Notes under the pieces: generated by a model
What the model was told of the DNA's origin: nothing
Databases searched by the model: none
Seen by the model: the letters and a program-made list of their open reading frames with translations, nothing else
Translations under genes and position numbers: made by a program
Shown here: positions 1 through 64,000 of the stretch, piece after piece
Position numbering within the stretch: the first letter of the stretch is position 1
Layout: every line of letters begins with the position of its first letter
Assembly: GCF_023705585.1 (NCBI RefSeq)
Contig: NZ_BOQE01000001.1
Location: forward strand, 2,760,710-2,824,709
Reading direction: 5' to 3'
Source of the DNA: Collibacillus ludicampi
Lineage (GTDB): Bacteria > Bacillota > Bacilli > Tumebacillales > BOQE01
DNA length: 64,000 nucleotides

Positions 1-771
1 AATGATATCAGCTCTTCCAACAACGAAGCCAATCCGGCAACCGGCCAGATTAAAACTTTTGGAAGTAGAATGGAATTCGACACCGATCTCTTTCGCTCCC
101 GGTACTTCAAGAAAGCTGATGGGGCTGTATCCGTCAAATGAGAGCTCCGAGTAGGCGGCGTCATGGGCGATTAGGATCTCGTGACGTTTGGCAAATGCGA
201 CTGCGAGTTCATAGAAAGCGGCATCCGCCGTGGCGGTCACCGGGTTATTCGGATAGTTCAAGATCATCAGCTTCGCCTTGGCGGCCACGTCACGAGGAAT
301 GGCATCGAAATCGGGGAGAAATCCGTTCTCGGCCCGCAACGGCATCGGATACAGTTTTCCGCCTGCCAGATGAATGCTTACCGCATAGATCGGATATCCA
401 GGATCGGGAACAAGGACATAGTCACCTGGATCGATCAAAGCCAGAGCAAGATGAGCCAGTCCATCCTGTGAACCCATCAAGGCGTGCACTTCTGTCTGCG
501 GATCCAGCGAGACACCAAAGCGGCGATCGTACCAATCCGCGACCGCCTGACGAAAAGCAAACGTTCCCTCGGATGTGGGATACCCGTATGCGGCCGGGTT
601 GCCCGCCGCTTGGATCAGCGCTTCCCGCACATGATCGGGAGGCGGCAGATCGGGTGAGCCGATGCCAAGGTCAATGATTTCAATCCCTTGTGCTTGCAAT
701 TTCTGGCGAACAGAGTTCAACTCGAAGAAAACAGCTGAGGAGAAATGGCTTAGTCTTTGCGAAACCTTCAT
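1..771 (-). CDS. Class I/II aminotransferase, LL-diaminopimelate aminotransferase-like (3' end outside window)
   Basis: Read on the minus strand from an ATG at 771, the frame stays open to the window edge, so about 257 N-terminal residues are present and the C-terminus is missing. The fold-type I PLP signature is visible: NYPNNPVTA near residue 172 and the Schiff-base lysine in STSKSFNLAGCRIGF near residue 235. The N-terminus (LGIGSPDLPPP, then YGYPTSEGTFAFRQAV) resembles the DapL/aspartate aminotransferase group. Such enzymes transfer an amino group between an amino acid and a 2-oxo acid in the cytoplasm. The exact substrate (LL-diaminopimelate, aspartate, alanine or another) cannot be fixed from a partial sequence. 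It lies only 9 bp downstream of the ThyX-like gene, so the two are probably co-transcribed. Confidence 0.85.
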   Translation of the reverse strand, partial: MKVSQRLSHFSSAVFFELNSVRQKLQAQGIEIIDLGIGSPDLPPPDHVREALIQAAGNPAAYGYPTSEGTFAFRQAVADWYDRRFGVSLDPQTEVHALMGSQDGLAHLALALIDPGDYVLVPDPGYPIYAVSIHLAGGKLYPMPLRAENGFLPDFDAIPRDVAAKAKLMILNYPNNPVTATADAAFYELAVAFAKRHEILIAHDAAYSELSFDGYSPISFLEVPGAKEIGVEFHSTSKSFNLAGCRIGFVVGRADII

Positions 772-780
772 ATGACCTAC

Positions 781-1497
781 CTACTTCCACATGGATTTTA
801 ATTGTCCGTATTCTTGCATCAATCGGGCGAAAAGTTCCGGATTATCTTTTTTCAGGCGAAGCCTTACTTTTTTCCAGGCGATCGCTTCCGGACCGTAGAG
901 TTCTTTGGCCAGATCCCATAATTCCGGGTCATATTCGCGTACTTGTTCCCACATCATATTGACAACTTCAAATGTATCGGGTTGTGCACCTGGTTCCCAA
1001 ATACGTTGCGGAAAGACCGCTTCCATTAAAGTAAGAAAGTTGAATTGCAAAATGTAATGTAACTCGACGCTCATGGGTGCAACGGCACGGGCAGCTTGCA
1101 GTCGTTTCCTTTCGATCGGGTCGTTCGTCTCCGGATCGATCCCGTGCACGAGTTTCTGATACGTTTCAAGGTGTTGCTGTCCAATTTCATAAAGTTCGGG
1201 TGCTTCGATGGGCGGAATGAAATGTTTCGCTTCATTAGCGCGCAGTCCGCCACATGCCCTCATCTCGAGTGTTGTATATGTAACGAGGTGATCATAGACC
1301 ACTTTCGAAGTCCAGAATTCAAATTTTACATGTTCTCCGCGAAAGATAGAAGTATGCCCCATACGCAGCATGTTCAAGGGGCGTTTTATGTTGTCCTCAT
1401 CCGCTTTTCCCAAAAAAATCGCCCCGTTCTTCGCAAGCGATAAGCGGTCCGGATCTGTATAGCGAAGGATTCTGACTCGAGGTTTGATACGTTCCAT
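781..1497 (-). CDS. Divergent ThyX-family (FAD-dependent thymidylate synthase-like) protein
   Basis: A 238-residue protein whose central block (GHTSIFRGEHVKFEFW near residue 50, then an NE..HFIPP segment near residue 90) and C-terminal block (ARAVAPMSVELHY...NFLTLME) follow the layout of ThyX, the flavin-dependent enzyme that methylates dUMP. The diagnostic RHRxxS-type motif of ThyX is not recognisable. The equivalent stretch reads TTLEMRACGGLRANE, so thymidylate synthase activity is uncertain. I chose the ATG at 1497 because a GTGGGG stretch lies upstream; a GTG at 1512 is the in-frame alternative. It is transcribed with the aminotransferase and diverges from nurA across 295 bp. Family assignment is from remembered motif layout, not from an alignment. 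Confidence 0.6.
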   Translation of the reverse strand: MERIKPRVRILRYTDPDRLSLAKNGAIFLGKADEDNIKRPLNMLRMGHTSIFRGEHVKFEFWTSKVVYDHLVTYTTLEMRACGGLRANEAKHFIPPIEAPELYEIGQQHLETYQKLVHGIDPETNDPIERKRLQAARAVAPMSVELHYILQFNFLTLMEAVFPQRIWEPGAQPDTFEVVNMMWEQVREYDPELWDLAKELYGPEAIAWKKVRLRLKKDNPELFARLMQEYGQLKSMWK

Positions 1498-1792
1498 TTT
1501 TCTTAGCCCCACTTTTCATTTGGTTTTATCTTTGACAGTGCTTCTACAATTGTAACACTATTTATCGAACGTTTTGATACTTTCCGGCCATCAAAATGCT
1601 TCCACGAAAATTCGCTCGTTACGTTTGTTGAACTCGTTCTGTTTGAAGTGATACAAGGCATTGCTAAGACGGTTTCGACATCTTTCGCATATTCCCTTCT
1701 GTTACTTTGCTTCTATTTACTGCTAGTAATAGACTATAGGAACTCCTATCATGCTGTGTTACCATAATAGAAAAAAGGTGAATGGACACATT

Positions 1793-2806
1793 ATGACGGT
1801 CGATCTCTCGTTGCAACAGTATTTGCGATCATGGAATGAGTCTTTACGAAAAGAAAAGTACTCTTGGCCTAGCAGGAGGGAGTTGCGCGCAGAGCTTGAG
1901 AATACGGTCGGACACTTGATCCCGCTTCGCAAACTGGATGAACAAGAAATAAACACTCTCTCGGGAGGAAGGCCTCTCGTGGGTGTCGATGGGTCGGTCT
2001 ATACACTCGGGGGAAATTACCCATTTACCGTTACCGCCTTTCAAGCGGTTGCCAAATCGACAGTTGCTTTCGACCGGACGGACAAAGTTGTGCGATCGTC
2101 GTTGTATAGTCCACTGGATCGTGAAGACCGCGATGCACTTCGATCTTTTATGGAGGAAAACGAAGAGGGGCTGACGGAAGAAGCGGCTTTTTCCCGTTAT
2201 AAAGACAGACAGATGGCTCTGCTCGAGATCGAAGCGGCAACGATAGCGTTGGAAAGGTTTCGACCGTTTCTGATCCTTCTTGATGGCCAATTCAGCCGTT
2301 ATCAGAAAGATGAAGAGTTATTCGACAAGTGGCATGTATTCTGTAAAAGGGCACAAGACTGTGAGGCACTCGTGGTGGGGGTCGTTGAAGAGGTTGGTAC
2401 GATGAAACTCAAGAAGTTTCTTTCCCAACCCGTGCAAGATCGGCTCATAACCGGTCATGACCGAGAGATTTTGTTCGGTTTATTCGAAACGGGTGAGGCG
2501 CTTTTGCCGCATGAGGAGATTGAGATCAAACATGACGCTTATGTTGCATTCGCACGCTTATCTGACCAACCGCAAGCGATCGCTTGCAATTTCCTCTATG
2601 ACCAGGTAGATCATGTACAAGATCTCTTGTGTTTGCTTTATACCCTCACCCCGAAACAGGGAAGGGGCATTCCTTTATGGCTCGATCTCGTGGATGTCGA
2701 GGCAAGGATTACGAAGAAAGAATGGGAAATGTTGGTGCAATCGACTCTCGACAAAGACATATATGAACGTTTTTTGCGTCCTCAGAGGGAGCGAAGGGAC
2801 TACTGA
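1793..2806 (+). CDS. nurA: DNA double-strand break repair nuclease NurA
   Basis: A 337-residue NurA-domain protein. NurA is a manganese-dependent 5'-3' nuclease that works with the HerA translocase to resect DNA ends. The hallmark GVDGS is at residues 64-68 (Asp66 is the expected metal ligand), and a second acidic motif ILLDGQ follows at 161-166 (Asp164). The start is set at the ATG at 1793. An in-frame ATG at 1751 has no clear ribosome binding site, while AAAAAAGGTG precedes 1793, although 12 bases away. It is the first gene of a same-strand series with herA, a Mre11-like gene and a split Rad50. The stop is 56 bp before herA, so co-expression is likely. A promoter could not be assigned confidently in the 280-bp upstream gap. 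Confidence 0.88.
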   Translation: MTVDLSLQQYLRSWNESLRKEKYSWPSRRELRAELENTVGHLIPLRKLDEQEINTLSGGRPLVGVDGSVYTLGGNYPFTVTAFQAVAKSTVAFDRTDKVVRSSLYSPLDREDRDALRSFMEENEEGLTEEAAFSRYKDRQMALLEIEAATIALERFRPFLILLDGQFSRYQKDEELFDKWHVFCKRAQDCEALVVGVVEEVGTMKLKKFLSQPVQDRLITGHDREILFGLFETGEALLPHEEIEIKHDAYVAFARLSDQPQAIACNFLYDQVDHVQDLLCLLYTLTPKQGRGIPLWLDLVDVEARITKKEWEMLVQSTLDKDIYERFLRPQRERRDY

Positions 2807-2862
2807 CGGGGAAGATACTTGGTCGTCAAAATCAATAGAAATACAAAGATGGTGATACATGC

Positions 2863-4728
2863 ATGCAAATCGTTGGAACGACTACACAGATGGAAGCCTG
2901 GGCAGCATCGCGCAACCGCAAGTTTCATATCAACGAAATCTTAATTATCGAAGATACGGATCACGGTGATTTGCAAGCGGAAGTCGTTCAGACCAGCAGC
3001 TTTAACCGATACATTCCCCTTGCCAATGAACAATCGGGCCTTGTTGATCCGGATGTGCTCAACAGCATGCGCTCTCTAGGCTTTGATCTCAAGAATGAAA
3101 CGATCTATGTGGCCAAATTGCGTTTGTTAGAAGAAATTAACAAACCGATAACGGTGGGTTCGCATGTGCGCGTACCCATTTTTTCTGAAGTAGAGAAGCT
3201 GTTGGTGAAAAAACGGCCTGCCGAGGGATTAACGCTCGGTGTGATCATGGGTACGGGAGATGTGGCAAAAGGGATGCCGGAAGATCTGCTAGACGTCGCT
3301 CTCCTCTATAACAAGGAGGAGGGAATCATCCCGCAAAACGGAGTTCCATTCGTTTTTGACTATCGATCCATGGATAACTACCCGCATATCGGTATTTTCG
3401 GCGGTTCGGGTTCAGGAAAATCATTTGGGCTGCGGGTACTGCTTGAAGAACTGATGGGGAAGAAAGTGCCTGCCGTTGTTTTCGATCCGCATTATGAATT
3501 GCAGTTTAATGATCCTTTTCCTGGATTGCCCGATTTCTACAAAGAGGATTACAAGCGGCGCTTTGTCATTCTGGCTGCGGGAACTGATGTGGGAATCGAA
3601 TTCTCCGAATTGACGAGTGACGATATCGTTTCCCTTTTGCGTTCTTCTTCAGGATCACTTACGGATGCGATGGAAAATGCGATTAAAACCTTACATAAAA
3701 AAGGGGACAGTTATCATTCATTTGCCAGCCGGATTGCCAATATGGCCGAAGCCCTCGATGACGAGGAATCCGTGAAAAAGCAAGCGAGAGAAGAGGAACT
3801 TCTCGATGGCGCGGAACGTGAGAGAGTCAAAGAGATGGCGAAGCTCCTGAGGACGTATAAAGATAAAATCGGGGGATCGGCCCATACGTTACGGGCGATC
3901 ACCCGCCGGTTACATCGTTTGGATATGGAAGGCGTCTTTGTCCCCCTCGGAACTCATGCGATCGAAGAAGCGCTCATGCGCAGGCAGTTGGTCGTGATCC
4001 GGGGATCCATCTGGTTCTTGCAAGTGTTCGCATCTTATCTGGTACGGAAGCTTTACCAGAAGAGAAGAGCGTATCGTGATTCGATTCAAAAAGGGAAGCC
4101 GATTGAAGAAAAATTTCCGCCATTTGTCATCATTACGGATGAAGCCCATAATTTCGCGCCGACGGGTGCACTTGAATCACCCACCAAAGCGATCCTCAAA
4201 GAAATTGCCCAGGAAGGCAGGAAATACGGGGTTTTTCTGGTACTGGCCACCCAGAGACCGGCTTTGCTCGATGACACGATCACAGCACAATTAAGTACCA
4301 AAATTGTGTTTCGTACCGTGCGTGCTACCGACATACAGGTGATTCGCGAGGAGACCGACCTCACGTCGGAGGAAGCGAGCCGCTTGCCTTACCTCCCTTC
4401 GGGAACCGCTTTTCTCTCGTCAGCAATTACGGGAAGGACGGTAGCTATACGCATCCGTGTATCGAAAACGACCTCTCCACATGCTAGCAATCCGTTTGAA
4501 GAACTGGACGAATCATTTGCAGAACTGGATGCGAAACTTTGGGAGGCACTCACAGATTTGTTGCCGATTGACGCTTTCAATCTCACTGCCTATTTACCGG
4601 AGATTTCACGGAAAATGCGCCGCACGATTTCCCACGACGAACTGGCACATGCACTGCAATCCTTTGCCGAAGACGGTCGTCTTCTCGCAGAAAGGACGCC
4701 GTTCGGTTTGAGGTACAGGCGGCGGTAA
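2863..4728 (+). CDS. herA: HerA-type hexameric DNA translocase (DUF87 ATPase)
   Basis: A 621-residue ATPase of the HerA/FtsK superclass. An N-terminal beta-barrel-like HAS region occupies about residues 1-130. Walker A is GGSGSGKS at 180-187. Walker B is PFVIITDEAHN with Asp426-Glu427. The following LVLATQRP near 458 is the polar sensor motif. Known HerA forms a ring that feeds DNA to NurA and is stimulated by Mre11-Rad50. A GGTGAT ribosome binding site lies before the ATG at 2863. It follows nurA by 56 bp and precedes the Mre11-like gene by 265 bp, a gap filled by a palindromic repeat. The C-terminus (residues about 540-621) looks like a small winged-helix extension. Confidence 0.9.
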   Translation: MQIVGTTTQMEAWAASRNRKFHINEILIIEDTDHGDLQAEVVQTSSFNRYIPLANEQSGLVDPDVLNSMRSLGFDLKNETIYVAKLRLLEEINKPITVGSHVRVPIFSEVEKLLVKKRPAEGLTLGVIMGTGDVAKGMPEDLLDVALLYNKEEGIIPQNGVPFVFDYRSMDNYPHIGIFGGSGSGKSFGLRVLLEELMGKKVPAVVFDPHYELQFNDPFPGLPDFYKEDYKRRFVILAAGTDVGIEFSELTSDDIVSLLRSSSGSLTDAMENAIKTLHKKGDSYHSFASRIANMAEALDDEESVKKQAREEELLDGAERERVKEMAKLLRTYKDKIGGSAHTLRAITRRLHRLDMEGVFVPLGTHAIEEALMRRQLVVIRGSIWFLQVFASYLVRKLYQKRRAYRDSIQKGKPIEEKFPPFVIITDEAHNFAPTGALESPTKAILKEIAQEGRKYGVFLVLATQRPALLDDTITAQLSTKIVFRTVRATDIQVIREETDLTSEEASRLPYLPSGTAFLSSAITGRTVAIRIRVSKTTSPHASNPFEELDESFAELDAKLWEALTDLLPIDAFNLTAYLPEISRKMRRTISHDELAHALQSFAEDGRLLAERTPFGLRYRRR

Positions 4729-4781
4729 GCACTGGCTTTATACGTTACTCCATACCGTGAGTATCGATATCATTAGATGTT

Positions 4782-4978
4782 AAGTTTCTTGTGCGGGAAG
4801 AGAAGTTTAGATCGACTACAAGCAGGGGAGTGGCTTGTGGTGGGTGTATCGCTTTGCGGCGCAGAGGTGAGTTGAAGGTCGTTCCGCAACCTCTAATAAG
4901 AATCCAGGCGGGACGACCTACATCGAACCCAAGCGCAAAGCGATACACCCACTCAAGCACTAAGTTTTAAGATCGATT
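4782..4978. repeat. Palindromic intergenic repeat, copy A (between herA and the Mre11-like gene)
   Basis: A long imperfect palindrome. The outer arms GTGGGTGTATCGCTTTGCG (4840-4858) and its perfect complement (4934-4952) enclose inner arms GGTCGTTCCGC (4877-4887) and GCGGGACGACC (4908-4918). A left flank AAGTTTCTTGTGCGGGAA (4782-4799) and a right flank AAGCACT-AGTTTT are shared with the copy at 9.2 kb. The right flank is also shared with the partial copy at 13.1 kb. No open reading frame is credible inside. It looks like a MITE- or REP-like element. As RNA it would form a strong stem-loop inside the repair operon. Confidence 0.8.
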
Positions 4979-4993
4979 GGGGGTGAGCGAGCG

Positions 4994-5983
4994 ATGAAAT
5001 TACTCTATATCACAGATACCCATATCCGCGCAACATCACCGGCAAATCGAACCGATGATTTCATCGAAACATTGAAAGCGAAATTCAGGGAAGTGGGCCA
5101 TCTGGCACAGATGCACGAAGTGGATGCCATATTGCATGGAGGGGATTTTTTTGATATTCCCAATCCCTCATTAGCAATTTGCGGAGATTTCGTTGCCCTA
5201 ATGAAAGAATGGGGAAAACCCATCTATGGAATCGCGGGAAATCACGACCTATTTGGTCATAACCCGGATACCTTGTCACGCACGATGCTCGGCTTTATCA
5301 ACCGCCTCGGTATCGTGCGGCTGATCCATCCTGGTGAGCGCGTCTTTTTGGAAAAAGGAGGCGTGCGCGTACAACTGAGCGGACAACATTATCATTATGA
5401 GCTGGATCGCCGCGATCCCCGATTGGACTATTGCATTCAAGAGAAAGAGGCGGATGTGGCGATCCACTTGGTTCATGGCATGCTTCTCGATCGCAAATTC
5501 ATGGACGGGGTGGCCCATACGGTCGTCGACCAGATCGTAGAAACGGCCGCCGACATGACATTATGCGGCCACAATCACCTCGGGTTTCCCCCGGTTGAAA
5601 CGAACGGCAAGGTGTTTTATAACCCAGGAGGCTTTGTGCGTCTGTCCAATCACCCCGTAGACGTTCAACGCATACCTCAAGCGCTGCTTATCGACGTGAC
5701 TGACGGTTCCCTGACGTACCGTGCGATTCCGCTTGAGAGTGCACCGAATGGCGAAGAGGTCATCGATTGTTCGAAGAAAGAAGAGGCGGCATTCATGGAG
5801 CAGCGACTTGCACAGTTTGTGCAAGGAATCAAAGCGGCGGGGGATTATAAGGCGGTCGATATCGGAGCGATTCTCAATGAAATTGCTGATCGAGACGGGT
5901 TGCCCGCCGATGTGCGCGAGGAAGCGATGAGGCGGATCGCCGCCGCGGAAGAGAGACTGGCGGCAGGGAGTGCGAATCGATGA
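4994..5983 (+). CDS. Mre11/SbcD-like metallophosphoesterase
   Basis: A 329-residue calcineurin-like phosphoesterase with every Mre11 nuclease motif: DTH (Asp8, His10), GGDFFD (Asp51), GNHD (Asn83, His84, Asp85), VHGM (His161) and GHNH (His193, His195). These residues bind two metal ions in enzymes that nick and trim DNA ends. The protein is shorter than typical SbcD (about 380-400 residues), so the capping and Rad50-binding tail is compact. GGGGGTGAGCGAGCG before the ATG supplies the ribosome binding site. Its stop overlaps the start of the Rad50-like N-half by 4 bp (ATGA), which indicates translational coupling and identifies the partner ATPase. Confidence 0.9.
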   Translation: MKLLYITDTHIRATSPANRTDDFIETLKAKFREVGHLAQMHEVDAILHGGDFFDIPNPSLAICGDFVALMKEWGKPIYGIAGNHDLFGHNPDTLSRTMLGFINRLGIVRLIHPGERVFLEKGGVRVQLSGQHYHYELDRRDPRLDYCIQEKEADVAIHLVHGMLLDRKFMDGVAHTVVDQIVETAADMTLCGHNHLGFPPVETNGKVFYNPGGFVRLSNHPVDVQRIPQALLIDVTDGSLTYRAIPLESAPNGEEVIDCSKKEEAAFMEQRLAQFVQGIKAAGDYKAVDIGAILNEIADRDGLPADVREEAMRRIAAAEERLAAGSANR

Positions 5984-7458
5984 AGACAATCAAGAAGATC
6001 ATCATTGAAAATTTCCAGTCACATGAATATAGTGAACTGGAGTTTGATAACGGATTGAATGTGATTATCGGTGCATCCGACCAAGGAAAGTCATCTGTCA
6101 TCCGTGCGCTTCGATGGGTATTGTACAACGAACCCCGCGGCGCCGATTTTATACGCGTCGGCGCCAATCATGTGCGAGTGACGATTTACATGAATGACGG
6201 CTTTATCGTAACGCGTGAGAGAACCCCGTCCAAGAACCGATATATTGTCACAAGTCCGGATGGGGATGAACAGATCTATGAGGGATTTGGGAACAGTGTT
6301 CCGCAAGAGGTGATCACTGCTCACGGCGTGGAGAAAATCATGCTGGATGAAGGGGAAGAGAAGATGTTGCATCTCGGCATGCAACTCGATGGCCCTTTTC
6401 TCCTTTCAGAATCAGGAGCGGTCAAGGCCAAGGCGATCGGTCGATTGAACGGCGTGCATATTATTGACGCGGCACATCGTGATACTTCCCGTGATCTTGC
6501 GCGTTTGCAACAGGATGAGAAAACATACCGCGAACAATTGCATGCTTTGCAAGAAGAACTCGAACAGTTTCAAGACCTCGCCTACCTGGAAAATATACTG
6601 TTTCTCGTTGAAGAAAAACAGAATCGTGTGCAGCAGCTTTCCACGAGGCTAGCCAAGCTAAAGCAGTTGCGTGATGCCATGCAGGAAAATCATAGGCAGT
6701 TGGAAATCGCCGAACGGGTGTTGCAACAAACGGAAAAGTTAACGGATATTGTTGGACTATGGGAATGCGCGGTGCAAGTGAACGAGAGGGTAAAACGGCT
6801 GCGGTTCTTACGTGAGAAACTGCAAAGTATTCGACGTGAACTCGCATATTGTGCAAAAATCGAACAGGAGACAAGAGAACTCGAACGCGCTTCTCAGAAA
6901 GTAACGAGTTTACAACAAGTATTAAATAAACATCGACTGCTTCAACAAATGTCAGGGAAGTGGAAGGAAGTGAATCGATCCCTGGCTCTTGTTGAACGTG
7001 TCTTGGAACGAACAAAAGATGTGGAAAAGGGGATCCATCTCTATGAACGTTTGATCCGCCTTGGCATGAAACAAAAGACGCTTCGGACTTCTTATGAAAA
7101 ACTGCGTCTGATTGAGCGAGACACGCAAGTGGTTGAACGCTATTTGACACGCTTGGCGGAAATCGATCGCGCCGAGGAGAAACTTGCTCATTTAACTAAG
7201 TTCATCGATCGTCTCCAAAGGCTCGCTTCCTTGCGAAACCAGAAAGCAGAGATTGAAGAACGTCTATTCAGGGCCGATCAATTTCTTAAGGAACATGCAC
7301 GTGAAATGGAGAAACAATTAAACGCTTACCAGATTTTATTGAAGCGCTCCGGTACATGCCCGGTTTGCTTCTCACCGATCGATGAACATACAACCGAACG
7401 GATTTTAGAGGAGTTTACAGGGGGAGTGGAAGATGGAAGAGAAACTCGCGGAACTTAA
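5980..7458 (+). CDS. Split Rad50/SbcC-like ATPase, N-terminal half with zinc hook
   Basis: A 492-residue protein that carries only half of an ABC/SMC-type ATPase. It begins with a strand-loop-helix containing Walker A GASDQGKSS (31-39) and a Q-loop region QLDGPFLLSES near 135. A long coiled-coil stretch, about residues 165-450, is rich in E, K, Q, L and R. A Rad50-type zinc hook CPVC at 460-463 follows, only about 30 residues from the stop. There is no ABC signature, Walker B or H-loop in this ORF. Those are encoded by the ORF at 7681. A zinc hook normally sits at the apex between two arms, so here the protein ends just past the apex. It is coupled to the Mre11-like gene by a 4-bp overlap. 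Confidence 0.87.
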   Translation: MKTIKKIIIENFQSHEYSELEFDNGLNVIIGASDQGKSSVIRALRWVLYNEPRGADFIRVGANHVRVTIYMNDGFIVTRERTPSKNRYIVTSPDGDEQIYEGFGNSVPQEVITAHGVEKIMLDEGEEKMLHLGMQLDGPFLLSESGAVKAKAIGRLNGVHIIDAAHRDTSRDLARLQQDEKTYREQLHALQEELEQFQDLAYLENILFLVEEKQNRVQQLSTRLAKLKQLRDAMQENHRQLEIAERVLQQTEKLTDIVGLWECAVQVNERVKRLRFLREKLQSIRRELAYCAKIEQETRELERASQKVTSLQQVLNKHRLLQQMSGKWKEVNRSLALVERVLERTKDVEKGIHLYERLIRLGMKQKTLRTSYEKLRLIERDTQVVERYLTRLAEIDRAEEKLAHLTKFIDRLQRLASLRNQKAEIEERLFRADQFLKEHAREMEKQLNAYQILLKRSGTCPVCFSPIDEHTTERILEEFTGGVEDGRETRGT

Positions 7459-7678
7459 AGAAGGGCTCACAAAAGCACGTGACTTGCGTTTGCGAGCCGA
7501 GACGAAAAAAGAAAATCTGCTCAAGCAGAAGGAAGATATTCTCACGCAGATACAAGCGGAAGATGTTGACCCGGAACAGCTCGATGCGGAAATCAGCAAG
7601 TTGGAGAATGAAATCGCAACACTTACGGAGGAGATCCATGCGTTGATTCCCTGGGATTTGATCAAGAGAGGGGAATGA
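7433..7678 (+). CDS. Small coiled-coil protein, probable part of the split Rad50 arm
   Basis: An 81-residue, highly charged protein (many E, K, L, Q heptad-like positions; no cysteines; no catalytic motif) that is predicted by eye to be one long coiled coil. It starts 26 bp inside the end of the Rad50 N-half in another frame, behind a good AGGGGGAG ribosome binding site, and ends where the C-half begins. Position and composition suggest that it supplies part of the descending coiled-coil arm as a separate subunit. I know of no named family. It could instead be a remnant of a once fused arm, but its intact frame and its own ribosome binding site argue that it is made. Confidence 0.7.
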   Translation: MEEKLAELKEGLTKARDLRLRAETKKENLLKQKEDILTQIQAEDVDPEQLDAEISKLENEIATLTEEIHALIPWDLIKRGE

Positions 7679-7680
7679 TG

Positions 7681-8331
7681 ATGGACATTACAGTCGCAGT
7701 CCGCGAACTGCGTGCCGCTTATCATCGCCGACTTGGAGAGCGGGACGCGATCTTGCGGAAAATTGAGCAAACGGAAGCGAAATTGACCCAGTTGCAGAAG
7801 GAAATGGAGATCTTGGTGCAGGTGAAAATTTTACTGCAACAATCGTCCCATTTTGCCCGTGAACAGGCGCGCAAGCAGATTGAAGGGATGGTCACGCAAG
7901 CGCTTCAATATATATTTGGCGATGAAAACATGGAATTCCGAGTCGAGATTGAAGAAGTGCGCGGTCGCGCGGAAGGCGAATTTTATGTTGTCTCGTTATA
8001 CGGCGGAGAGATTCCTGTGCAGACGCGTCCTCAAGATGCCAGAGGAGGAGGAGTCGTCGATGTGATCTCACTCGCTTTACGCGCTGCGCTGCTTCAGGCC
8101 ACACGGATGGAAGGGCCGATCATTCTCGATGAACCGGGCAAGCATGTATCTGCGGAGTACAGTCGGAATGTAGCCCAGTTTCTTAAAGAACTGTCGGCGG
8201 CATTCGGACGGCAAATCATCTTAGTCACACATAACGCGGAACTCGCTTCGATGGGGGACGTATCCTATCTGGTAGAACTGCGCGAAGGGCGAAGTCATGT
8301 CACGCCTTTTCATGCGACGATGTTGGCGTGA
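7681..8331 (+). CDS. Split Rad50/SbcC-like ATPase, C-terminal half
   Basis: A 216-residue protein with about 55 residues of coiled coil followed by the C-terminal ATPase lobe. The ABC signature region is DARGGGVVDVIS (119-130), Walker B is PIILDEP (146-152, Asp150-Glu151), and the H-loop is LVTHNAE (His184). These motifs complement the Walker A and Q-loop of the ORF at 5980, so the two must assemble to hydrolyse ATP. Three consecutive ATG codons occur at 7675, 7678 and 7681. I chose the last because AGAGAGGGG is then 7 bases upstream. The first ATG would overlap the TGA of the 81-residue ORF. A terminator follows 37 bp after the stop, closing the operon. Confidence 0.87.
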   Translation: MDITVAVRELRAAYHRRLGERDAILRKIEQTEAKLTQLQKEMEILVQVKILLQQSSHFAREQARKQIEGMVTQALQYIFGDENMEFRVEIEEVRGRAEGEFYVVSLYGGEIPVQTRPQDARGGGVVDVISLALRAALLQATRMEGPIILDEPGKHVSAEYSRNVAQFLKELSAAFGRQIILVTHNAELASMGDVSYLVELREGRSHVTPFHATMLA

Positions 8332-8367
8332 TGACGTGGGATTGCGAATGCGAACCCGCACGAATCA

Positions 8368-8403
8368 AAAAAAGGGGCTTGGTGAACCAGGCCCCACTTT
8401 TAC
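8368..8403 (+). terminator. Rho-independent terminator after the Rad50-like C-half
   Basis: GGGGCTTGGT and ACCAGGCCCC form a stem with a short GAA loop, preceded by an A-run and followed by ACTTTT. It ends the nurA-herA-mre11-rad50 series. Confidence 0.85.
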
Positions 8404-8476
8404 ATGCGTATCGTACAGAATCACAACTGACGATGCATGGATTTCGGAAAAATGTTTAATTGCACCATATTACCTC

Positions 8477-8505
8477 TTGAAACATTCTATATATGAATGT
8501 ATAAT
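8477..8505 (+). promoter_or_regulatory. Sigma-A promoter of the tRNA cluster
   Basis: TTGAAA (8477-8482), a 17-bp spacer and TATAAT (8500-8505), with the first tRNA beginning 15 bp after the -10 box. Confidence 0.85.
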
Positions 8506-8519
8506 GGATGTTGTCAGTC

Positions 8520-8595
8520 GGGGTCGTAGCTCAATTGGTAGAGCACTGCGCTGGCAGCGCAGGGGTTGAGGGTTCGAGTCCCTTCGATTCCACCA
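8520..8595 (+). tRNA. tRNA-Ala (anticodon GGC)
   Basis: Cloverleaf with acceptor GGGGTCG/CGATTCC (two G-U pairs), anticodon loop CTGGCAG giving GGC, T-loop TTCGAGT, and an encoded CCA. First of five tandem tRNA genes sharing one promoter. Confidence 0.95.
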
Positions 8596-8601
8596 TCGAC
8601 T

Positions 8602-8677
<76 letters not shown>

Positions 8678-8689
8678 TTTTGATTGATT

Positions 8690-8764
<75 letters not shown>

Positions 8765-8772
8765 AGTAAACT

Positions 8773-8860
8773 GCGGGTATGGCGGAATCGGCAGACGCAA
8801 CAGACTTAAAATCTGTCGGGAATTATTCCCGTGCCAGTTCAAGTCTGGCTACCCGCACCA
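8773..8860 (+). tRNA. tRNA-Leu (anticodon TAA)
   Basis: An 88-nt class II tRNA with a long variable arm (CGGGAATTATTCCCG). Acceptor GCGGGTA/TACCCGC, anticodon TAA in ACTTAAAAT, encoded CCA. Confidence 0.96.
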
Positions 8861-8867
8861 ATCGTAT

Positions 8868-8942
8868 GCGGCTATAGCTCAGAGGGAGAGCACCACCTTG
8901 ACACGGTGGGGGCCATAGGTTCGATTCCTATTAGCCGCACCA
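8868..8942 (+). tRNA. tRNA-Val (anticodon GAC)
   Basis: Acceptor GCGGCTA/TAGCCGC, anticodon GAC in CTTGACACG, T-loop TTCGATT, encoded CCA. Last tRNA of the cluster. Confidence 0.95.
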
Positions 8943-8957
8943 GATCTTATCAATGAG

Positions 8958-9000
8958 CGCCTTTCACTCAGTGGATTCTGAGTGGAAGGCGTTTTTCTTT
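8958..9000 (+). terminator. Terminator of the tRNA cluster
   Basis: CGCCTTTCACTCAG and CTGAGTGGAAGGCG form a 14-bp stem, followed by TTTTTCTTTT. Confidence 0.92.
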
Positions 9001-9167
9001 TGAACATAAAGGGGTTTTTGACATATTTATTCCTTGATAGTAGCCATTCATGCCGTATGCGGCGGTGCCATATGATCTCCACGAGGCACGAACGGAAAGC
9101 ATACTCCCTCCAAACTACACTTTTTAGATAGTCCCCAATGCCGCAAGCGGCGCTATCAGAGGATGAA

Positions 9168-9480
9168 AAGTTTCTTGTGCGGGAATAGAGATTTAAGCTG
9201 CCTAATGCAACGGAGTATCTTTTGGGTGGGTTGTATCGCTTTGCAGCGCAGAGGTGAGTTGAAGGTCGTTCCGCTTCCTATTGCTCTCGTAAAGGGGGTA
9301 TATGCTTTGCGCGTAATAGCGACTTTGAAGGTCGTCTCGCAACATTTGAATAATATTCCATGCGAGACGACCTTCACGGAGCATGAGCGCAAAACATATA
9401 CCCCAAAGACGACCTTCATCGAACCCAAGCGCAAAGCGATACACCCACCCAAGCACTCATTTTCAAGGTAGGTCTTATTT
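9168..9480. repeat. Palindromic intergenic repeat, copy B, with a nested element
   Basis: Shares the left end AAGTTTCTTGTGCGGGAA (9168-9185) with copy A, and the right arm beginning CATCGAACCCAAGCGC (9417-9447, identical over 31 bases in all three copies) with copies A and C. Its left outer arm has small changes (an extra T at GGGTTGTATC and TTGCAG for TTGCGG). The middle is replaced by a second palindrome at 9295-9404. The 9003-9167 stretch before it holds only two short GC hairpins (ATGCCGYAWGCGGC-like) and no gene that I can support. Confidence 0.8.
9295..9404. repeat. Nested related palindrome inside copy B
   Basis: Outer arms GGGGTATATGCTTTGCGC (9295-9312) and GCGCAAAACATATACCCC (9387-9404) enclose perfect 14-base inner arms GAAGGTCGTCTCGC (9327-9340) and GCGAGACGACCTTC (9362-9375). 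It has the same outer-arm and inner-arm design as copy A with diverged sequence, so it looks like an older or different subfamily member that sits within copy B. Confidence 0.7.
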
Positions 9481-9542
9481 GAAGAATTCGGACATACATA
9501 TAGGAAACAAAAGGACAAGCCAAGAAAGTGGAGGTTTTCGAT

Positions 9543-9722
9543 ATGGATGTTCTTGTTGTCATGCTTCTGTTGATAATCGCTATGTTATCCGGAGGGGCTT
9601 TTGCTACAGGAAATTATTATATTGGATTTTGCGCACTTTCCTTTTCCATGATCTTAATGATTCCCATGTTGACAATGAAGTCAGAACATAAAAAGAGATT
9701 GCGGCGAGGAATGATCCGATAA
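9543..9722 (+). CDS. Small two-helix membrane protein
   Basis: A 59-residue protein with two hydrophobic segments, about residues 2-22 (VLVVMLLLIIAML) and 27-46 (YYIGFCALSFSMILMIPML), ending in a basic tail KKRLRRGMIR that is probably cytoplasmic. GTGGAGG lies 8 bases before the ATG. A GTG at 9528 in the same frame overlaps the ribosome binding site and is less likely. I do not recognise a family. It sits between a repeat element and the antiporter gene. Confidence 0.6.
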   Translation: MDVLVVMLLLIIAMLSGGAFATGNYYIGFCALSFSMILMIPMLTMKSEHKKRLRRGMIR

Positions 9723-9758
9723 AAAACCATATACGAAATTAAAGAATAAAGATATCAA

Positions 9759-9789
9759 ATGGCCTTTAGCGTTAGATGCTAATGGCCAT
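9759..9789 (+). terminator. Possible terminator after the small membrane protein gene
   Basis: Inverted ATGGCC/GGCCAT arms with TTAGC/GCTAA inside form a hairpin. Only a weak T-rich stretch (TTCTTGTT) follows. Confidence 0.45.
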
Positions 9790-9935
9790 TCTTGTTGCAG
9801 GAGAAGTTCGTTTTGAGTAAGGAAACTTAGATTGGTATATCCTGTTCGTAAAAGAGACGGTTTCTTAGTGTTGTCAATCCGCGATTTGTTCGAGATACTC
9901 ATAAGCATACGGATTTGAATGATGGGAGGTCTATC

Positions 9936-11768
9936 ATGGAGGATCATATATCGATCACTTCATTAATGTTGGTCGTTGGCATCGCATTTTTAGTCCCTAT
10001 TCTTCTTCATCGTTTTCGTTTAGGGATGATACCTGTTGTGGTTGCAGAAATCGTTATGGGAATCATCATCGGAAAAAGCGGATTGAATCTGATTACCGAA
10101 GATCCCTGGTTAAAGCTTTTATCATTGCTTGGTTTTATTTTTCTCATGTTTCTCAGTGGAGTAGAAATCGATTTTGACCTTTTGAAAAATAAGACCGGCA
10201 GAAAGAATCAAAATGTTGCAAATCCATTTGTGATTGCAACATTGGTTTTCATAGGAATTCTCGTCACTTCACTGTTGCTCTCTTATGGGATGGTTTGGGG
10301 AAATTTTATTAAAGAACCTTTTCTCATGACGTTGATCATAGCAACGATCTCGTTGAGAGTCGTTGTACCGGTCCTCAAAGAACGGAGGGCTACGGAAACT
10401 CCCTTAGGACAGACCATTCTCATCATCGCCGTGTTATCTGATTTTGTAACCATGATTTTATTGTCTGTTTATATTTCGCTTCTTGCACATGATGTCAACA
10501 AAGTCATCATGCTTTTAGCCTTTTTTGCTGTTGTCGTCGCTTCGTATTATGTATTTCGCTATTATTCAAGGAGGCAATTGTTCTCCCGTCTGAGAAAAGG
10601 GACGATTCAATTAGGCACACGAGCTGTTTTTGCTCTTATCCTCTTGTTTGTGGTATTATCCGAATCCTTCGGCGCGCAAAATATTCTTGGTGCTTTTCTT
10701 GCCGGTGTGATTGTCTCTTTGCTATCTCCAAGAAAAGAGTTTCTCCATCAACTGGATTCTTTCGGGTATGGATTTCTGATCCCTATTTTTTTCGTTATGG
10801 TTGGCGTAAAGCTAGATATCAGGCAAATTTTCGCGCAACCATCCATGATTATGTTAATCCCTGTCTTGTTAATCGTATTATTGATCTCCAAAATGCTTCC
10901 GATTCTCATCTTACGTCGGTGGTATCCCTGGCGAGAAACGATCGGCGCCGGGGTCTTGCTAACATCAACGCTCAGTCTGGTCATTGCAGCCGCCACCGTT
11001 GCACACGACCTTGGCTTAATAAAAGACGAGTTAAAAAATGCACTCATTCTGGTCGCGGTGATCACCAGTTTTATTTCTCCTATCCTTTTTAATCGAATCT
11101 ACCCAAAGAAAGAAGGAAGGAAGAAGAAGATATCCATTATTGGAGCCAACACGATTACATTACCTGTCGCTCTTCGTTTACAAACGGAGGGATTTCAGGT
11201 CACTGTCTTTTCCGAATGTGATCAAGGAATAATAAAGGAACGCAGGGAAATATTTAAAAAAATCCCTTTCGTTGAACTTCCGTCCTTAGATCCATCAATT
11301 TTACACGATCATGATGTTTTTCAAGCGGATGTAATTGTTGTTGCATCAGAGGATGATCGCCGTAATGTAGAGATCGGTCATCATGCCTTACAAGAAGGAA
11401 CGGAGCAGGTTGTTGTGCGCGTTGAGAATCCGGAATTGCAAGAGTCCGTGACTGGAGAAAAGATAACGATATTTTCAACCATGTATTCCGTTTGGACATT
11501 GTTAAAAGCGATGGTGGAGCATCCAAGTGCAGTCAGGTTGTTTTCCCAGCCAGACGGTTCCATTCAAGAAGTGGTTGTCAAAAATTATAAATATCATCAT
11601 GTTCCGCTTCATCAGCTGTCGTTCCTGGGGGATGCTCTCATCCTGCGGATTTACCGAATGGATTCCTTCATGATCCCTCATGGTGATACCCGGTTGCACT
11701 TAGGCGATCGTCTTTTAATCAGTGGAAGTTTGGAAAATATCGTTGAGATAAAACAGGAATTGGAATGA
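9936..11768 (+). CDS. Monovalent cation:proton antiporter, CPA2 family, with TrkA-N domain
   Basis: A 610-residue membrane protein. About 12 hydrophobic helices span residues 10-385 (for example IISLMLVVGIAFLVPILL-like start, LLSLLGFIFLMFLSGVEIDF, LGAFLAGVIVSLLS), which is the Na+/H+ exchanger fold of the KefB/GerN type. A cytosolic Rossmann TrkA-N domain starts near residue 393 (KKISIIGANTITLPVAL), and a TrkA-C-like end follows. Such proteins exchange K+ or Na+ for H+ under nucleotide control. GGGAGG lies 6 bases before the ATG at 9936. The gene stands alone, with a terminator behind it. Ion preference cannot be read from the sequence. Confidence 0.85.
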   Translation: MEDHISITSLMLVVGIAFLVPILLHRFRLGMIPVVVAEIVMGIIIGKSGLNLITEDPWLKLLSLLGFIFLMFLSGVEIDFDLLKNKTGRKNQNVANPFVIATLVFIGILVTSLLLSYGMVWGNFIKEPFLMTLIIATISLRVVVPVLKERRATETPLGQTILIIAVLSDFVTMILLSVYISLLAHDVNKVIMLLAFFAVVVASYYVFRYYSRRQLFSRLRKGTIQLGTRAVFALILLFVVLSESFGAQNILGAFLAGVIVSLLSPRKEFLHQLDSFGYGFLIPIFFVMVGVKLDIRQIFAQPSMIMLIPVLLIVLLISKMLPILILRRWYPWRETIGAGVLLTSTLSLVIAAATVAHDLGLIKDELKNALILVAVITSFISPILFNRIYPKKEGRKKKISIIGANTITLPVALRLQTEGFQVTVFSECDQGIIKERREIFKKIPFVELPSLDPSILHDHDVFQADVIVVASEDDRRNVEIGHHALQEGTEQVVVRVENPELQESVTGEKITIFSTMYSVWTLLKAMVEHPSAVRLFSQPDGSIQEVVVKNYKYHHVPLHQLSFLGDALILRIYRMDSFMIPHGDTRLHLGDRLLISGSLENIVEIKQELE

Positions 11769-11788
11769 AACTTTTCAGTCTAAACAAA

Positions 11789-11820
11789 GGGACAGCCATC
11801 AGCTCGCGGCTGTCTCTTGT
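11789..11820 (+). terminator. Terminator after the antiporter gene
   Basis: GGGACAGCC (11789-11797) pairs with GGCTGTCTC (11808-11816), followed by TTGTT. Confidence 0.65.
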
Positions 11821-11918
11821 TACAGGTATAGAGATTCTAACATCGACATATACTGGGTAACAATACGAGAGGTACGGGATGTGCAAAGTGAACGTGTCTG
11901 CGAAAAAGGAGTGAGAAC

Positions 11919-12815
11919 GTGTACGCTGTTTCGATTGGTACCATGAAATATATCGATGTATTGGCGGATTATCTTGAAGAATCATTGGATAAACTCCGGG
12001 AACGCGGCGGATCTGTTATTAAAGGGTTTCATGTTCGCGGCAAATTTCCGTACCTTACATATCGCATCGAAAAAGTGGAACGAGAAGACGAAACGGTTCC
12101 CCTTTTCTTGGCACAATCCCTCACCCGTTTTCTGACGGAAGTTTGGGAACGTGATCTGTTACAACATATCATCGAAAAGGAATATGATTATTACACGGCG
12201 GATGAAGTCGCCTTCCTGGCGGATCGTGGCATTCAATTCTTACGCAATCACCCTCGTGATGGAAAAGAAATATTACGTAATCAAGAGCTTGAAGCGTGTA
12301 TAGCCGACTATTTGATACATAATCGGACATTTCTTGTCGAAGGATTTGTTCGTTTCCGTCTGCGAGAGTTTGAAAAAGACAGATATCGCGCGATCGAACA
12401 AGCGATTGATGAATACTTGATGGATCAGGAATATCGGGAATTTATCCAGTTAATCCGTTATTTTCTTGATATGCAGACATCGTGCCTTCCCTTGATCCAC
12501 CTTCTCTATGGACAAAAAGGTGTCCAGTTCATCGACTCGGATGGAAATCCTATACGAGAATTTGAATGGCAATCCTATTCCCTAGGTAACTGGGAACATG
12601 AGCTTCATTTTGATGATCTGGTGATTTCCTCATTGATTCAGTTGGCTCCCTTAAAGGTAAGAGTACATTCGAAACAGGGTGTTCGCCTTCCATTGATCGT
12701 TGATACGGTGTTTGACATATTTGAGAACCGAGCGCAACTTTGTCCGGGCTGTACACTTTGCCATGCAGACGAAGAGGTGGATTTTGAGTCTTTCCCCTTG
12801 ACTTTTCCGGAATGA
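11919..12815 (+). CDS. ytxC: Sporulation protein YtxC
   Basis: A 298-residue protein of the YtxC family, a sporulation-associated protein of unknown biochemical role that in Bacillus lies directly upstream of thrS, as here. It is mostly helical with no catalytic motif. A CxxC pair, CPGCTLCHAD, lies near the C-terminus (about residues 278-287) and is the most distinctive element. The start is GTG at 11919, 8 bases after AAGGAGTGAG. The stop codon falls inside the spacer of the thrS promoter. Identification rests on size, sequence style and gene order. Confidence 0.75.
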   Translation: MYAVSIGTMKYIDVLADYLEESLDKLRERGGSVIKGFHVRGKFPYLTYRIEKVEREDETVPLFLAQSLTRFLTEVWERDLLQHIIEKEYDYYTADEVAFLADRGIQFLRNHPRDGKEILRNQELEACIADYLIHNRTFLVEGFVRFRLREFEKDRYRAIEQAIDEYLMDQEYREFIQLIRYFLDMQTSCLPLIHLLYGQKGVQFIDSDGNPIREFEWQSYSLGNWEHELHFDDLVISSLIQLAPLKVRVHSKQGVRLPLIVDTVFDIFENRAQLCPGCTLCHADEEVDFESFPLTFPE

Positions 12816-12827
12816 ATTTTTTATAAT
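12798..12827 (+). promoter_or_regulatory. Sigma-A promoter of thrS
   Basis: TTGACT (12798-12803), 18-bp spacer, TATAAT (12822-12827). The spacer contains the ytxC stop codon, so the promoter overlaps the upstream gene. Confidence 0.75.
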
Positions 12828-12835
12828 CTCGTTGA

Positions 12836-13092
12836 AAAGTAAGAGTAAAAGCTATGAAGAGGACAGCGTCTATTCGAAACATATCTCAGAGAGAGAGCAC
12901 CTTGGCTGGAAGTGCTCTTGATATCAGGCGAATAGAAGACCACCTCTGAGCTGCTTGAAGGAAATGTCAAGCCGGAGCCTCTCCGTTATGGGAACGAGGG
13001 TCTGTTCATCGAACAGACTGAATCGGGGTGGAACCACGGAGTCAAGCACTTTCGTCCCTGCAAGATCGGGGATGAGAGTGTTTTTTATTTTG
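12836..13092 (+). promoter_or_regulatory. Threonine T-box leader of thrS with attenuator
   Basis: Stem I is closed by CTATTCG/CGAATAG, and GAAG-ACC (specifier ACC, 12939-12941) follows as the Thr codon. The T-box proper is GGGTGGAACCACGG near 13025. The terminator CACTTTCGTCCC...GGGGATGAGAGTG ends in TTTTTTATTTT (13047-13092). Uncharged tRNA-Thr should favour the antiterminator and switch thrS on. Confidence 0.93.
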
Positions 13093-13097
13093 TTAGT

Positions 13098-13155
13098 CAT
13101 CGAACCCAAGCGCAAAGCGATACACCCACCCAAGCACTAGTTTTCAAGGCAGTCT
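13098..13155. repeat. Palindromic repeat, copy C (right half only)
   Basis: Begins CATCGAACCCAAGCGCAAAG and is identical to copies A and B over 31 bases, continuing with AAGCACTAGTTTTCAAGG as in copy B. The left arm is missing, and the T-box terminator stands in its place. The fragment lies between that terminator and the thrS ribosome binding site, within the thrS mRNA. Confidence 0.85.
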
Positions 13156-13177
13156 ATTTCAAGAAGGAGGAACGATC

Positions 13178-15103
13178 ATGTCTGTGGATGTACAAAAAGA
13201 AGTGCAGATTGAACTGAAAGATGGTTCAAAACGAACCATTCCAGCAGGAACAACCTTGCTTGATGTTGCAGGGATGATTTCCAATCGTTTAAAGAAAGAG
13301 GCGGTCGTCGGATCGCTGAACGGCAAATTAGTCGATCTGAACACTCCGATCGAGCAAGACGCAAAGATCGAACTTTTTACACTCAATGACCCGGAAGGTT
13401 TGGAGACGATGCGGCACTCGACCGCTCATGTCATGGCACAAGCGGTCAGCCGTCTCTGGCCGGAAGTGAAATTTGCCATCGGACCCGTGATTGAAGACGG
13501 ATTTTATTACGATTTTTCCGGAAGAACGTTCACCCCGGACGATCTCCCGCTGATTGAAAAAGAAATGGAAAAGATCGTGAAGGAAGATCTTGCGATCCGG
13601 AGAGAAGAGGTCACCCGGCAACAAGCGCTAGAGATGTTTAAAGAGCGCGAAGATCGCTTTAAAGTCGAGATCATCCATGAACTCCCGGATGATGCTGTAA
13701 TCACTGTTTATCATCAAGGAGAATTTACCGATCTCTGCAGGGGCCCGCACCTCCCTTCAACAGGCCGAATCAAAGCATTCAAACTTCTGTCGATCGCGGG
13801 GGCTTATTGGCGCGGCGACGCGGAAAATGAGATGTTGACCCGGATCTACGCGACCGCTTTTCCTAAAAAATCGGAGCTTGACGAATACTTAGAGCGTATC
13901 GAAGAAGCGAAAAAACGTGACCATCGCCGACTGGGACGCGAGTTGGACTTGTTCTTCATTCCGGATGAGGCACCTGGGATGCCTATTTATCTCCCGAAGG
14001 GGATGGCGTTACGAAACGAACTGGAGAAATTTTTACGTGAGTTCCTGAATGAATACGAATATGATGAAGTGCGCACACCGATCATTATGGATCGCGTCTT
14101 ATGGGAACGTTCCGGTCACTGGGATCACTACAAAGAAAATATGTATTTCACTCATGTGGACGAACGAGATTTCGCTCTGAAACCGATGAACTGCCCGGGA
14201 CATTGCATTACATTCAAACATCAACTCCGCTCATATCGCGATCTCCCCATCCGAATGGGTGAATTCGGGCTTGTACATCGCCATGAATTATCGGGAGCGC
14301 TGCACGGATTGTTGCGCGTGCGTGCATTTACACAAGATGATGCACATATCTTCGTGCGTCCCGATCAAATCGAGCAAGAAGTATTCCAGTGCATGGATTT
14401 TATCGATCGGGTGTACAAGACATTCGGATTTGAGTATAGCGTGGAATTGTCGACACGTCCCGAAAAGTCGACGGGCTCGGATGAGCTGTGGGAATTAGCT
14501 ACAAACGCATTGCGCGACACATTGGAGAAGCGGGGCATGGAATATCAAGTGAATGAAGGGGATGGCGCCTTCTATGGTCCGAAGATCGACTTTCATGTGC
14601 GCGATTCGCTCAAGCGTTCCCATCAATGCGGCACGATCCAGCTGGATTTCCAAATGCCTGAGAAATTTGATCTCTCCTATATCGGTGAGGATAATCAGAA
14701 ACACCGTCCCGTGATGATTCACCGTGCGATCTTCGGTTCGTTTGAACGGTTTATGGCCCTGTTGATTGAACATTACGGCGGTGCGTTTCCGTTCTGGCTC
14801 GCTCCCGTACAGGCACGGATTATCGCCGTGAACCCCTTGTATCTCGATTATGCGAACGAAGTCTTAAAACTGTTGAAAAAAGCTGGTATCCGTGCGGAAA
14901 TCGATACGCGCAATGAAAAGATGGGGTACAAGATCAGGGAAGCACAAATTCAGAAAATCCCATATACCCTCGTAGTCGGGGAACAGGAAACAAATACACG
15001 CTCAGTGGCGGTGCGCAAGTACGGAGAAAAAGAGCAGGTCTCCAAACCGTTGGATGAACTGATTCGCGAATGGGTACAAATCGTCAAGGAACGCAGCGCA
15101 TAA
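13178..15103 (+). CDS. thrS: Threonyl-tRNA synthetase
   Basis: A 641-residue class II synthetase that charges tRNA-Thr. In order: TGS domain (about 1-62), second additional (editing) domain with HSTAH near 80 and the DLCRGPHLPSTG segment near 185, catalytic core with zinc ligand Cys in NCPGHC near 335 and further His ligands, class II motif 3 (GGAFPFWLAP), and an HGTP anticodon domain (about 540-641). Full family length. AAGAAGGAGG lies 10 bases before the ATG. It is controlled by a Thr T-box and followed immediately by its own terminator. Confidence 0.97.
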   Translation: MSVDVQKEVQIELKDGSKRTIPAGTTLLDVAGMISNRLKKEAVVGSLNGKLVDLNTPIEQDAKIELFTLNDPEGLETMRHSTAHVMAQAVSRLWPEVKFAIGPVIEDGFYYDFSGRTFTPDDLPLIEKEMEKIVKEDLAIRREEVTRQQALEMFKEREDRFKVEIIHELPDDAVITVYHQGEFTDLCRGPHLPSTGRIKAFKLLSIAGAYWRGDAENEMLTRIYATAFPKKSELDEYLERIEEAKKRDHRRLGRELDLFFIPDEAPGMPIYLPKGMALRNELEKFLREFLNEYEYDEVRTPIIMDRVLWERSGHWDHYKENMYFTHVDERDFALKPMNCPGHCITFKHQLRSYRDLPIRMGEFGLVHRHELSGALHGLLRVRAFTQDDAHIFVRPDQIEQEVFQCMDFIDRVYKTFGFEYSVELSTRPEKSTGSDELWELATNALRDTLEKRGMEYQVNEGDGAFYGPKIDFHVRDSLKRSHQCGTIQLDFQMPEKFDLSYIGEDNQKHRPVMIHRAIFGSFERFMALLIEHYGGAFPFWLAPVQARIIAVNPLYLDYANEVLKLLKKAGIRAEIDTRNEKMGYKIREAQIQKIPYTLVVGEQETNTRSVAVRKYGEKEQVSKPLDELIREWVQIVKERSA

Positions 15104-15126
15104 TCGCTGCGTTCTGCTATTTTTTT
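15089..15126 (+). terminator. Terminator of thrS
   Basis: GAACGCAGCG and CGCTGCGTTC form a 10-bp stem that spans the thrS stop codon, followed by TGCTATTTTTTT. Confidence 0.93.
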
Positions 15127-15210
15127 GGTGTTCGTCCAGTTGTTACAATGATGAAAAATGGGTAATCTACTAAAAAAGGATTGACCGTCGCCTAAAAAGA
15201 GGGAAGTAGT

Positions 15211-15620
15211 ATGGGTAATTATGGGTTTCTCAAGGAAATGGGTGTTCCCTATATCGTCGTGAAGGCGGAGAACGAATTGAACGGGAAAGTCTTGTCGAGG
15301 ATCGGCGCCGACTAAGTGGTTTATCCGGAGAGGGATATGGGAATCCGTGTAGCGCACAATCTGATTTCAGCCAATGTACTCGATTTCATTGAATTGTCAC
15401 CGGAATACAGTATTTTGGAGATTGTGGCTACAAGAAAAATGATCGGCAGGAGTCTCGCCGAACTCGATATTCGCAAAAAATTTGGTTGCAATGTATTGGC
15501 GATTCGAAACGGGCAAAAATTTAATATTTTCCAAAAGAGAAAGATGTGATCCGGGAAGGGGATGTCCTTGTGGTTATAGGTGCGAACGCAGATTTGGTAG
15601 AGCTTGAGGAACAAGCGTGA
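15211..15620 (+). pseudogene. ktrA: Decayed ktrA-like K+ uptake regulator (TrkA family)
   Basis: Reading along the plus strand gives a recognisable C-terminal two thirds of KtrA: LKEMGVPYIVVKAENEL, then VVYPERDMGIRVAHNL, SANVLDFIELSPEYSI, NVLAIRNGQKFNI and finally VIREGDVLVVIGAN. The Rossmann N-terminus with its nucleotide-binding glycines is missing. A TAA replaces a codon after IGAD (about 15313). A frameshift lies near 15530-15545, where the frame reads KM-stop although GAT-GTG-ATC continues in the next frame. Three independent lesions make a functional protein unlikely. It once would have gated a KtrB-type potassium channel. No ktrB is visible nearby. Confidence 0.85.
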
Positions 15621-15635
15621 GGAGAGACATATGAC

Positions 15636-16445
15636 ATGGAGCGAATCACATCAACGAAAAATCCACGTGTTAAGGAATGGGCATCACTGAAACACAAAAA
15701 ATACCGGGAGCAAAAAGGACTCTTTTTCATTGAAGGAACGCGCCTTGTGGAAGACGCCTTACGTTCCAATGCGCCTGTCGAGACATTATTGTTGAGCGAA
15801 GGCAAACGTGAAACTGGGAAGATCGAGGAAATCATCCACACGGCGAATGCTCTCGGGATAGAATTGATTGAAGTCAATGACGCGGTGATCTCCCATGTGA
15901 CGGACACCCAATCCCCTCAGGGAGTCGTCGCGATCGTCAGACATTATGAGCATAAGTTGGAAGAATCCATTCAGGGGCAGAGAGATGCTCTGTATCTGGC
16001 TCTTGAACAGATTCAGGATCCGGGAAATTTGGGGACGATGATTCGAACAGCCGACGCCGTCGGTGCAACAGGAGTTTTGATCGGATCGGGGAGCGTCGAT
16101 CTTTATAATCCCAAAGTGGTACGCGCCACAATGGGGTCGTTATTCCATCTCCCGGTGTTTGAAGTCGAGCTAATGAATGTTTTGCCTGCCCTGAAAGAGA
16201 GAGGAATCCAGTTAATCGGCACGAGCGTGCAGGCGGATCAAACCGTTTATGATATCGATCTTACAGGCAATGTTGTGTTCGTGATCGGTTCAGAGGCACA
16301 TGGATTATCCGAAGAGGTGCGTAAGTTATTGGATACTGAAGTGAATATTCCCATGCCGGGTTCTGCCGAATCGCTCAATGCGGCGATTGCGTCTGCCGTC
16401 ATTCTTTATGAGGCAGTTCGACAGAGAATGAGATCGCTTGCCTAA
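15636..16445 (+). CDS. SpoU/TrmH-family RNA 2'-O-methyltransferase (YsgA-like)
   Basis: A 269-residue SPOUT methyltransferase. An N-terminal substrate-binding domain (residues 1-100: ERITSTKNPRVKEW, FFIEGTRLVEDAL) is followed by the knotted SAM domain with the three classical motifs: NLGTMIRTADA (about 131), VFVIGSEAHGLS (about 214) and IPMPGSAESLNAA (about 236). It probably methylates a ribose in rRNA or tRNA. The exact nucleotide is unknown. Bacillus carries a homologue (ysgA) just upstream of pheS, and the order is kept here with one small gene between. The start at 15636 is close to the ktrA relic, and a terminator follows. Confidence 0.88.
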   Translation: MERITSTKNPRVKEWASLKHKKYREQKGLFFIEGTRLVEDALRSNAPVETLLLSEGKRETGKIEEIIHTANALGIELIEVNDAVISHVTDTQSPQGVVAIVRHYEHKLEESIQGQRDALYLALEQIQDPGNLGTMIRTADAVGATGVLIGSGSVDLYNPKVVRATMGSLFHLPVFEVELMNVLPALKERGIQLIGTSVQADQTVYDIDLTGNVVFVIGSEAHGLSEEVRKLLDTEVNIPMPGSAESLNAAIASAVILYEAVRQRMRSLA

Positions 16446-16513
16446 AGCCGTACAAGCGGCAGGACTTGATGGGGATTGAAATGGAAAGAAGCGTTTGGTC
16501 TTAAAATAACAAG

Positions 16514-16543
16514 GCCGGAGCCCAGTAGGGCTCTGGTTTTCGT
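16514..16543 (+). terminator. Terminator after the SpoU-family gene
   Basis: CCGGAGCCC, loop AGTA and GGGCTCTGG, followed by TTTTCGTTT. Confidence 0.85.
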
Positions 16544-16609
16544 TTATAACAGGATCACATGCATGAGCCATCTTCCGGAGCGGGAAACTACTTTCAGGAG
16601 GTGGAGCGT

Positions 16610-16960
16610 ATGCAAAAGTACTCGTTTCTGATTAAACTTATCGTAACGATTGCAGCTATCTGGGTCGTGGCATTCGCATATCGCCCCTGGGGGTATATGA
16701 GGTTCTCTCATGCTGTGGTTCTGGGGGTTATTGTGGCGATTATCGGTTATTTCACGGACCGGGCGATCGTTTACAGAAGCAACAATTATGTGGCTACCGC
16801 CGTCGATTTTCTTGTGGCATTTACCGTCGTCTGCGTTGGCGATTGGTTATTTTGGGGCATGCGCGTAAGTCTTTTGTTTGCCGTTTTCGTAGGAATCCTC
16901 GTGGCTGCAGTTGAATTTTTTTATCACTATCAATTTGTGCGCGAGACGAAGAAAGCCTGA
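16610..16960 (+). CDS. Four-helix membrane protein, DUF2512/YndM-like
   Basis: A 116-residue integral membrane protein with four hydrophobic helices (about residues 5-25, 31-52, 60-80, 84-106) and a short basic tail. Size, helix spacing and the YRPWGYMRFSHA segment resemble the DUF2512 (YndM) family of Bacillales, whose function is unknown. TCAGGAGGTGGAG precedes the ATG at 16610. Upstream in-frame codons would give an untypical N-terminus. It sits alone between the SpoU-family terminator and the pheS promoter. Confidence 0.65.
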   Translation: MQKYSFLIKLIVTIAAIWVVAFAYRPWGYMRFSHAVVLGVIVAIIGYFTDRAIVYRSNNYVATAVDFLVAFTVVCVGDWLFWGMRVSLLFAVFVGILVAAVEFFYHYQFVRETKKA

Positions 16961-16972
16961 ATGGAAACCGAC

Positions 16973-17001
16973 TTGCCTTTTTCTTTCATCACAGGTATAC
17001 T
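16973..17001 (+). promoter_or_regulatory. Sigma-A promoter of pheST
   Basis: TTGCCT (16973-16978), 17-bp spacer, TATACT (16996-17001). Confidence 0.7.
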
Positions 17002-17011
17002 CAAATTTAAA

Positions 17012-17279
17012 ATGAAGAAAGTGATCGGTGATGATAGAGAGAGTAAGCACATTGCGACCTTACAGGGAGGAGATGCCGTGGATTGAGAGCATCTCTATGT
17101 GTCCGTGTTGCTGAAGTTCACTCTGGAGCTACCTGTCTGAACGATCCAGTAGGACAGGTCGGGAGACTGCTTCCGTTAACGCAATGAAGTGAGACGGATG
17201 GGTGTGTTTTCGAGTCCGTCTAATAAGGGTGGTACCACGAGACCTTTCGTCCCTTAGGGAGAAGGGTCTTTTTATTTTT
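17012..17279 (+). promoter_or_regulatory. Phenylalanine T-box leader of pheST
   Basis: Specifier TTC (17117-17119) in CTGAAGTTCACTC, the T-box sequence AAGGGTGGTACCACGAG near 17225, and a terminator GACCTTTCGTCCC...GGGAGAAGGGTC with TTTTTATTTTT (17241-17279). Uncharged tRNA-Phe should promote readthrough. Confidence 0.93.
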
Positions 17280-17331
17280 CATATGGCATATAAGAACCCA
17301 TTTTAATTTTATAGAAAGGCAGTTGAAGCAG

Positions 17332-18369
17332 ATGAAAGAAAAATTGGAGGAACTTCGACAAAGGGCTCTATCTGAATTGGCCACCAGAGAAGGTAAAGAG
17401 GCACTGAATGAATGGAGAGTGCAATTTTTAGGAAAGAAAGGAGAATTGACCGCCATCCTGCGCGGGATGGGACAATTATCTCCTGAAGAAAGACCGGTGA
17501 TCGGTCAATTCGTCAACGAAGTCCGTTCGCAATTAGAAGAAGCGTTCGCAGAAAAAGAAAATCTCGTTAAGAAAGAAGAGCGTGAACGCAAATTGCGTGA
17601 ACAAGCGGTCGATGTCACTCTGCCGGGACGGAAGTTGCCTTTTGGCCACGAACATCCGCTGATGCGCACGATTCGTGAAATGGAAGATATTTTTATCGGA
17701 CTCGGGTTTGAAATTGCAGAGGGACCGGTTGTCGAGCTCGATTATTATAATTTTGAAGCGTTGAATCTCCCCAAAAATCACCCGGCACGTGATATGCAAG
17801 ATACGTTTTATGTCACGGATGAAATTTTATTGCGTACACATACCTCTCCTGTGCAAGTGCGTACGATGGAGAAGAAAAAAGGGGATGTACCTCTGCGGAT
17901 CGTTTGCCCAGGAAGGGTATTTCGCCGCGACGATGATGATGCCACACATTCGCATGAGTTTACTCAATTGGAAGGGCTCGTGGTTGACCGGAATATTCGT
18001 ATGAGCGATCTGAAAGGCATTTTGCTTGCGTTTGCTAAACAGATGTTCGGCCAAGACCGCGAGATTCGCTTGCGTCCAAGCTATTTCCCTTTTACAGAGC
18101 CGTCGGCAGAGGTGGATCTTTCATGCGGATCCTGTGGGGGCAGTGGATGCCGTGTATGTAAACACACAGGCTGGATTGAGATCCTAGGAGCTGGCATGGT
18201 TCACCCGCGGGTTCTTGAAATGGCGGGTTATGACCCTGAAATATATAGAGGATTTGCTTTTGGAATGGGGATCGAAAGAATTGCCATGATGAAATATGGT
18301 GTGGACGATATTCGTCAATTTTATGTAAACGATGTGCGTTTCATTCATCAATTCAAGACTTGGTCGTAA
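17332..18369 (+). CDS. pheS: Phenylalanyl-tRNA synthetase alpha subunit
   Basis: A 345-residue catalytic subunit of the alpha2-beta2 PheRS. An N-terminal coiled coil (residues 1-85) is followed by the class II core: [45 protein letters not shown] (motif 2) and [11 protein letters not shown] (motif 3). [13 protein letters not shown] cysteine cluster lies near residue 264. The start is uncertain: ATG at 17332 matches the Bacillus N-terminus, while TTG at 17323 is closer to the AAAGG ribosome binding site. It runs into pheT 15 bp later. Confidence 0.96.
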
Positions 18370-18384
18370 AAGGGGGAAATGCTC

Positions 18385-20829
18385 ATGCGTATATCTTATC
18401 AATGGTTGCAAGAGTATATCGATCTCGGTTCAGACATGACACCGGAACGTTTAGCTGAATTGTTGACCGCACACGGTATTCCCGTAGAAGTCATAGAACC
18501 GATGAACAAAGGGATTTCCGGAGTTGTCGTGGGCCATGTGTTAGAAGTGCACCCACATCCGAATGCCGACCGATTGCGCGTATGCATCGTGGACATTGGT
18601 GAAGCGGAGAAACTGCAGATCGTTTGCGGCGCCGCGAATGTTGCTTCGGGGCAAAAAGTTCCCTGTGCCACAATCGGTGCACATGTGTTCGATCGCCATA
18701 CCGGTGAGTCGATGAAGATTAAACGTTCCAAACTGCGCGGTGTCGAGTCTCAAGGGATGTTATGTTCGGCTGATGAAATCGGTCTCGATACGAAACTCCT
18801 GCCGAAGGCGCAGACGGAAGGGCTTTATCTGTTGCCTGAAGATTCTCCTGTCGGTGAAGACATAACAACGCTTTTAGGGTTATCCGATGTATCGCTGGAA
18901 CTGGAGTTAACCCCCAACCGTGCGGATTGCCTGTCATTCCGCGGTGTAGCCTATGAAGTGGCAGCGATTTTAGGAAAGAAATTAAAATTTAACGAAGAGG
19001 ATGATACGATTTCTTTCACAGACGAGAAGAGTCCTGTGACGGTGCGTATCGAATCGGATCAATGCACGCATTATGCGGCTCAGGTGGTACGGGGAGTGAA
19101 AATTGGACCTTCCCCGCTCTGGTTGCAGATGAGATTGTTGGCAGTCGGTGTACGGCCGATCAACAACGTTGTGGATGTGACCAACTACGTGATGTTCGAA
19201 TACGGGCAACCGCTTCACGCATTCGATCTCTCGCAAGTGTCTGAGCAAACGATTATCGTACGTCAAGCGCGAGAAGGAGAAACATTGATCACGCTCGACG
19301 GACAGGAAAGACATCTTGATCCATCCATGTTGGTGATCGCCGATACAAAGAGGGCGATCGGGCTGGCGGGCGTCATGGGCGGCGAAAACTCAGAGGTCCG
19401 CGAGAACACCGTAGATATCGTTCTCGAATCTGCGTATTTTGATCCCGCTTCAACACGAAATACGGGAAAACGCCTGGGGCTTCGCTCAGAAGCACAAATG
19501 CGATTCGAAAAGGGAGTGGATCGTGCCGTTATTCGTCCCGCACTCATTCGTGCCGCACAAATGATCGCCGAACTGTGTGGAGGCGAACGGGTCGGTTCAC
19601 CCGTTGAGGTGATTCAAGAAGAAGTGCATCCGCTGACAGTAACTTTGCGGCTTTCCCGTATCAACGACATGCTTGGAACCTCTTTAGATGAGCAAAAAGT
19701 AGAAAGTGTGTTAGAGCGTCTCCATTTTACTTACAATCAATTGGATAACGCTCGTTGGGAAGTGAACGTACCGACTCGCAGAGGGGATATCTCCCGGGAA
19801 ATCGATCTAATCGAAGAAGTGGCTCGCCTTTACGGATATGACAAGATTCCGACAACGATGCCTGAAGGGGTCATCACACAAGGACTTTTGACAGAAGAAC
19901 AAAAATTGCGTAGAATGATTCGCAGTCTGCTGATCGGCGCAGGACTTACAGAAGTGTATACGTATACCTTAACAAATCCTTCATGGCTGGAAGCTTTGCG
20001 ATTGGATTCGGACTCATCTCTGCTCCGCCAGGTACCACTGATGATGCCGATGTCGGAGGAACGGAAAGTTTTACGAACGACAATGTTGCCTGCATTAGCT
20101 GAGGTTGCTTTGTACAACGTGAAAAGGAAAAATACGAACGTAGCCTTGTTTGAAATCGGGAAAATCTACGTACCGAAGAGTTTGCCGATTCGAGAACTTC
20201 CTGAAGAACGATACGTTGTTGCCGGATTTCTTTCAGGCGCTTACGGAATCGAAAGTGTGGGTGAAAAAACACGCTCGGTTGATTTCTTTACGGTCAAAGG
20301 GATCGTTGAACACCTGCTTCAAGGCATCGGTGTCGAAAATCCACGCTATGAACAAGTTCATCGTCCAGGGATGCATCCCGGTAGAACCGCTGTGATCAAA
20401 GTGAATGATTATGAAGTAGGTATGATCGGTGGACTTCATCCCGATGTGGAAGAGGCTTGGGATCTGCCTGAATCATACTACTTCGAATTGGATTTTCTTT
20501 CCCTTGTTCAGTCTCGTGACCCACAAGTAACGGTTAAACCGTTGCCCAAGTTCCCGGCGGTCGAACGGGACGTAGCGATTCTCGTCAAAGATGAGGTTCC
20601 GGCAGGTGCGTTAGTTGACACGATCTGGCGGGAAGGTTCAGGACTGATCGAAGAAGTCAAATTATTTGATGTGTATCGTGGCGAGCAGGTGCCGGCAGGA
20701 ATGAAGTCGATTGCTTATTCAATCGTTTATCGTTCCGACGAGCGGACGCTTACCGATGAAGAAGTCAATGAACGCCATGAGGCTGTCATTGCGGCATTAG
20801 AGAAGGAGCACGGGGCAGAGTTGAGGTAA
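18385..20829 (+). CDS. pheT: Phenylalanyl-tRNA synthetase beta subunit
   Basis: An 814-residue protein with the full bacterial PheT domain set: EMAP-like tRNA-binding domain (about 40-150, with HPNADRLRVCIVD), B3/4 editing domain (about 210-400, with NVVDVTNYVM and AFDLSQV), B5 domain (about 405-475), inactive synthetase-like core, and a C-terminal FDX-ACB anticodon domain (about 720-814, with PKFPAVERDVAILV). The ATG at 18385 is preceded by AGGGGG at 8 bases. The ATG at 18379 is too close to it. Confidence 0.96.
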   Translation: MRISYQWLQEYIDLGSDMTPERLAELLTAHGIPVEVIEPMNKGISGVVVGHVLEVHPHPNADRLRVCIVDIGEAEKLQIVCGAANVASGQKVPCATIGAHVFDRHTGESMKIKRSKLRGVESQGMLCSADEIGLDTKLLPKAQTEGLYLLPEDSPVGEDITTLLGLSDVSLELELTPNRADCLSFRGVAYEVAAILGKKLKFNEEDDTISFTDEKSPVTVRIESDQCTHYAAQVVRGVKIGPSPLWLQMRLLAVGVRPINNVVDVTNYVMFEYGQPLHAFDLSQVSEQTIIVRQAREGETLITLDGQERHLDPSMLVIADTKRAIGLAGVMGGENSEVRENTVDIVLESAYFDPASTRNTGKRLGLRSEAQMRFEKGVDRAVIRPALIRAAQMIAELCGGERVGSPVEVIQEEVHPLTVTLRLSRINDMLGTSLDEQKVESVLERLHFTYNQLDNARWEVNVPTRRGDISREIDLIEEVARLYGYDKIPTTMPEGVITQGLLTEEQKLRRMIRSLLIGAGLTEVYTYTLTNPSWLEALRLDSDSSLLRQVPLMMPMSEERKVLRTTMLPALAEVALYNVKRKNTNVALFEIGKIYVPKSLPIRELPEERYVVAGFLSGAYGIESVGEKTRSVDFFTVKGIVEHLLQGIGVENPRYEQVHRPGMHPGRTAVIKVNDYEVGMIGGLHPDVEEAWDLPESYYFELDFLSLVQSRDPQVTVKPLPKFPAVERDVAILVKDEVPAGALVDTIWREGSGLIEEVKLFDVYRGEQVPAGMKSIAYSIVYRSDERTLTDEEVNERHEAVIAALEKEHGAELR

Positions 20830-20923
20830 TCCCGTGTCTATTCTGCCGTTCTTATAGAGATCATAGCAGGAGATCATTCCCTTATCCGCGAATAATGTGG
20901 GTATGAGGAAGGGGGCATGACCC

Positions 20924-21199
20924 TTGCGGAAAGAAGAAACGAATCGTATACGTGTTATCATTTATGGCCAGGAATATCAGATACGCGGAGAAGCTTCAGT
21001 TGATCACATTCGACAAGTAGCTGCACTTGTGGACAACAAGATGCGAGACATCGCAAGCATCAATCCGCGGCTGGATCTGCATAGGCTTGCCGTATTGGCA
21101 GCAGTCAATATCGCCGATGAATTTTTTCGCCTTCGTCAAGAATACGAAGATTTGCTGCGTGCACTCGAAGCGGAAGCCAAACTGCAAGGAGATAAATAA
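20924..21199 (+). CDS. zapA: Cell division protein ZapA
   Basis: A 91-residue ZapA: an N-terminal beta-hairpin (RIRVIIYGQEYQIRG) followed by a helix with VDNKMRDIASINPRLDLHRLAVLAAVN and a C-terminal coiled coil. ZapA bundles FtsZ filaments at the division ring. The start is TTG at 20924 after GAGGAAGGGGG. Its place after pheT is the usual Bacillales order. Here the commonly following cvpA-like gene and polX are absent, and a convergent membrane protein gene and mutS2 follow instead. Confidence 0.9.
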   Translation: MRKEETNRIRVIIYGQEYQIRGEASVDHIRQVAALVDNKMRDIASINPRLDLHRLAVLAAVNIADEFFRLRQEYEDLLRALEAEAKLQGDK

Positions 21200-21235
21200 G
21201 GAAAACAATCGAATTACCCCGGTAAAGATGGAATA

Positions 21236-21265
21236 AAAGCTCAGGCTTATACCTGAGCTTTTCCA
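21236..21265 (+). terminator. Terminator after zapA
   Basis: AAAAGCTCAGG, loop CTTATA, then CCTGAGCTTTT. The symmetrical A- and T-runs suggest that it also serves the convergent gene at 21305. Confidence 0.88.
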
Positions 21266-21304
21266 AATCTATCTGGTGGAACCAAGGGTAAATCATGTTA
21301 TATA

Positions 21305-21664
21305 TTAGTCGCGGGTCCGATTGTCACCGGTACCCCGAATTTCTGTGGGTACAAAGAGATCGATAATACCGATGATCAGGGATGCCAGCAAGGCTCCAAA
21401 TATCGTTACTCTCATGCCGGGGACGAAGAGTTGTGTAAGATAAATGACGACAGCCCCAGAGATGAATCCGATAATGCCGCGGCCGTAAGGGGAAATTCTG
21501 CGGCCAAAAATCATTTCGACAACCCATCCGATCACAGCGATGATAATTGCGGCGAGGAGGGCGGACGCAAAGCTCAAGCGGCTAAATCCGGGTACGATGA
21601 GACCGACGAACATCAAGACAAGTGCAGAAACAATGAAGCGGACAATCGCGCCGAGAATATTCAC
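21305..21664 (-). CDS. Phage-holin-4/YvlD-like small membrane protein
   Basis: A 119-residue protein with four hydrophobic segments: FIVSALVLMFVGLIVPGF, SALLAAIIIAVIGWVVEMIFG, IIGFISGAVVIYLTQLFVPGM and FGALLASLIIGIIDLFVP. This is the layout of the holin-4/YvlD (COG1950) family, with the paired VPGF/VPGM motifs. These proteins are chromosomal, and a lytic role is not implied. The start is GTG at 21664 behind AAGGAGG. It lies opposite to its neighbours, between zapA and mutS2, and no phage genes accompany it. Confidence 0.78.
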   Translation of the reverse strand: MNILGAIVRFIVSALVLMFVGLIVPGFSRLSFASALLAAIIIAVIGWVVEMIFGRRISPYGRGIIGFISGAVVIYLTQLFVPGMRVTIFGALLASLIIGIIDLFVPTEIRGTGDNRTRD

Positions 21665-21820
21665 GTTGACAAACCTCCTTAGAAAAAGGTGTAATGTTTT
21701 TCGTTCATAGTATACCCAGAAGAACAGTGAGTATGGTGTGCAGTATCAGGGTTTAAAGGGATAATCTGTATATATTGCTGTGATTTTCGTTGTAAATATT
21801 GAAAGCAGGAGGATATCTGC

Positions 21821-24178
21821 ATGAACGAACGAGTCCTGCGGATACTCGAATTTGATAAAATCAAGCATCGGTTAATGCAACATGCAAGTACAACAATGGG
21901 TAGAGAGAAGGCGGAAGCTTTGAAACCGTCTTCTCATTTTGAAGAAGTACAGACCTGGCAACAAGCGACCGAAGAAGGGAGAACGGTATACCGTTTAAAA
22001 GGATTGATCCCACTCGGAGGTATCCGTGATATTCGCGAAGCGGTCAAGCGAGCATCGATCGGGGCATCATTGAATGCCAAGGAGCTTCTCGATATTGCAG
22101 ACACTGTGATGGCAGGTCGTCGTTTGAAAAAGTTCCTTTTCACAATCGATGAAGAGTATGATCAGGGTGTTCCCATCCTGACCGGATATGCGGCGATGAT
22201 TTCCGACCTAAAAGAGCTTGAAGACGAGATACGTGAATGTATCGATCAGAATGGCGAAATTGTCGATCACGCCAGCCCCGATCTGCGGCGCATTCGTTCG
22301 GAACTGCGAGATGCACATGCGCGAGTGAAAGAAAAGTTGGAAAGTATGATTCGTTCTTCCTTCTATCAAAAGATGCTGCAGGAACCGATTATCACGATAC
22401 GCAATGACCGTTATTGCATTCCTGTGAAAGCCGAATACCGCGGCACTTTTGGCGGTATCGTGCACGATCAGTCAGCATCGGGTGCGACTCTTTTTATAGA
22501 ACCGGAAGAGGTTGTGGCGATCAATAATCGCGTCCAGGAATTGGAAATCAAGGAACAGCGTGAAATTGAGCGGATCCTCGCAAAGCTTTCGGCAAGTGTT
22601 GGGAAATACACGGAAGAACTGCAAGCAGGGTTAGAAGCGCTTGCGGAGATCGATTTTATCCATGCGAAAGCAGTACTCGCGAATGAAATGCGAGCAGCGA
22701 AACCGATTTTAAATGCTCAAGGAAAAATCCGCTTGAAACATGCAAGACACCCTTTGCTTGATCCCGAAACGGCAGTGCCGATTGATGTGCGCCTTGGAGA
22801 CGATTTTAGTTTGCTCGTAATCACAGGTCCAAATACAGGGGGTAAAACGGTTACATTAAAAACGGTGGGTTTGCTCACGTTGATGGCTATGTCTGGATTA
22901 CAAATTCCTGCTCTCGACGGTAGTGAACTCTCTGTGTTTGACAAAGTGTTCGCTGACATTGGGGACGAACAAAGTATCGAGCAAAATTTGTCAACCTTCT
23001 CTTCGCACATGACCAATATTATTGATATTCTTGAACAGGTGGATTTTCGATCACTCGTTTTGTTTGACGAATTGGGGGCGGGAACCGATCCGACGGAAGG
23101 AGCCGCTCTTGCCATGGCCATCTTGGATTTTCTTGTATCGCGCGGTGCGAAAACGATCGCTACCACACACTACAGCGAGTTGAAAGCGTATGCATATAAT
23201 AATGAAGAAGCGATCAATGCTTCCATGGAATTTGACGTGGAAAGCCTTCGTCCCACATACCGTCTGTTGATCGGTGTCCCCGGCCGTTCGAACGCGTTTG
23301 CTATTTCCGAACGCTTGGGCTTGCGTCAAGACGTGATTGAACGGGCGAAAACAAAACTGAATGCGGAAGATGTGCAAGTCGATGATCTGATTCGTCAATT
23401 GGAAAAAAATCAACTCATCGCAGAAAAAGAACGGCGAGAAGCGGAACGGTTGCGCAGAGAGCTCGAGGAAGAGCGAGCGAAATTCGAAGCAGAACGCGAA
23501 AAGTTTCTACAACAACGTGAACGCATCATCGAGCTTGCTGAAGAAAAAGCGCGTACAGTCATAAGCAAAGCGGAGAGGGAAGCGGCGGAAATCCTTGAGG
23601 AATTGCGTCGGATGCGGCGTGAAGCGGAGCTGAGTTATAAAGAGCATGAACTCATTGAACTCAAAAAGAAATTGGAAAATGCCGCACCGACGAGACGTGA
23701 ACGAAGACGATTACGCAAAGCGTCTGCCGCGAAAGAAATTCATCCGGGAGATACGGTCGTCGTTCTCACTTTCAATCAAAAAGGTACAGTTCTCGAAGTG
23801 AATGAGCGGGATGTTCTCGTGCAGATCGGTGCGATGAAAACAAAAGTAAAAAAGGATGACTTGCAACCGACCGATCAGCCGAAACAAGAAACACGGCCTG
23901 TCGTAACGAGAAGCCACCAGACTGCACCAACGCGTGTGCAAATGGATTTGGACCTCCGTGGTGAAACTGTAGAAGAAGCGATTCTGGAAATTGACAAATT
24001 TCTCGATAACGCCGTTTTGCACGGCTTCTCTGAGGTTTCCATCATCCATGGTAAAGGTACTGGCGCATTGCGTGCTGGTGTGCAACAGTTTTTACGGAAA
24101 CATCCGCAAGTGAAATCGTTCCGACCGGGCGTACATGGAGAAGGCGGCACAGGGGTTACTATCGTAACGCTTAAATAA
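21821..24178 (+). CDS. mutS2: Endonuclease MutS2
   Basis: A 785-residue MutS2, with the MutS core helices (about 1-280), ABC-type ATPase with Walker A GPNTGGKT near 334, ABC signature region STFSSHM, Walker B LVLFDELGAGTDPTEG and H-loop TTHYSELKAYA. A long coiled coil spans about 515-625. A KOW-like segment and the C-terminal Smr nuclease domain follow (about 710-785, LDLRGETVEEA and HGKGTGALR). MutS2 suppresses recombination and splits collided ribosomes. GCAGGAGGATATCTGC before the ATG is a good ribosome binding site. Confidence 0.96.
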   Translation: MNERVLRILEFDKIKHRLMQHASTTMGREKAEALKPSSHFEEVQTWQQATEEGRTVYRLKGLIPLGGIRDIREAVKRASIGASLNAKELLDIADTVMAGRRLKKFLFTIDEEYDQGVPILTGYAAMISDLKELEDEIRECIDQNGEIVDHASPDLRRIRSELRDAHARVKEKLESMIRSSFYQKMLQEPIITIRNDRYCIPVKAEYRGTFGGIVHDQSASGATLFIEPEEVVAINNRVQELEIKEQREIERILAKLSASVGKYTEELQAGLEALAEIDFIHAKAVLANEMRAAKPILNAQGKIRLKHARHPLLDPETAVPIDVRLGDDFSLLVITGPNTGGKTVTLKTVGLLTLMAMSGLQIPALDGSELSVFDKVFADIGDEQSIEQNLSTFSSHMTNIIDILEQVDFRSLVLFDELGAGTDPTEGAALAMAILDFLVSRGAKTIATTHYSELKAYAYNNEEAINASMEFDVESLRPTYRLLIGVPGRSNAFAISERLGLRQDVIERAKTKLNAEDVQVDDLIRQLEKNQLIAEKERREAERLRRELEEERAKFEAEREKFLQQRERIIELAEEKARTVISKAEREAAEILEELRRMRREAELSYKEHELIELKKKLENAAPTRRERRRLRKASAAKEIHPGDTVVVLTFNQKGTVLEVNERDVLVQIGAMKTKVKKDDLQPTDQPKQETRPVVTRSHQTAPTRVQMDLDLRGETVEEAILEIDKFLDNAVLHGFSEVSIIHGKGTGALRAGVQQFLRKHPQVKSFRPGVHGEGGTGVTIVTLK

Positions 24179-24188
24179 GGAAATCACC

Positions 24189-25091
24189 ATGGAAAGTTGG
24201 AGTGGATTTATGGCTTTCACACATCTGCATGAATTAATCAAGTTGGCTGAAGACAGAAAGACTTCCATTGGAAGGTTAATGCTGGAAGTGGAAAAGGAAC
24301 AGACAGGCCGTTCTGAAAGTGAGATTCTCGCACAGATGGAACAGCAGTTTGAAGTGATGGAAGAGGCCGTGCGAAAGGGAATTAAGGAGCCGATCAAGTC
24401 TCGCAGCGGTATCACCGGCGGAGATGCGTATCGAGTTTACGAGTATGTCAATCAAGGGAGCACATTTATCGATCCACAGACGCTTCGCGCAATGGCTTAT
24501 GCACTTTCCGTTTCGGAAGTGAATGCCGGGATGGGACGTATCGTCGCAACTCCGACAGCCGGTTCCGCTGGGATCTTGCCGGGGGTATTGGTGTATGCGT
24601 TGGATACCGGACGTTTCTCTCGCGATGCGATCATTTTGTCGATGATGACAGCTGCCGCTCTCGGATTGGTCATCGCAAATTCTGCTTCGATTTCAGGAGC
24701 CTCAGGAGGGTGTCAGGCAGAAGTGGGTTCCGCAACAGCGATGGCGGCAGGAGCTTTGGTGGAAATCGGTGGAGGTACACCCGAACAGGTAGGACACGCT
24801 GTTGGTTTAGCATTAAAAAATTCGTTAGGACTCGTTTGTGATCCCGTAGGTGGTCTAGTAGAAGTGCCTTGTATCATTCGCAACGGTTTGCACGCGATCA
24901 CCGCTCTAGCAGCCGCAGATATGGCTCTGGCAGGAGTGAAGAGCATAATCCCGCCGGATGAAGTCATCCAGGCCATGTACGAAATCGGGAAAGAAATGCC
25001 GGAGTCCCTGCGCGAAACGGGAATTGGCGGATTGGCGGGAACGCCGACAGGAAAAGCACTTAGAGAGCAAATCTTCGGGAAACAACAGTAG
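24189..25091 (+). CDS. sdaAA: L-serine dehydratase, iron-sulfur-dependent, alpha subunit
   Basis: A 300-residue alpha subunit that deaminates L-serine to pyruvate and ammonia with the beta subunit encoded next. Visible features: SRSGITGGDA near 71, TPTAGSAGILPG near 120, and the iron-sulfur ligands Cys in SGASGGCQAEVGSA, LGLVCDPVGG and VEVPCIIRNG. The ATG at 24189 lies behind AAGGAA. An internal ATG at 24210 is possible. It starts 11 bp after mutS2 and is likely read with it. The alpha-beta order is the reverse of that in B. subtilis. Confidence 0.95.
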   Translation: MESWSGFMAFTHLHELIKLAEDRKTSIGRLMLEVEKEQTGRSESEILAQMEQQFEVMEEAVRKGIKEPIKSRSGITGGDAYRVYEYVNQGSTFIDPQTLRAMAYALSVSEVNAGMGRIVATPTAGSAGILPGVLVYALDTGRFSRDAIILSMMTAAALGLVIANSASISGASGGCQAEVGSATAMAAGALVEIGGGTPEQVGHAVGLALKNSLGLVCDPVGGLVEVPCIIRNGLHAITALAAADMALAGVKSIIPPDEVIQAMYEIGKEMPESLRETGIGGLAGTPTGKALREQIFGKQQ

Positions 25092-25177
25092 ATGTTTGTC
25101 CCGTTCTTTGTGAGGCGGAAGATAAGGCAAGAAGAGTTTTGGAAAAGTTCTCGAGGGAGACACGAGGTGAAAATTGC

Positions 25178-25846
25178 TTGAAATACACGAGCGCATTTGA
25201 GATTATCGGACCGGTCATGGTAGGGCCATCCAGCTCACATACCGCAGGAGCTGTTCGCATTGGAAACATCGCCCGGCAGATTCTAGCCGAACAGCCTACA
25301 CAAGTCGTGTTTCAACTCATGGGTTCCTTCGCGGAAACATATAAGGGCCACGGAACTGATTTGGCTTTATTGGCCGGGATTTTAGGAATGACGACTGCCA
25401 GTGATGACGTGCCGCGAGCGGATCAATTGGCTTCCGAGCAGGGAGTTGATTATGTTTTTACAAAAGGAAGTCTGGGCGTGTTTCATCCCAACACGGTTTT
25501 AATCCAGGCGAAAGGGCCGACTCGCAGCGTGAAGTTGATCGCAAGCTCCTTGGGGGGGGGTAAAGTCGAAGTGCAGGAACTCGATAATCTGCCCGTGAAA
25601 TTTACGGGAGACAAGCCGACGTTGATTCTTTACCATACCGATCAAAAAGGATTTTTGGCAAAAGTCTCACATATTCTCGATTCTAATGGTTATAACATCG
25701 CACGCTTGGCATTGGAAAGATGGAAAAAAGGCGGTCCGGCGATTACTGTCTGCGAAGTGGATGAAACATTACGCGATGAAATCTTAGAAACGATGAAGAA
25801 ATCGATCCCTTTGTTAAGAGATATTCGCGTGGTTCACACAAATTAG
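25178..25846 (+). CDS. sdaAB: L-serine dehydratase, iron-sulfur-dependent, beta subunit
   Basis: A 222-residue beta subunit: an N-terminal serine-binding domain (FEIIGPVMVGPSSSHTAGAVRIG near residue 7) and a C-terminal ACT domain (about 150-220, LILYHTDQKGFLAKVSHILD). The start is TTG at 25178, 10 bases after GAGGTG. The frame is open upstream to an ATG at 25139, but that would add 13 non-conserved residues and has no ribosome binding site. It completes the SdaA enzyme with the preceding gene, 86 bp away. Confidence 0.93.
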   Translation: MKYTSAFEIIGPVMVGPSSSHTAGAVRIGNIARQILAEQPTQVVFQLMGSFAETYKGHGTDLALLAGILGMTTASDDVPRADQLASEQGVDYVFTKGSLGVFHPNTVLIQAKGPTRSVKLIASSLGGGKVEVQELDNLPVKFTGDKPTLILYHTDQKGFLAKVSHILDSNGYNIARLALERWKKGGPAITVCEVDETLRDEILETMKKSIPLLRDIRVVHTN

Positions 25847-26337
25847 GGAAAAAGAGAAGGGCGGTGTATCGATTGACGGGACACCGCCTCATGTCATTTC
25901 TAGATGGCGAATTGTTTGAGAGGTGGGGCAGAGTTTTCCGTTTGTGGAAGGTGTTTTTCCTCTTCAAAAGGATGCATGTAATCAAACGTTTGTGTTTCAA
26001 TTTCTTTCATGACGATGTTTTGTCTGCGGTTTATTACCATCCATTTCATCTTCATTTACGGCTTCAAAGCATAAAATAAAGATTTCATCAAAATGAGCGA
26101 AAGACACGATCAACACCTTCCTTCTCAACAAGATAATTGCCTTTACATTCTGAAAGCTGTCAAGGAATTATCTAAGTTGCTTGCTTTTGCGGGTACACAA
26201 ATCATTCATACGCCAGAAACATTAAAATCATTCGATTATTATCCTATATCTAAATATTATAAATAGAACCCTCGATCTCCTTCTTGCTTTTTGATTAAAT
26301 TTTCATTCTTTTTATCCTTGCATGATACAATGAAAAG
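25847..26337. other. AT-rich intergenic stretch without a supported gene
   Basis: A stem GGCGGTGT (25860-25867) with ACACCGCC (about 25881-25888) follows sdaAB but has no T-run, so termination is doubtful. The remaining 450 bases are AT-rich and carry only short frames with neither ribosome binding sites nor recognisable products. I see nothing else. Confidence 0.6.
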
Positions 26338-26371
26338 AACAAAGAGTACCTGTTTGTCGGTACTCTTTGTT
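26338..26371 (-). terminator. Terminator of the class A PBP gene
   Basis: A perfect 13-bp stem, AACAAAGAGTACC with GGTACTCTTTGTT, 7 bp past the minus-strand stop codon, followed on that strand by CTTTTC. Confidence 0.85.
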
Positions 26372-26378
26372 CGGTGAT

Positions 26379-29075
26379 TCAATAATTTCCGGCGGTGATC
26401 GATACGGCTTGTGATGGAGGAGACTCACCGCTTGTGGTGATCGTTGTAAGTTTATAAAAATAAGTAACGCCCGGTAATGCAGATATATCACTGTAAGCTG
26501 AAGATTTGACGGTCGCAAGCGGTACGTACGTGACACCGTCTGTGCTGCGATAGACGGTATATCCCTTCGCATGAGGAAGCTCTACCCAATGTAACGACAC
26601 ACCGATCACACTTTGATTGACATGTATTCCTGAAGGGGAAACGGAAACGTTCTTTTTCCGTTTCACGTTATCTTTATCCGATGAGAAGGGAGAAAGTTCA
26701 TTGGGAAGATGGTTTTCATCGAACTGCAGTCGTTCCTTCGGAATTTCCATGTTCGCATCGAGCGGTTTGTAACGGGTTTCATTGTTTGGCAGGACGTAAG
26801 GTGCTCGTTTAATAAAGATTCCCTCTTTGCTAATTCCAAGTGGAATCTTACGATCCACTACATATTTTTTCCCCCCGATTTCCACATAATTGAGTTTCGT
26901 GAGTACATCGTCGAATTCTGTCGGTTCGGTGCCTCGTACAAACAGATCGCTCGTCACGGCTCCCAACTCTCGAACCCATGCGGTAGGTAGCTTACCGGAA
27001 AAACGGGAGATTTCCACACGCACGATCCCTTCCGGCGGGCCTGCAAAGTGCAAGTGATCTTCGGATATCCGCTTGACGACCCGATCCATGATCGCATTCC
27101 ATAAGATTTGCGGTCGCTTGCTTTCATTTTTCTTTAGTGGATAAGGGATATCATATCCGACCCAAATTCCCAACGTGATATCCGGCGTATAGCCAATAAA
27201 CCACGCATCTTTATCATCGTTGGTCGTCCCGGTTTTGCCGGCAATCGAACGTCCGGGAAAATGGCTGCCGACGAAACTGGCTGTCCCCTTATTGACAACA
27301 TCTTTCATCATATCCGTGAGTATATATGCGGTTTGCGGGGAGAAAACCCGTTGTTCCCGTCGTTTATGTTCATAGACCACATGGTTGTTGCGGTCGACGA
27401 TCTTGTCGATCAGAAAGGAGTCTCGCCATACCCCTTGATTGGGAAAAGTCGTATATGCGCTTGTTGCTTCCTCAACAGTGAGGCCCAAGGACATCCCTCC
27501 GATTCCGGAAGCGAGATGATAATCCTCTGGTTGGATTGTCGTAATGCCCATTCTTTTCACGTAGGTGAGCCCAACAGCTGGTGTTATTTTATCGAATACT
27601 TTCAGTGCAGGGATGTTATAGGATTGCCTGAATGCTTCACGTACAGTAACGAGTCCATGAAATTTTCTGTCCCAATTAAACGGAAAGTATTTGCCGCTTG
27701 AGACGGAAGGATCATTCCACACAGTAGGAACGTCGTCAATCACCGTTCCGGGAAAAAAAAGTCGCTTTTCGACAGCGGGGCCATAAACGGCGAGCGGTTT
27801 CATCAAAGATCCCGGCTGACGAGGGAGAAGCGTATGATTGTTTTGGTTGCTTTTGTAATCTCGTCCTGCGCCTACCGCTAGAATCCCGCCCGTCCGATTA
27901 TCGATCAATACAGCCCCCACTTGTTCCTTGGCACGTTCGGCGAAGATCTCTTTCCCTTCGTTCGTATGTACACGGTAAGAGATGTCTGCAGGAAACAACG
28001 CGGGATTTTCAATGATGTTTTGTATTGTTCGCTGCAATTCGCAGTCGATCGTCGTGTATACCCTATATCCTCCCCGAGAAAGCTCTTTAGCCACTTCATC
28101 AAATGATTGGTAGTGACCTGCATTTTGCAAAGCTTCGATTGCCCTTTGTTTGATTTCCGCTAAAAGATAGGGTTGATCCGTTGAATGGTGCACATGTTCT
28201 TTTATAATTGAGGCGCGGATATCAAAACGATTCGCTTCTTTCAGTTCGGCGTCAGAAATGAAACCGTCTGCTTTCATTTGATTTAATATATAACGTTGAC
28301 GTGTCATTGTATTTTCGAGATGTGTTGTTACATTGTATAAACTGGGGTTATTCGGAAGCGCGGCAAGAAAAGCGGCTTGTGCCAGATTGAGGTCTTTCGG
28401 CTGTTTCCCAAAAACAGCTTGAGAAGCGGCACGAATGCCATATAGATTTGTACTTCCTGATTTACCGAAGTAAATCCAATTTAGGTAGTTTTTCAAGATT
28501 TCATCTTTGGTCATCTTCTTCTCAAGACGAAGCGCTAAAATAATTTCCTGGATTTTTCGATCGATCGTCCGGTTTTGATTTGGAAAATAAACGTTTTTAA
28601 TCACTTGTTGTGTGATGGTGCTGGCTCCGGAGATGATTTTTAAACCAAAGATATTTTGGATGCCCGCACGAATCATGGAAAACGGGTTGATTCCCGAGTG
28701 TGTGAAAAAGTTTTTGTCTTCCGCTGCAATAAACGCTTTCGGAATATACGGAGACAGTTCCGAAAGACTCTTGATCGGTTCGCGAAAACCATCCTCCTGA
28801 ATTTGTCCGATCCTTTTGTTGTTACGGTCATAAATGTTGGTGGTCGCGGCTACATTGATGATGGATTGTATATCCAAAGGAGGCGTCTCGTTTACCTGTT
28901 TGACCGTATACCCAAAAGCGGTGGCACATCCGATCACGATCAAAAATAACACAGGGATCCCTATCCATTTGATGAATCTTGTACAGGATTTTGCAGAAGC
29001 TCTTTTTTTTGATACACTTCTTGATAAAAGGGACGATGACTCATGGTGGGAAGCCTTTTTTGTACGTTTTGTCAT
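26379..29075 (-). CDS. Class A penicillin-binding protein (glycosyltransferase-transpeptidase) with C-terminal FN3 domain
   Basis: An 898-residue bifunctional cell-wall enzyme. A basic N-terminus (1-36) is followed by one membrane anchor (about 36-56, WIGIPVLFLIVIGCATAFGY). The GT51 glycosyltransferase carries AAEDKNFFTHSGI and ASTITQQVIKN. The transpeptidase carries SLMK (Ser423, Lys426), SYN in RQSYNIPA, and KTGTTND. The last 90 residues form a fibronectin type III domain (VSLHWVELPHAKGYTVYRS). It polymerises and cross-links peptidoglycan outside the membrane. GGGGAGGG precedes the ATG. It diverges from tyrS, with promoter and T-box in between. The FN3 tail may bind wall polymers. Confidence 0.94.
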   Translation of the reverse strand: MTKRTKKASHHESSSLLSRSVSKKRASAKSCTRFIKWIGIPVLFLIVIGCATAFGYTVKQVNETPPLDIQSIINVAATTNIYDRNNKRIGQIQEDGFREPIKSLSELSPYIPKAFIAAEDKNFFTHSGINPFSMIRAGIQNIFGLKIISGASTITQQVIKNVYFPNQNRTIDRKIQEIILALRLEKKMTKDEILKNYLNWIYFGKSGSTNLYGIRAASQAVFGKQPKDLNLAQAAFLAALPNNPSLYNVTTHLENTMTRQRYILNQMKADGFISDAELKEANRFDIRASIIKEHVHHSTDQPYLLAEIKQRAIEALQNAGHYQSFDEVAKELSRGGYRVYTTIDCELQRTIQNIIENPALFPADISYRVHTNEGKEIFAERAKEQVGAVLIDNRTGGILAVGAGRDYKSNQNNHTLLPRQPGSLMKPLAVYGPAVEKRLFFPGTVIDDVPTVWNDPSVSSGKYFPFNWDRKFHGLVTVREAFRQSYNIPALKVFDKITPAVGLTYVKRMGITTIQPEDYHLASGIGGMSLGLTVEEATSAYTTFPNQGVWRDSFLIDKIVDRNNHVVYEHKRREQRVFSPQTAYILTDMMKDVVNKGTASFVGSHFPGRSIAGKTGTTNDDKDAWFIGYTPDITLGIWVGYDIPYPLKKNESKRPQILWNAIMDRVVKRISEDHLHFAGPPEGIVRVEISRFSGKLPTAWVRELGAVTSDLFVRGTEPTEFDDVLTKLNYVEIGGKKYVVDRKIPLGISKEGIFIKRAPYVLPNNETRYKPLDANMEIPKERLQFDENHLPNELSPFSSDKDNVKRKKNVSVSPSGIHVNQSVIGVSLHWVELPHAKGYTVYRSTDGVTYVPLATVKSSAYSDISALPGVTYFYKLTTITTSGESPPSQAVSITAGNY

Positions 29076-29128
29076 AAGATGCCCTCCCCTTAAAAGGTTT
29101 CCCGTTGTTGTTTCTCGGCGATTTGGCT

Positions 29129-29157
29129 TTGACTTTTGCTGCTAAATGTGATAATGT
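29129..29157 (+). promoter_or_regulatory. Sigma-A promoter of tyrS
   Basis: TTGACT (29129-29134), 17-bp spacer, TAATGT (29152-29157), just upstream of the T-box leader. Confidence 0.6.
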
Positions 29158-29204
29158 ACTTACGACTTAGGTTAAGTAAGGGAAGGAACTTTCATACGGG
29201 AAAC

Positions 29205-29459
29205 TGCGATGAAGGAACGAGTAAGACAGTCTCTTTGCCCAGAGAGCCGGTGGTTGCTGCAAACCGGACAAAGAGTCGTCTGAAGTACATTCCGGAGCTG
29301 CACAGATGAACAGGTTCATCTCAGTAGTCTGTTGCCGGGTCAACCGTTACCAAAAATTAAGGGGAAGACGTGTGGGCGTGTTACGGCCGCTGTCTTCAAC
29401 TAGGGTGGTACCGCGAGCGAACCTCGTCCCTAGCTTTTGCTAGTGGCGGGGTTTTTTTG
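29205..29459 (+). promoter_or_regulatory. Tyrosine T-box leader of tyrS
   Basis: Specifier TAC (29286-29288) in CTGAAGTACATTCC, the T-box sequence CTAGGGTGGTACCGCGAG near 29400, and a terminator formed by ACCTCGTCCCTAGC...GCTAGTGGCGGGGT with TTTTTT. Confidence 0.93.
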
Positions 29460-29500
29460 ATATGTCTCACATGGACGGTTTGTAAGGAGGAAATTTCATC

Positions 29501-30754
29501 ATGATAAACGAACGAGAAGAACAAACACTCGATCCCGCTCTTGAAGCGGAAGTAGAACGTCAACTCGCGATCATTCGAAGGGGTGTGGCGGAAATCGTTC
29601 CCGAGGACGAGCTTGCAAAAAAACTGCGTCGCAGTTTGAAAGAAGGAAAACCCCTCATTGTCAAGCTCGGTATTGATCCTACCGGGGCGGATTTAACATT
29701 GGGGCATACGGTGGTCTTACAGAAACTGCGCCATTTTCAACAACTGGGACATCGTGCCCAACTGTTGATCGGAGATTTTACAGGGCAAGTCGGTGATCCC
29801 ACCGGAAAGAGCGAGACGAGAAAGCAACTCACACATGAACAAGTCCGCGAAAACGCGAAGACGTATGCGGAACAAGCGTTTAAAATTCTCGATCCCGAAA
29901 AAACGGAAATTCTCTATAATTCCACATGGCTGGCTCCGCTTACCTTCAGCGATGTGATTCGTTTGGCTTCCAAAATTACGGTGGCACGTATGTTAGAGAG
30001 GGAAGATTTTCATAAGCGCTATACGAATAATCAGCCGATCTCTATGCATGAATTTTTCTACCCATTAATGCAGGGATATGACTCAGTTGCGATGCGTGCC
30101 GATATCGAGCTTGGCGGAACAGACCAGAAATTCAACCTTTTAATGGGGCGCATGTTACAGGAGGAAGACGGGCAGGAGCCGCAAGTTTGCATTATGATGC
30201 CTATCTTAGAAGGTACGGATGGCGTGCAGAAGATGTCAAAATCATTAGGAAACTATATCGGCATCAATGAAGATCCGGCCAATATGTACGGCAAAACGAT
30301 GTCCATTCCCGATGAATTGATGGTGAGATACTTTGAATTGGTCACCGACGTTTCGATCGATGACCTGAACAGGATCCGTGCGGGGTTGGCGGATGGCTCT
30401 TTGCATCCGCGGGATACCAAAATGCGGCTTGCGCGTGAAATCGTGAAAAAATACCATGGAGAACAAGCGGCACTTCAAGCGGAAGAACATTTCAAGACCG
30501 TTTTTCAACAGAGAGCGTTGCCTGAAGAGATGTCCGAAGCAGCTTTCCCGCCTGGACAAGTCTGGATTGTGAAATTGCTCGCAGATACGGGGCTCGTGCC
30601 TTCAAACGGTGAAGCGCGTCGTATGATACAAGGCGGTGCGGTGAAAATTAACGGTGAAAAAGTTAGCGATACCAATGCACAGATCCAATTGACAGACGGT
30701 ATGGTTTTGCAAGCGGGTAAACGAAAATTTGTCCGTATACGTGTGTCGGAGTAG
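29501..30754 (+). CDS. tyrS: Tyrosyl-tRNA synthetase
   Basis: A 417-residue class I synthetase of the TyrRS type often called TyrZ-like, judging from [18 protein letters not shown], which holds the HIGH-equivalent HTVV near residue 68. It carries [13 protein letters not shown], the KMSKS signature near residue 244 and a C-terminal S4 RNA-binding domain (about 352-415, [19 protein letters not shown]). Activates tyrosine and loads tRNA-Tyr. TAAGGAGG lies 11 bases upstream of the ATG, which is somewhat far. Expression depends on the Tyr T-box upstream. Confidence 0.96.
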
Positions 30755-30905
30755 TCCTGTAATACACAAGCGGATCGATAAGAGAAGAGGATGTGCCTTT
30801 TAGTGGGCATATGTCCACGTACACTGATTTTCAAAAGATTGATGCTGATGTACTGCCCCCTTGACGAACCACATACAATGTTCGGTGAGGAAAGGGGGTC
30901 GGTAT

Positions 30906-31679
30906 ATGCGAATGCGATTCCGGTTTCGCAGAAGACGTATGCGGATACGTCCGGCACGAAAACCTGTAAACCGATGGCGCATGATTCTTTCAGTTACCCT
31001 GATCACTGTTTTTTTTCTCGCTTGGCAAACTTTTTATTTTGTTGAAAACAATCTTCGCCCTACGTTCTTGAACCTGGCGGAAAGTACGTCTCAACGCATT
31101 GCGACGGAAGCGATCAATGATGCGATCATCGGAAAGATTTCAAAAGTGGCCGATTACGATAAGCTCATTGATCTCACACAGGATCGTGACGGACATGTGG
31201 TAGCCGCACGGCTCAATTTCGCCGAAACGGCCAAAATTCAAGGAGAAGCGACAAGTATTGTTCAGGGCGTATTGCGTGATTTGCAGGAAAACAAGATTGA
31301 GATCCCGCTCGGACAGGCGTTTCATTCAACCGTTTTTTCCACTGTCGGACCGAAGATCACACTTACGATGATTCCGTACGGGTCAGCACGTTCCTGGGTG
31401 GAGACTGAGTTTAAACAGGCAGGAATCAATCAGACATTAAGTATAATTTATCTGAATATCGAAACACAAGTGGGTGCGATCGTTCCGTTAGCCTCGAAGC
31501 AGGTTCAGGTTCAGACGAAGATCCCGATCGCATATACAGTTCTGGTTGGTGATGTGCCGCAATATTTTTATGATGCGACCGGAAGCCCCTATATTCCCAA
31601 AGGTTTTCCTTCTTATCAAGGAACACCGCCGGAATTGTCACATATTCCCGGAATTTCCTCGCCGTCAATTGAGAGATGA
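30906..31679 (+). CDS. yunB: Sporulation protein YunB
   Basis: A 257-residue protein with a strongly basic N-terminus (MRMRFRFRRRRMRIRPARK), one membrane helix (about 27-47, MILSVTLITVFFLAWQTFYF) and a large extracytoplasmic domain. The order NLAESTSQRIATEAINDAI, then GPKITLTMIPYGSA, then PLASKQVQVQTKIPIAY, matches the YunB family, made in the mother cell during sporulation in Bacillus. AAAGGGGG lies 7 bases before the ATG at 30906. A CATACAAT stretch at about 30868 resembles a SigE -10 box, but I could not place a matching -35. Confidence 0.83.
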   Translation: MRMRFRFRRRRMRIRPARKPVNRWRMILSVTLITVFFLAWQTFYFVENNLRPTFLNLAESTSQRIATEAINDAIIGKISKVADYDKLIDLTQDRDGHVVAARLNFAETAKIQGEATSIVQGVLRDLQENKIEIPLGQAFHSTVFSTVGPKITLTMIPYGSARSWVETEFKQAGINQTLSIIYLNIETQVGAIVPLASKQVQVQTKIPIAYTVLVGDVPQYFYDATGSPYIPKGFPSYQGTPPELSHIPGISSPSIER

Positions 31680-31726
31680 TCTTGACGAATCTGTATCCTG
31701 GAAACACATCGCAGGAAACCTTTGTT

Positions 31727-31755
31727 ATGACAAGACGTCAGACCTGTAGTATAAT
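31727..31755 (+). promoter_or_regulatory. Sigma-A promoter of serS
   Basis: ATGACA (31727-31732), 17-bp spacer, TATAAT (31750-31755), only 46 bp before the serS ATG. The leader is too short for a T-box. Confidence 0.75.
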
Positions 31756-31800
31756 CACAGAAGACTGTCGATTTTGTGCGATTTGTGGAGGAACGAAGAG

Positions 31801-33087
31801 ATGTTAGATATCCATTTTATACGCAACCATCCGGACAAAGTACAGAAAGCTGCGGAAGACAAGGGGATCGATATTTCGATCGAAGAACTTCTCGATCTCG
31901 ATCGCAAACGCAGGCAATATATCGTCGAAATCGAGGAATTGCGTGCAGAACGTAATAAGAAGTCGAAGTTGACGCCGACGTTGCAGGGAGAAGAGCGTGA
32001 GGCGAATATTCAATCCGTCAAACAGTTAAACGAGCGTCTCAAATCATTGGAGAGCGAACTTGAACGGGTAAAACAACAATTTGATGAAATGATGCTTGTC
32101 GTTCCGGCCGTACCTTTTGATGATGTACCGGTAGGAAAGGACGACTCGGAAAATGTGGAATTATATACTTGGGGGACACTTCCCGTTTTTGATTTTACAC
32201 CACGCGATCATGTGACTTTAGGCGAAATGCATGATATGTTCGACATTCCACGCGGCGTGAAAATCGCGGGGAGCCGCATGTTTTTCCTCAAAAACGACGC
32301 AGTTTTGCTTCAGCGCGCGATTCAACAGATGGCGCTCGATTTTATCATGGACAAGGGTTACGAAGTGTTCAGCGTGCCTGTCTTGGTACGGGAAGACGCC
32401 ATGAGGGGAACCGGTTATTTGCCTCTCGGACGGGAACAAGCGTACGTATTAGAAAGAGATGAACTGTTCCTCGTCGGAACGTCTGAAGTGGCATTGGTTT
32501 CTTACCATGCGGATGAAATTCTCGATGGAAGCGAATTACCGAAGCGTATGGCTGGCATTTCCGATTGTTTCCGTCGTGAAGTCGGTGCCGCAGGGAAAGA
32601 TACGCGCGGATTGTATCGTGTTCACCAATTCCAAAAGATTGAGCAAGTGGCTCTTGTGAAAAACGATATTGAAGAGTCAAACCGCTTCCATAAGGAATTG
32701 TTGGAAAATGCAGAGACGATATTACGAATGTTGGAACTTCCCTATCGTGTTGTAGAAGTCTGCACAGGAGATATGGGACAGGGACAGGTGAAAAAGCATG
32801 ACATTGAAACTTGGATGCCAAGTCGCGAGTCATACAGTGAAACTCATTCCTGTTCCAGTTTTTTGGATTTTCAGGCGAGACGTTCCAATATCCGTTATCG
32901 CGATGAGAACGGCAATATTCAATATGTGTATACATTGAACAACACACTCGTGGCAACGCCCCGTTTGCTCATTCCGTTGCTTGAAGTCCATCAACAGGAG
33001 GACGGCAGTATCCGCATTCCGGAAGCGTTGCGTAAATATATGGGGGGGCGTGAGAAACTCATCCCCAAATATCCGGAACAAAAATAA
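31801..33087 (+). CDS. serS: Seryl-tRNA synthetase
   Basis: A 428-residue class II synthetase. The N-terminal long coiled-coil arm (about 28-105) grips the variable arm of tRNA-Ser. The core contains LVGTSEVALVSYH, the motif 2 segment FRREVGAAGKDTRGLYRVHQFQK and the motif 3 region NNTLVATPRLLIPLLE. TGGAGGAACGAAGAG precedes the ATG at 31801. An upstream in-frame ATG at 31774 lies before this site. Unlike thrS, pheS and tyrS in this window, it has no T-box leader. Confidence 0.97.
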   Translation: MLDIHFIRNHPDKVQKAAEDKGIDISIEELLDLDRKRRQYIVEIEELRAERNKKSKLTPTLQGEEREANIQSVKQLNERLKSLESELERVKQQFDEMMLVVPAVPFDDVPVGKDDSENVELYTWGTLPVFDFTPRDHVTLGEMHDMFDIPRGVKIAGSRMFFLKNDAVLLQRAIQQMALDFIMDKGYEVFSVPVLVREDAMRGTGYLPLGREQAYVLERDELFLVGTSEVALVSYHADEILDGSELPKRMAGISDCFRREVGAAGKDTRGLYRVHQFQKIEQVALVKNDIEESNRFHKELLENAETILRMLELPYRVVEVCTGDMGQGQVKKHDIETWMPSRESYSETHSCSSFLDFQARRSNIRYRDENGNIQYVYTLNNTLVATPRLLIPLLEVHQQEDGSIRIPEALRKYMGGREKLIPKYPEQK

Positions 33088-33104
33088 GTCTCTAAAAAAG
33101 GGAT

Positions 33105-33131
33105 GGACCCGTTATCAGCGGGTCCTTATTT
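33105..33131 (+). terminator. Terminator of serS
   Basis: GGACCCG, loop TTATCAG, CGGGTCC, followed by TTATTTC. Confidence 0.75.
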
Positions 33132-33325
33132 CATGCGTAGCTTCGTTCCGCATGGGTGGACTCCCGCAGATGAACAGTCTCTCGGGCGAACCGCTTTTGA
33201 AGGAATTCTCGCCCAACCACGGATAGATTTACACGCTTCCCCCAAAACCGAAGCGAGTCGTAAGGGAGCAACGATCGGGTCATACTAATGCAAGTGAACA
33301 ACAAGCGACAAAGGAGAGATGTCGG

Positions 33326-33976
33326 ATGCTTGTGACGCTTAAACCGGAATTACGGACAGCTGGCGGGGAGACAGTCAGCATTTTCCTGGACGGTCAATGG
33401 GCCGGCGATATATATCTGATTTATCGGGAGAACGACATGTTAAGCGGTACCGTACAAATCGACACGGGTAAAGTGCCGGAACATCAGCTTGATCGCGTAT
33501 TGGACGAAGTACGCACATACATCCAGCATCTCACATCAGCTTTACGGATCGAAAACGGCTCGGTCGTCCTCATGTACGGTGATATTGAGCGGGTACTTGA
33601 AATGGAGCCGCAAGATATCTTTGATGGTACGGCGGAAGATGCGCCCGATTTGACATATGATCCGGATTATCGGTATGAAACGGAGGACACCGATTATTAC
33701 CTCACCGTCCTTTCTGATGAAGGGGAACATGTCAAATACCATTTGCATAATGAACATGATAACGTGATCGGTGTAGTGGCTGTCGACGAAATCGAGGACA
33801 CCGTTTCCGGACGTGTCGATTTTTGGGTCAAACCGGACAAGGAAGAGACGAACGAAGTCGTTCAACTCCTAGCGCGTGAATTTGCAAATGACACAGTCGA
33901 AAATGTGTCATTTACGATGAACTATGAGGACAAGCATGTAGGCGACATGCATTTGGAGCGGCATGATATGATTTAA
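33326..33976 (+). CDS. Acidic protein of unknown function with apparent internal duplication
   Basis: A 216-residue, strongly acidic protein without signal peptide, membrane segment or known catalytic motif. I do not recognise it. The two halves resemble each other: ENDMLSGTVQIDTGKVPEHQ near residue 35 followed by a helix and a strand ending MYGDIERV, and IEDTVSGRVDFWVKPDKEET near residue 158 followed by a helix and a strand ending YEDKHVG. The halves are joined by an acidic linker (about 96-123). CAAAGGAGAGATGTCGG before the ATG is a clear ribosome binding site, so the gene is real. No terminator separates it from the promoter at 33990. Confidence 0.72.
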   Translation: MLVTLKPELRTAGGETVSIFLDGQWAGDIYLIYRENDMLSGTVQIDTGKVPEHQLDRVLDEVRTYIQHLTSALRIENGSVVLMYGDIERVLEMEPQDIFDGTAEDAPDLTYDPDYRYETEDTDYYLTVLSDEGEHVKYHLHNEHDNVIGVVAVDEIEDTVSGRVDFWVKPDKEETNEVVQLLAREFANDTVENVSFTMNYEDKHVGDMHLERHDMI

Positions 33977-33989
33977 ATTCTGCCATTCA

Positions 33990-34018
33990 TTGACGAATTT
34001 TCTTGTCTTGTCTATAAT
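33990..34018 (+). promoter_or_regulatory. Sigma-A promoter of an orphan small transcription unit
   Basis: TTGACG (33990-33995), 17-bp spacer, TATAAT (34013-34018). It drives about 180 bases that end in a strong terminator before hom's own promoter. Confidence 0.75.
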
Positions 34019-34024
34019 GAGTCC

Positions 34025-34206
34025 AAGCTATACTTACTACATGTGCGCAAACATATAAAGAATCGCTCAAATATTTCGGTGACCGGGCGACCCTTTGTAT
34101 GATGATGCGCATAGACAAAAGCCTTCTCTACTATACAGGGATGATGATCCTTCTAACCGTTCCCTGGAGGATCGCCATCTCTGTCGGAGAAGGTTTTTTG
34201 TTTTTT
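34025..34206 (+). ncRNA. Candidate small RNA or leader ending in a long hairpin terminator
   Basis: From the promoter at 33990 the transcript would be about 180 nt. Its 3' part folds into one long hairpin: CCTTCTC (34122-34128) with GAGAAGG (34187-34193), and inside it CAGGGATGATGATCC with GGATCGCCATCTCTG (14 of 15 positions pair, counting G-U). TTTTTTG and TTTTTTG follow. The same stretch holds a 36-codon frame (ATG 34105 or one of two adjacent ATGs, to TGA at 34210) for a hydrophobic peptide with MMILLTVPW, but it has no ribosome binding site. It could be a free small RNA, an attenuator for hom or a tiny protein gene. No known riboswitch consensus was recognised. Confidence 0.5.
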
Positions 34207-34220
34207 GTTTGAAAAATCTA

Positions 34221-34249
34221 TTGCCAAATAAGAAGATGCGTTTTATAAT
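34221..34249 (+). promoter_or_regulatory. Sigma-A promoter of hom-pheA
   Basis: TTGCCA (34221-34226), 17-bp spacer, TATAAT (34244-34249), lying after the terminator T-run and 55 bp before the hom ATG. Confidence 0.75.
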
Positions 34250-34303
34250 GTCTCCTAATAAAAGACATAAGTCTCATGAATGGAGACAAAGGAGTGGAGA
34301 GAT

Positions 34304-35593
34304 ATGAAACAAGTTTTTAATATCGGTTTATTGGGACTTGGAACGGTAGGTTCCGGAGTATATAAGATTTTAACCACGAACGCGGAAGATTTGGCACAAC
34401 GGGCGGGAGCGGCGTTGCGTGTGGCGGCAGTCGCCGTGCGTGATAAAGAAAAAAAACGTTTGGTTGATGTGCCTGAAGAATTGCTGACCACCGACGCGTT
34501 TAAGGTGGCAACAGATCCTGGTATCGATATCCTCGTTGAAGTCATGGGAGGAATCGAAGGAACAAAAGACCTCCTTTTGACTGCATTGAAAAGTGGGAAA
34601 AGTGTGGTAACAGCTAACAAAGATTTGATTGCGGAACATGGGGAAGAACTGTTCGCGGTTGCCAAAGAGAATGGTTGTGATCTATTATTTGAAGCAAGTG
34701 TAGGTGGAGGGATTCCGATTATCCGGCCACTCAAACAGTGTCTGGCGGGGAACCGGATCACACAAGTCATGGGGATCATCAACGGCACGACGAACTTCAT
34801 GCTCACGCGAATGACCCAAACGGGTGCAACTTTCGAAGAAGCATTGAAAGAAGCGCAGGAGCTTGGCTATGCTGAGGCCGATCCCACATCCGATGTGAAA
34901 GGGTATGATGCCGCGCGTAAGATGGCGATTCTTGCAAGTCTTGCATTCAACTCTCGCGTCACATTTTCCGATGTGGATGTTGAGGGAATCGATCACATAA
35001 GCGACCGCGATATCGCATATGCTCGAGATCTGGGATATACGATCAAGCTATTAGGTGTGGCGGAAGAAGAAACAGACGGGGAAATCGGCGTATGTGTTTA
35101 TCCTGCACTCGTCCCCAACGAACACCCTCTCGCATCTGTGAATGGCGCGTACAATGCGATTTTCGTGCGGGGAGATGCGATCGGAGAAGCCATGTTCCTC
35201 GGCCTCGGAGCCGGTCAGATGCCGACAGCATCAGCTGTAACCGGAGATATTGTGGAAGCAGTACGGAACTTATTGTCCGGGGCAAATGGATCATTGATTT
35301 CCACATGTTATCATAACAAGAAGATCAAGGACACCTTGGAGGCCAAACGACAATTCTATTTGCGTCTGGAGGTCAGCGATTTGCCCGGGGTACTGAGCGT
35401 AATCACCGGCATATTGGGGCGTCACGGCGTGAGTATTCAGTCCCTGCTGCAAAAGCGTGCAGACAGTTCTGAGGCGGAAATCGTCATCATTACACACGAG
35501 GGAAGAGAGCATTCCGTATATGACTCGCTTGCCGAATTGCGGGAACTAAAAGAAGTGAAGGCGGTACAACAGGTCTTGCGTGTCATCGAATGA
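34304..35593 (+). CDS. hom: Homoserine dehydrogenase
   Basis: A 429-residue enzyme that reduces aspartate semialdehyde to homoserine, the branch point to threonine and methionine. NAD(P)-binding Rossmann start IGLLGLGTVGSGVY (residues 6-19), catalytic domain with VVTANKDLIAEHG and MGIINGTTNFMLTRM (about 160), DVKGYDAARKMAILASLAF, and a C-terminal ACT domain (about 350-429, LEVSDLPGVLSVITGILG) that usually senses threonine. AAAGGAGTGG precedes ATG 34304; the longer frame from 34280 lacks such a site. thrC and thrB, the usual partners, are not adjacent; pheA follows after 73 bp. Confidence 0.95.
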   Translation: MKQVFNIGLLGLGTVGSGVYKILTTNAEDLAQRAGAALRVAAVAVRDKEKKRLVDVPEELLTTDAFKVATDPGIDILVEVMGGIEGTKDLLLTALKSGKSVVTANKDLIAEHGEELFAVAKENGCDLLFEASVGGGIPIIRPLKQCLAGNRITQVMGIINGTTNFMLTRMTQTGATFEEALKEAQELGYAEADPTSDVKGYDAARKMAILASLAFNSRVTFSDVDVEGIDHISDRDIAYARDLGYTIKLLGVAEEETDGEIGVCVYPALVPNEHPLASVNGAYNAIFVRGDAIGEAMFLGLGAGQMPTASAVTGDIVEAVRNLLSGANGSLISTCYHNKKIKDTLEAKRQFYLRLEVSDLPGVLSVITGILGRHGVSIQSLLQKRADSSEAEIVIITHEGREHSVYDSLAELRELKEVKAVQQVLRVIE

Positions 35594-35666
35594 AAAATTC
35601 CGCCCTGTTTTCCGGAGTTTATGAACAGCCTCCGGAAACGCAGGAAAAGGGAGTGGTGTCTTAGAC

Positions 35667-36509
35667 ATGGGAAGAATGAAAGTCGGGTTCCTGGGGCCTG
35701 AGGGTACTTTCACGGAAGAGGCGCTGTATCATCATTTTTCGCGGGAAGAAGTAGAGGCACAGCCATTTTCGACGATTGCCGATGTGTTGGAGGCAGTCGA
35801 TTGCGGGCTCGTGGATCACGGTATTGTACCGATTGAGAATTCGTTGGAAGGATCTGTTAATTTAACATTGGATTGGTTAGCGCATCAAGGGGATCTTTGG
35901 ATCGGAGCGGAAGTAGTTCTACCGATCTTACAGAACCTGTTGGCATTACCGGGGACGCAAATTTCCGATGTGCGGGAAATAGGATCTCATCCCCATGCGA
36001 TCGCGCAATGTCGTAATTTTTTGCGCACCTTGCCGAACGTCACAGTACAAACATGGGAGAGTACGGCACGAGCCGCACAAGAAGTCGCCAAGAGAGAGAG
36101 CAGAGACTTCGCTGCGATCGGAACCGCATGGGCGGCAAAAAAATATGGATTATCCATACTCAAGGCCAATATTGGCGATTCGGATGATAACCATACCCGT
36201 TTTATCGTTGTTGAAAGACGTCCTGAACATCCTCCGGCGATTGCCAATAAAACGATGCTTCTGGTTTATTTGGCGGAAGATCGCGCGGGGGCATTAGTTC
36301 ATATCCTTAACGTGTTTGTCGCATTGGGGATCAATTTGACCAAAATTGAATCAAGGCCTACCAGAAAAGGGCTCGGGTCTTACCATTTCCTGATCGACTT
36401 GGACGGAGGCCTACAGGATGAAGCGGTACAAAAAGCGATTACGATTATTGGTACATACGGACATAGGATCCGTGTTCTCGGCAGTTTTCTTCGAGCCGAA
36501 AAAATTTAA
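35667..36509 (+). CDS. pheA: Prephenate dehydratase
   Basis: A 280-residue monofunctional enzyme that converts prephenate to phenylpyruvate for phenylalanine synthesis. The catalytic PDT domain (about 1-185) begins VGFLGPEGTFTEEAL. It has the conserved VPIENSLEGSVNLTLDWL and DDNHTRFIVVER, in which the Thr-Arg-Phe motif is essential. The regulatory ACT domain (about 197-275) holds the Phe-binding ESRPTRKGLGSYHFLIDL. It follows hom by 73 bp without a terminator and is likely in one operon with it. The pairing of hom and pheA is common in Bacillales relatives. Confidence 0.95.
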   Translation: MGRMKVGFLGPEGTFTEEALYHHFSREEVEAQPFSTIADVLEAVDCGLVDHGIVPIENSLEGSVNLTLDWLAHQGDLWIGAEVVLPILQNLLALPGTQISDVREIGSHPHAIAQCRNFLRTLPNVTVQTWESTARAAQEVAKRESRDFAAIGTAWAAKKYGLSILKANIGDSDDNHTRFIVVERRPEHPPAIANKTMLLVYLAEDRAGALVHILNVFVALGINLTKIESRPTRKGLGSYHFLIDLDGGLQDEAVQKAITIIGTYGHRIRVLGSFLRAEKI

Positions 36510-36519
36510 AAAATAGGTG

Positions 36520-36549
36520 TTGACAAGAACCTGCTAACATTTCTATAAT
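36520..36549 (+). promoter_or_regulatory. Sigma-A promoter of the ilv-leu operon
   Basis: TTGACA (36520-36525), 18-bp spacer, TATAAT (36544-36549), just 10 bp after the pheA stop. Confidence 0.85.
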
Positions 36550-36631
36550 GAGCATCAAGATTATTTACTGAAATCTTTAAGAAATCGAATCTATGTTTTT
36601 AAGTTAAAAATTTATGATAATCGTAAATACT

Positions 36632-36967
36632 CAGGTAGGCAAAGACGAGGACAAGTAGAAATAAGAGCTCTATTGACAGAGATCCGGGCTAGTATTGCTG
36701 AGAAGCCGGACAATATCTCTTATTTTGAACTCACCTCTGAGCCACTGCCCGAACGAATGGTAATGAAGCTTGTTCGAACCATTCCAAGTAGGCGCAGTCG
36801 TTTTGCCCGCGTTATCGGGCATAGTCAGTCCCTTGACTAGCTGAGGCTGTTTTCCGTGAGGAAACAGCGAATCTGGGTGGTACCGCGAACATCTTTCGCC
36901 CCAGCGACACCACGTGACAAGAGCGTGAAAAGTGTGTCGCAGGAGCAGAAGATGTTTTCTTTTTTTT
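36632..36967 (+). promoter_or_regulatory. Leucine T-box leader of the ilv-leu operon
   Basis: Specifier CTC (36730-36732) in TTTTGAACTCACCTC points to Leu. The T-box sequence CTGGGTGGTACCGCGAAC lies near 36872. The terminator uses AACATCTT/AAGATGTT outside and GCGACAC/GTGTCGC inside, then TTTTCTTTTTTTT. Leucine starvation should raise expression of all six downstream genes. Confidence 0.93.
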
Positions 36968-36990
36968 AAATGATTCGGGAGGGAAAAACG

Positions 36991-37896
36991 ATGACGGAAC
37001 AATGGATTTATATGAATGGGGATTTTGTTACTCGCGAGCAAGCGACCGTTTCCGTCTTTGACCACGGATATCTGTACGGAGACGGAATTTTTGAAGGGAT
37101 TCGAGCGTATGACGGTTGCGTATTCAAATTGAAAGAACATTTGGTGCGTTTGTATGAATCAGCCAAATCAATCATGCTCCATATTCCGTTAAGTATAGAG
37201 GAAATGGAAAACGCCGTCGTGGAAACCTTGAAGCGCAATCATTTGCAGAGCGCATATATCCGATTGGTAGTTTCCCGGGGAGCCGGAGACTTGGGGTTGG
37301 ATCCGAATCTTTGCCATGAGGCAAATGTGATTATCATCGCGGAAAGATTGAAACTGTTCCCGGCGGAACTGTACGAGAAAGGACTTAAGGTCGTAACGGT
37401 AGCAACCCGCCGTAATCCTGCAGATACACTGAATCCCAAAATTAAATCGTTGAACTATTTGAACAGCATTCTCGCAAGATTGGAAGCCGAACAGGCAGGA
37501 GCTTCCGAAGCATTGATTCTCAATCACGAAGGATATGTATGTGAGGGTTCCGGTGACAATGTATTTATTGTCAAAAACGGTACGGTTATCACACCCCCGA
37601 CGTATCTCGGTGCATTAGAAGGAATCACGCGGAATACAATTATTGAGATTTGTCATCATCTAGGAATCCCGTGTGAAGAAAAGCCGTTTACACGTCATGA
37701 TGTATATGTTGCGGATGAAGTTTTCCTCACGGGGACAGCCGCCGAGGTGATCCCGGTGATCGAAGTAGACCGCCGGGTCATCGGTCAAGGCGTACCGGGC
37801 GGCATGACGAAACGTCTCACGGAAGAATTTAGAAAGCTGACAACTGTTACAGGGACATTTATAGATGAAAGTGTTTCATCTTTGGCTGGCAACTAA
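36991..37896 (+). CDS. ilvE: Branched-chain amino acid aminotransferase
   Basis: A 301-residue fold-type IV PLP enzyme that makes the last step to Val, Leu and Ile. Features: [18 protein letters not shown] near residue 25, the Schiff-base Lys152 in [30 protein letters not shown] near 180, and [19 protein letters not shown] before ATG 36991 decides the start over an in-frame ATG at 36970. First gene of the ilvE-ilvB-ilvN-ilvC-leuA-leuB series. Confidence 0.95.
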
Positions 37897-37946
37897 ACAT
37901 AATAAGTGTAATATTCACAATAGAGGAAAAACAGGAGGGAGAGAAC

Positions 37947-39677
37947 ATGCCGCGTACGAATGTCGCCACACCCGTTGCGACAGAATCAATGAGTGAACCC
38001 GCGATGATGACCGGCGCTCAGATGCTGGTTGAATGCTTAAAGCAAGAGGGGGTTGATCTCATTTTCGGATATCCGGGCGGGGCGGTGCTCCCCATCTATG
38101 ATGTACTGTATGACGCAGGTATCGAACATGTCCTGACTCGCCACGAGCAAGGAGCCATTCATGCCGCGCAGGGATATGCTCGAGCCACCGGACGGGTGGG
38201 TGTCGTACTTGCTACATCCGGTCCCGGTGCAACAAACCTGGTAACGGGAATTACAGATGCATACATGGATTCAACACCGCTCGTGGTTCTGACGGGCCAG
38301 GTTCCGACGACGATGATTGGAAGGGATGCCTTTCAGGAAGCGGATGTGATCGGTATTACCATGCCGATCACGAAACACAATTATCAAGTTCGGAATGCTG
38401 CTGACATTCCTCGGATTGTGCGGGAAGCGTTTCATATCGCTTCAACGGGTCGCCCTGGTCCGGTTCTGATTGACATTCCGAAAGATGTCTCTACTCAAAC
38501 CGCACCTTATGTGCGTCAAGATTCTGTTTCGATCCGCGGTTATAACCCGACAACGGAGCCGCATCCGATGGGGATCGAACGGCTCGCCGAAGCGATCTCC
38601 AGAGCGAAAAAACCGGTGCTCTATGTGGGTGGGGGAATCATTCTTGCGGAAGCGTCCGAGTATCTGGTCACTTTTGCCCGTCAGGCAAGAATTCCGGTCG
38701 TTTCTACACTGATGGGATTAGGTTCATTCCCTCAGGATGATGAACTGTTTTTGGGAATGCTCGGGATGCACGGTACGTATGCGGCGAATAAAGCGGTTTT
38801 CGAATGTGATTTGCTGATCGCATGCGGAGTTCGCTTCGATGATCGGGTGACTGGAAAATTGGAACGCTTTTCACCCAAATCCAAGAAAGCGCATATCGAT
38901 ATCGATCCGGCGGAGATCGGCAAGAACGTGGCGGTGGATATCCCGATTGTTGGTGATGTCGGGCGTGCCTTGCAAGCATTGATCGAGAAGGCACCTGTCC
39001 CGGACAGCGCGAATTGGCTGCAAACGGTTCGCCAATGGGTGAAAGATTACCCGCTCGAATACAAAAGCGAAGAGGGCGTGCTGAAGCCGCAACAGGTGAT
39101 TGATCTGATCCAAGAAGCAACACAAGGTAAAGCGATTGTGACAACAGAAGTTGGTCAGCATCAGATGTGGGCCGCTCATTTTTATAAACCGGCAGCTCCC
39201 CGCTCTTTCATTACATCCGGAGGGCTGGGTACGATGGGGTTCGGTTTCCCGGCCGCGATGGGAGCACAACTTGCAAGGCCGAATGAAACGGTCATTTGTA
39301 TCGCCGGTGATGCGTCTTTCCAAATGAACATTCAAGAATTACAGACGGTCGCAGAACGTAACATTCCCGTCAAGGTCATGATCATCAATAATTATTACCT
39401 GGGAATGGTCCGCCAGTGGCAAGAGTTGTTTTATGAGAAACGCTATTCGGAATCGGCGATCGGTCAACCGGACTTTGTGAAAGTGGCGGAAGCGTTTGGC
39501 GTAAAGGGGATGCGTGCCACTACGCCAGAAGAGGCAAAAGAGGCCATCCAAATAGCGCTCGCTCATCCAGGACCTGTTCTGGTTGATTTTTCGGTGGCTG
39601 AAGAAGAGAACGTATTTCCAATGGTGCCGCCTGGAGCAGGTAATGATGAGATGGTCGGCGGGAGGTGGGAAGATTGA
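37947..39677 (+). CDS. ilvB: Acetolactate synthase large subunit
   Basis: A 576-residue thiamine-diphosphate enzyme that condenses pyruvate to acetolactate (or with 2-oxobutyrate). ThDP-domain order is complete: [14 protein letters not shown] and the catalytic Glu in [17 protein letters not shown] (about residue 66), FAD/linker domain (about 195-340), and the ThDP/metal motif [29 protein letters not shown] near 455. AGGAGGGAGAG lies before the ATG. Its stop overlaps the ilvN start. Confidence 0.96.
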
Positions 39678-40165
39678 GACATACGTTATCCGTCCTCGTG
39701 AATGACCAACCGGGTGTATTGGCGCGAATCGCCGGGCTCTTTTCACGCCGTGGATTCAACATTGAGAGTCTAACCGTGGGAAGTTCGGAGGAACCGGGCT
39801 TGTCACGTATGACCATAACGACGACCGGCGATGAAGCGACGCTCGAACAAGTCATGAAACAATTGCACAAACTGGTGGATGTTATTAAGGTGCAAGATAT
39901 CACAAGCGATCCAATGGTCGCCCGCGAACTCTTGCTTGTCAAAGTTGCTTCCAACGCGCAAACGCGCACAGAAATCAATGGGATCATCGAACCGTTTCGC
40001 GCATCCGTCGTCGATGTGGGTCGCACATCGTTGATTATTCAGGTTACTGGTGACCGGGATAAGAACGATGCGTTAATCGAGTTACTCAAACCATACGGTG
40101 TAAAGGAAATTGCCCGCACTGGTATTACCGCTCTCGTTCGGGGGCAAGTGGTGCGGATGAAATAA
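39674..40165 (+). CDS. ilvN: Acetolactate synthase small (regulatory) subunit
   Basis: A 163-residue regulatory subunit with an N-terminal ACT domain ([22 protein letters not shown], residues about 6-27) and the ALS_ss C-terminal domain. It binds valine and activates IlvB. The start is TTG at 39674, overlapping the ilvB stop, 8 bases after GGAGG. A GTG at 39665 would lie inside the ribosome binding site. Confidence 0.94.
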
Positions 40166-40262
40166 ACCATTCTACACAGAATTAATCGTTGGAACATTCA
40201 TGCTTCATTTTAAGGAAATGTAATATGCAACATTTTGATTCATACAATTCATGGAAAGGTGA

Positions 40263-41258
<996 letters not shown>

Positions 41259-41283
41259 GTAAACGGTAAAAGGGGAGACGAGG

Positions 41284-42849
41284 ATGCGCAAAATTGAAAT
41301 CTTCGACACGACTCTGCGCGATGGTGAACAATCACCTGGAGTAAATCTGAGTCAAGAAGAAAAATTGGAGATTGCTCGTCAATTGCGCCGACTTGGGGTG
41401 GACGTGATCGAAGCAGGCTTTGCTGCCGCATCGCCAGGTGACTTTCAAGCGGTGAAACGGATAGCCGACGAAGTGAGAGGGGTGACGATCTGTTCGCTCG
41501 CTCGCAGTCTACCGAACGATATTGAAAGTGCTTATGAAGCGATTAAAGGTGCGGAACATGCACGCATTCACGTCTTCCTCGCCACCTCCGATATTCATAT
41601 GCGTTACAAATTGCGCATGACACCCGACCAGGTGATAGAACAGATCGATCAAGCGGTTCGTTATGCGAAAAAATTTGTCGATAACGTTCAATTTTCTGCG
41701 GAAGACGCAGGTCGAACCGATCTCGAATTTCTCGCCAAGGTGGCAGAGACGGCCATCCGTGCCGGTGCAGTTGTATTCAATGTCCCTGATACGGTAGGTT
41801 ATATGACACCTGCTGAATATGCTGCCCGCTTCCAGTACCTCCGCGAACATGTGCCGAACATCGATAAAGTCAAACTGTCCTGCCACTGCCATGATGACCT
41901 GGGTATGGCTGTAGCCAACACATTGGCGGCTATTCAGGGAGGTTGCGATCAGGTGGAGGTTGCGGTAAACGGAATTGGCGAACGGGCGGGGAACGCAGCT
42001 TTGGAAGAAGTTGTGATGGCTTTGGCAACCCGTGCAGATGCGTATCAAGCGGAAACTTCCATCGAATTCGCGCAGATCGCACGAACCAGTCGTCTCGTAT
42101 CCAAACTCACTGGTATGGTGGTACCACCGAACAAAGCGATCGTCGGTGCGAACGCGTTTGCGCACGAATCGGGTATTCACCAAGATGGAGTATTGAAAGA
42201 AAAAACGACTTATGAAATCATCCGTCCCGAGACGGTCGGTTTCCAGGAGTCCCGTTTGGTGCTTGGGAAACATTCAGGGCGTCACGCATTCCAGGAGAAA
42301 CTGGCGGAGTTGGGTTACGAGCTTGATACGGAAGCATTGTCGGCAGTCTTTCAGAAGTTTAAAGAACTTTGTGATAAGAAGAAAACAGTCACTGACGAGG
42401 ATATTCTCTCCTTGCTTGATGACCAATCGGTGGCGCATCATGAGGACTACTATTCTTTGGAATACCTTCATATTTCCTGTGGAACCGCTGGTGTTCCCAC
42501 AGCAACTTTGCGGGTGCGCAGCAAGGATCATGAGGTGATCGAAGAAGCTGCGGTTGGCAACGGAGCGGTTGACGCCATCTATCGGGCGATTGACCGTATC
42601 ACGGGAGAGACTGCGGAATTGGTGCAATATCAGATTTCTTCGGTCACCGGCGGGGGTGACGCACTTGGTGAAGTTCGCGTGCAACTGAAGCAAAATGAAG
42701 TGGTGTCCAACGGGAGAGCGGTATCAACTGACGTTCTGGTGGCGAGCGCCAAAGCATACCTTGATGCGGTCAATCGCATTATTAAGAAACGTGTTGATGT
42801 GCAGGGTGCAGGATATCGCCACAAAACGATGAGTGTCTCGCAAGGCTAG
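41284..42849 (+). CDS. leuA: 2-isopropylmalate synthase
   Basis: A 521-residue LeuA type 1: TIM barrel with [17 protein letters not shown] (residues 6-22, metal-binding Asp), [19 protein letters not shown] near 200, the [12 protein letters not shown] signature near 236, GIHQDGVLK and a C-terminal LeuA dimer domain (about 385-510) that binds leucine for feedback inhibition. It condenses acetyl-CoA with 2-oxoisovalerate. AAAAGGGGAGACGAGG is before the ATG. Confidence 0.97.
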
Positions 42850-43002
42850 TCATATTCGGGAACATCGACGGGATATCTCTTGGCAGGGATAATATTTCGG
42901 AAGGTTGTATGACTTTCTGAAAGCCCCGCAAAGAGTATCCTTGTCTCAAACGAGTATTTTCTAAATATTCATAAAATAATAAAGGAAAGGTGGAAGAACA
43001 GC

Positions 43003-44109
43003 ATGCCAAAGATTGCACTGCTGCCAGGTGACGGTATTGGTCCGGAAATCATGAAAGAAGCGGTTAAAGTCCTGGAAGCGGTGTCCGAACGGTTTCAACG
43101 TACATGCACCTATGAGGTTCTGCCGATTGGTGGTGAAGCGATTGACCGCTATGGAGACCCGCTTCCTGAGGAAACTCTTCTTGGAGTCAAATGTGTGGAT
43201 GCGGTGTTACTAGGAGCTGTAGGAGGGCCAAAGTGGGATAAAGAGCCAGCCCATAGGCGACCGGAGTCTGGCTTACTCAGACTTCGCAAGGGACTCGGTG
43301 TATACGCGAATTTACGTCCAATCGTGGCATGCGACTCTTTGTTAAATGTTTCCACATTGAAGCCTGAAATTTTGCGTGGTGTCGATATTTTAATCGTACG
43401 AGAACTTACTGGCGGGATCTATTTCGGCGCAAAAGAACGACACGCAGTTGAAGACGGGGAACAGGCAACCGATATGCTTGTCTATGAAACAAAAGAGATC
43501 GAGCGTGTCGTGCGCACGGCTTTCCATCTGGCGAGTCAAAGGCGTGGCCGTCTGGCTTCTGTGGATAAAGCGAATGTACTTGAATCTTCACGTCTTTGGA
43601 GGGAGACGGTCAATCGGATCGCCCCCGAGTATCCCGATGTTAAAGTGGAACATGTGCTCGTTGATAACTGTGCGATGCAACTGATTCGTAATCCGCGGCA
43701 ATTTGATGTGATCGTTACGGAAAATATGTTTGGTGACATTCTATCCGATGAGGCTGCTATGTTAACCGGTTCGATCGGTATGTTACCATCCGCTTCGTTA
43801 GGGGCTGAAGTTGATTTGTATGAGCCGATCCACGGTTCGGCTCCAGACATCGCAGGAAAGGGGATTGCGAACCCGGTAGGCATCATTCTTTCGGTCGCCA
43901 TGATGCTTCGCCATTCTTTCGGCTGGGAAGATGAAGCACAGGCGATCGAGCACGCTGTGAATCATGTGTTTCAAGAAGGATATAGAACGAAAGATCTTGC
44001 ATCTGATAGCAGCTATTTCTTGCATACAGAAGAGTTTGGTAATAAGGTTGTAGAGGAAATTGTAAACTTCGAGATGGATTTCCTCTTCAGGCGGTATGCG
44101 ACGATTTGA
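43003..44109 (+). CDS. leuB: 3-isopropylmalate dehydrogenase
   Basis: A 368-residue decarboxylating dehydrogenase. [12 protein letters not shown] start, substrate arginines in [21 protein letters not shown] (about 85-105), [12 protein letters not shown], the acidic metal site in [15 protein letters not shown] (about 240) and GLY-type [31 protein letters not shown] precedes the ATG. It follows leuA by 153 bp and is the last gene of the operon. leuC and leuD, needed for the step before it, are not in this window. Confidence 0.97.
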
Positions 44110-44172
44110 ATAAGGTGAAAGTCCCTTCATAACGATGTTCGTCTTCATATTTATAAGTGTAAAGATCAAATC

Positions 44173-44210
44173 AAGGGCAGCATGGGAGAATTCCTGTGCT
44201 GCCCTTGTCT
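44173..44210. terminator. Bidirectional terminator between leuB and the small antisense gene
   Basis: AGGGCAGCA (44174-44182) pairs with TGCTGCCCT (44197-44205). TTGTCTTTC follows on the plus strand and TTGATTTGATC on the minus strand. Confidence 0.75.
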
Positions 44211-44218
44211 TTCGGAAA

Positions 44219-44326
44219 CTATCCTCTTGGTTTCTTTTGTTTACCAAAAAAGACAAGCCCAATGATCAAAAGCATAAATGCAGCAAGATTTACCGCAAAA
44301 AAGAGAAAGAACACATCGATAATCAT
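44219..44326 (-). CDS. Tiny single-helix membrane protein (35 residues)
   Basis: A 35-codon frame read from ATG 44326 to TAG 44219 encodes one hydrophobic helix (FFLFFAVNLAAFMLLIIGLVFF) after MIIDV and a basic tail GKQKKPRG. An AGGG lies 6 bases before the ATG on the minus strand, and the bidirectional hairpin follows the stop. The typical inside-positive tail and good spacing support a real small protein. No family is recognised. It converges on leuB and diverges from the metN riboswitch promoter. Confidence 0.5.
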   Translation of the reverse strand: MIIDVFFLFFAVNLAAFMLLIIGLVFFGKQKKPRG

Positions 44327-44407
44327 ATCTTTCCCTCACTTACAGGAAGAGTTGACTTTATGATAACCGTAATCGTATGATCTCACTCGTAAAGTGAAAA
44401 AATTTTA

Positions 44408-44436
44408 TTGACCCATACTTGAACTCGTGATATACT
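44408..44436 (+). promoter_or_regulatory. Sigma-A promoter of metNIQ
   Basis: TTGACC (44408-44413), 17-bp spacer, TATACT (44431-44436), about 55 bp before the SAM aptamer. Confidence 0.78.
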
Positions 44437-44489
44437 CCTACCGATAATAAAACACGTCGATGTGTGGTCACAACTTGATATGGATGGAG

Positions 44490-44655
44490 TTTCTCTTATC
44501 CAGAGAGGCGGAGGGACTGGCCCAATGAAGCCCGGCAACCCGTTTTGTGTGGATAACACAAAACATGGTGCCAATTCCTGCGGATGTGAATCCGGCAGAT
44601 GAGAGCGAACGTAGGATAGTTACGCCCTTTTCCATGCCGGAAAAGGGTTTTTTCT
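44490..44655 (+). promoter_or_regulatory. SAM-I (S-box) riboswitch with terminator
   Basis: The S-box core is complete: CTCTTATCCAGAGAGGCGGA, GGGACTGGCCC, ATGAAGCCCGGCAACC, GGTGCCAATTCC and the closing GATGAGAG (to about 44606). CCCTTTTCC (44625-44633) and GGAAAAGGG (44639-44647) with TTTTTT form the terminator. High SAM should stop transcription before metN. Confidence 0.97.
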
Positions 44656-44693
44656 TGTTCAATATGAAGGGTAAGGGGAGGTACAGGATTGTA

Positions 44694-45725
44694 TTGATAG
44701 AGCTCATCAATCTTACGAAGGAATATCGATCGGGAAAACAATCGATTACCGCTTTGAAACATATCAATCTGCAAATTCACGAGGGGGAAATCTTCGGAAT
44801 CATTGGTCACTCGGGTGCGGGTAAGAGTACGTTGATCCGTTGTATCAACCTGCTTGAACGGCCAACATCCGGAGAAGTGGTTGTCGATGGCGTTAATTTG
44901 ACGGCACTCTCTCCATCTGAGTTACAAGCGAAACGCCGTTCGATCGGAATGATTTTTCAACATTTTAACTTGCTTTCATCGGCAACTGTGTTCGACAATG
45001 TTGCTTTTCCATTAAGACTCGCAAAAAGGCCGAAATCTGAGATTAAAGAAAAAGTGGATCGTTTGCTGCAACTCGTAGGTCTAGAAGCGCATAGCCACAA
45101 GTATCCGGCACAGCTTTCCGGAGGGCAAAAGCAAAGGGTCGGTATCGCGCGGGCGCTCGCTAACGACCCGAAGGTTTTGCTGTGTGATGAGGCGACTTCT
45201 GCGCTCGATCCGCAGACGACACAATCTATTCTCGATCTTCTGGTTGATATTAACCGAAAACTTGGTATTACAATCGTTTTGATCACACATGAAATGCATG
45301 TCATCCGCGCGATCTGCGACCGCGTTGCGGTGATCGATGGCGGAAATATCGTTGAATTGGGTAAAGTGGCCGAAGTATTCTTGAACCCGCGTCAGGATGT
45401 GACACGCGAATTTATTGCTCAGATCATTGAAAGCGAATTTGACCGTACGATCCTGCAAGAAACCCAAAAGGCTCATCATGAAACAAATGGAAATCGTCGG
45501 GTGGTTCAAGTCTCGTTTCTTGGCGCTTCCACATATGAGCCCATTTTATCGCGTGTGACCCAAACGCACGGTGTACACTTTAATATTTTACACGGAACGA
45601 TTTCCCGGATGAAAGATGTACCTTATGGCCGACTGGTTCTTGAGTTGATCGGTTCACCGGAGTTGCTCGATGTTACGATTCGAGATTTGATCGCTAATCA
45701 CTTGGAGGTGGAGGTGATCGGATGA
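44694..45725 (+). CDS. metN: Methionine ABC transporter ATP-binding protein
   Basis: A 343-residue ATPase of the D-/L-methionine importer. Walker A GHSGAGKST near residue 38, Q-loop MIFQHFNLL, signature LSGGQKQRVGIA, Walker B LLCDEATSAL, H-loop ITHEM, and a C-terminal NIL (ACT-like) domain (about 265-343) that senses methionine. The start is TTG at 44694, matching family N-termini and 11 bases after GGGGAGGT. Longer in-frame starts would read through the riboswitch terminator and are rejected. Confidence 0.95.
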   Translation: MIELINLTKEYRSGKQSITALKHINLQIHEGEIFGIIGHSGAGKSTLIRCINLLERPTSGEVVVDGVNLTALSPSELQAKRRSIGMIFQHFNLLSSATVFDNVAFPLRLAKRPKSEIKEKVDRLLQLVGLEAHSHKYPAQLSGGQKQRVGIARALANDPKVLLCDEATSALDPQTTQSILDLLVDINRKLGITIVLITHEMHVIRAICDRVAVIDGGNIVELGKVAEVFLNPRQDVTREFIAQIIESEFDRTILQETQKAHHETNGNRRVVQVSFLGASTYEPILSRVTQTHGVHFNILHGTISRMKDVPYGRLVLELIGSPELLDVTIRDLIANHLEVEVIG

Positions 45726-46378
45726 TGGAAAACGTGGTTTGGAGCGAAATTCTGCAAGCTTCCTATGAGACGTTGTACATGGTCGCATTATCGACAATAT
45801 TTACAGTCATCATAGGGCTACCACTAGGTATTATCTTAGTTTTGACATCGAAAGGACATCTGCTTGAGAACAGGACAGTTTACCAATTATTAGCTCTCAT
45901 CGTAAACATCTTTCGTTCCATACCGTTTATCATCTTGCTGATTCTGCTGATCCCATTTACCAAATTGATCGTCGGTACATCGATTGGTGTGGATGCAGCC
46001 ATTCCGCCGCTTGTTATCGGAGCGGCTCCGTTCTTCGCCCGGCTGGTGGAAACAGCGTTGAGAGAGGTGGATCGCGGGGTGATTGAAGCGGCCCAATCGA
46101 TGGGGGCAACTACTTGGCAGATCATTTGGAAAGTTCTGCTCCCGGAAGCGCGTCCAGGTCTTATTGCCGGTATCACGATAACAACCGTTTCTCTCGTCGG
46201 TTACTCGGCCATGTCGGGCGTGATTGGAGGTGGCGGTCTTGGAGATCTCGCTGTGCGTTATGGTTATCAAATGTTCCAGACAGATGTCATGTTGATAACG
46301 ACCGCCATCATGATTGTCATGGTACAAGTCTTTCAAACGATGGGCGATAAGCTCGTCTTAAAATATACGCGCAAATAA
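45722..46378 (+). CDS. metI: Methionine ABC transporter permease
   Basis: A 218-residue permease with five hydrophobic helices and the binding-protein-dependent transport signature EAAQSMGATTWQIIWKVLLP near residue 122, the EAA loop that contacts MetN. It starts at the ATG overlapping the metN stop by 4 bp, after GGAGGTGATCGG, which suggests translational coupling. Confidence 0.95.
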   Translation: MMENVVWSEILQASYETLYMVALSTIFTVIIGLPLGIILVLTSKGHLLENRTVYQLLALIVNIFRSIPFIILLILLIPFTKLIVGTSIGVDAAIPPLVIGAAPFFARLVETALREVDRGVIEAAQSMGATTWQIIWKVLLPEARPGLIAGITITTVSLVGYSAMSGVIGGGGLGDLAVRYGYQMFQTDVMLITTAIMIVMVQVFQTMGDKLVLKYTRK

Positions 46379-46406
46379 CTTAAAAAAAGAAAGGGAGTTG
46401 TTATGT

Positions 46407-47240
46407 ATGTTGAAGAAAAAATGGTTATTACCCGCAGCATCTCTCGTACTCGCGATGTCATTGACGGCTTGTGGCCAAGCGAAGAAAGATGAAGCCGCTC
46501 CCACAAAAGACAGCGGCAAAGAAGTGACCTTGAAGGTCGGAGCAAGCGCTGTGCCACACGCGGAAATTCTCAATTACATCAAGCCTAAATTGAAGCAAGA
46601 AGGCGTCGAATTGGATGTAAAAGTATTTAATGACTACGTACAGCCGAATATTCAGTTGAATGAAAAACAATTGGATGCAAACTTCTTCCAACACATTCCT
46701 TATCTTGAGCAATTCAATAAAGATCACAATATGAATCTTGTTGATGTTGCGAAGGTTCACATTGAACCGATGGGTGTCTACACGAAAAAGGGTGAAGATA
46801 TCAAAAAGGTGAAAGATGGCGCGACGATCAGCGTGCCCAACGATGCGACAAACGAAGGACGTGCGCTGAAGTTATTGGAAAAAGCAGGAGTATTTCAGTT
46901 GGATGATACCAAAGGATACAAAGTGACGCCGAGCGATATTAAAGAGAATCCGCATCACGTTCAGATCAAGCCTTTGGAAGCTGCCATGCTGCCGCGCACA
47001 ATCGACGATGTAGATTTTGCGGTGATCAACACCAATTACGCGCTTCAAGCGAATTTGAACCCAACGAAAGATGCTGTATTCATTGAAGGGAAAGATTCGC
47101 CATTCGCGAACGTTTTAGTCACGCGTCAAGACAATAAAGATTCGGAAGCTATCAAGAAGCTGGTTCAAGAATTGAACAGCCCTGACGTGAAGAAATACAT
47201 TGAAGACCATTACAAAGGTGCGATTGTACCTGCATTCTAA
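46407..47240 (+). CDS. metQ: Methionine-binding lipoprotein MetQ
   Basis: A 277-residue NLPA-family substrate-binding lipoprotein. Signal peptide MLKKKWLLPAASLVLAMS with lipobox LTAC (acylated Cys22), a charged linker, then the binding domain with VPHAEILNYIKPKLKQ, DANFFQHIPYLEQFN and NYALQANLNP, all typical of MetQ. It binds methionine outside the membrane for MetNI. AAAGGGAG is 9 bases before ATG 46407. A terminator follows. Confidence 0.95.
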   Translation: MLKKKWLLPAASLVLAMSLTACGQAKKDEAAPTKDSGKEVTLKVGASAVPHAEILNYIKPKLKQEGVELDVKVFNDYVQPNIQLNEKQLDANFFQHIPYLEQFNKDHNMNLVDVAKVHIEPMGVYTKKGEDIKKVKDGATISVPNDATNEGRALKLLEKAGVFQLDDTKGYKVTPSDIKENPHHVQIKPLEAAMLPRTIDDVDFAVINTNYALQANLNPTKDAVFIEGKDSPFANVLVTRQDNKDSEAIKKLVQELNSPDVKKYIEDHYKGAIVPAF

Positions 47241-47300
47241 GATCCTGATCTTTTAAGCGCTTATTTTTTGACCAAAATAAAAAAGGAGTATACAACAATA

Positions 47301-47349
47301 AAAAGACTCTTACGTTGGATTATGAATACAAACGTAAGAGTCTTTTTTG
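47301..47349. terminator. Bidirectional terminator between metQ and the sigma-54 activator
   Basis: AAAGACTCTTACG (about 47302-47314) and CGTAAGAGTCTTT form a 13-bp stem, with TTTTTTGT on the plus strand and a T-rich minus-strand side (TTTTTATTGTTG). Confidence 0.88.
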
Positions 47350-47383
47350 TAACGGTCAGTCTCAGATACGAATGCGAGATCTC

Positions 47384-49159
47384 TTACTTCCAAGAAATCT
47401 TGTATTTTTTCAGCTTGTAATTCAAATTTTGTCGTGAGATTCCTAAAAGCTCACTGGCTTTCGTAATATTACCTTTTGCTTCTTTTAGAGATTGTTCAAT
47501 CATTAAGCGTTCCAGCTTTTCTATTTGTTCCGGCAAGTTCCATCCAGATCGAAGGTGACCCTCAGGAGTCGACAAAGGATGAGACTGTTGCATCCTCTTG
47601 CATTTGAATGTTGGAGGCAGTTGTTCAAAGGAGATGGTTCTTTCATCATAAATCAAATTAAGAGCACCCTCAATGGTATGTTCCAGTTGCCTTACGTTTC
47701 CTGGCCAATGATAGTCGAGAAAAAAATGGTAAACATCATCGTCGAGTCCGTCCACCCGTACTCCCAAAGCATCCGAATGCTTTTTTATAAAATGATCGAT
47801 CAAAATGGGAATGTCTTCTTTTCTCGAACGTAAAGGCGGGATGACAAGATTGACAACCCCTAAACGATAATAGAGATCTTCCCGAAGCTTTCCATTCGCT
47901 ATAGCCTCAAGTGGATCTTCGTTCACAGTTGCGATCACGCGCACGTCGATCTCTATGATTTTCGAGGATCCTAGTCTTTGGATTTTCTTCTCTTGTAAGG
48001 CGCGAAGCAGTTTCGCCTGCAAATTCGTGCCAATGGAGTTGATTTCATCGAGCAGTAAAGTTCCTCCGTTTGCCTGCTCAAACAATCCAGCACGATCCTG
48101 AGCTCCCGTGAAACTTCCGACGCTTGTCCCAAACAACAATCCTTCCAACAAAGATTCAGGTAGAGCCGCGCAATTTTGCGCGATAAAAGGTTTATGTTTA
48201 CGAGGACTCTCATTATGAATACTTTGAGCAAACAGTTCCTTTCCCGTACCTGTTTCACCATAAATGAGAATATTGGAATTGGAGCGTGCCGCTCTTCTGG
48301 CCTGTTCCACTGTTTTTGCCATGGAACGGCTTGCAAAAATAATACTCTCAAATGTAAACCGCGTATTGTTAGATTTAGCGGATGTTGCAATGGGAGCGTT
48401 CGATCCGTTTTTTCCGTCTCTTTGTTGCAATTGCAGGATGGTTTCTTTTAACTGTTTTTGTTCAGTGATGTCCTTCGCGACTTCCAATGCTCCTACTTTT
48501 TTATTACCTAAGTAGAGAGGAACCGTCTTGTAAAGTGTAGTTACCGCTTTTCCGTTTGTGGAGAAGTGGGTCTCACGGTGACTGAGAGTTCGCCCCGTTT
48601 TGAATGCGGTGAGCAGTGTGCTCGAGTTTTCGTCAATGTTCCAGACGTCCACAACCCTTTTGTTGCGTACCGATTCAGGCTCCAACGTGTCGATTTCTCC
48701 CATTTTTTTATTGTAAAACAGAACGGTTCCTTGTTGGTCGATGGCGCAGATCCCCTCTTCCAGATAGTCTAAGATCGTGTCGTACAATTGACGGATCATG
48801 TTCATTTGCTGTAGTTGTTGCTGCAATTGTTGAGTATCTGTGATGTTTTTAATAGTTATCAGATATCCCGGATAATCGGAACTCGACCGTATCACCGTAA
48901 GGTTTGCAATGAGCTGTTGAGTTCCTAGAGAGATGGAGATCCCCGTCTTGTCTTGACGCGTTTGGAATACTTTTTTAAATTCTTGTGACGGGATGAGTTC
49001 AAAAATGGAAACGCCAATCAGACGGCTTGGACTTGAGGAAAACAAACGTGCAGCTGTCCGATTGAGAGAAAGAATCTCCCCCTCCGAGTCGGTGAGAACC
49101 ATACAATCAAAATTTGAGTTCCACACTTGTTGCAAAGAAAGAGCGGGGAAATTGTCCAT
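47384..49159 (-). CDS. Sigma-54-dependent transcriptional activator with two PAS domains
   Basis: A 591-residue regulator of the RocR/BkdR type. PAS domain 1 (about 8-110, NFDCMVLTDSEGEILSLNR), PAS domain 2 (about 122-235, LEEGICAIDQQGTVLFYN), a sigma-54 AAA+ core (about 268-500) with Walker A GETGTGKE, Walker B GGTLLLDEI and the sigma-54 contact loop as GSFTGA (usual form GAFTGA), and a Fis-type HTH at the C-terminus (about 550-588, NITKASELLGISRQNLNYKL). It has no receiver domain, so the PAS domains probably sense a small ligand. GGAGGTGATC precedes the ATG. It is divergent from the amidohydrolase operon, and a palindromic site lies just before its start. Confidence 0.93.
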   Translation of the reverse strand: MDNFPALSLQQVWNSNFDCMVLTDSEGEILSLNRTAARLFSSSPSRLIGVSIFELIPSQEFKKVFQTRQDKTGISISLGTQQLIANLTVIRSSSDYPGYLITIKNITDTQQLQQQLQQMNMIRQLYDTILDYLEEGICAIDQQGTVLFYNKKMGEIDTLEPESVRNKRVVDVWNIDENSSTLLTAFKTGRTLSHRETHFSTNGKAVTTLYKTVPLYLGNKKVGALEVAKDITEQKQLKETILQLQQRDGKNGSNAPIATSAKSNNTRFTFESIIFASRSMAKTVEQARRAARSNSNILIYGETGTGKELFAQSIHNESPRKHKPFIAQNCAALPESLLEGLLFGTSVGSFTGAQDRAGLFEQANGGTLLLDEINSIGTNLQAKLLRALQEKKIQRLGSSKIIEIDVRVIATVNEDPLEAIANGKLREDLYYRLGVVNLVIPPLRSRKEDIPILIDHFIKKHSDALGVRVDGLDDDVYHFFLDYHWPGNVRQLEHTIEGALNLIYDERTISFEQLPPTFKCKRMQQSHPLSTPEGHLRSGWNLPEQIEKLERLMIEQSLKEAKGNITKASELLGISRQNLNYKLKKYKISWK

Positions 49160-49176
49160 TCCTGATCACCTCCGAT

Positions 49177-49192
49177 CGAAAAATATTTTGCG
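49177..49192. promoter_or_regulatory. Upstream activator site 1 (candidate)
   Basis: CGAAAAATATTTTGCG, a near palindrome 18 bp upstream of the activator's own start codon. Its complement recurs at 49315. Suited to autoregulation. Confidence 0.6.
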
Positions 49193-49296
49193 AAAATAAT
49201 TTTGTAAATTTTTCTACGATCATCAACCCAAACCCTTTCGATTTTGAATATTTTTATTCTTACAAGTCATTGATGATCCAACGAAAAAAAATATTT

Positions 49297-49329
49297 CGAA
49301 AAATATTTTTCAATCGCAAAATATTTTTC
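49297..49329. promoter_or_regulatory. Upstream activator sites 2 and 3 (candidates)
   Basis: CGAAAAATATTTTTC (49297-49311) and CGCAAAATATTTTTC (49315-49329) lie 65-97 bp before the sigma-54 promoter, the usual place for activator binding. A further ACGAAAAAAAATATTTCG adjoins at 49281-49298. Confidence 0.62.
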
Positions 49330-49393
49330 TGTTTCTCTAACAAAGACATCTTTGTTTTCAAGGAAAAAGATAAACATAAGAAATTTTGAATAG

Positions 49394-49409
49394 TGGCATG
49401 ATTATTGCT
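49394..49409 (+). promoter_or_regulatory. Sigma-54 (-24/-12) promoter
   Basis: TGGCATGATTATTGCT has the GG and GC pairs exactly 12 bases apart and matches TGGCAC-N5-TTGCW at all but one consensus position. It lies 38 bp before the amidohydrolase start. Confidence 0.88.
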
Positions 49410-49446
49410 TTTTATTTTCAGTGAAAATTCCGTCGGAGGTGTTCTT

Positions 49447-50598
49447 ATGAGCGGTGTCTCATTACGAGATGTTCAAGCGATTGATGTTCACTGTCACCCT
49501 TACGTTGCAAATCCGAATCCCTATACGCCGGAGGAATTTGTAAAAAAACTATCGTTATCCGTTATCCCATCCAGCGGTTTAAAAACGAATGAGCGAAACA
49601 AGAAACATCCTTACCCTGGTACCAACATGTGGGTTCAGATTCTGATCAACCGATTGGCCAAATATTACTCGTGTGCGCCTGAACTTGAAGAAGTCGTCAA
49701 GCAAAGGAATGTACGAACCGCTGATTTTCGCGAATATACCAGAGAACTGTTTCGTGATGCGAACATCATCGGTTTAGTGATGGATTTTGGGTATCCCTCT
49801 CCACCGTTGGACAAGAAAGAATATACCGATCTTTGCGGAGTACGTATATGGGAAATCTATAGGATCGAACCTGTTATGGCCCGGTTACGAGGGGAATGTA
49901 ATAGCTTTGGAGAGTTCGTCGAAAAATACAGAGCGGATCTGCGGGGGGCATTAAAAAAAGAGGAAATTGTCGGGTTAAAGTCGATTATTGCTTACCGGAG
50001 TGGCTTGCAAATATCTGAAAAGAACGAAGCTGCGGCAAACGAGCAATGGGAGGAATTTTTGGCAAACGAACGGGCAGAAGTAAAAGCTATAAGGGATTAT
50101 TGTCTGCATGTTGCAATGGAGGAATGTACCGAGGCTGAAAAAGTTATGCATATTCATACGGGTATAGGGGATGGAGATGTGATCCTTGATAAAGCGAGCC
50201 CCAGCTTTCTGTTTCCGCTATTAAGGAAATACTCGGATACCCAAGTACACCTTGTGCACGGAGGATACCCATGGATGGAGGAAGCTGCTTTTATCGTGAG
50301 CGTTTTGCCGAATGTTTACATGGATATATCTTTGCAAAACCCGTTTGCAGGACATGGAGTAGAAAGAATTCTCTCGCAAGTATTCGAATTCGCTCCGTTT
50401 GACAAAGTCATGTACGGATCGGACGCTTTTACGGTGCCGGAAATGAATTGGATGGGTGTACACCTTTTTAAGGAGTGCTTTGAAAAAGTGTTAAATTCCT
50501 GGATCGCTTCGGATTATATGGATGTCGAAACAGCACAGGCCATTGGTGAGATGGTACTGTATCGCAACTTCGAAAATGTATATCGGCCATTCTTTTAA
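49447..50598 (+). CDS. Amidohydrolase, FluG N-terminal-domain-like (PF04909 family)
   Basis: A 383-residue TIM-barrel metal hydrolase. Ligand motifs: AIDVHCHPY (HxH near residue 13), MHIHTGIGDGD near 237, VHLVHGGYPWMEEAAF near 268 and YGSDAFTVPE near 323. This pattern and length resemble the N-terminal half of fungal FluG and related bacterial amidohydrolases. GGAGG lies before ATG 49447. First gene of a sigma-54-driven operon with a permease, an M20 hydrolase and a glutamine-synthetase-like ligase. It may hydrolyse a gamma-glutamyl or other amide, which is an inference. Confidence 0.83.
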   Translation: MSGVSLRDVQAIDVHCHPYVANPNPYTPEEFVKKLSLSVIPSSGLKTNERNKKHPYPGTNMWVQILINRLAKYYSCAPELEEVVKQRNVRTADFREYTRELFRDANIIGLVMDFGYPSPPLDKKEYTDLCGVRIWEIYRIEPVMARLRGECNSFGEFVEKYRADLRGALKKEEIVGLKSIIAYRSGLQISEKNEAAANEQWEEFLANERAEVKAIRDYCLHVAMEECTEAEKVMHIHTGIGDGDVILDKASPSFLFPLLRKYSDTQVHLVHGGYPWMEEAAFIVSVLPNVYMDISLQNPFAGHGVERILSQVFEFAPFDKVMYGSDAFTVPEMNWMGVHLFKECFEKVLNSWIASDYMDVETAQAIGEMVLYRNFENVYRPFF

Positions 50599-50615
50599 GA
50601 AAGAAGGGATAAAGG

Positions 50616-51956
50616 ATGTCCATTGAACAATTTGGTTATAAGCAAGAGTTGAAGCGAGCTTTGACATTTGGAGATCTATTGATTTACGGCCTGATTTATC
50701 TTGTTCCTATCGCTCCGTTTGGCGTTTTCGGGTATGTTTCTGACGCTTCCAAAGGGATGGTCGCTTTAGCTTATACCATAGGTATGATAGGAATGATTTT
50801 TACAGCGCTCAGTTACGCGTGTATGTCCGAGGCATTCCCGATTGCAGGATCCGTCTATTCCTATGCCCAGAGAGGGATTCATGAGTACGTTGGATTTATC
50901 GCAGGTTGGGCCATTCTTCTCGATTACATTTTGATACCCGCTCTGATTTATCTGGTCAGTGCGGTTTCCTTAACCGCATTCATCCCCGGATTGCCCTTAT
51001 GGTTCTGGTTGGTTTTCTTTATATTGCTCAATACGGCGATTAATACCCGCGGCGTGGAATTTACGGCAAAAGCCAATAAGATTACGCTTGTGCTTGAATT
51101 GATTGTTTTGGCCATATTCATTGTCTTTGGAGTCATTGCTTTACAAAAAGGTGTCAATAACACAAGCTTTTCCATGAAACCATTGTATGATGCCAACCAG
51201 TTTAACTTCTCGACGCTGATGGGAGCGGTATCGATTGCAGTTTTATCCTTTTTAGGGTTCGATGCAATCTCTACCCTGTCGGAAGAAGTGCAAGGGGGTA
51301 AAAAAGCTGTTGGCCGGGCAACCATTCTTTCCCTTCTCATTGTAGGAATCCTCTTCATCATTCAAACCTGGATTGCCAGTGACCTAGCGAAGGGCATCAA
51401 AATCGAAAGCCTTGATACGGCTTTCTATCAAGTGGCGGAATTAGCCGGTGGAAGTTGGCTCAAGACATTGACCAGTTTGGCAACGGCTTTTTCTTGGGGA
51501 ATTGCCAGTGCATTGGCCTCACAAGCGGCGATTTCTCGTTTGTTGTTTTCCATGGGGCGAGACCGCAAGCTGCCAGCCGTACTTGGAAGGATTCATCCAA
51601 AATACCGAACTCCTTATATCAGTACGTATTGTGTGGCGGTTATCTCTTTCATTATTGGGATTATTTTTCAAAATCATATTGATATTCTGACCAATATAGT
51701 AAACTTTGGAGCGTTGACTGGATTTTTCTTGCTGCACATTTCTGTGATTTGTCACTACGTAATTCGCAAAAGGTCGAAGCATTATTTTAAACATCTGATT
51801 TCCCCGCTTCTCGGACTGACAGTCATCGGATACGTGCTATATGGAATGGATGCTTTGGCAATAAAAGTCGGGATATGCTGGCTCCTCATCGGAGGTATCT
51901 ATCTATTCTTTAGGAGCAAGGTGAAGCATGATAAGCCGATTTCGTTTGATTTTTAG
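50616..51956 (+). CDS. APC-superfamily amino acid/amine permease
   Basis: A 446-residue permease with about 12 membrane helices. The first helix has the APC signature (DLLIYGLIYLVPIAPFGVFGYVSD); helix 2 to 3 has YACMSEAFPIAGSVYSYAQRG. Helix 6 has FLGFDAISTLSEEV, a substrate-site motif. This looks like the PuuP/YkfD part of the family. It likely imports the substrate of the operon. It begins 17 bp after the amidohydrolase stop. Confidence 0.88.
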   Translation: MSIEQFGYKQELKRALTFGDLLIYGLIYLVPIAPFGVFGYVSDASKGMVALAYTIGMIGMIFTALSYACMSEAFPIAGSVYSYAQRGIHEYVGFIAGWAILLDYILIPALIYLVSAVSLTAFIPGLPLWFWLVFFILLNTAINTRGVEFTAKANKITLVLELIVLAIFIVFGVIALQKGVNNTSFSMKPLYDANQFNFSTLMGAVSIAVLSFLGFDAISTLSEEVQGGKKAVGRATILSLLIVGILFIIQTWIASDLAKGIKIESLDTAFYQVAELAGGSWLKTLTSLATAFSWGIASALASQAAISRLLFSMGRDRKLPAVLGRIHPKYRTPYISTYCVAVISFIIGIIFQNHIDILTNIVNFGALTGFFLLHISVICHYVIRKRSKHYFKHLISPLLGLTVIGYVLYGMDALAIKVGICWLLIGGIYLFFRSKVKHDKPISFDF

Positions 51957-51968
51957 GAGGAAAGTAAG

Positions 51969-53147
51969 ATGGAATCAGTAGAATTGCAGGAATCGCTTGT
52001 TCAGCAACTTTATCAGATCAGAAGACATCTCCACCAATATCCTGAGCTTTCCTTTCAGGAATTTGCGACATGCGACTTTCTTTGTTCCCGTTTAAATGAA
52101 TGGGGGATACCTTATAAAAGAGTAGGGGATACAGGGGTGGTGGTCGATATCGTCGGAGAAAATGGGAAAGGTCTACATATTGGACTGCGGGCCGATATGG
52201 ATGCACTCCCTATCCAGGAAAAAACCGGTCTCCCTTTTTCCTCACTGAACAATGGAGTCATGCATGCCTGCGGGCATGACGGGCACATGACGATTTTGCT
52301 TGGAACGGTATATCAACTCTATCAGCGCAAAAACATGTTTCGTGGTAGGGTACGTTGTATATTTCAGCCAGGAGAAGAAGCGGATGGAGCGGCTGAAAAG
52401 ATGATTGAACAAGGTGTACTCAGTCATCCTCCAATCGATGAAATGCTGGCTCTGCATCTATGGCCGCACCTTCCATTTGGGACAGTAGGTGTGAGATACG
52501 GAGCTATGACTGCCTCTTGTGATACATTCGCGATTGAAATTGAGGGAAAAGGAGGGCATAGTGCCAGACCGCATCAAGCGATTGATGCGATCGCAGTCAG
52601 CGGGAATGTTTTGCAAGGAATTTCTTACCTCGTCATGAAAGAAACGAACCCTGTTGATCCGGTTGTTGTACATGTTGGAAAAATACTGGGAGGTACAGCT
52701 ACAAATATCGTAGCCGATCGAGTCATAATGGAGGGAACCACAAGAGCGGTTTCCAAGGAGACGAGAGAGAAGGTGAAAGAACGTCTCGTTGAACTCGTAG
52801 AACAGATGGTTACTTCTTTTGGTGCGAAAGCCAAGGTGACTTATTCAGAGGGCCACCCTCCGGTCATCAACGATCGAGAAGTTACAAGGGCATTCGTGGA
52901 ATCTGTAGAAGAGTTGTTGGGGGCCGAAGCCGTACACATATTGACGGAGCCGTCGATGGGAGCGGATGATTTTGGCGCTTTCGCCGAAAGGGTTCCTAGT
53001 ACTTATTTTCGTTTGGGGATCTGTCGAGAAGGTGTGCCATGCCATGATTTGCATCACCCAGCTTTTCAATTTGATGAAAAGATCATTCCGCTCGGTGTAA
53101 AGATTTTGACCCATAGCGTATTCAAACGTCTAACAGAAGGAGTGTAG
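51969..53147 (+). CDS. M20-family amidohydrolase (aminoacylase/IAA-hydrolase type)
   Basis: A 392-residue M20D-type metallopeptidase: IRRHLHQYPELSFQEF start, GLRADMDALPIQE and HACGHDGHMTILLG (metal Cys and His), QPGEEADGAAEKMIEQG, a lid domain with GGHSARPHQAIDAIA, and PSMGADDFGAF. Such enzymes cut N-acyl amino acids or other amide conjugates. GGAGGAAAG precedes the ATG at 51969, 12 bp after the permease. The substrate is probably related to that of its operon neighbours. Confidence 0.9.
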   Translation: MESVELQESLVQQLYQIRRHLHQYPELSFQEFATCDFLCSRLNEWGIPYKRVGDTGVVVDIVGENGKGLHIGLRADMDALPIQEKTGLPFSSLNNGVMHACGHDGHMTILLGTVYQLYQRKNMFRGRVRCIFQPGEEADGAAEKMIEQGVLSHPPIDEMLALHLWPHLPFGTVGVRYGAMTASCDTFAIEIEGKGGHSARPHQAIDAIAVSGNVLQGISYLVMKETNPVDPVVVHVGKILGGTATNIVADRVIMEGTTRAVSKETREKVKERLVELVEQMVTSFGAKAKVTYSEGHPPVINDREVTRAFVESVEELLGAEAVHILTEPSMGADDFGAFAERVPSTYFRLGICREGVPCHDLHHPAFQFDEKIIPLGVKILTHSVFKRLTEGV

Positions 53148-53155
53148 ATGGCGGT

Positions 53156-54502
53156 ATGACGTCAATGGAAAAGGTATTAGAAATCGTAGAAAAAGAGAAA
53201 ATCGAATTCATACGCATCGAATTTTTAGATTATGCCGGGATAACCAGAGGCAGAACGATCCGTCCAGCTGAACTAAGAAGTGCAATGGAGAAGGGGATCA
53301 ACTTCAGTACGGCTATCATGAGTTTTGATTCCATGGATGAATATATTCCAAATCCAACTTACGGCCCGAATGACGGTGACTTTTTTGCAGTTCCTGACCC
53401 CGAAACCTTTGCCATTGTACCCTATCGAAAAAATACGGCGCGAATGATTTGCGACCTGGTGGATGAAAACGGAGAACCTTGGGAAGGATGCCCGAGACAG
53501 GCTTTGAAGCGTCTTCTCAACGAAGTGGAATCACTTCTTGGCGGGAAAATGTATCTAGCATTTGAACAAGAAGCGTATTTGCTGAAAGAAGTGAACGGGA
53601 ATCTGCAGCCTGCCGATCAGAGTCATTGTTTCTCAATTGACGGGGTGGATGTACAGGAAGATTTTCTTCAGGAGGTCGTATATTCACTCGAAGCGATGGG
53701 AGTAAAAACCGAGCAGATCTCAAGTGAATACGGCCCGGGACAGTTGGAAATCAATTTGAAATATGCTCCGGCTTTAAAAGCCACTGACGACCAGGTGACG
53801 TTTGCGCAGGTATTTAAGCAGGTTGCGAGAAACAAAGGGATGATAGGTACTCTGATGCCGAAGCCATTTCAGCATTTGGCAGGCAGTGGATTGCATGTCC
53901 ATATCAGTCTGTTTGACCCATCAGGGGAAAATCTGTTTGAAGATATTACGGATCAACGGGGATTGGACATGTCTGACAAAGCTTATCATTTTATCGGCGG
54001 AATTCTCAAGCACGGCCCTTCATTAATTGCGATCGGGGCACCTAGCGTGAATTCGTACAAAAGGATGCAGCCCGGTTCATGGGCTCCCGCCCACATCTGT
54101 TATGGTGCAGGAAACCGGTCGGTTCTGGTGAGAATTCCGGAGAAGCGTAGGACAAGACGTTTTGAATATCGAGGTGCGGATGGGACTTGCAATCCTTATC
54201 TGCTTGCCGCATGTTTGGTAGCGGCTGGACTCCATGGAATCCAAAATCGGATGGATCCGGGTGATCCGATCGATATTGATGTAAGCAAGATGAGCGAGAT
54301 GGAATTAAAAGAAAAGGGAATTACGTGGGTTCCGCGAAATCTTAGTCAGGCCATCGATCATCTAGCGGAAGACACGATATTGGCGGAAACGATTGGCCGT
54401 TCCATTTGGGAAGAGTTCATCAAGATAAAAAGGACGGAATGGGACAAATTTAACAGACATGTTAGTGATTGGGAACTCCGGCTGTTATCTTCGAGATTTT
54501 AG
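53156..54502 (+). CDS. Glutamine synthetase-like gamma-glutamylamide ligase
   Basis: A 448-residue glutamine-synthetase-fold enzyme. Beta-grasp N-terminus with FLDYAGITRGRTIRP; the catalytic domain has FEQEAYL near 140, GQLEINL near 197, SGLHVHISL near 244, NSYKRMQPGSWAP near 300 and RGADGTCNPYLLAA near 340. The sequence follows the PuuA/FluG C-terminal/GlnA3 branch, and not true GlnA. It lacks the GlnA N-terminal and adenylylation regions. Expected reaction: ATP-dependent joining of glutamate to an amine. No binding site strong enough to choose between ATG 53156 and 53165. A terminator follows. Confidence 0.87.
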   Translation: MTSMEKVLEIVEKEKIEFIRIEFLDYAGITRGRTIRPAELRSAMEKGINFSTAIMSFDSMDEYIPNPTYGPNDGDFFAVPDPETFAIVPYRKNTARMICDLVDENGEPWEGCPRQALKRLLNEVESLLGGKMYLAFEQEAYLLKEVNGNLQPADQSHCFSIDGVDVQEDFLQEVVYSLEAMGVKTEQISSEYGPGQLEINLKYAPALKATDDQVTFAQVFKQVARNKGMIGTLMPKPFQHLAGSGLHVHISLFDPSGENLFEDITDQRGLDMSDKAYHFIGGILKHGPSLIAIGAPSVNSYKRMQPGSWAPAHICYGAGNRSVLVRIPEKRRTRRFEYRGADGTCNPYLLAACLVAAGLHGIQNRMDPGDPIDIDVSKMSEMELKEKGITWVPRNLSQAIDHLAEDTILAETIGRSIWEEFIKIKRTEWDKFNRHVSDWELRLLSSRF

Positions 54503-54512
54503 AGAGGTTCCT

Positions 54513-54545
54513 AAGCTCCCGTTGTTTCGACGGGGGCTTTATCTT
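54513..54545 (+). terminator. Terminator of the sigma-54 operon
   Basis: AAGCTCCCGT, loop TGTTTCG, ACGGGGGCTT, followed by TATCTTTTCC. Confidence 0.78.
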
Positions 54546-54760
54546 TTCCATGTTGCCGGCGCATGCGAGAGTTTCGAACCCCCCATGATTCGCGTAAACG
54601 ATTACTGTGTTAAAGGCATTTATTACATATCTCACGCATACATCAGGGCTGTCGTTGCTATAGCAGATTAATCCACATTTTTATTACTATAAAAATTTTT
54701 AGTCATCGGCTATAATAAAAGTGTTGGAACGACCGTTTGTTTTGGATGGGGAGGTTACCT

Positions 54761-55906
54761 ATGAATCATTTGTATTTGCGAGATGAACATCGGATATTCC
54801 GCGATACGTTGCGTAAATTTCTCGAAAAAGAAGCCGTTCCTTATTTTGACCGTTGGGAGGAAGAACGGATCGTACCGCGTTCTTTCTGGAAGAAGATGGC
54901 CGAGCAAGGATATCTGTGTCCTGATATAGATGAAAAATATGGAGGGGCAGGGGCTGATTGGGTGTACAACGTGGTCATCAATGAGGAATTGGAACGGGTC
55001 GGTTCCGGTATGTTGGGGATAACGTTGCACAACGACATTGTTGTCCCATACATTAAAGAATACGCTACGGAAGAACAGAAGGAGCGCTGGCTTCCTGGAT
55101 GTGTGAGCGGCGATCTGATCACCGCGATCGCGATGACGGAGCCCGGGGCAGGATCCGACCTGGCAAGCATCCGTACGACAGCGGTGAGAGACGGGGATCA
55201 TTACATTCTCAATGGACAAAAGACGTTCATAACCAACGGGATTCAGTCCGATTTGATTATCGTCGCATGCAAGACGGATCCGAAAGCGGTTCCGGCACAT
55301 AAAGGAATCAGTCTTATCGTTGTCGAACGTGACACGCCGGGATTCTCACGTGGTCGCAAACTGGACAAAATTGGACTTCACAGCCAGGACACGGCAGAGT
55401 TGATCTTTGAAGACTGCCGCGTGCCAGCCGAAAACCTGCTTGGCGAAGAAGGAAAAGGTTTCATCTACATGATGGAGAAATTACAGCAGGAACGGCTCGT
55501 CGTGACGATTTCTGCTCAAGTTTCGGCGGAAGAGATGCTGAAAATGACGATCGATTATGTGAAAAGTAGGGAAGCTTTCGGCCAACCGATCAGCAAATTC
55601 CAAAATACACAGTTCAAAATCGCGGAAATGGCAACCGAAATCGAAGTCAGCCGGGCGTTCCTCGATCAGTTAATTGCCGACCATATCAACGGGAAAGAAA
55701 TCGTTACAAAAGTATCCATGGCGAAATGGTGGGTCACCGAAATGGCTAAACGTGTGGCTTCCCAATGTTTGCAACTACATGGCGGTTACGGTTATATGGA
55801 AGAATATAAAATCGCCCGGCGATATCGCGATATCCCGGTAACAGCCATCTACGCGGGCAGCAACGAAATCATGAAGCGGATCATCGCCAAAAAACTTGGG
55901 CTCTAA
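54761..55906 (+). CDS. Acyl-CoA dehydrogenase, long-chain/isovaleryl type
   Basis: A 381-residue FAD enzyme that introduces the C2-C3 double bond in an acyl-CoA. FAD/substrate motifs AMTEPGAGSDLASIRTTA and FITNGIQSDLIIV, and C-terminal QCLQLHGGYGYMEEY. The catalytic glutamate of MCAD/SCAD (IYEGT) is Ala365 here (IYAGSNEIM). In the long-chain and isovaleryl enzymes the base sits in a helix near residue 250, and Glu244 in LQQERLV fits that. GGGGAGGTTACCT precedes ATG 54761. It stands alone between two terminators. A TATAAT at about 54711 may be its -10 box, but no convincing -35 is seen. Confidence 0.92.
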   Translation: MNHLYLRDEHRIFRDTLRKFLEKEAVPYFDRWEEERIVPRSFWKKMAEQGYLCPDIDEKYGGAGADWVYNVVINEELERVGSGMLGITLHNDIVVPYIKEYATEEQKERWLPGCVSGDLITAIAMTEPGAGSDLASIRTTAVRDGDHYILNGQKTFITNGIQSDLIIVACKTDPKAVPAHKGISLIVVERDTPGFSRGRKLDKIGLHSQDTAELIFEDCRVPAENLLGEEGKGFIYMMEKLQQERLVVTISAQVSAEEMLKMTIDYVKSREAFGQPISKFQNTQFKIAEMATEIEVSRAFLDQLIADHINGKEIVTKVSMAKWWVTEMAKRVASQCLQLHGGYGYMEEYKIARRYRDIPVTAIYAGSNEIMKRIIAKKLGL

Positions 55907-55928
55907 AAAGCCCAAGTTTTTATTTTTC
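55890..55928 (+). terminator. Terminator after the acyl-CoA dehydrogenase gene
   Basis: AAAACTTGGGC and GCCCAAGTTTT form an 11-bp stem that spans the stop codon, then TATTTTT. Confidence 0.92.
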
Positions 55929-55991
55929 CATGGCAAATGACGATAGGGCGCATATACTGCAAGTGATATACGGCCAGAGGAGGGGAATGGG

Positions 55992-57104
55992 TTGATTGTA
56001 CACACCGTACAAAAAGGGGATACCCTCTGGAAATTAGCAAAAAAGTACGGGGTTCCACTTGAATCGATCATCGCTGCCAATCCGCAGTTAACCGATCCAG
56101 ATAAGATCGATGTTGGACAGAAAATCAACATACCGCGTCCAGGAGAGTCGATATCCGGACAACCGACCGTGGAACCACATGCCGGGCATCAACCGCCTTT
56201 CGATGCACATCAACAGGGGCATGTGGAGGCGAAGGAAGAATTTCCGGGGGAGACGGTTCCCGAAATGCCTTCCGTATTACCGGGCGCTCCGGCAGAAGAA
56301 CCGAAGATGCCCATACCAGCAACACCGATGCATACGGCGCCACCATTTACCGGAACAGTTCCGAAGTGGGGACACTTATGGAAATATGTCGTCAAACATG
56401 GCGATACCATGTGGAAAATCGCAAAACAGGTTGGGGTAACACTTGACCAATTAAAGTCTGCGAACCCACAAGTGATGAATCCGGATCACATTATGCCGGG
56501 ACAGGTGATCAATATTCCCTCGCACGGCATGATGGATGGGGCGTCTCATCATCTCTCCATAAAGGAGGAGATGATGCCGAAGGAGAAACTGACGGCGCCA
56601 AAACCGTATGTTTCTTCTGTTCCTAAGGAGAAACTTACCGCGCCGAAAGAAATTGTTCCTCCTTCGATACCTAAGGAGGTGCCATCAATCATGGAGACAA
56701 AACCTTTTAAAATGGAAATTCCAAAAATGGAGGTACCGAAAATGGAAATGCCAAAAATGGAAGTTCCGAAAATGCCGCCTGTTGTGCACCATGCTGCTCC
56801 ACATACGGATATTGTTCAACAACAACTGTTATATGCGCCTCATTACCATCCCGTATATCACCCCATGATGGTCATGCCTATTCACATGGTTCCGCATCAT
56901 GTGTACGAACCTCACAAGAAATGCGGCTGCAAAAAACGGCATCGTAAACACAGATATTCACATTATGTAACTTATTATCATCCCCATCTCATGCCCTACT
57001 ATCCTCATCACGTCCATATGCCCCATCCTCCGATGACGGTACCTCATCCGGTATACCCGAGTTCGATGACATTTCCGGGACGGGAATTCGAAGGGAAAAA
57101 TTAG
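55992..57104 (+). CDS. SafA-like spore coat assembly protein with two LysM domains
   Basis: A 370-residue protein with LysM 1 at about 3-48 (VQKGDTLWKLAKKYGV) and LysM 2 at about 133-178 (VKHGDTMWKIAKQVGV). A Pro-rich linker joins them. A low-complexity C-terminus follows: tandem KEKLTAPK blocks (about 197-220), a PKMEVPKMEMPKM run (about 238-256) and a His/Tyr/Pro-rich tail with CGCKKRHRKHRY. LysM domains bind glycan of the cortex, which suits a coat-cortex anchor such as SafA. The start is TTG at 55992 behind AGAGGAGGGG. CATATACT at 55951 resembles a SigE -10 box. It is followed by a coat kinase gene, reminiscent of spoVID-ysxE. Confidence 0.8.
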   Translation: MIVHTVQKGDTLWKLAKKYGVPLESIIAANPQLTDPDKIDVGQKINIPRPGESISGQPTVEPHAGHQPPFDAHQQGHVEAKEEFPGETVPEMPSVLPGAPAEEPKMPIPATPMHTAPPFTGTVPKWGHLWKYVVKHGDTMWKIAKQVGVTLDQLKSANPQVMNPDHIMPGQVINIPSHGMMDGASHHLSIKEEMMPKEKLTAPKPYVSSVPKEKLTAPKEIVPPSIPKEVPSIMETKPFKMEIPKMEVPKMEMPKMEVPKMPPVVHHAAPHTDIVQQQLLYAPHYHPVYHPMMVMPIHMVPHHVYEPHKKCGCKKRHRKHRYSHYVTYYHPHLMPYYPHHVHMPHPPMTVPHPVYPSSMTFPGREFEGKN

Positions 57105-57156
57105 AAAAAAAGGAGTCGGGTAACCGGCTCCTCTGTCCTGTTATAGGGGTGATCAT

Positions 57157-58116
57157 GTGGAGTTGAACGAATTTCTCAATAAGATATTGGAACATGAATA
57201 TCACATCACCGTCTCAGGAACAGTACGCATGCGCAGTGTCGTCGGGATTCTTAGCGAGCAAGGCGCGTTTGTCCTAAAGAAAATAGAAGGATATCCTTCC
57301 ATGAACAGAATCACTCAGTTAGCGGAAGTACTGGAGAAACTGCAGGAGAAAGATGTTCCTGTTGCTCCTCTTTTACGTACGCGCAAAGGGAAAGCGTTTG
57401 TCCGAATCGGAGATCTGTTTTGGATCGTGCAACCGTGGATCAAAGGACATCACTGTGATTTTAGTAACAAGGAAGAACGTTTAGCTTCCGTTCGATCCAT
57501 TGCAAGAATGCATCAAACCCCTGTCGCTTTACCTGCTCCATCGCAAAATTATCTATGGACCCCACCACTCGATGAAAAATATGGTGCACGATTAGAACGA
57601 TGCAAGCGGATCTTGCATGCAGAACGTTTGCCGATCAAGATTTCCTCACTGTGGATCAAAGAAGCGGAAAGCGCGATCGTTCGTTTGCAGGGAAATGATT
57701 ATAAGCAGGCGCTCAAAAAAGATCGCGAGAGAGGAACGGTTTGTCACCGCGATCTGGCCCCTCATAATCTCATCTATAAGGATCGAACTGCTTATTTGAT
57801 TGACTTTGATATCGCCGGAATTGATGTGCGTGCGCACGACCTTTACCAGGTGATCAACCATGCTCTTTTCCTGAATGGATGGTGTGAACGTACCGTAGCT
57901 GACATCTTGCGTACATACCAGAAAGTCGCACCATTATGTGAAGCCAACCACAAGTTGTTACGGACTCTCTTCACGTATCCTGCCTTATTGCTAAGGGAGG
58001 TGTATGAATACAGAAAAGAGAAGGAACGGGATTCGGATAAGTGGCGTACTCGTCTCGAGTGGACATTAGCGATTGAGGAGCAACGCCGTGAATGGATCCA
58101 CAAAGGAGGATTTTAA
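57157..58116 (+). CDS. CotS/YutH-family spore coat kinase-like protein
   Basis: A 319-residue protein of the APH/CotS kinase fold: glycine-poor N-lobe with AFVLKKIEGYPS (Lys near 43), hinge FWIVQPWIKG, catalytic loop VCHRDLAPHNLIY near 197, and metal motif LIDFDIAGIDVRAHDL near 212. Members sit on the spore coat. The start is GTG at 57157 behind AGGGGTGATC. It follows the SafA-like gene after a hairpin AGGAGTCGG/CCGGCTCCT without a T-run, and is probably co-expressed. Phosphorylation activity is not certain. Confidence 0.85.
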   Translation: MELNEFLNKILEHEYHITVSGTVRMRSVVGILSEQGAFVLKKIEGYPSMNRITQLAEVLEKLQEKDVPVAPLLRTRKGKAFVRIGDLFWIVQPWIKGHHCDFSNKEERLASVRSIARMHQTPVALPAPSQNYLWTPPLDEKYGARLERCKRILHAERLPIKISSLWIKEAESAIVRLQGNDYKQALKKDRERGTVCHRDLAPHNLIYKDRTAYLIDFDIAGIDVRAHDLYQVINHALFLNGWCERTVADILRTYQKVAPLCEANHKLLRTLFTYPALLLREVYEYRKEKERDSDKWRTRLEWTLAIEEQRREWIHKGGF

Positions 58117-58207
58117 GGCGTTTCTTTCCACTTCTCAGGGTGAAACGCCAAGGTTCACATGGTATAATCTTCGTAGGTTAGAAACACCAAAGGATGTGTA
58201 TTTATAG

Positions 58208-59107
58208 ATGAAGAGTATCAAAGCGGTGATCGGGCAGATTTATCCGACCCTTGGAAATGTAGAGAGAAACGTATCCATGCATCTGGAGAAAATAGGAGAA
58301 GCGGTTCGGGAACAGGCTGATTTAATTGTGTTTCCCGAACTTGGGCTAACAGGTTACCAATTGCGTGATATGGCGTTCGAAATCGCCATGACATTATCAG
58401 ACGAGCCGGTCCGGCGCTTGGTTGAAGCGAGCAAAGAGATTGATATCGTCTTTTCATTCGTTGAAGAGAGCCGTGAACATATTTTCTATATTACGGCCGT
58501 CTATGCTTCTCAAGGCAAGATTCTTCATGTTCACCGGAAGGTATATCTCCCCACATACGGAATGTTTGAAGAGATGAGGCACTTTGGCCGAGGAGACCGT
58601 TTTCGCGCTTTCGAAACACGCTTCGGTCGAACGGGCCTCTTGATTTGCGAAGATGCATGGCATCCTTCCGCGCCTTTTCTTTTGTCACAAGACGGAGCCG
58701 AGATGCTCATCGTTATCGCTTCCGGACCAGCCCGTGGGGCATCCGCTGAACCGATGATCGGCTCAGAACGTTCATGGTACAGTATGCTTGGCACATATGC
58801 CCAGTTCTTCACCTCGTTCATTCTGTTTGCGAACCGCGTGGGGTTCGAGGATGGGGTGACGTTCTTTGGACGTTCTGCATTATTTGATCCTTTTGGCCGC
58901 GTTCAAGCACAGGCGAAGGCACTTGAGCCTGATATGTTAACTGTGCATATCGAGAACAAAAGGATTCGTCGCGCCCGTTATATGATGCCGCTTCTGCGAG
59001 ACGAAAATCTCGATGTAACCATCCGCGAATTGTCGCGTATACGTGAGAGCAGGTTGAGTGCCGATTGGCTGGATATGACGAATAGGTGGGATTCAAGTGA
59101 AGAATAG
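58208..59107 (+). CDS. Nitrilase-superfamily amidase, glutaminase partner of NadE
   Basis: A 299-residue carbon-nitrogen hydrolase with the full catalytic triad: Glu44 in FPELGLTGY, Lys111 in HRKVYLP and Cys147 in ICEDAWHP. This is the domain that in fused NAD synthetase frees ammonia from glutamine. The ORF overlaps the nadE start by 11 bp, so the two are coupled. A TATAAT at about 58163 may be the -10 of a promoter with a poor -35 (GTGAAA). A stem GGCGTTTC/GAAACGCC sits just before it. Confidence 0.85.
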
Positions 59108-59921
59108 ACTCGAAATTCATCCCGAGTTAGTCACGGAGATGTTAACGCGTTTCATCAAAGAAGAAACGGAGAAAGTCGGGATTCAAAAAGTCGTCTTTGG
59201 CCTCTCCGGTGGGATCGATTCCGCATTGGTGGCTTTTTTGGCAGTTCGTTCCTTAGGGCCGGAGCGAGTACATGCCGTTATGATGCCTTATAAGACGTCG
59301 TCCCCGTCGAGTCTTGCGGATGCACAAGCTTGCGTGGATGCTTTAGGTATCGAATCTTCCGTGATTGACATCACTCCACAGATCGATGCATATTTCGAGA
59401 GATTTTCCGATGCTTCACCTTTGCGCAGAGGAAATAAGATGGCAAGGGAACGCATGAGCATACTCTATGATTTCTCCGCCCAGTTGAATGCGTTGGTTCT
59501 CGGGACTTCCAATAAGACTGAACTTCTGCTCGGTTATGGAACACAACACGGAGATCTGGCTAGTGGAATCAACCCGATCGGTGATCTGTATAAAACACAA
59601 GTGCGGCAGTTAGCCCGTTATCTAGGAGTACCTAAACAGATTATTGAGAAGCCTCCTTCCGCCGATCTTTGGGAAAATCAGACGGATGAGAAGGAATTAG
59701 GTTTTACATACGAAGACGTGGACAGGCTTCTGATTCTCTTGGTGGACAGGCGATATACGAAGGAAGAACTGCGAAACGAAGGTTTCAGCGAAGAATTCAT
59801 CGACACTGTCATCCGTCGAATCACCCGAAACCAATACAAAAGACGCATTCCTCTGATCGCCAAGGTTTCCAACCGCACGATCGGGATCGATTTTCGCTAT
59901 CCGCGTGATTGGGGTGTGTGA
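59097..59921 (+). CDS. nadE: NAD+ synthetase
   Basis: A 274-residue ATP pyrophosphatase with PP-loop SGGIDS (37-42), [14 protein letters not shown], the [18 protein letters not shown] segment near 140 and [14 protein letters not shown] near 190. It amidates deamido-NAD. Its sequence style (K-T-S-S, NKTE, D-W-G end) fits the synthetase half of glutamine-dependent enzymes, and the missing glutaminase is encoded just upstream. The start is GTG at 59097 after AGGTGG, inside the end of the nitrilase gene. Confidence 0.93.
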
Positions 59922-59951
59922 GATAACGGGTTGCCACTAGGGGGGATAGGG

Positions 59952-61187
59952 GTGTCTCTGGGCGCTTATGTGAAAGCCCTGCGAAGGCAAAAACACTGGA
60001 CACAGTCTGAACTTGCCAAAGATATTACGACAAAAAGCATGGTCTCTCAGTTGGAGCTCGGTAAGGCAAGGCCTTCCATGCGTGTGATCATTCAGCTTCT
60101 CGCTCGCTTGGAAGCTGATATGGTTACCGCCGTAGAACAGGATGCGACGACCATTGATGAATGGAAACAATGGGCTACCGCGTTGCTAGAAGAGCATCAA
60201 CATGACGAGGCCATGCGTGTGATTGAACGGTTGTTGCAAAAAGATATCACGCACGAGGAACGTATCGAATGGCTGCTCAAATTCTCTCTAGCCGCTTTGA
60301 GACAACGCAAGGGGGATCTCGTGATCAGAGTTCTTTCACCGCTTGAAGGGGAATTGGAAGAAAAAAGGTTCTCTGATCCCATCCTGACACTCTATCATTA
60401 TCTTGGTTACGCATATATATACCAAGGGGACACGATGATGTCCTATCATTATTTTGATCGTTGTGAGCAAGGACTGCAAACGGTGGGCAATCATTCCGAT
60501 CCTTTGATTCAACTTCGCACATGCATCAATCTCGGATATGTTTTGATGCAATTGCAAAGGTACGAAGAAGCAAAACAACGGTTTCTAAGGGCGGATTTGG
60601 CATGGAATCAGCAGATCCCTATTAAATGGAAGGGATTTCTCTATCATCATCTGGCGATTTGTGCCAGGCGTCTCGGTGAGCAGGAAGAGGCGAAGAAGTA
60701 CTTGGATGAAGCATCAAGATGGTATCTGCTGGATCCGGAAGAAAATCGTGATGCAATCATCATTTTGAATGGGGAAAGAGCGAAGCTAATGGCTGATAAT
60801 GGGAAGTACGAGGAAGCGATCGCTTTCTTTACTCATTCGTTTTCGCAAAGGGATTTATTGGCGGATACGAACATGAAGATTGACGTAAGTGCGAAGATGG
60901 CGGAGTTTTATTATAAAGCGGGGCGTTTGGAAGAAGCCTTGGGGTTGCTAAACGGAATTCTTGGGGAGAAACACCGGCCATCTCCTTCACTTGCTTATGC
61001 CTTTCACGTACGCGGTCAAATTTACCGAGCATTGGACAGGAATAAAGAGTCGGTCGAAGATATCAGCTGCGCTGCCGATATCTATCAAAAAGTTAAATAT
61101 CATAAAGATATGGCACAAGCGCTAGAAGATTTGGATGAGGTTCTGCATGATTTGTTCGATGAGGAGTTGGTTTCATGCATGCGTTAG
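59952..61187 (+). CDS. XRE-type HTH regulator with TPR repeats
   Basis: A 411-residue protein with an N-terminal HTH (residues 2-55, LGAYVKALRRQKHWTQSELA, MVSQLELGKARPS) and about seven TPR-like repeats from residue 70 to the end (for example YHYLGYAYIYQGDTMMSYHYF, YHHLAICARRLGEQEEAKKYL). The layout is that of RRNPP-like peptide- or ligand-sensing regulators, but the partner is unknown. The start is GTG at 59952 behind AGGGGGG; a longer frame from 59931 overlaps that site. It overlaps the next gene by 13 bp. Confidence 0.82.
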   Translation: MSLGAYVKALRRQKHWTQSELAKDITTKSMVSQLELGKARPSMRVIIQLLARLEADMVTAVEQDATTIDEWKQWATALLEEHQHDEAMRVIERLLQKDITHEERIEWLLKFSLAALRQRKGDLVIRVLSPLEGELEEKRFSDPILTLYHYLGYAYIYQGDTMMSYHYFDRCEQGLQTVGNHSDPLIQLRTCINLGYVLMQLQRYEEAKQRFLRADLAWNQQIPIKWKGFLYHHLAICARRLGEQEEAKKYLDEASRWYLLDPEENRDAIIILNGERAKLMADNGKYEEAIAFFTHSFSQRDLLADTNMKIDVSAKMAEFYYKAGRLEEALGLLNGILGEKHRPSPSLAYAFHVRGQIYRALDRNKESVEDISCAADIYQKVKYHKDMAQALEDLDEVLHDLFDEELVSCMR

Positions 61188-62158
61188 ATAAACGCATACC
61201 TGTAACGATCGTAACGGGGTTTCTGGGAAGCGGCAAGACGACCTTGTTAAATCGCATTTTGCAAGAGAATCAGGGGCTTCGCATCGCGGTGATCGTAAAT
61301 GAGTTCGGAGAGATCTCTATCGATCATGAACTCGTCATCGGCGCGAAGGAGGAAATTGTCGAACTTGCCAACGGTTGCGTCTGTTGTTCCGTACGCGGGG
61401 ATTTGGAAGATGCGGTGAAGAATGTGCTTGAACGTACTCCTGTTCCCGAATATATCATCGTGGAGACAACCGGTTTGGCAGATCCCCGTCCAGTCGCACA
61501 GACTTTTCTTTTAGATGATATCAGTGAACAGGTCAAATTGGACGCGATCGTGACGGTTGTAGATGCGGAACAATTTGGGAGACATCTACAGACGAGCGGG
61601 ACGACGATCGATCAGATCATAGCCGCAGATATTTTGCTATTGAATAAGACCGATCTAGTAAATGATACGCAGCTTGATAAAATAGAACGAGAGATTCTTG
61701 ATCTCAATCCCGCTTCCCGAATTTTGCGCACATCACATGCGAAAGCGGATTTGCGTTTGCTGCTCGACGTCGGTGTGTTTCAATTGGAACGCATGCAAAC
61801 CCAACATCATCATGACGGGAAATGTCATGATCCGCATTGTACACATGAAAACCATCATTCCCGCCTGCAGGATGAGGAGATTTCCTCCGTGTCTTTTCGT
61901 GCGGCTCGTCCGTTTGATTATGAAAAGTTGAGCGGATTTATGGAAAATCTGCCCACCACGATCTTTCGCGGCAAAGGAATCCTCTGGATCGACGGGTACG
62001 ATGAAAAATTAATTTTTCATCTCGTAGGGGATAGAAGCCAGGCGGTTGCAGCCGATCCTTGGAAAGAAGATGAAGTTCGTGAAAATCGTCTGGTTTTTAT
62101 AGGTAAGCGATTGGATTCCGAACGGATTCGGGAGCAGTTGGAATCCTGTCTGGTTTAA
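61175..62158 (+). CDS. COG0523 (CobW/YjiA/ZNG1) family metal-chaperone GTPase
   Basis: A 327-residue G3E GTPase. Walker A GFLGSGKTT (15-23), the GCVCC metal motif at 67-71 (Cys68, Cys70, Cys71), Walker B region IIVETTGLADP and base motif LLNKTDL. A His/Cys-rich loop TQHHHDGKCHDPHCTHENHH (about 210-229) and a CobW_C domain follow. These proteins deliver zinc or another metal to client enzymes. No Zur box was recognised nearby, but the start lies inside the preceding gene. Overlap of 13 bp with the HTH-TPR gene suggests coupled expression. Confidence 0.9.
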   Translation: MHALDKRIPVTIVTGFLGSGKTTLLNRILQENQGLRIAVIVNEFGEISIDHELVIGAKEEIVELANGCVCCSVRGDLEDAVKNVLERTPVPEYIIVETTGLADPRPVAQTFLLDDISEQVKLDAIVTVVDAEQFGRHLQTSGTTIDQIIAADILLLNKTDLVNDTQLDKIEREILDLNPASRILRTSHAKADLRLLLDVGVFQLERMQTQHHHDGKCHDPHCTHENHHSRLQDEEISSVSFRAARPFDYEKLSGFMENLPTTIFRGKGILWIDGYDEKLIFHLVGDRSQAVAADPWKEDEVRENRLVFIGKRLDSERIREQLESCLV

Positions 62159-62176
62159 CGGACAGGAGGATTTGTG

Positions 62177-62695
62177 ATGCGTATTTTAGGAATTGATCCG
62201 GGTTACGGGCGAACGGGATATGGTGTAATTGATGTCTATGGGAATCGTTTGCAAGCGGCTGAATATGGATTGATTGAGACAGACGCCGCGCTACCGATGG
62301 AAAGACGCTTACAACAAATCTATGATGCTTTGCGGGATATCATTGCGAGAACAAGTCCGGAACGATTGGCTCTAGAGCAACTTTTTTTTAATCGCAATGT
62401 GACGACTGCCATCGCCGTAGGACAGGCGAGAGGCGTGATTTTGCTGGCAGGGGTACAGGCCGGACTTTCATGTGCCGAGTATACCCCGATGCAAGTGAAA
62501 CAGTCGATTGTCGGTTATGGAAAAGCAGAGAAGCAACAGATACAGGAAATGGTAAAGATTTTTCTTAACCTTGCCCAGGTACCGAAACCTGATGACGTGG
62601 CGGATGCATTGGCGATCGCGATCACCGATGCGCATATGTTTTCGTTTCAGACGAGTTTGGAAATGCGTGCTAAAAAAAGAGGGACAACCTCTTAA
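62177..62695 (+). CDS. ruvC: Holliday junction endonuclease RuvC
   Basis: A 172-residue resolvase with the catalytic acids Asp7 (LGIDPGY), Glu67 (ALEQLFF), Asp139/Asp140 and Asp143 (KPDDVADALA). It cuts Holliday junctions symmetrically, guided by RuvAB encoded next. GGAGG is 7 bases before ATG 62177; the GTG at 62174 is adjacent. Present with ruvA and ruvB in one run. Confidence 0.96.
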   Translation: MRILGIDPGYGRTGYGVIDVYGNRLQAAEYGLIETDAALPMERRLQQIYDALRDIIARTSPERLALEQLFFNRNVTTAIAVGQARGVILLAGVQAGLSCAEYTPMQVKQSIVGYGKAEKQQIQEMVKIFLNLAQVPKPDDVADALAIAITDAHMFSFQTSLEMRAKKRGTTS

Positions 62696-62710
62696 AGGGA
62701 AGGTGCGACG

Positions 62711-63325
62711 ATGATCGCTTTTCTGGAAGGAACGGTTGCGTATACCGAACTTGATCAAATCATCGTAAACGTGGGCGGAGTAGGATATCGTGTCTATGTC
62801 ACAACCCCATTCGCATGCCGCCTACAGGAAGGTGAGCATGTTCGCGTTCATACGCACCAACATGTACGGGAAGACGCGATTGTACTTTACGGATTTGCAA
62901 CCCATGAAGAACGTGAGTTGTTTGTGCGTTTACAAAGTGTCTCCGGAGTGGGTCCTAAAGCAGCCCTGTCGATTATTGGAGCCGGATCGCTCCCGATGGT
63001 GTGTGCGGCCATACAAGGGGAAGATGTTCAGTTTCTTATGAAAGTGCCAGGCATTGGAAAGAAGACGGCGCAACGTCTGATTATCGATTTAAAAGATAAG
63101 CTTGATGATATACATAGACATGAACCTGTTTATCATCCGCATTCGCGAGATAATAACTCTCCTTCTCTATCAGGTGAAGGAGAGTTGTTTGCCGCACTAG
63201 TAGCATTAGGCTATACTGAGAAAGAAGCGCAAGGGGCCGTTCGCTCTCTTGCCCATGAGATCGAGCAAGGGGTGCCTGTTGAATCGTTGATAAAACTTGC
63301 TCTTCGAGTCTTAGCTCGAACATAA
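62711..63325 (+). CDS. ruvA: Holliday junction branch migration protein RuvA
   Basis: A 204-residue RuvA: OB-fold (1-62), two helix-hairpin-helix motifs (about 72-128, [19 protein letters not shown] and [20 protein letters not shown]), an acidic/flexible linker and a C-terminal domain (about 155-204, [18 protein letters not shown]) that stimulates RuvB. It holds the junction in a square. AAGGGAAGGTG precedes the ATG, 15 bp after ruvC. Confidence 0.96.
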
Positions 63326-63338
63326 GGGAGAGGACGAT

Positions 63339-64000
63339 GTGCACGATCGAATCATTTCAGCGCAATTTTTAGGGGAGGACGGAGGTTTGGAGACCTTACG
63401 CCCCCGTTATTTGGATGAATATATAGGACAGCAGCAGGTAAAAGAGAACCTGCGGGTGTTTATAGAAGCAGCGAAGATGCGAAATGAGGCGCTCGACCAC
63501 GTTCTTTTATACGGTCCTCCGGGACTTGGTAAAACGACATTGTCAAACATCATCGCCAATGAGCTCGGAGTCAACATTCGCACAACTTCCGGCCCGGCGA
63601 TCGAAAGAGCGGGCGATCTTGCCGCGATTTTGACGAATTTGCAAGAAGGAGATGTCCTTTTTATCGATGAGATCCACCGCTTGAACCGAACGGTTGAAGA
63701 AGTCTTGTATCCTGCGATGGAAGATTTTGCGTTGGATATTGTAATCGGCAAGGGCCCCGGTGCCCGCTCTGTACGTTTAGACTTGCCTCCATTCACACTG
63801 ATTGGTGCAACTACACGTGCCGGGCTCTTATCGGCGCCGTTGCGCGATCGTTTCGGTGTGATGAGCCATCTCGACTATTACTCGGTTGAAGATCTGGTGA
63901 AAATCGTGTTGCGTGCGGCGGATATCCTTTCTGTCCGCATCTTGCCGGAGGGAGCGGAAGAGATCGCTAGAAGGTCAAGGGGGACTCCGCGTATTGCAAA
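63339..64000 (+). CDS. ruvB: Holliday junction helicase RuvB (5' part)
   Basis: About 220 residues are present, and the gene runs past the window end. Walker [10 protein letters not shown] near residue 57, Walker [12 protein letters not shown] near 106, and sensor [17 protein letters not shown] near 155 are all RuvB. RuvB forms the ring that pulls DNA through the junction. The start is GTG at 63339, after GGGAGAGGACGAT; the ATG two bases earlier is in another frame and stops soon. Confidence 0.95.

Follow-up and report, generated by a model that had tools for sequence, protein, structure and literature searches.

A Rad50-like ATPase encoded on three separate polypeptides in Bacillota chromosomes, plasmids and phages

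Organization of the locus

The window, i.e. the whole 64,000-nucleotide stretch of DNA that was analysed (Collibacillus ludicampi, GCF_023705585.1, NZ_BOQE01000001.1:2760710-2824709), belongs to a Bacilli chromosome whose closest relatives are the Tumebacillus group (same order). Its + strand encodes, in succession, NurA, HerA, an Mre11-like nuclease and three ORFs named R50N, R50M and R50C in the present analysis (N, M and C for short), followed by a tRNA cluster.

1751..2806, + strand: NurA nuclease, 351 aa (Pfam NurA, E = 4.7e-17, above the cut-off)
2863..4728, + strand: HerA hexameric ATPase/translocase, 621 aa (Pfam DUF87/HerA central domain, E = 1.4e-17; NCBIfam HerA_Thermprot, 2.4e-18, below the model's cut-off)
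4994..5983, + strand: Mre11/SbcD-like nuclease, 329 aa (Pfam Metallophos, 1.1e-13; Mre11_Halo and Mre11_Sulfo, ~5e-8)
5980..7458, + strand: R50N, 492 aa, Rad50 ATPase lobe I, ascending arm and C-terminal zinc hook (Rad50 PRK03918, E = 1.4e-26; PHROG_16465, 4e-79)
6070..6093, + strand: Walker A GASDQGKS, R50N residues 31-38 (Gly31, Gly36 and Lys37 invariant, 93/93)
6382..6384, + strand: Q-loop Gln135 of R50N (invariant, 93/93)
6454..7356, + strand: ascending coiled-coil arm, R50N residues 159-459, in 47-residue tandem modules (AlphaFold helices, autocorrelation)
7357..7368, + strand: zinc-hook CPVC, R50N residues 460-463, the chain ending 29 residues further on (Pro between the cysteines in 93/93)
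7433..7678, + strand: R50M, 81 aa, small helical subunit, putative descending-arm segment (PHROG_18563, E = 1.2e-9; dN/dS ~0.10)
7675..8331, + strand: R50C, 218 aa, 80-residue helix and Rad50 ATPase lobe II (AlphaFold pLDDT 95.4; PHROG family match, 5e-61)
8041..8055, + strand: altered ABC signature RGGGV, R50C residues 123-127 (Gly at the signature-Ser position in 81/82; preceding Arg in 64/82)
8128..8133, + strand: Walker B Asp152 and catalytic Glu153 of R50C (invariant, 82/82)
8230..8232, + strand: H-loop His186 of R50C (81/82)

The three R50 ORFs matched three separate PHROG families (4e-79, 1e-9 and 5e-61). They lie where the original prediction, made from the DNA alone, had placed a Rad50-like ATPase divided among three ORFs, with the first two at the predicted lengths and the last at 218 aa from position 7675 instead of 216 residues, the shorter form corresponding to an ATG at 7681. 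Each ORF overlaps the next one as predicted, by 26 bp (R50N/R50M) and 4 bp (R50M/R50C), and the Mre11-like gene overlaps R50N by 4 bp. On reading the sequence, the metallophosphoesterase motifs DTH, GGDFFD, GNHD and CGHNH of the Mre11-like nuclease were intact, and ribosome-binding-like sequences were present 5' of R50M (AGGGGGAG) and 5' of R50C (GAGGGG).

The Mre11/SbcD-type partner nuclease of Rad50/SbcC proteins accompanies the family as a neighbouring gene or as a fusion, with seven Mre11-R50N fusion ORFs in the first set of loci. Thermophilic clostridial loci (L055, L056, L058, L059) shared the single gene order NurA-HerA-Mre11-N-M-C. On large plasmids of Paenibacillus and Aneurinibacillus, a HerA homologue (~40% identity) was found 3' of R50C (L045:8812-10641, L046:8798-10645), and stands beside an Mre11-R50N fusion.

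Two further features of the window were recorded. An intergenic repeat of ~190 bp with inverted-repeat character occurs at 4780-4975, where it parts HerA from Mre11, at 9158-9470 and at ~13089-13148, and is present genome-wide in ~40 near-full-length copies with ~81-93% identity. On the - strand, a 243-aa ORF (781-1512) resembles, by eye only, a flavin-dependent thymidylate synthase (ThyX).

R50N carries lobe I, the ascending arm and a terminal zinc hook

The closest full-protein family to R50N was PRK03918 Rad50, and the SbcC family model TIGR00618 was absent from its matches at E 0.1 or less. In the AlphaFold model (mean pLDDT 82.9, pTM 0.45), residues 1-198 matched Rad50/SMC lobe I, the arm past residue 198 lying outside the structural match. 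R50N thus possesses the lobe I of Rad50/SbcC proteins with both Walker A and Q-loop, and, as the original prediction had it, Walker A and the CPVC hook are on the same 492-residue ORF. A CPxC hook was found in 93/93 aligned R50N sequences, a proportion counted among rows that had been picked for C..C near the C-terminus, and the hook is missing from a few distant phage proteins (L179, L181 and L182). Hook-bearing R50N proteins end 2-41 residues past CPxC, except on the phage contig L163/L246.

R50M is a conserved small subunit

Based on a profile search, R50M was a separate small ORF in 202 of the 207 loci carrying both N and C. Divergent M proteins of phages were part of the profile behind this count, and a control profile built from them alone recovered the Bacillota M ORFs at ~1e-8. 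The M proteins share a conserved motif, A..G-V-x-P-E...LIP. Among the five loci lacking a profile match, L163 and L246 represent a single phage contig in which N and M may be fused, L167 contains an M-like ORF recognized by eye and missed by the profile, L130 is a broken assembly, and L121 is without explanation. The phage protein at L163:5582-7897 unites Mre11, R50N and 138 residues past the hook. This tail may be an M segment, with a weak, non-significant match to the M profile (7.4 bits, E = 0.13), and a search for relatives of the candidate fusion retrieved only itself. Extra N-terminal material on some R50C proteins (L154, L160) does not amount to a clear second M.

The dN/dS ratios were ~0.10 for M, ~0.11 for C and ~0.25 for N (approximate values, as synonymous sites are fairly diverged), i.e. 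purifying selection acts on R50M as strongly as on R50C. A GYDP-type motif shared with the descending arms of SbcC was sought and was not consistently present, so the case for M as an arm segment draws on gene order, size and weak matches to Rad50 profiles.

R50C carries lobe II with an altered signature

The best structural match of the R50C model was the C-terminal ATPase fragment of Pyrococcus furiosus Rad50 (1f2u_B; Z = 15.0, 2.5 A, 144 of 145 residues), and R50C possesses the lobe II fold with Walker B and H-loop characteristic of Rad50/SbcC. The original prediction of ABC signature, Walker B and H-loop on the last ORF held for the latter two (LDE with residues 152-153; His186), while the signature is RGGGV and not LSGGE. 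Across the family, the canonical LSGG(E/Q) signature and the D-loop Asp are replaced: the signature reads RGGG[VI], with Ser changed to Gly in 81/82 sequences, and the D-loop Asp is Ser in 77/82. A Ser-to-Arg reading of the signature was dropped, as fixing the register on the SLALR/LAFR helix gives Ser to Gly. Because of the RGGG[VI] signature and the D-loop Ser, the R50 family is not a canonical Rad50, and these changes could mean that ATP hydrolysis is weak or absent.

At the sequence level, R50C matched RecN (4e-11) better than Rad50, and TIGR00618 was absent among the best 25 of its 34 matches at E 0.1 or less. Together with the distance that sometimes separates C from N, the RecN match would suit an arrangement in which N and Mre11 amount to a shortened Rad50 and C, a RecN-like protein, acts by itself, so that C and M do not belong to the same ATPase. 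This is very unlikely: Walker A is confined to N and Walker B to C, and each is invariant in the half that carries it; M accompanies N and C in 202/207 loci that have both; and the best match for the fold of C is the Rad50 C-terminal fragment. R50C was also rejected as a RecN chain in its own right, as it spans positions 336-516 of the 563 of RecN alone and is without Walker A.

The split is conserved across Bacillota, plasmids and phages

The 207 loci with both N and C were drawn from Bacillota chromosomes, plasmids and phages. No single ORF joining N to C or M to C was found in any of them, i.e. the uninterrupted orthologue that would have told against the original prediction does not occur among these relatives, and the two lobes and two arms that Rad50/SbcC unites in one chain are nowhere combined in one ORF. 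The same three ORFs were present in Tumebacillus, Thermoactinomyces, alkaliphilic Bacilli, Tissierella, Caloramator, thermophilic Clostridia, several plasmids and many phages. Since the same three separate ORFs recur over some 200 loci, the split is far beyond chance.

The genes are not always adjacent. In phages, gaps of up to 7.5 kb occur between the split genes. In six clostridial genomes, R50C stands alone, 3' of a FolD-like and 5' of an RNase Y-like gene (neighbours identified by eye from sequence in the five genomes inspected of the six), with Mre11-N-M together elsewhere. In L057, L061, L062, L066 and L077, R50C occupies a conserved housekeeping neighbourhood in the order FolD-like, R50C, RNase Y-like, YmdB-like, SpoVS-like. 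In Bacillus phage vB_BboS-125, an AP2-domain gene lies between N and M (L032:5119-5691). Genes for AP2-domain proteins are of a type often linked to mobile endonucleases, and the location of this one exactly between R50N and R50M is a possible hint at the origin of the chain split.

These arrangements bear on whether programmed frameshifting fuses N, M and C into one Rad50 chain. Such fusion would agree with the short overlaps at both joints within the window, but is highly improbable given that the frame of M relative to N shows an even spread (48/44/43) and that the phage gaps, the AP2-domain gene and the six clostridial genomes with unlinked C all separate the parts; with R50C unlinked in some Clostridia and the phage genes at times separated by kilobases, one chain joined by frameshifting is excluded. 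The probability of a sequencing or assembly error, or of a decaying single-chain rad50 pseudogene, is negligible: a frameshift would indeed produce overlapping frames at the joints, but the same split is seen in ~200 loci, M is under purifying selection, all catalytic residues are kept, and orthologues with separate, even unlinked, genes already refute it.

The split form and SbcC are nearly mutually exclusive

No SbcC match was found in the home genome, where all 38 candidates were scored; the genome encodes an AddA-like protein. Among 200 Bacilli genomes, each surveyed with 3 scored candidates, 29 possessed R50C, and 26 of these had no SbcC (3/29 have it), vs 143 of the 171 others having SbcC. 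This near-exclusion was significant by genome (Fisher p = 1e-14) and by genus (p = 5e-9), p-values that are inflated by shared ancestry. The split Rad50 apparently stands in for the one-piece SbcC.

The ascending arm varies in modules independently of the descending arm

In the textbook view, Rad50 and SMC proteins consist of one chain, with two arms that pair along their length. In the window, the arms do not match: the ascending arm comprises 301 residues and the descending material 172, which upholds the mismatch of the original prediction (~290 vs ~160). Across 158 non-redundant loci, ascending arms, taken as the stretch between lobe I and the hook, fell into classes with medians of 151, 198, 254, 301 and 348 residues, with few values in between. 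Autocorrelation of 82 sequences peaked at lags of 47 and 94, revealing a tandem repeat, and the helices of the AlphaFold model break at a matching interval in the R50N arm (near residues 298, 345 and 393). The descending material (tail, M and C coil) remained flat near 163 residues and showed no correlation with the ascending arm (Spearman 0.11, slope 0.06, n = 104). As the arm class shifts at least 30 times on the R50C tree, modules have been gained and lost repeatedly, with M and C unchanged. Such module-wise variation is not predicted by a strictly paired antiparallel coil.

The shortest class alone was balanced (151 vs 155, the descending length coming from 3 of its 11 members). In these minimal phage forms the hook ends the ascending arm, and the earlier suggestion that the hook lies off the apex is not favoured. 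The ancestral form may have been a balanced coil of ~150 residues per side, to which 1-4 helical modules, mostly of 47 residues, would have been added in N only.

How the additional modules are packed may be read in three ways, the first added in the present analysis and the other two raised by the original prediction. Tentatively preferred, at somewhat short of even odds, is an extension of the hook-side rod in which the modules would pair between two N subunits. It is possible, though unlikely, that the extra modules are helical hairpins, each doubling back along the ascending arm. Self-contained modules of this kind would explain insertion without change in M or C, and the helix breaks have the ~47-residue spacing expected of them; however, the model has one ~42-residue helix per module, so that in a zigzag the hook end would change direction with every module added, yet module numbers that differ by one are all represented. 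Lining of longer ascending arms by several copies of R50M, or by another coil, is quite unlikely. One M plus the C coil fits only the shortest arms, and two copies would roughly fit 254 residues and three 348, but the ascending step is ~47 residues vs ~80 for M, and the length of M is constant across arm classes.

Proposed assembly and function

The reading favoured overall, with a probability of roughly 85%, is that these proteins act in DNA end processing as an obligate heteromeric Mre11-Rad50 complex. R50N would bring lobe I (Walker A and Q-loop), the ascending coil and the zinc hook as the end of its chain; R50M would supply part of the descending coil, and R50C the base of that coil and lobe II (signature, Walker B and H-loop). 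ATP binding would need N together with C, because neither half has a full nucleotide site, and a working head would need two N and two C. That split halves are able to assemble is shown by the P. furiosus Rad50 crystal, which was built from two separate chains. The Mre11-like nuclease would dock on the base of the coil, and the neighbouring NurA-HerA would extend resection, as in archaea. The likely role of the complex would be the processing of double-strand breaks and hairpin ends in place of SbcCD.

A more elaborate version, in which the coil ring of a three-subunit Rad50 could be opened or rebuilt by subunit exchange, R50C would act as a separately controlled, rate-limiting ATPase half (unlinked in some Clostridia) and the ascending arm would vary in ~47-residue modules independently of the descending arm, appears rather unlikely.

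A family in which the chain is cut beside the hook, the ATPase halves are on different genes and one arm is modular permits tests in which parts are mixed. Mixing of parts addresses the roles of the hook, of arm length and of arm-to-head coupling in single-chain Rad50.

Comparison with known systems

No earlier description of a split Rad50 was found in the open-licence literature searched. The system resembles archaeal-type Rad50 with Mre11, HerA and NurA in its lobe I, zinc hook, lobe II fold, Mre11 partner and NurA-HerA neighbours, and differs from the single archaeal chain in its three chains, unequal arms and altered signature and D-loop. With bacterial SbcC/SbcD, it shares a nuclease and a coiled-coil ABC ATPase with a CPxC hook, and the split form has likely replaced that role; SbcC, however, is a single protein of ~1030 aa in which the hook, at 521, is roughly central, a family that R50N does not match through TIGR00618. 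Phage T4 gp46/gp47 is a short-armed phage Rad50/Mre11 with arms resembling those of the minimal split forms, but gp46 is a single 561-aa chain with the hook at 288. The crystals of the P. furiosus Rad50 catalytic domain (1f2t/1f2u) also divide lobes I and II between two chains (149 and 148 aa), through an artificial laboratory split without coils, whereas the R50 split is natural and comes with full arms and hook.

In phage 0305phi8-36, an Mre11/Rad50 fusion was described in which one P-loop NTPase segment was 'not observed', and the whereabouts of the missing segment were not reported (Yoshida 2011; PMC3175470). This fusion matches locus L159, where a separate R50C is encoded ~1 kb downstream, with R50M in between. 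The split explains why many Bacilli show an SbcC 'gap', and it also explains the half-missing Rad50 that was noticed in this phage in 2011.

Follow-up and report, generated by a model that had tools for sequence, protein, structure and literature searches.

A conserved operon in Collibacillus ludicampi encodes an amidohydrolase, a permease, an M20 hydrolase and a putative gamma-glutamyl amine ligase under a predicted sigma-54 promoter

Operon structure

The window analysed here is a 64,000-nucleotide stretch of the Collibacillus ludicampi genome. Four plus-strand genes, coding in order for an amidohydrolase (AH), a permease, an M20 hydrolase (M20) and a glutamine synthetase (GS)-like ligase, occupy positions 49447–54502 and are separated by gaps of 17, 12 and 8 nt. 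The features of the locus are as follows.

47384–49159, minus strand: PAS-PAS-AAA+(sigma-54)-Fis HTH activator, divergent, upstream of AH (PF00989/PF13426, PF00158, PF02954)
49177–49192, no strand assigned: enhancer-like dyad CGAAAAATATTTTGCG (0 mismatches to the degenerate pattern; family test)
49297–49312, no strand assigned: enhancer-like dyad CGAAAAATATTTTTCA (pattern match; family test)
49315–49330, no strand assigned: enhancer-like dyad CGCAAAATATTTTTCT (pattern match; family test)
49394–49409, plus strand: predicted sigma-54 promoter TGGCATgattaTTGCT (-24/-12; 10 of 11 consensus positions)
49447–50598, plus strand: AH, Amidohydro_2 TIM-barrel metal hydrolase (Pfam; ATG preceded by a GGAGG site)
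50616–51956, plus strand: APC-superfamily amino acid/amine permease (Pfam/profile matches, relatives' loci)
51969–53147, plus strand: M20 amidohydrolase, aminoacylase/IAA-amino acid hydrolase/YxeP subfamily (TIGR01891, motifs, PDB relatives)
53156–54502, plus strand: putative gamma-glutamyl amine ligase of the GS-like type, without the ammonium site (PF00120 at 357 bits, site table, tree)
54513–54539, plus strand: intrinsic terminator predicted from sequence, 12-pair stem with T-rich tail

The start of AH was assigned to the ATG with the GGAGG site. The TTG at 49405 given in the list of open reading frames was excluded, being too far upstream. The terminator ends the operon, and the acyl-CoA dehydrogenase gene at 54737 is thus a separate unit. 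The exact order AH-permease-M20-GS was found in 29 of the 42 Bacilli loci carrying AH, which indicates that the four-gene unit is real and beyond chance. An earlier sequence-only reading had delimited the same four-gene operon; its coordinates are correct, and the genes, sought by the genome-context search that it had proposed, are not scattered in the relatives.

Control region

The activator carries the motifs GETGTGKE (Walker) and GSFTGA in its Sigma54_activat domain, and its gene adjoins the operon in 34 of 42 Bacilli loci. RpoN is encoded in the same genome. The promoter score of 10/11 was reached by no shuffle (genome positions 2810103–2810118), and a -24/-12 motif of at least 9/11 is present in 26 of 43 upstream regions. 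The dyad pattern CGAAAAATATTTTTCG occurs three times in the gap between the activator and AH genes. According to dinucleotide shuffles, 0.64 copies are expected in the 26 orthologous regulator/AH gaps, against 54 copies observed. Only five exact matches exist in the window genome when both strands are counted, and four of them correspond to the three dyads of the operon. The other exact site (C1:3959146) was rejected as a second target, as it lies inside an ABC-transporter gene, and a genome-wide pattern search found no other credible dyad cluster. The locus thus combines an AAA+ activator with a GAFTGA-type loop, a -24/-12 promoter, upstream sites and RpoN, as in an enhancer-dependent sigma-54 operon. 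The Pfam matches and motifs confirm the dedicated sigma-54 activator with two PAS domains described before; the promoter and the three upstream dyads are new.

The ligase and the two hydrolases

The glutamate and metal residues of the GS fold are conserved in the ligase according to the site table. The ammonium-site residues D50/S53/Y179 are replaced by S/I/C in the window protein and in every main operon orthologue examined, and the flap residue E327 is replaced by W, as read from the alignment. GlnA of the same genome retains D/S/Y. The ammonium site is likewise lost in PuuA (P/V/V), in the methylamine ligase 9qur (A/A/C) and in PA5508 (V/N/A). These residues suggest that the enzyme is likely suited to gamma-glutamylation of an amine other than ammonia, as in amine ligases. 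The best NCBIfam model is gamma-glutamylputrescine synthetase (NF045547), at 408.7 bits and below the curated cut-off of 650. In the tree, PA5508 groups with the FluG-type ligases L051 and L052 (support 0.995), and PuuA and PA5508 both branch separately from the window ligase clade.

The metal- and catalytic-type residues H15, H17, K178, H237, H271 and D326 are conserved in AH. Its sole PDB match is 2QPX, with 29% identity, of the superfamily of 2QPX and the N-terminal half of FluG. AH is presumed to be a hydrolase from its family, Amidohydro_2, which includes decarboxylases too. M20 matches TIGR01891 with 365.9 bits against a cut-off of 153.75 and has the motifs HACGHDGH and QPGEE. Its PDB relatives are 1ysj, 1xmb and 6slf, the closest proteins being YxeP, ILL2 and N-alpha-acyl-glutamine aminoacylase.

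Variation among relatives

A strong AH match was found in 17 of 398 Bacilli genomes, a sporadic distribution. Brevibacillus reuszeri is one of the cultured carriers of the operon. M20 is missing from two loci (L080 and L082) that retain AH, permease and GS, and Chloroflexi loci have an M20 of a different subfamily, or none, beside GS-AH. M20 thus seems less central than the AH and GS pair. The gene order in the Chloroflexi MAG locus L097 is LIV-type ABC-PLP-M20-GS-AH. Long Chloroflexi MAG reading frames (L101, L111 and L116) were considered as AH-GS fusions. They are probably out-of-frame overlaps, with a partial GS domain in L101 only, so no fusion is claimed. The permease slot is held by two types, of which the window permease is the minority one; permease type correlates weakly with the presence of the PLP gene described below (Fisher p 0.03–0.09, among related genomes).

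A class-III PLP gene is present in 23 of 42 Bacilli loci, with Neobacillus and Brevibacillus among its carriers. In the genome survey it was found in 5 of 398 Bacilli genomes, in all five at the operon only. The best PDB matches of its product are alpha-amino-caprolactam (ACL) and amino-acid-amide racemases (373–406 bits), compared with about 228 for GABA transaminase. D210 (QSDGG) and K241 (DEVK) are found in the full-length Bacilli copies read; K241 was unread by the script in L063 and L071, and the split L089 copy reads DEVR. By score and by this Asp/Lys pair the enzyme appears racemase-like, an assignment to the family rather than proof of racemase activity. A class-I GATase with a GxCxG motif is encoded in 12 relatives' loci. 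Neither this gene nor the PLP gene had been in view of the sequence-only reading. When the window genome was searched for both, none of the eight class-III genes compared proved orthologous to the PLP gene (best 37%), and no close GATase was found. A racemisation step is thus missing or unneeded there.

Comparison with known systems

In Streptomyces coelicolor, glnA3-SCO6961-SCO6960 likewise has a gene for a GS-like amine ligase beside one for an Amidohydro_2 protein; the pair is likely co-transcribed, and it is inducible (PMC5403932). Compared by its published description, however, it has no reported M20, permease, sigma-54 activator or PLP racemase-like gene. A match to a characterised operon holds for the AH-ligase pair (glnA3-SCO6961) and not for the five- to seven-gene unit. 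The Escherichia coli puu system resembles the operon in its ligase without the ammonium site (PuuA) and, for some relatives, in a hydrolase of the class-I GATase fold (PuuD). The window cluster differs in having AH and M20 under sigma-54 control, instead of PuuB-, PuuC- or PuuE-type genes or a gamma-Glu-GABA hydrolase. Among solved structures, the ACL/amino acid amide racemases (EC 5.1.1.15 family) come closest to the PLP enzyme, which keeps their catalytic Asp and Lys, but its gene is absent from the window genome and its racemase role is a prediction.

Fungal FluG and plant NodGS combine the same AH and GS superfamilies, and FluG-N resembles 2QPX. FluG is a fusion, whereas AH and GS are here two reading frames with the permease and M20 genes between them. 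In comparisons made with bacterial FluG-type homologues, the window AH and ligase branch apart from the bacterial FluG-type pair. Separate bacterial homologues of both FluG halves are already published (PMC6478659, PMC5403932). The operon had been read as a split FluG serving an inducible pathway. The intact operon, its activator and a ligase for a non-ammonia amine sustain that interpretation, but 'split FluG' is loose, given the 29% identity of AH to 2QPX and a ligase outside the PA5508/FluG-type clade: it is an analogy of superfamilies only.

The whole gene set was not found described in the literature searched. The amidoligase survey of Iyer (2009), cited for GS-amidohydrolase adjacency in PMC6478659, may already list it. 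The operon is real, widely conserved and previously uncharacterised, and its parts are of known kinds.

Proposed function

A general gamma-glutamylation scheme is probable. The PAS-PAS activator would bind the CGAAAAATATTTTTCG dyads in response to an inducer and fire the -24/-12 promoter, and the permease would bring in a compound bearing an amino group. The GS-like enzyme, to judge from its residues, would use ATP to join the substrate amine to the gamma-carboxyl group of glutamate. AH may then open an amide, lactam or lactone while the gamma-glutamyl group serves as a temporary N-protection, and M20, whose family cleaves N-acyl groups off amino acids with a free carboxylate, may free glutamate and the amino acid. 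In many relatives, the racemase-like PLP enzyme would epimerise an alpha-amino amide, lactam or (thio)lactone, and the class-I GATase would supplement or replace the gamma-glutamyl hydrolase. ACL racemases accept alpha-amino lactams, amides and homocysteine thiolactone (PMC11391342). The substrate class of the operon family, an alpha-amino acid amide, lactam or (thio)lactone, is a guess that we consider doubtful. The full route, in which substrates are protected by gamma-glutamylation, opened by AH and deprotected by M20 or GATase, an ACL-type racemase feeding in both enantiomers, is unlikely to hold in its entirety. Taken as a whole and with the substrate proposal, a substrate-inducible catabolic or salvage gamma-glutamylation operon is the best explanation, to which we give a little short of an even chance.

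Catabolism of amines or polyamines of the Puu/Pau/GlnA3 kind is a somewhat unlikely alternative. The ligase would glutamylate a di- or monoamine, the class-III enzyme of the relatives would transaminate the end left free, the aldehyde would be oxidised by a dehydrogenase from another locus, and AH, M20 or GATase would hydrolyse intermediates like gamma-Glu-GABA. Polyamines are carried by APC permeases in some systems. The top NCBIfam model of the ligase, though below its cut-off, points the same way, as does the polyamine induction of S. coelicolor glnA3 with the adjacent SCO6961 (PMC5403932). Against this, the window cluster contains no PuuB-type oxidase or aldehyde dehydrogenase, and none was identified in a scan of the genes that recur beside the operon in relatives; the sequence-only reading was right that the usual polyamine-type dehydrogenases are absent from the cluster. 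PuuA and PA5508 stand outside the window ligase clade, and the PLP enzyme scores with racemases and has their Asp/Lys pair. Together with the GATase, the PLP gene points away from a plain Puu/Pau pathway.

The nearest PDB relatives of M20 would suit the use of N-acyl amino acids or auxin conjugates, with M20 as the entry enzyme and the ligase handling the released amine, but an M20 missing from L080 and L082, and absent or of another subfamily in Chloroflexi, makes this quite improbable. It is very improbable that the operon acts like FluG and produces a gamma-glutamyl metabolite as a developmental or sporulation signal. The pairing of the two domains is shared with FluG, and a fluG null regains function when given LSEI_0440 plus PA5508 (PMC6478659). 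However, the sporadic distribution, the dedicated inducible promoter and the permease suit nutrient use better, and both AH and the ligase sit on branches separate from the FluG-type homologues.

What the amidohydrolase half of FluG-type proteins does as an enzyme is not known (PMC6478659), and no natural role for ACL-type racemases was stated in the literature searched. The operon, compact, inducible and genetically accessible, ties an AH of the FluG-N superfamily and, in many relatives, an enzyme like the ACL-type racemases to a putative gamma-glutamyl ligase, and the question can be approached by induction, growth and enzyme assays. If the protect-racemise-hydrolyse-deprotect route is true, it would be a natural pathway for ACL-type racemases and 2QPX-type amidohydrolases, and would hint at the job of the N-terminal half of FluG.

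Gene layout and regulation

The source genome (Bacilli, 4.09 Mb) carries the four genes with spacers of 17, 12 and 8 nt. According to the gene, domain and motif reading, the gene coordinates and gene kinds of the sequence-only reading are borne out.

Features of the operon and its control region (window positions)
47384-49159, minus: activator gene, divergent from the operon; domains PAS, PAS, sigma-54 AAA+ (GSFTGA loop) and Fis HTH
49177-49192, 49297-49312, 49315-49330: dyad CGAAAAATATTTTTCG, three copies between activator and promoter
49394-49409: predicted sigma-54 promoter TGGCATgattaTTGCT, ahead of the AH start, 10 of 11 consensus positions matched
49447-50598, plus: amidohydrolase (AH)
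50616-51956, plus: APC permease
51969-53147, plus: M20 amidohydrolase
53156-54502, plus: GS-like ligase
54513-54539: terminator with a 12-pair stem, closing the operon

Sigma-54 is encoded in the genome. Of 43 upstream regions, one from the window and 42 from relatives, 26 reached a sigma-54 motif score of at least 9. Allowing up to three mismatches, 54 copies of the dyad were counted across 26 intergenic regions between regulator and AH; dinucleotide-preserving shuffles gave 0.64 copies on average and 4 at most. The consensus had been picked by eye from the tested regions, which makes the test dependent on its own data, but the excess is large nonetheless. With the palindrome counted on both strands, the whole genome has five exact matches. 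Four correspond to the three operon sites, and the fifth is located inside an ABC-transporter gene. Because the exact matches concentrate at the operon, the activator looks dedicated to the four genes, as the sequence-only reading had claimed.

A metNIQ-like methionine ABC transporter, identified by eye (44547-47240, plus), adjoins the activator gene and is convergent with it. Its genes do not recur among the clustered genes of the relatives' AH loci. This neighbourhood would be suggestive if the operon substrate were homocysteine thiolactone, but it may be due to chance. The protein encoded at 55992-57104 (plus) has a pair of LysM-like segments and a long tail rich in Met, Pro and His; judged by eye only, it is probably a spore-coat or envelope protein.

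Distribution

The scan of GTDB species genomes detected 65 AH loci. The 42 in Bacilli include Brevibacillus, Aneurinibacillus, Neobacillus, Peribacillus, Sporosarcina, Staphylococcus pettenkoferi and others; the permease is present in 37, M20 in 38, the ligase in 39 and the activator in 34. The exact order AH-permease-M20-GS is found in 29; several of the other loci run off a contig end or show interruption or decay. The permease slot is filled by either of two unrelated-looking types (~23% identical). The distribution is sporadic, since a strong AH match was found in only 17 of 398 evenly drawn Bacilli genomes, the window's own included.

The Staphylococcus pettenkoferi group (L091-L094) has a minimal AH-M20-GS set and lacks the permease, the sigma-54 activator and the PLP gene. 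Operon decay is observed at L081, L071 and L082: Brevibacillus thermoruber retains the activator and AH, the other three genes being gone from the locus, and one Brevibacillus MAG has two operon copies on different contigs, interrupted by opposite-strand ORFs.

The ligase and the AH

According to the site table, the GS ammonium site D50/S53/Y179 is replaced by S/I/C in the window ligase and its operon orthologues, and no change is seen at the glutamate, metal and arginine sites of the window ligase and the homologues compared. The Chloroflexi ligases have A, N or D, and M at the ammonium-site positions. In the alignment, the flap glutamate is tryptophan in the window ligase, as in methylamine ligase. 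The genome's own GlnA retains D/S/Y. Judged from sequence, the pattern of the window ligase is that of ligases using an organic amine.

Two GS-like ligases per locus are present in Siminovitchia and Pseudogracilibacillus (L075, L077 and L089), 57-62% and 73-74% identical to the window ligase. The second copies have F or Y/M/C at the ammonium site, in contrast to S/I/C. This difference suggests two amine substrates.

His15, His17, Lys178, His237, His271 and Asp326 are kept in all AH orthologues compared. The PDB search found only one solved AH relative, 2QPX, whose activity is unknown (PMC6478659). The Bacilli operon, Chloroflexi and FluG-type homologues form the same three separate groups in the AH and ligase trees, which are small, calculated by FastTree only, and include only the aligned parts of PDB sequences. 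This agreement suggests that AH and the ligase have long been partners.

The PLP gene and GATase in relatives

The class-III PLP gene is adjacent in 23 of the 42 Bacilli loci, where it usually follows immediately downstream of the activator gene. At E <= 1e-100 it was detected in 5 of 398 Bacilli genomes, in all five beside the operon. The best PDB matches of the protein are alpha-amino-epsilon-caprolactam (ACL) racemase and amino acid amide racemase (373-406 bits), against about 228 bits for GABA transaminase. Alignment and motif reading found Asp210 and Lys241 in the full-length Bacilli copies that were read; Lys241 was not read by the motif script in L063 and L071, and in L096 it is visible in the alignment. 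Both residues appear changed in the aligned entries 5m4b and 5m4d. L056, L058 and L089 have only a short piece of the gene or a copy broken into two ORFs, pointing to decay or to sequencing error in some carriers.

A class-I GATase with a GxCxG motif is encoded near the ligase gene in 12 loci. The Chloroflexi MAGs carry a LIV-type ABC transporter, the PLP gene, GS and AH; one of them (L097) additionally has an M20 of another subfamily. Genome-wide searches of the window genome found no PLP orthologue and no close GATase.

Proposed pathway

Each part of the operon is of a known kind, and bacterial adjacency of GS-like and amidohydrolase genes is on record in a passage of PMC6478659 citing Strong (2003) and Iyer (2009). 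The literature searched contained no description of the composition of up to seven genes, of the sigma-54 enhancer set or of the racemase link.

The predicted gamma-glutamylation scheme is well supported by the ligase residues and gene context. M20 enzymes of this kind act only where the amino acid side has a free carboxylate. We infer the substrate class mainly from the relatives' genes. A polyamine or amine substrate is the main rival, because the glnA3-SCO6961 pair is polyamine-inducible (PMC5403932). ACL racemases accept alpha-amino lactams and amides as well as homocysteine thiolactone (PMC11391342). From these substrates and the free-carboxylate requirement of M20, we propose a protect-open-deprotect model, in which the gamma-glutamyl tag would protect the substrate, the substrate would be opened, and the tag would then be removed.
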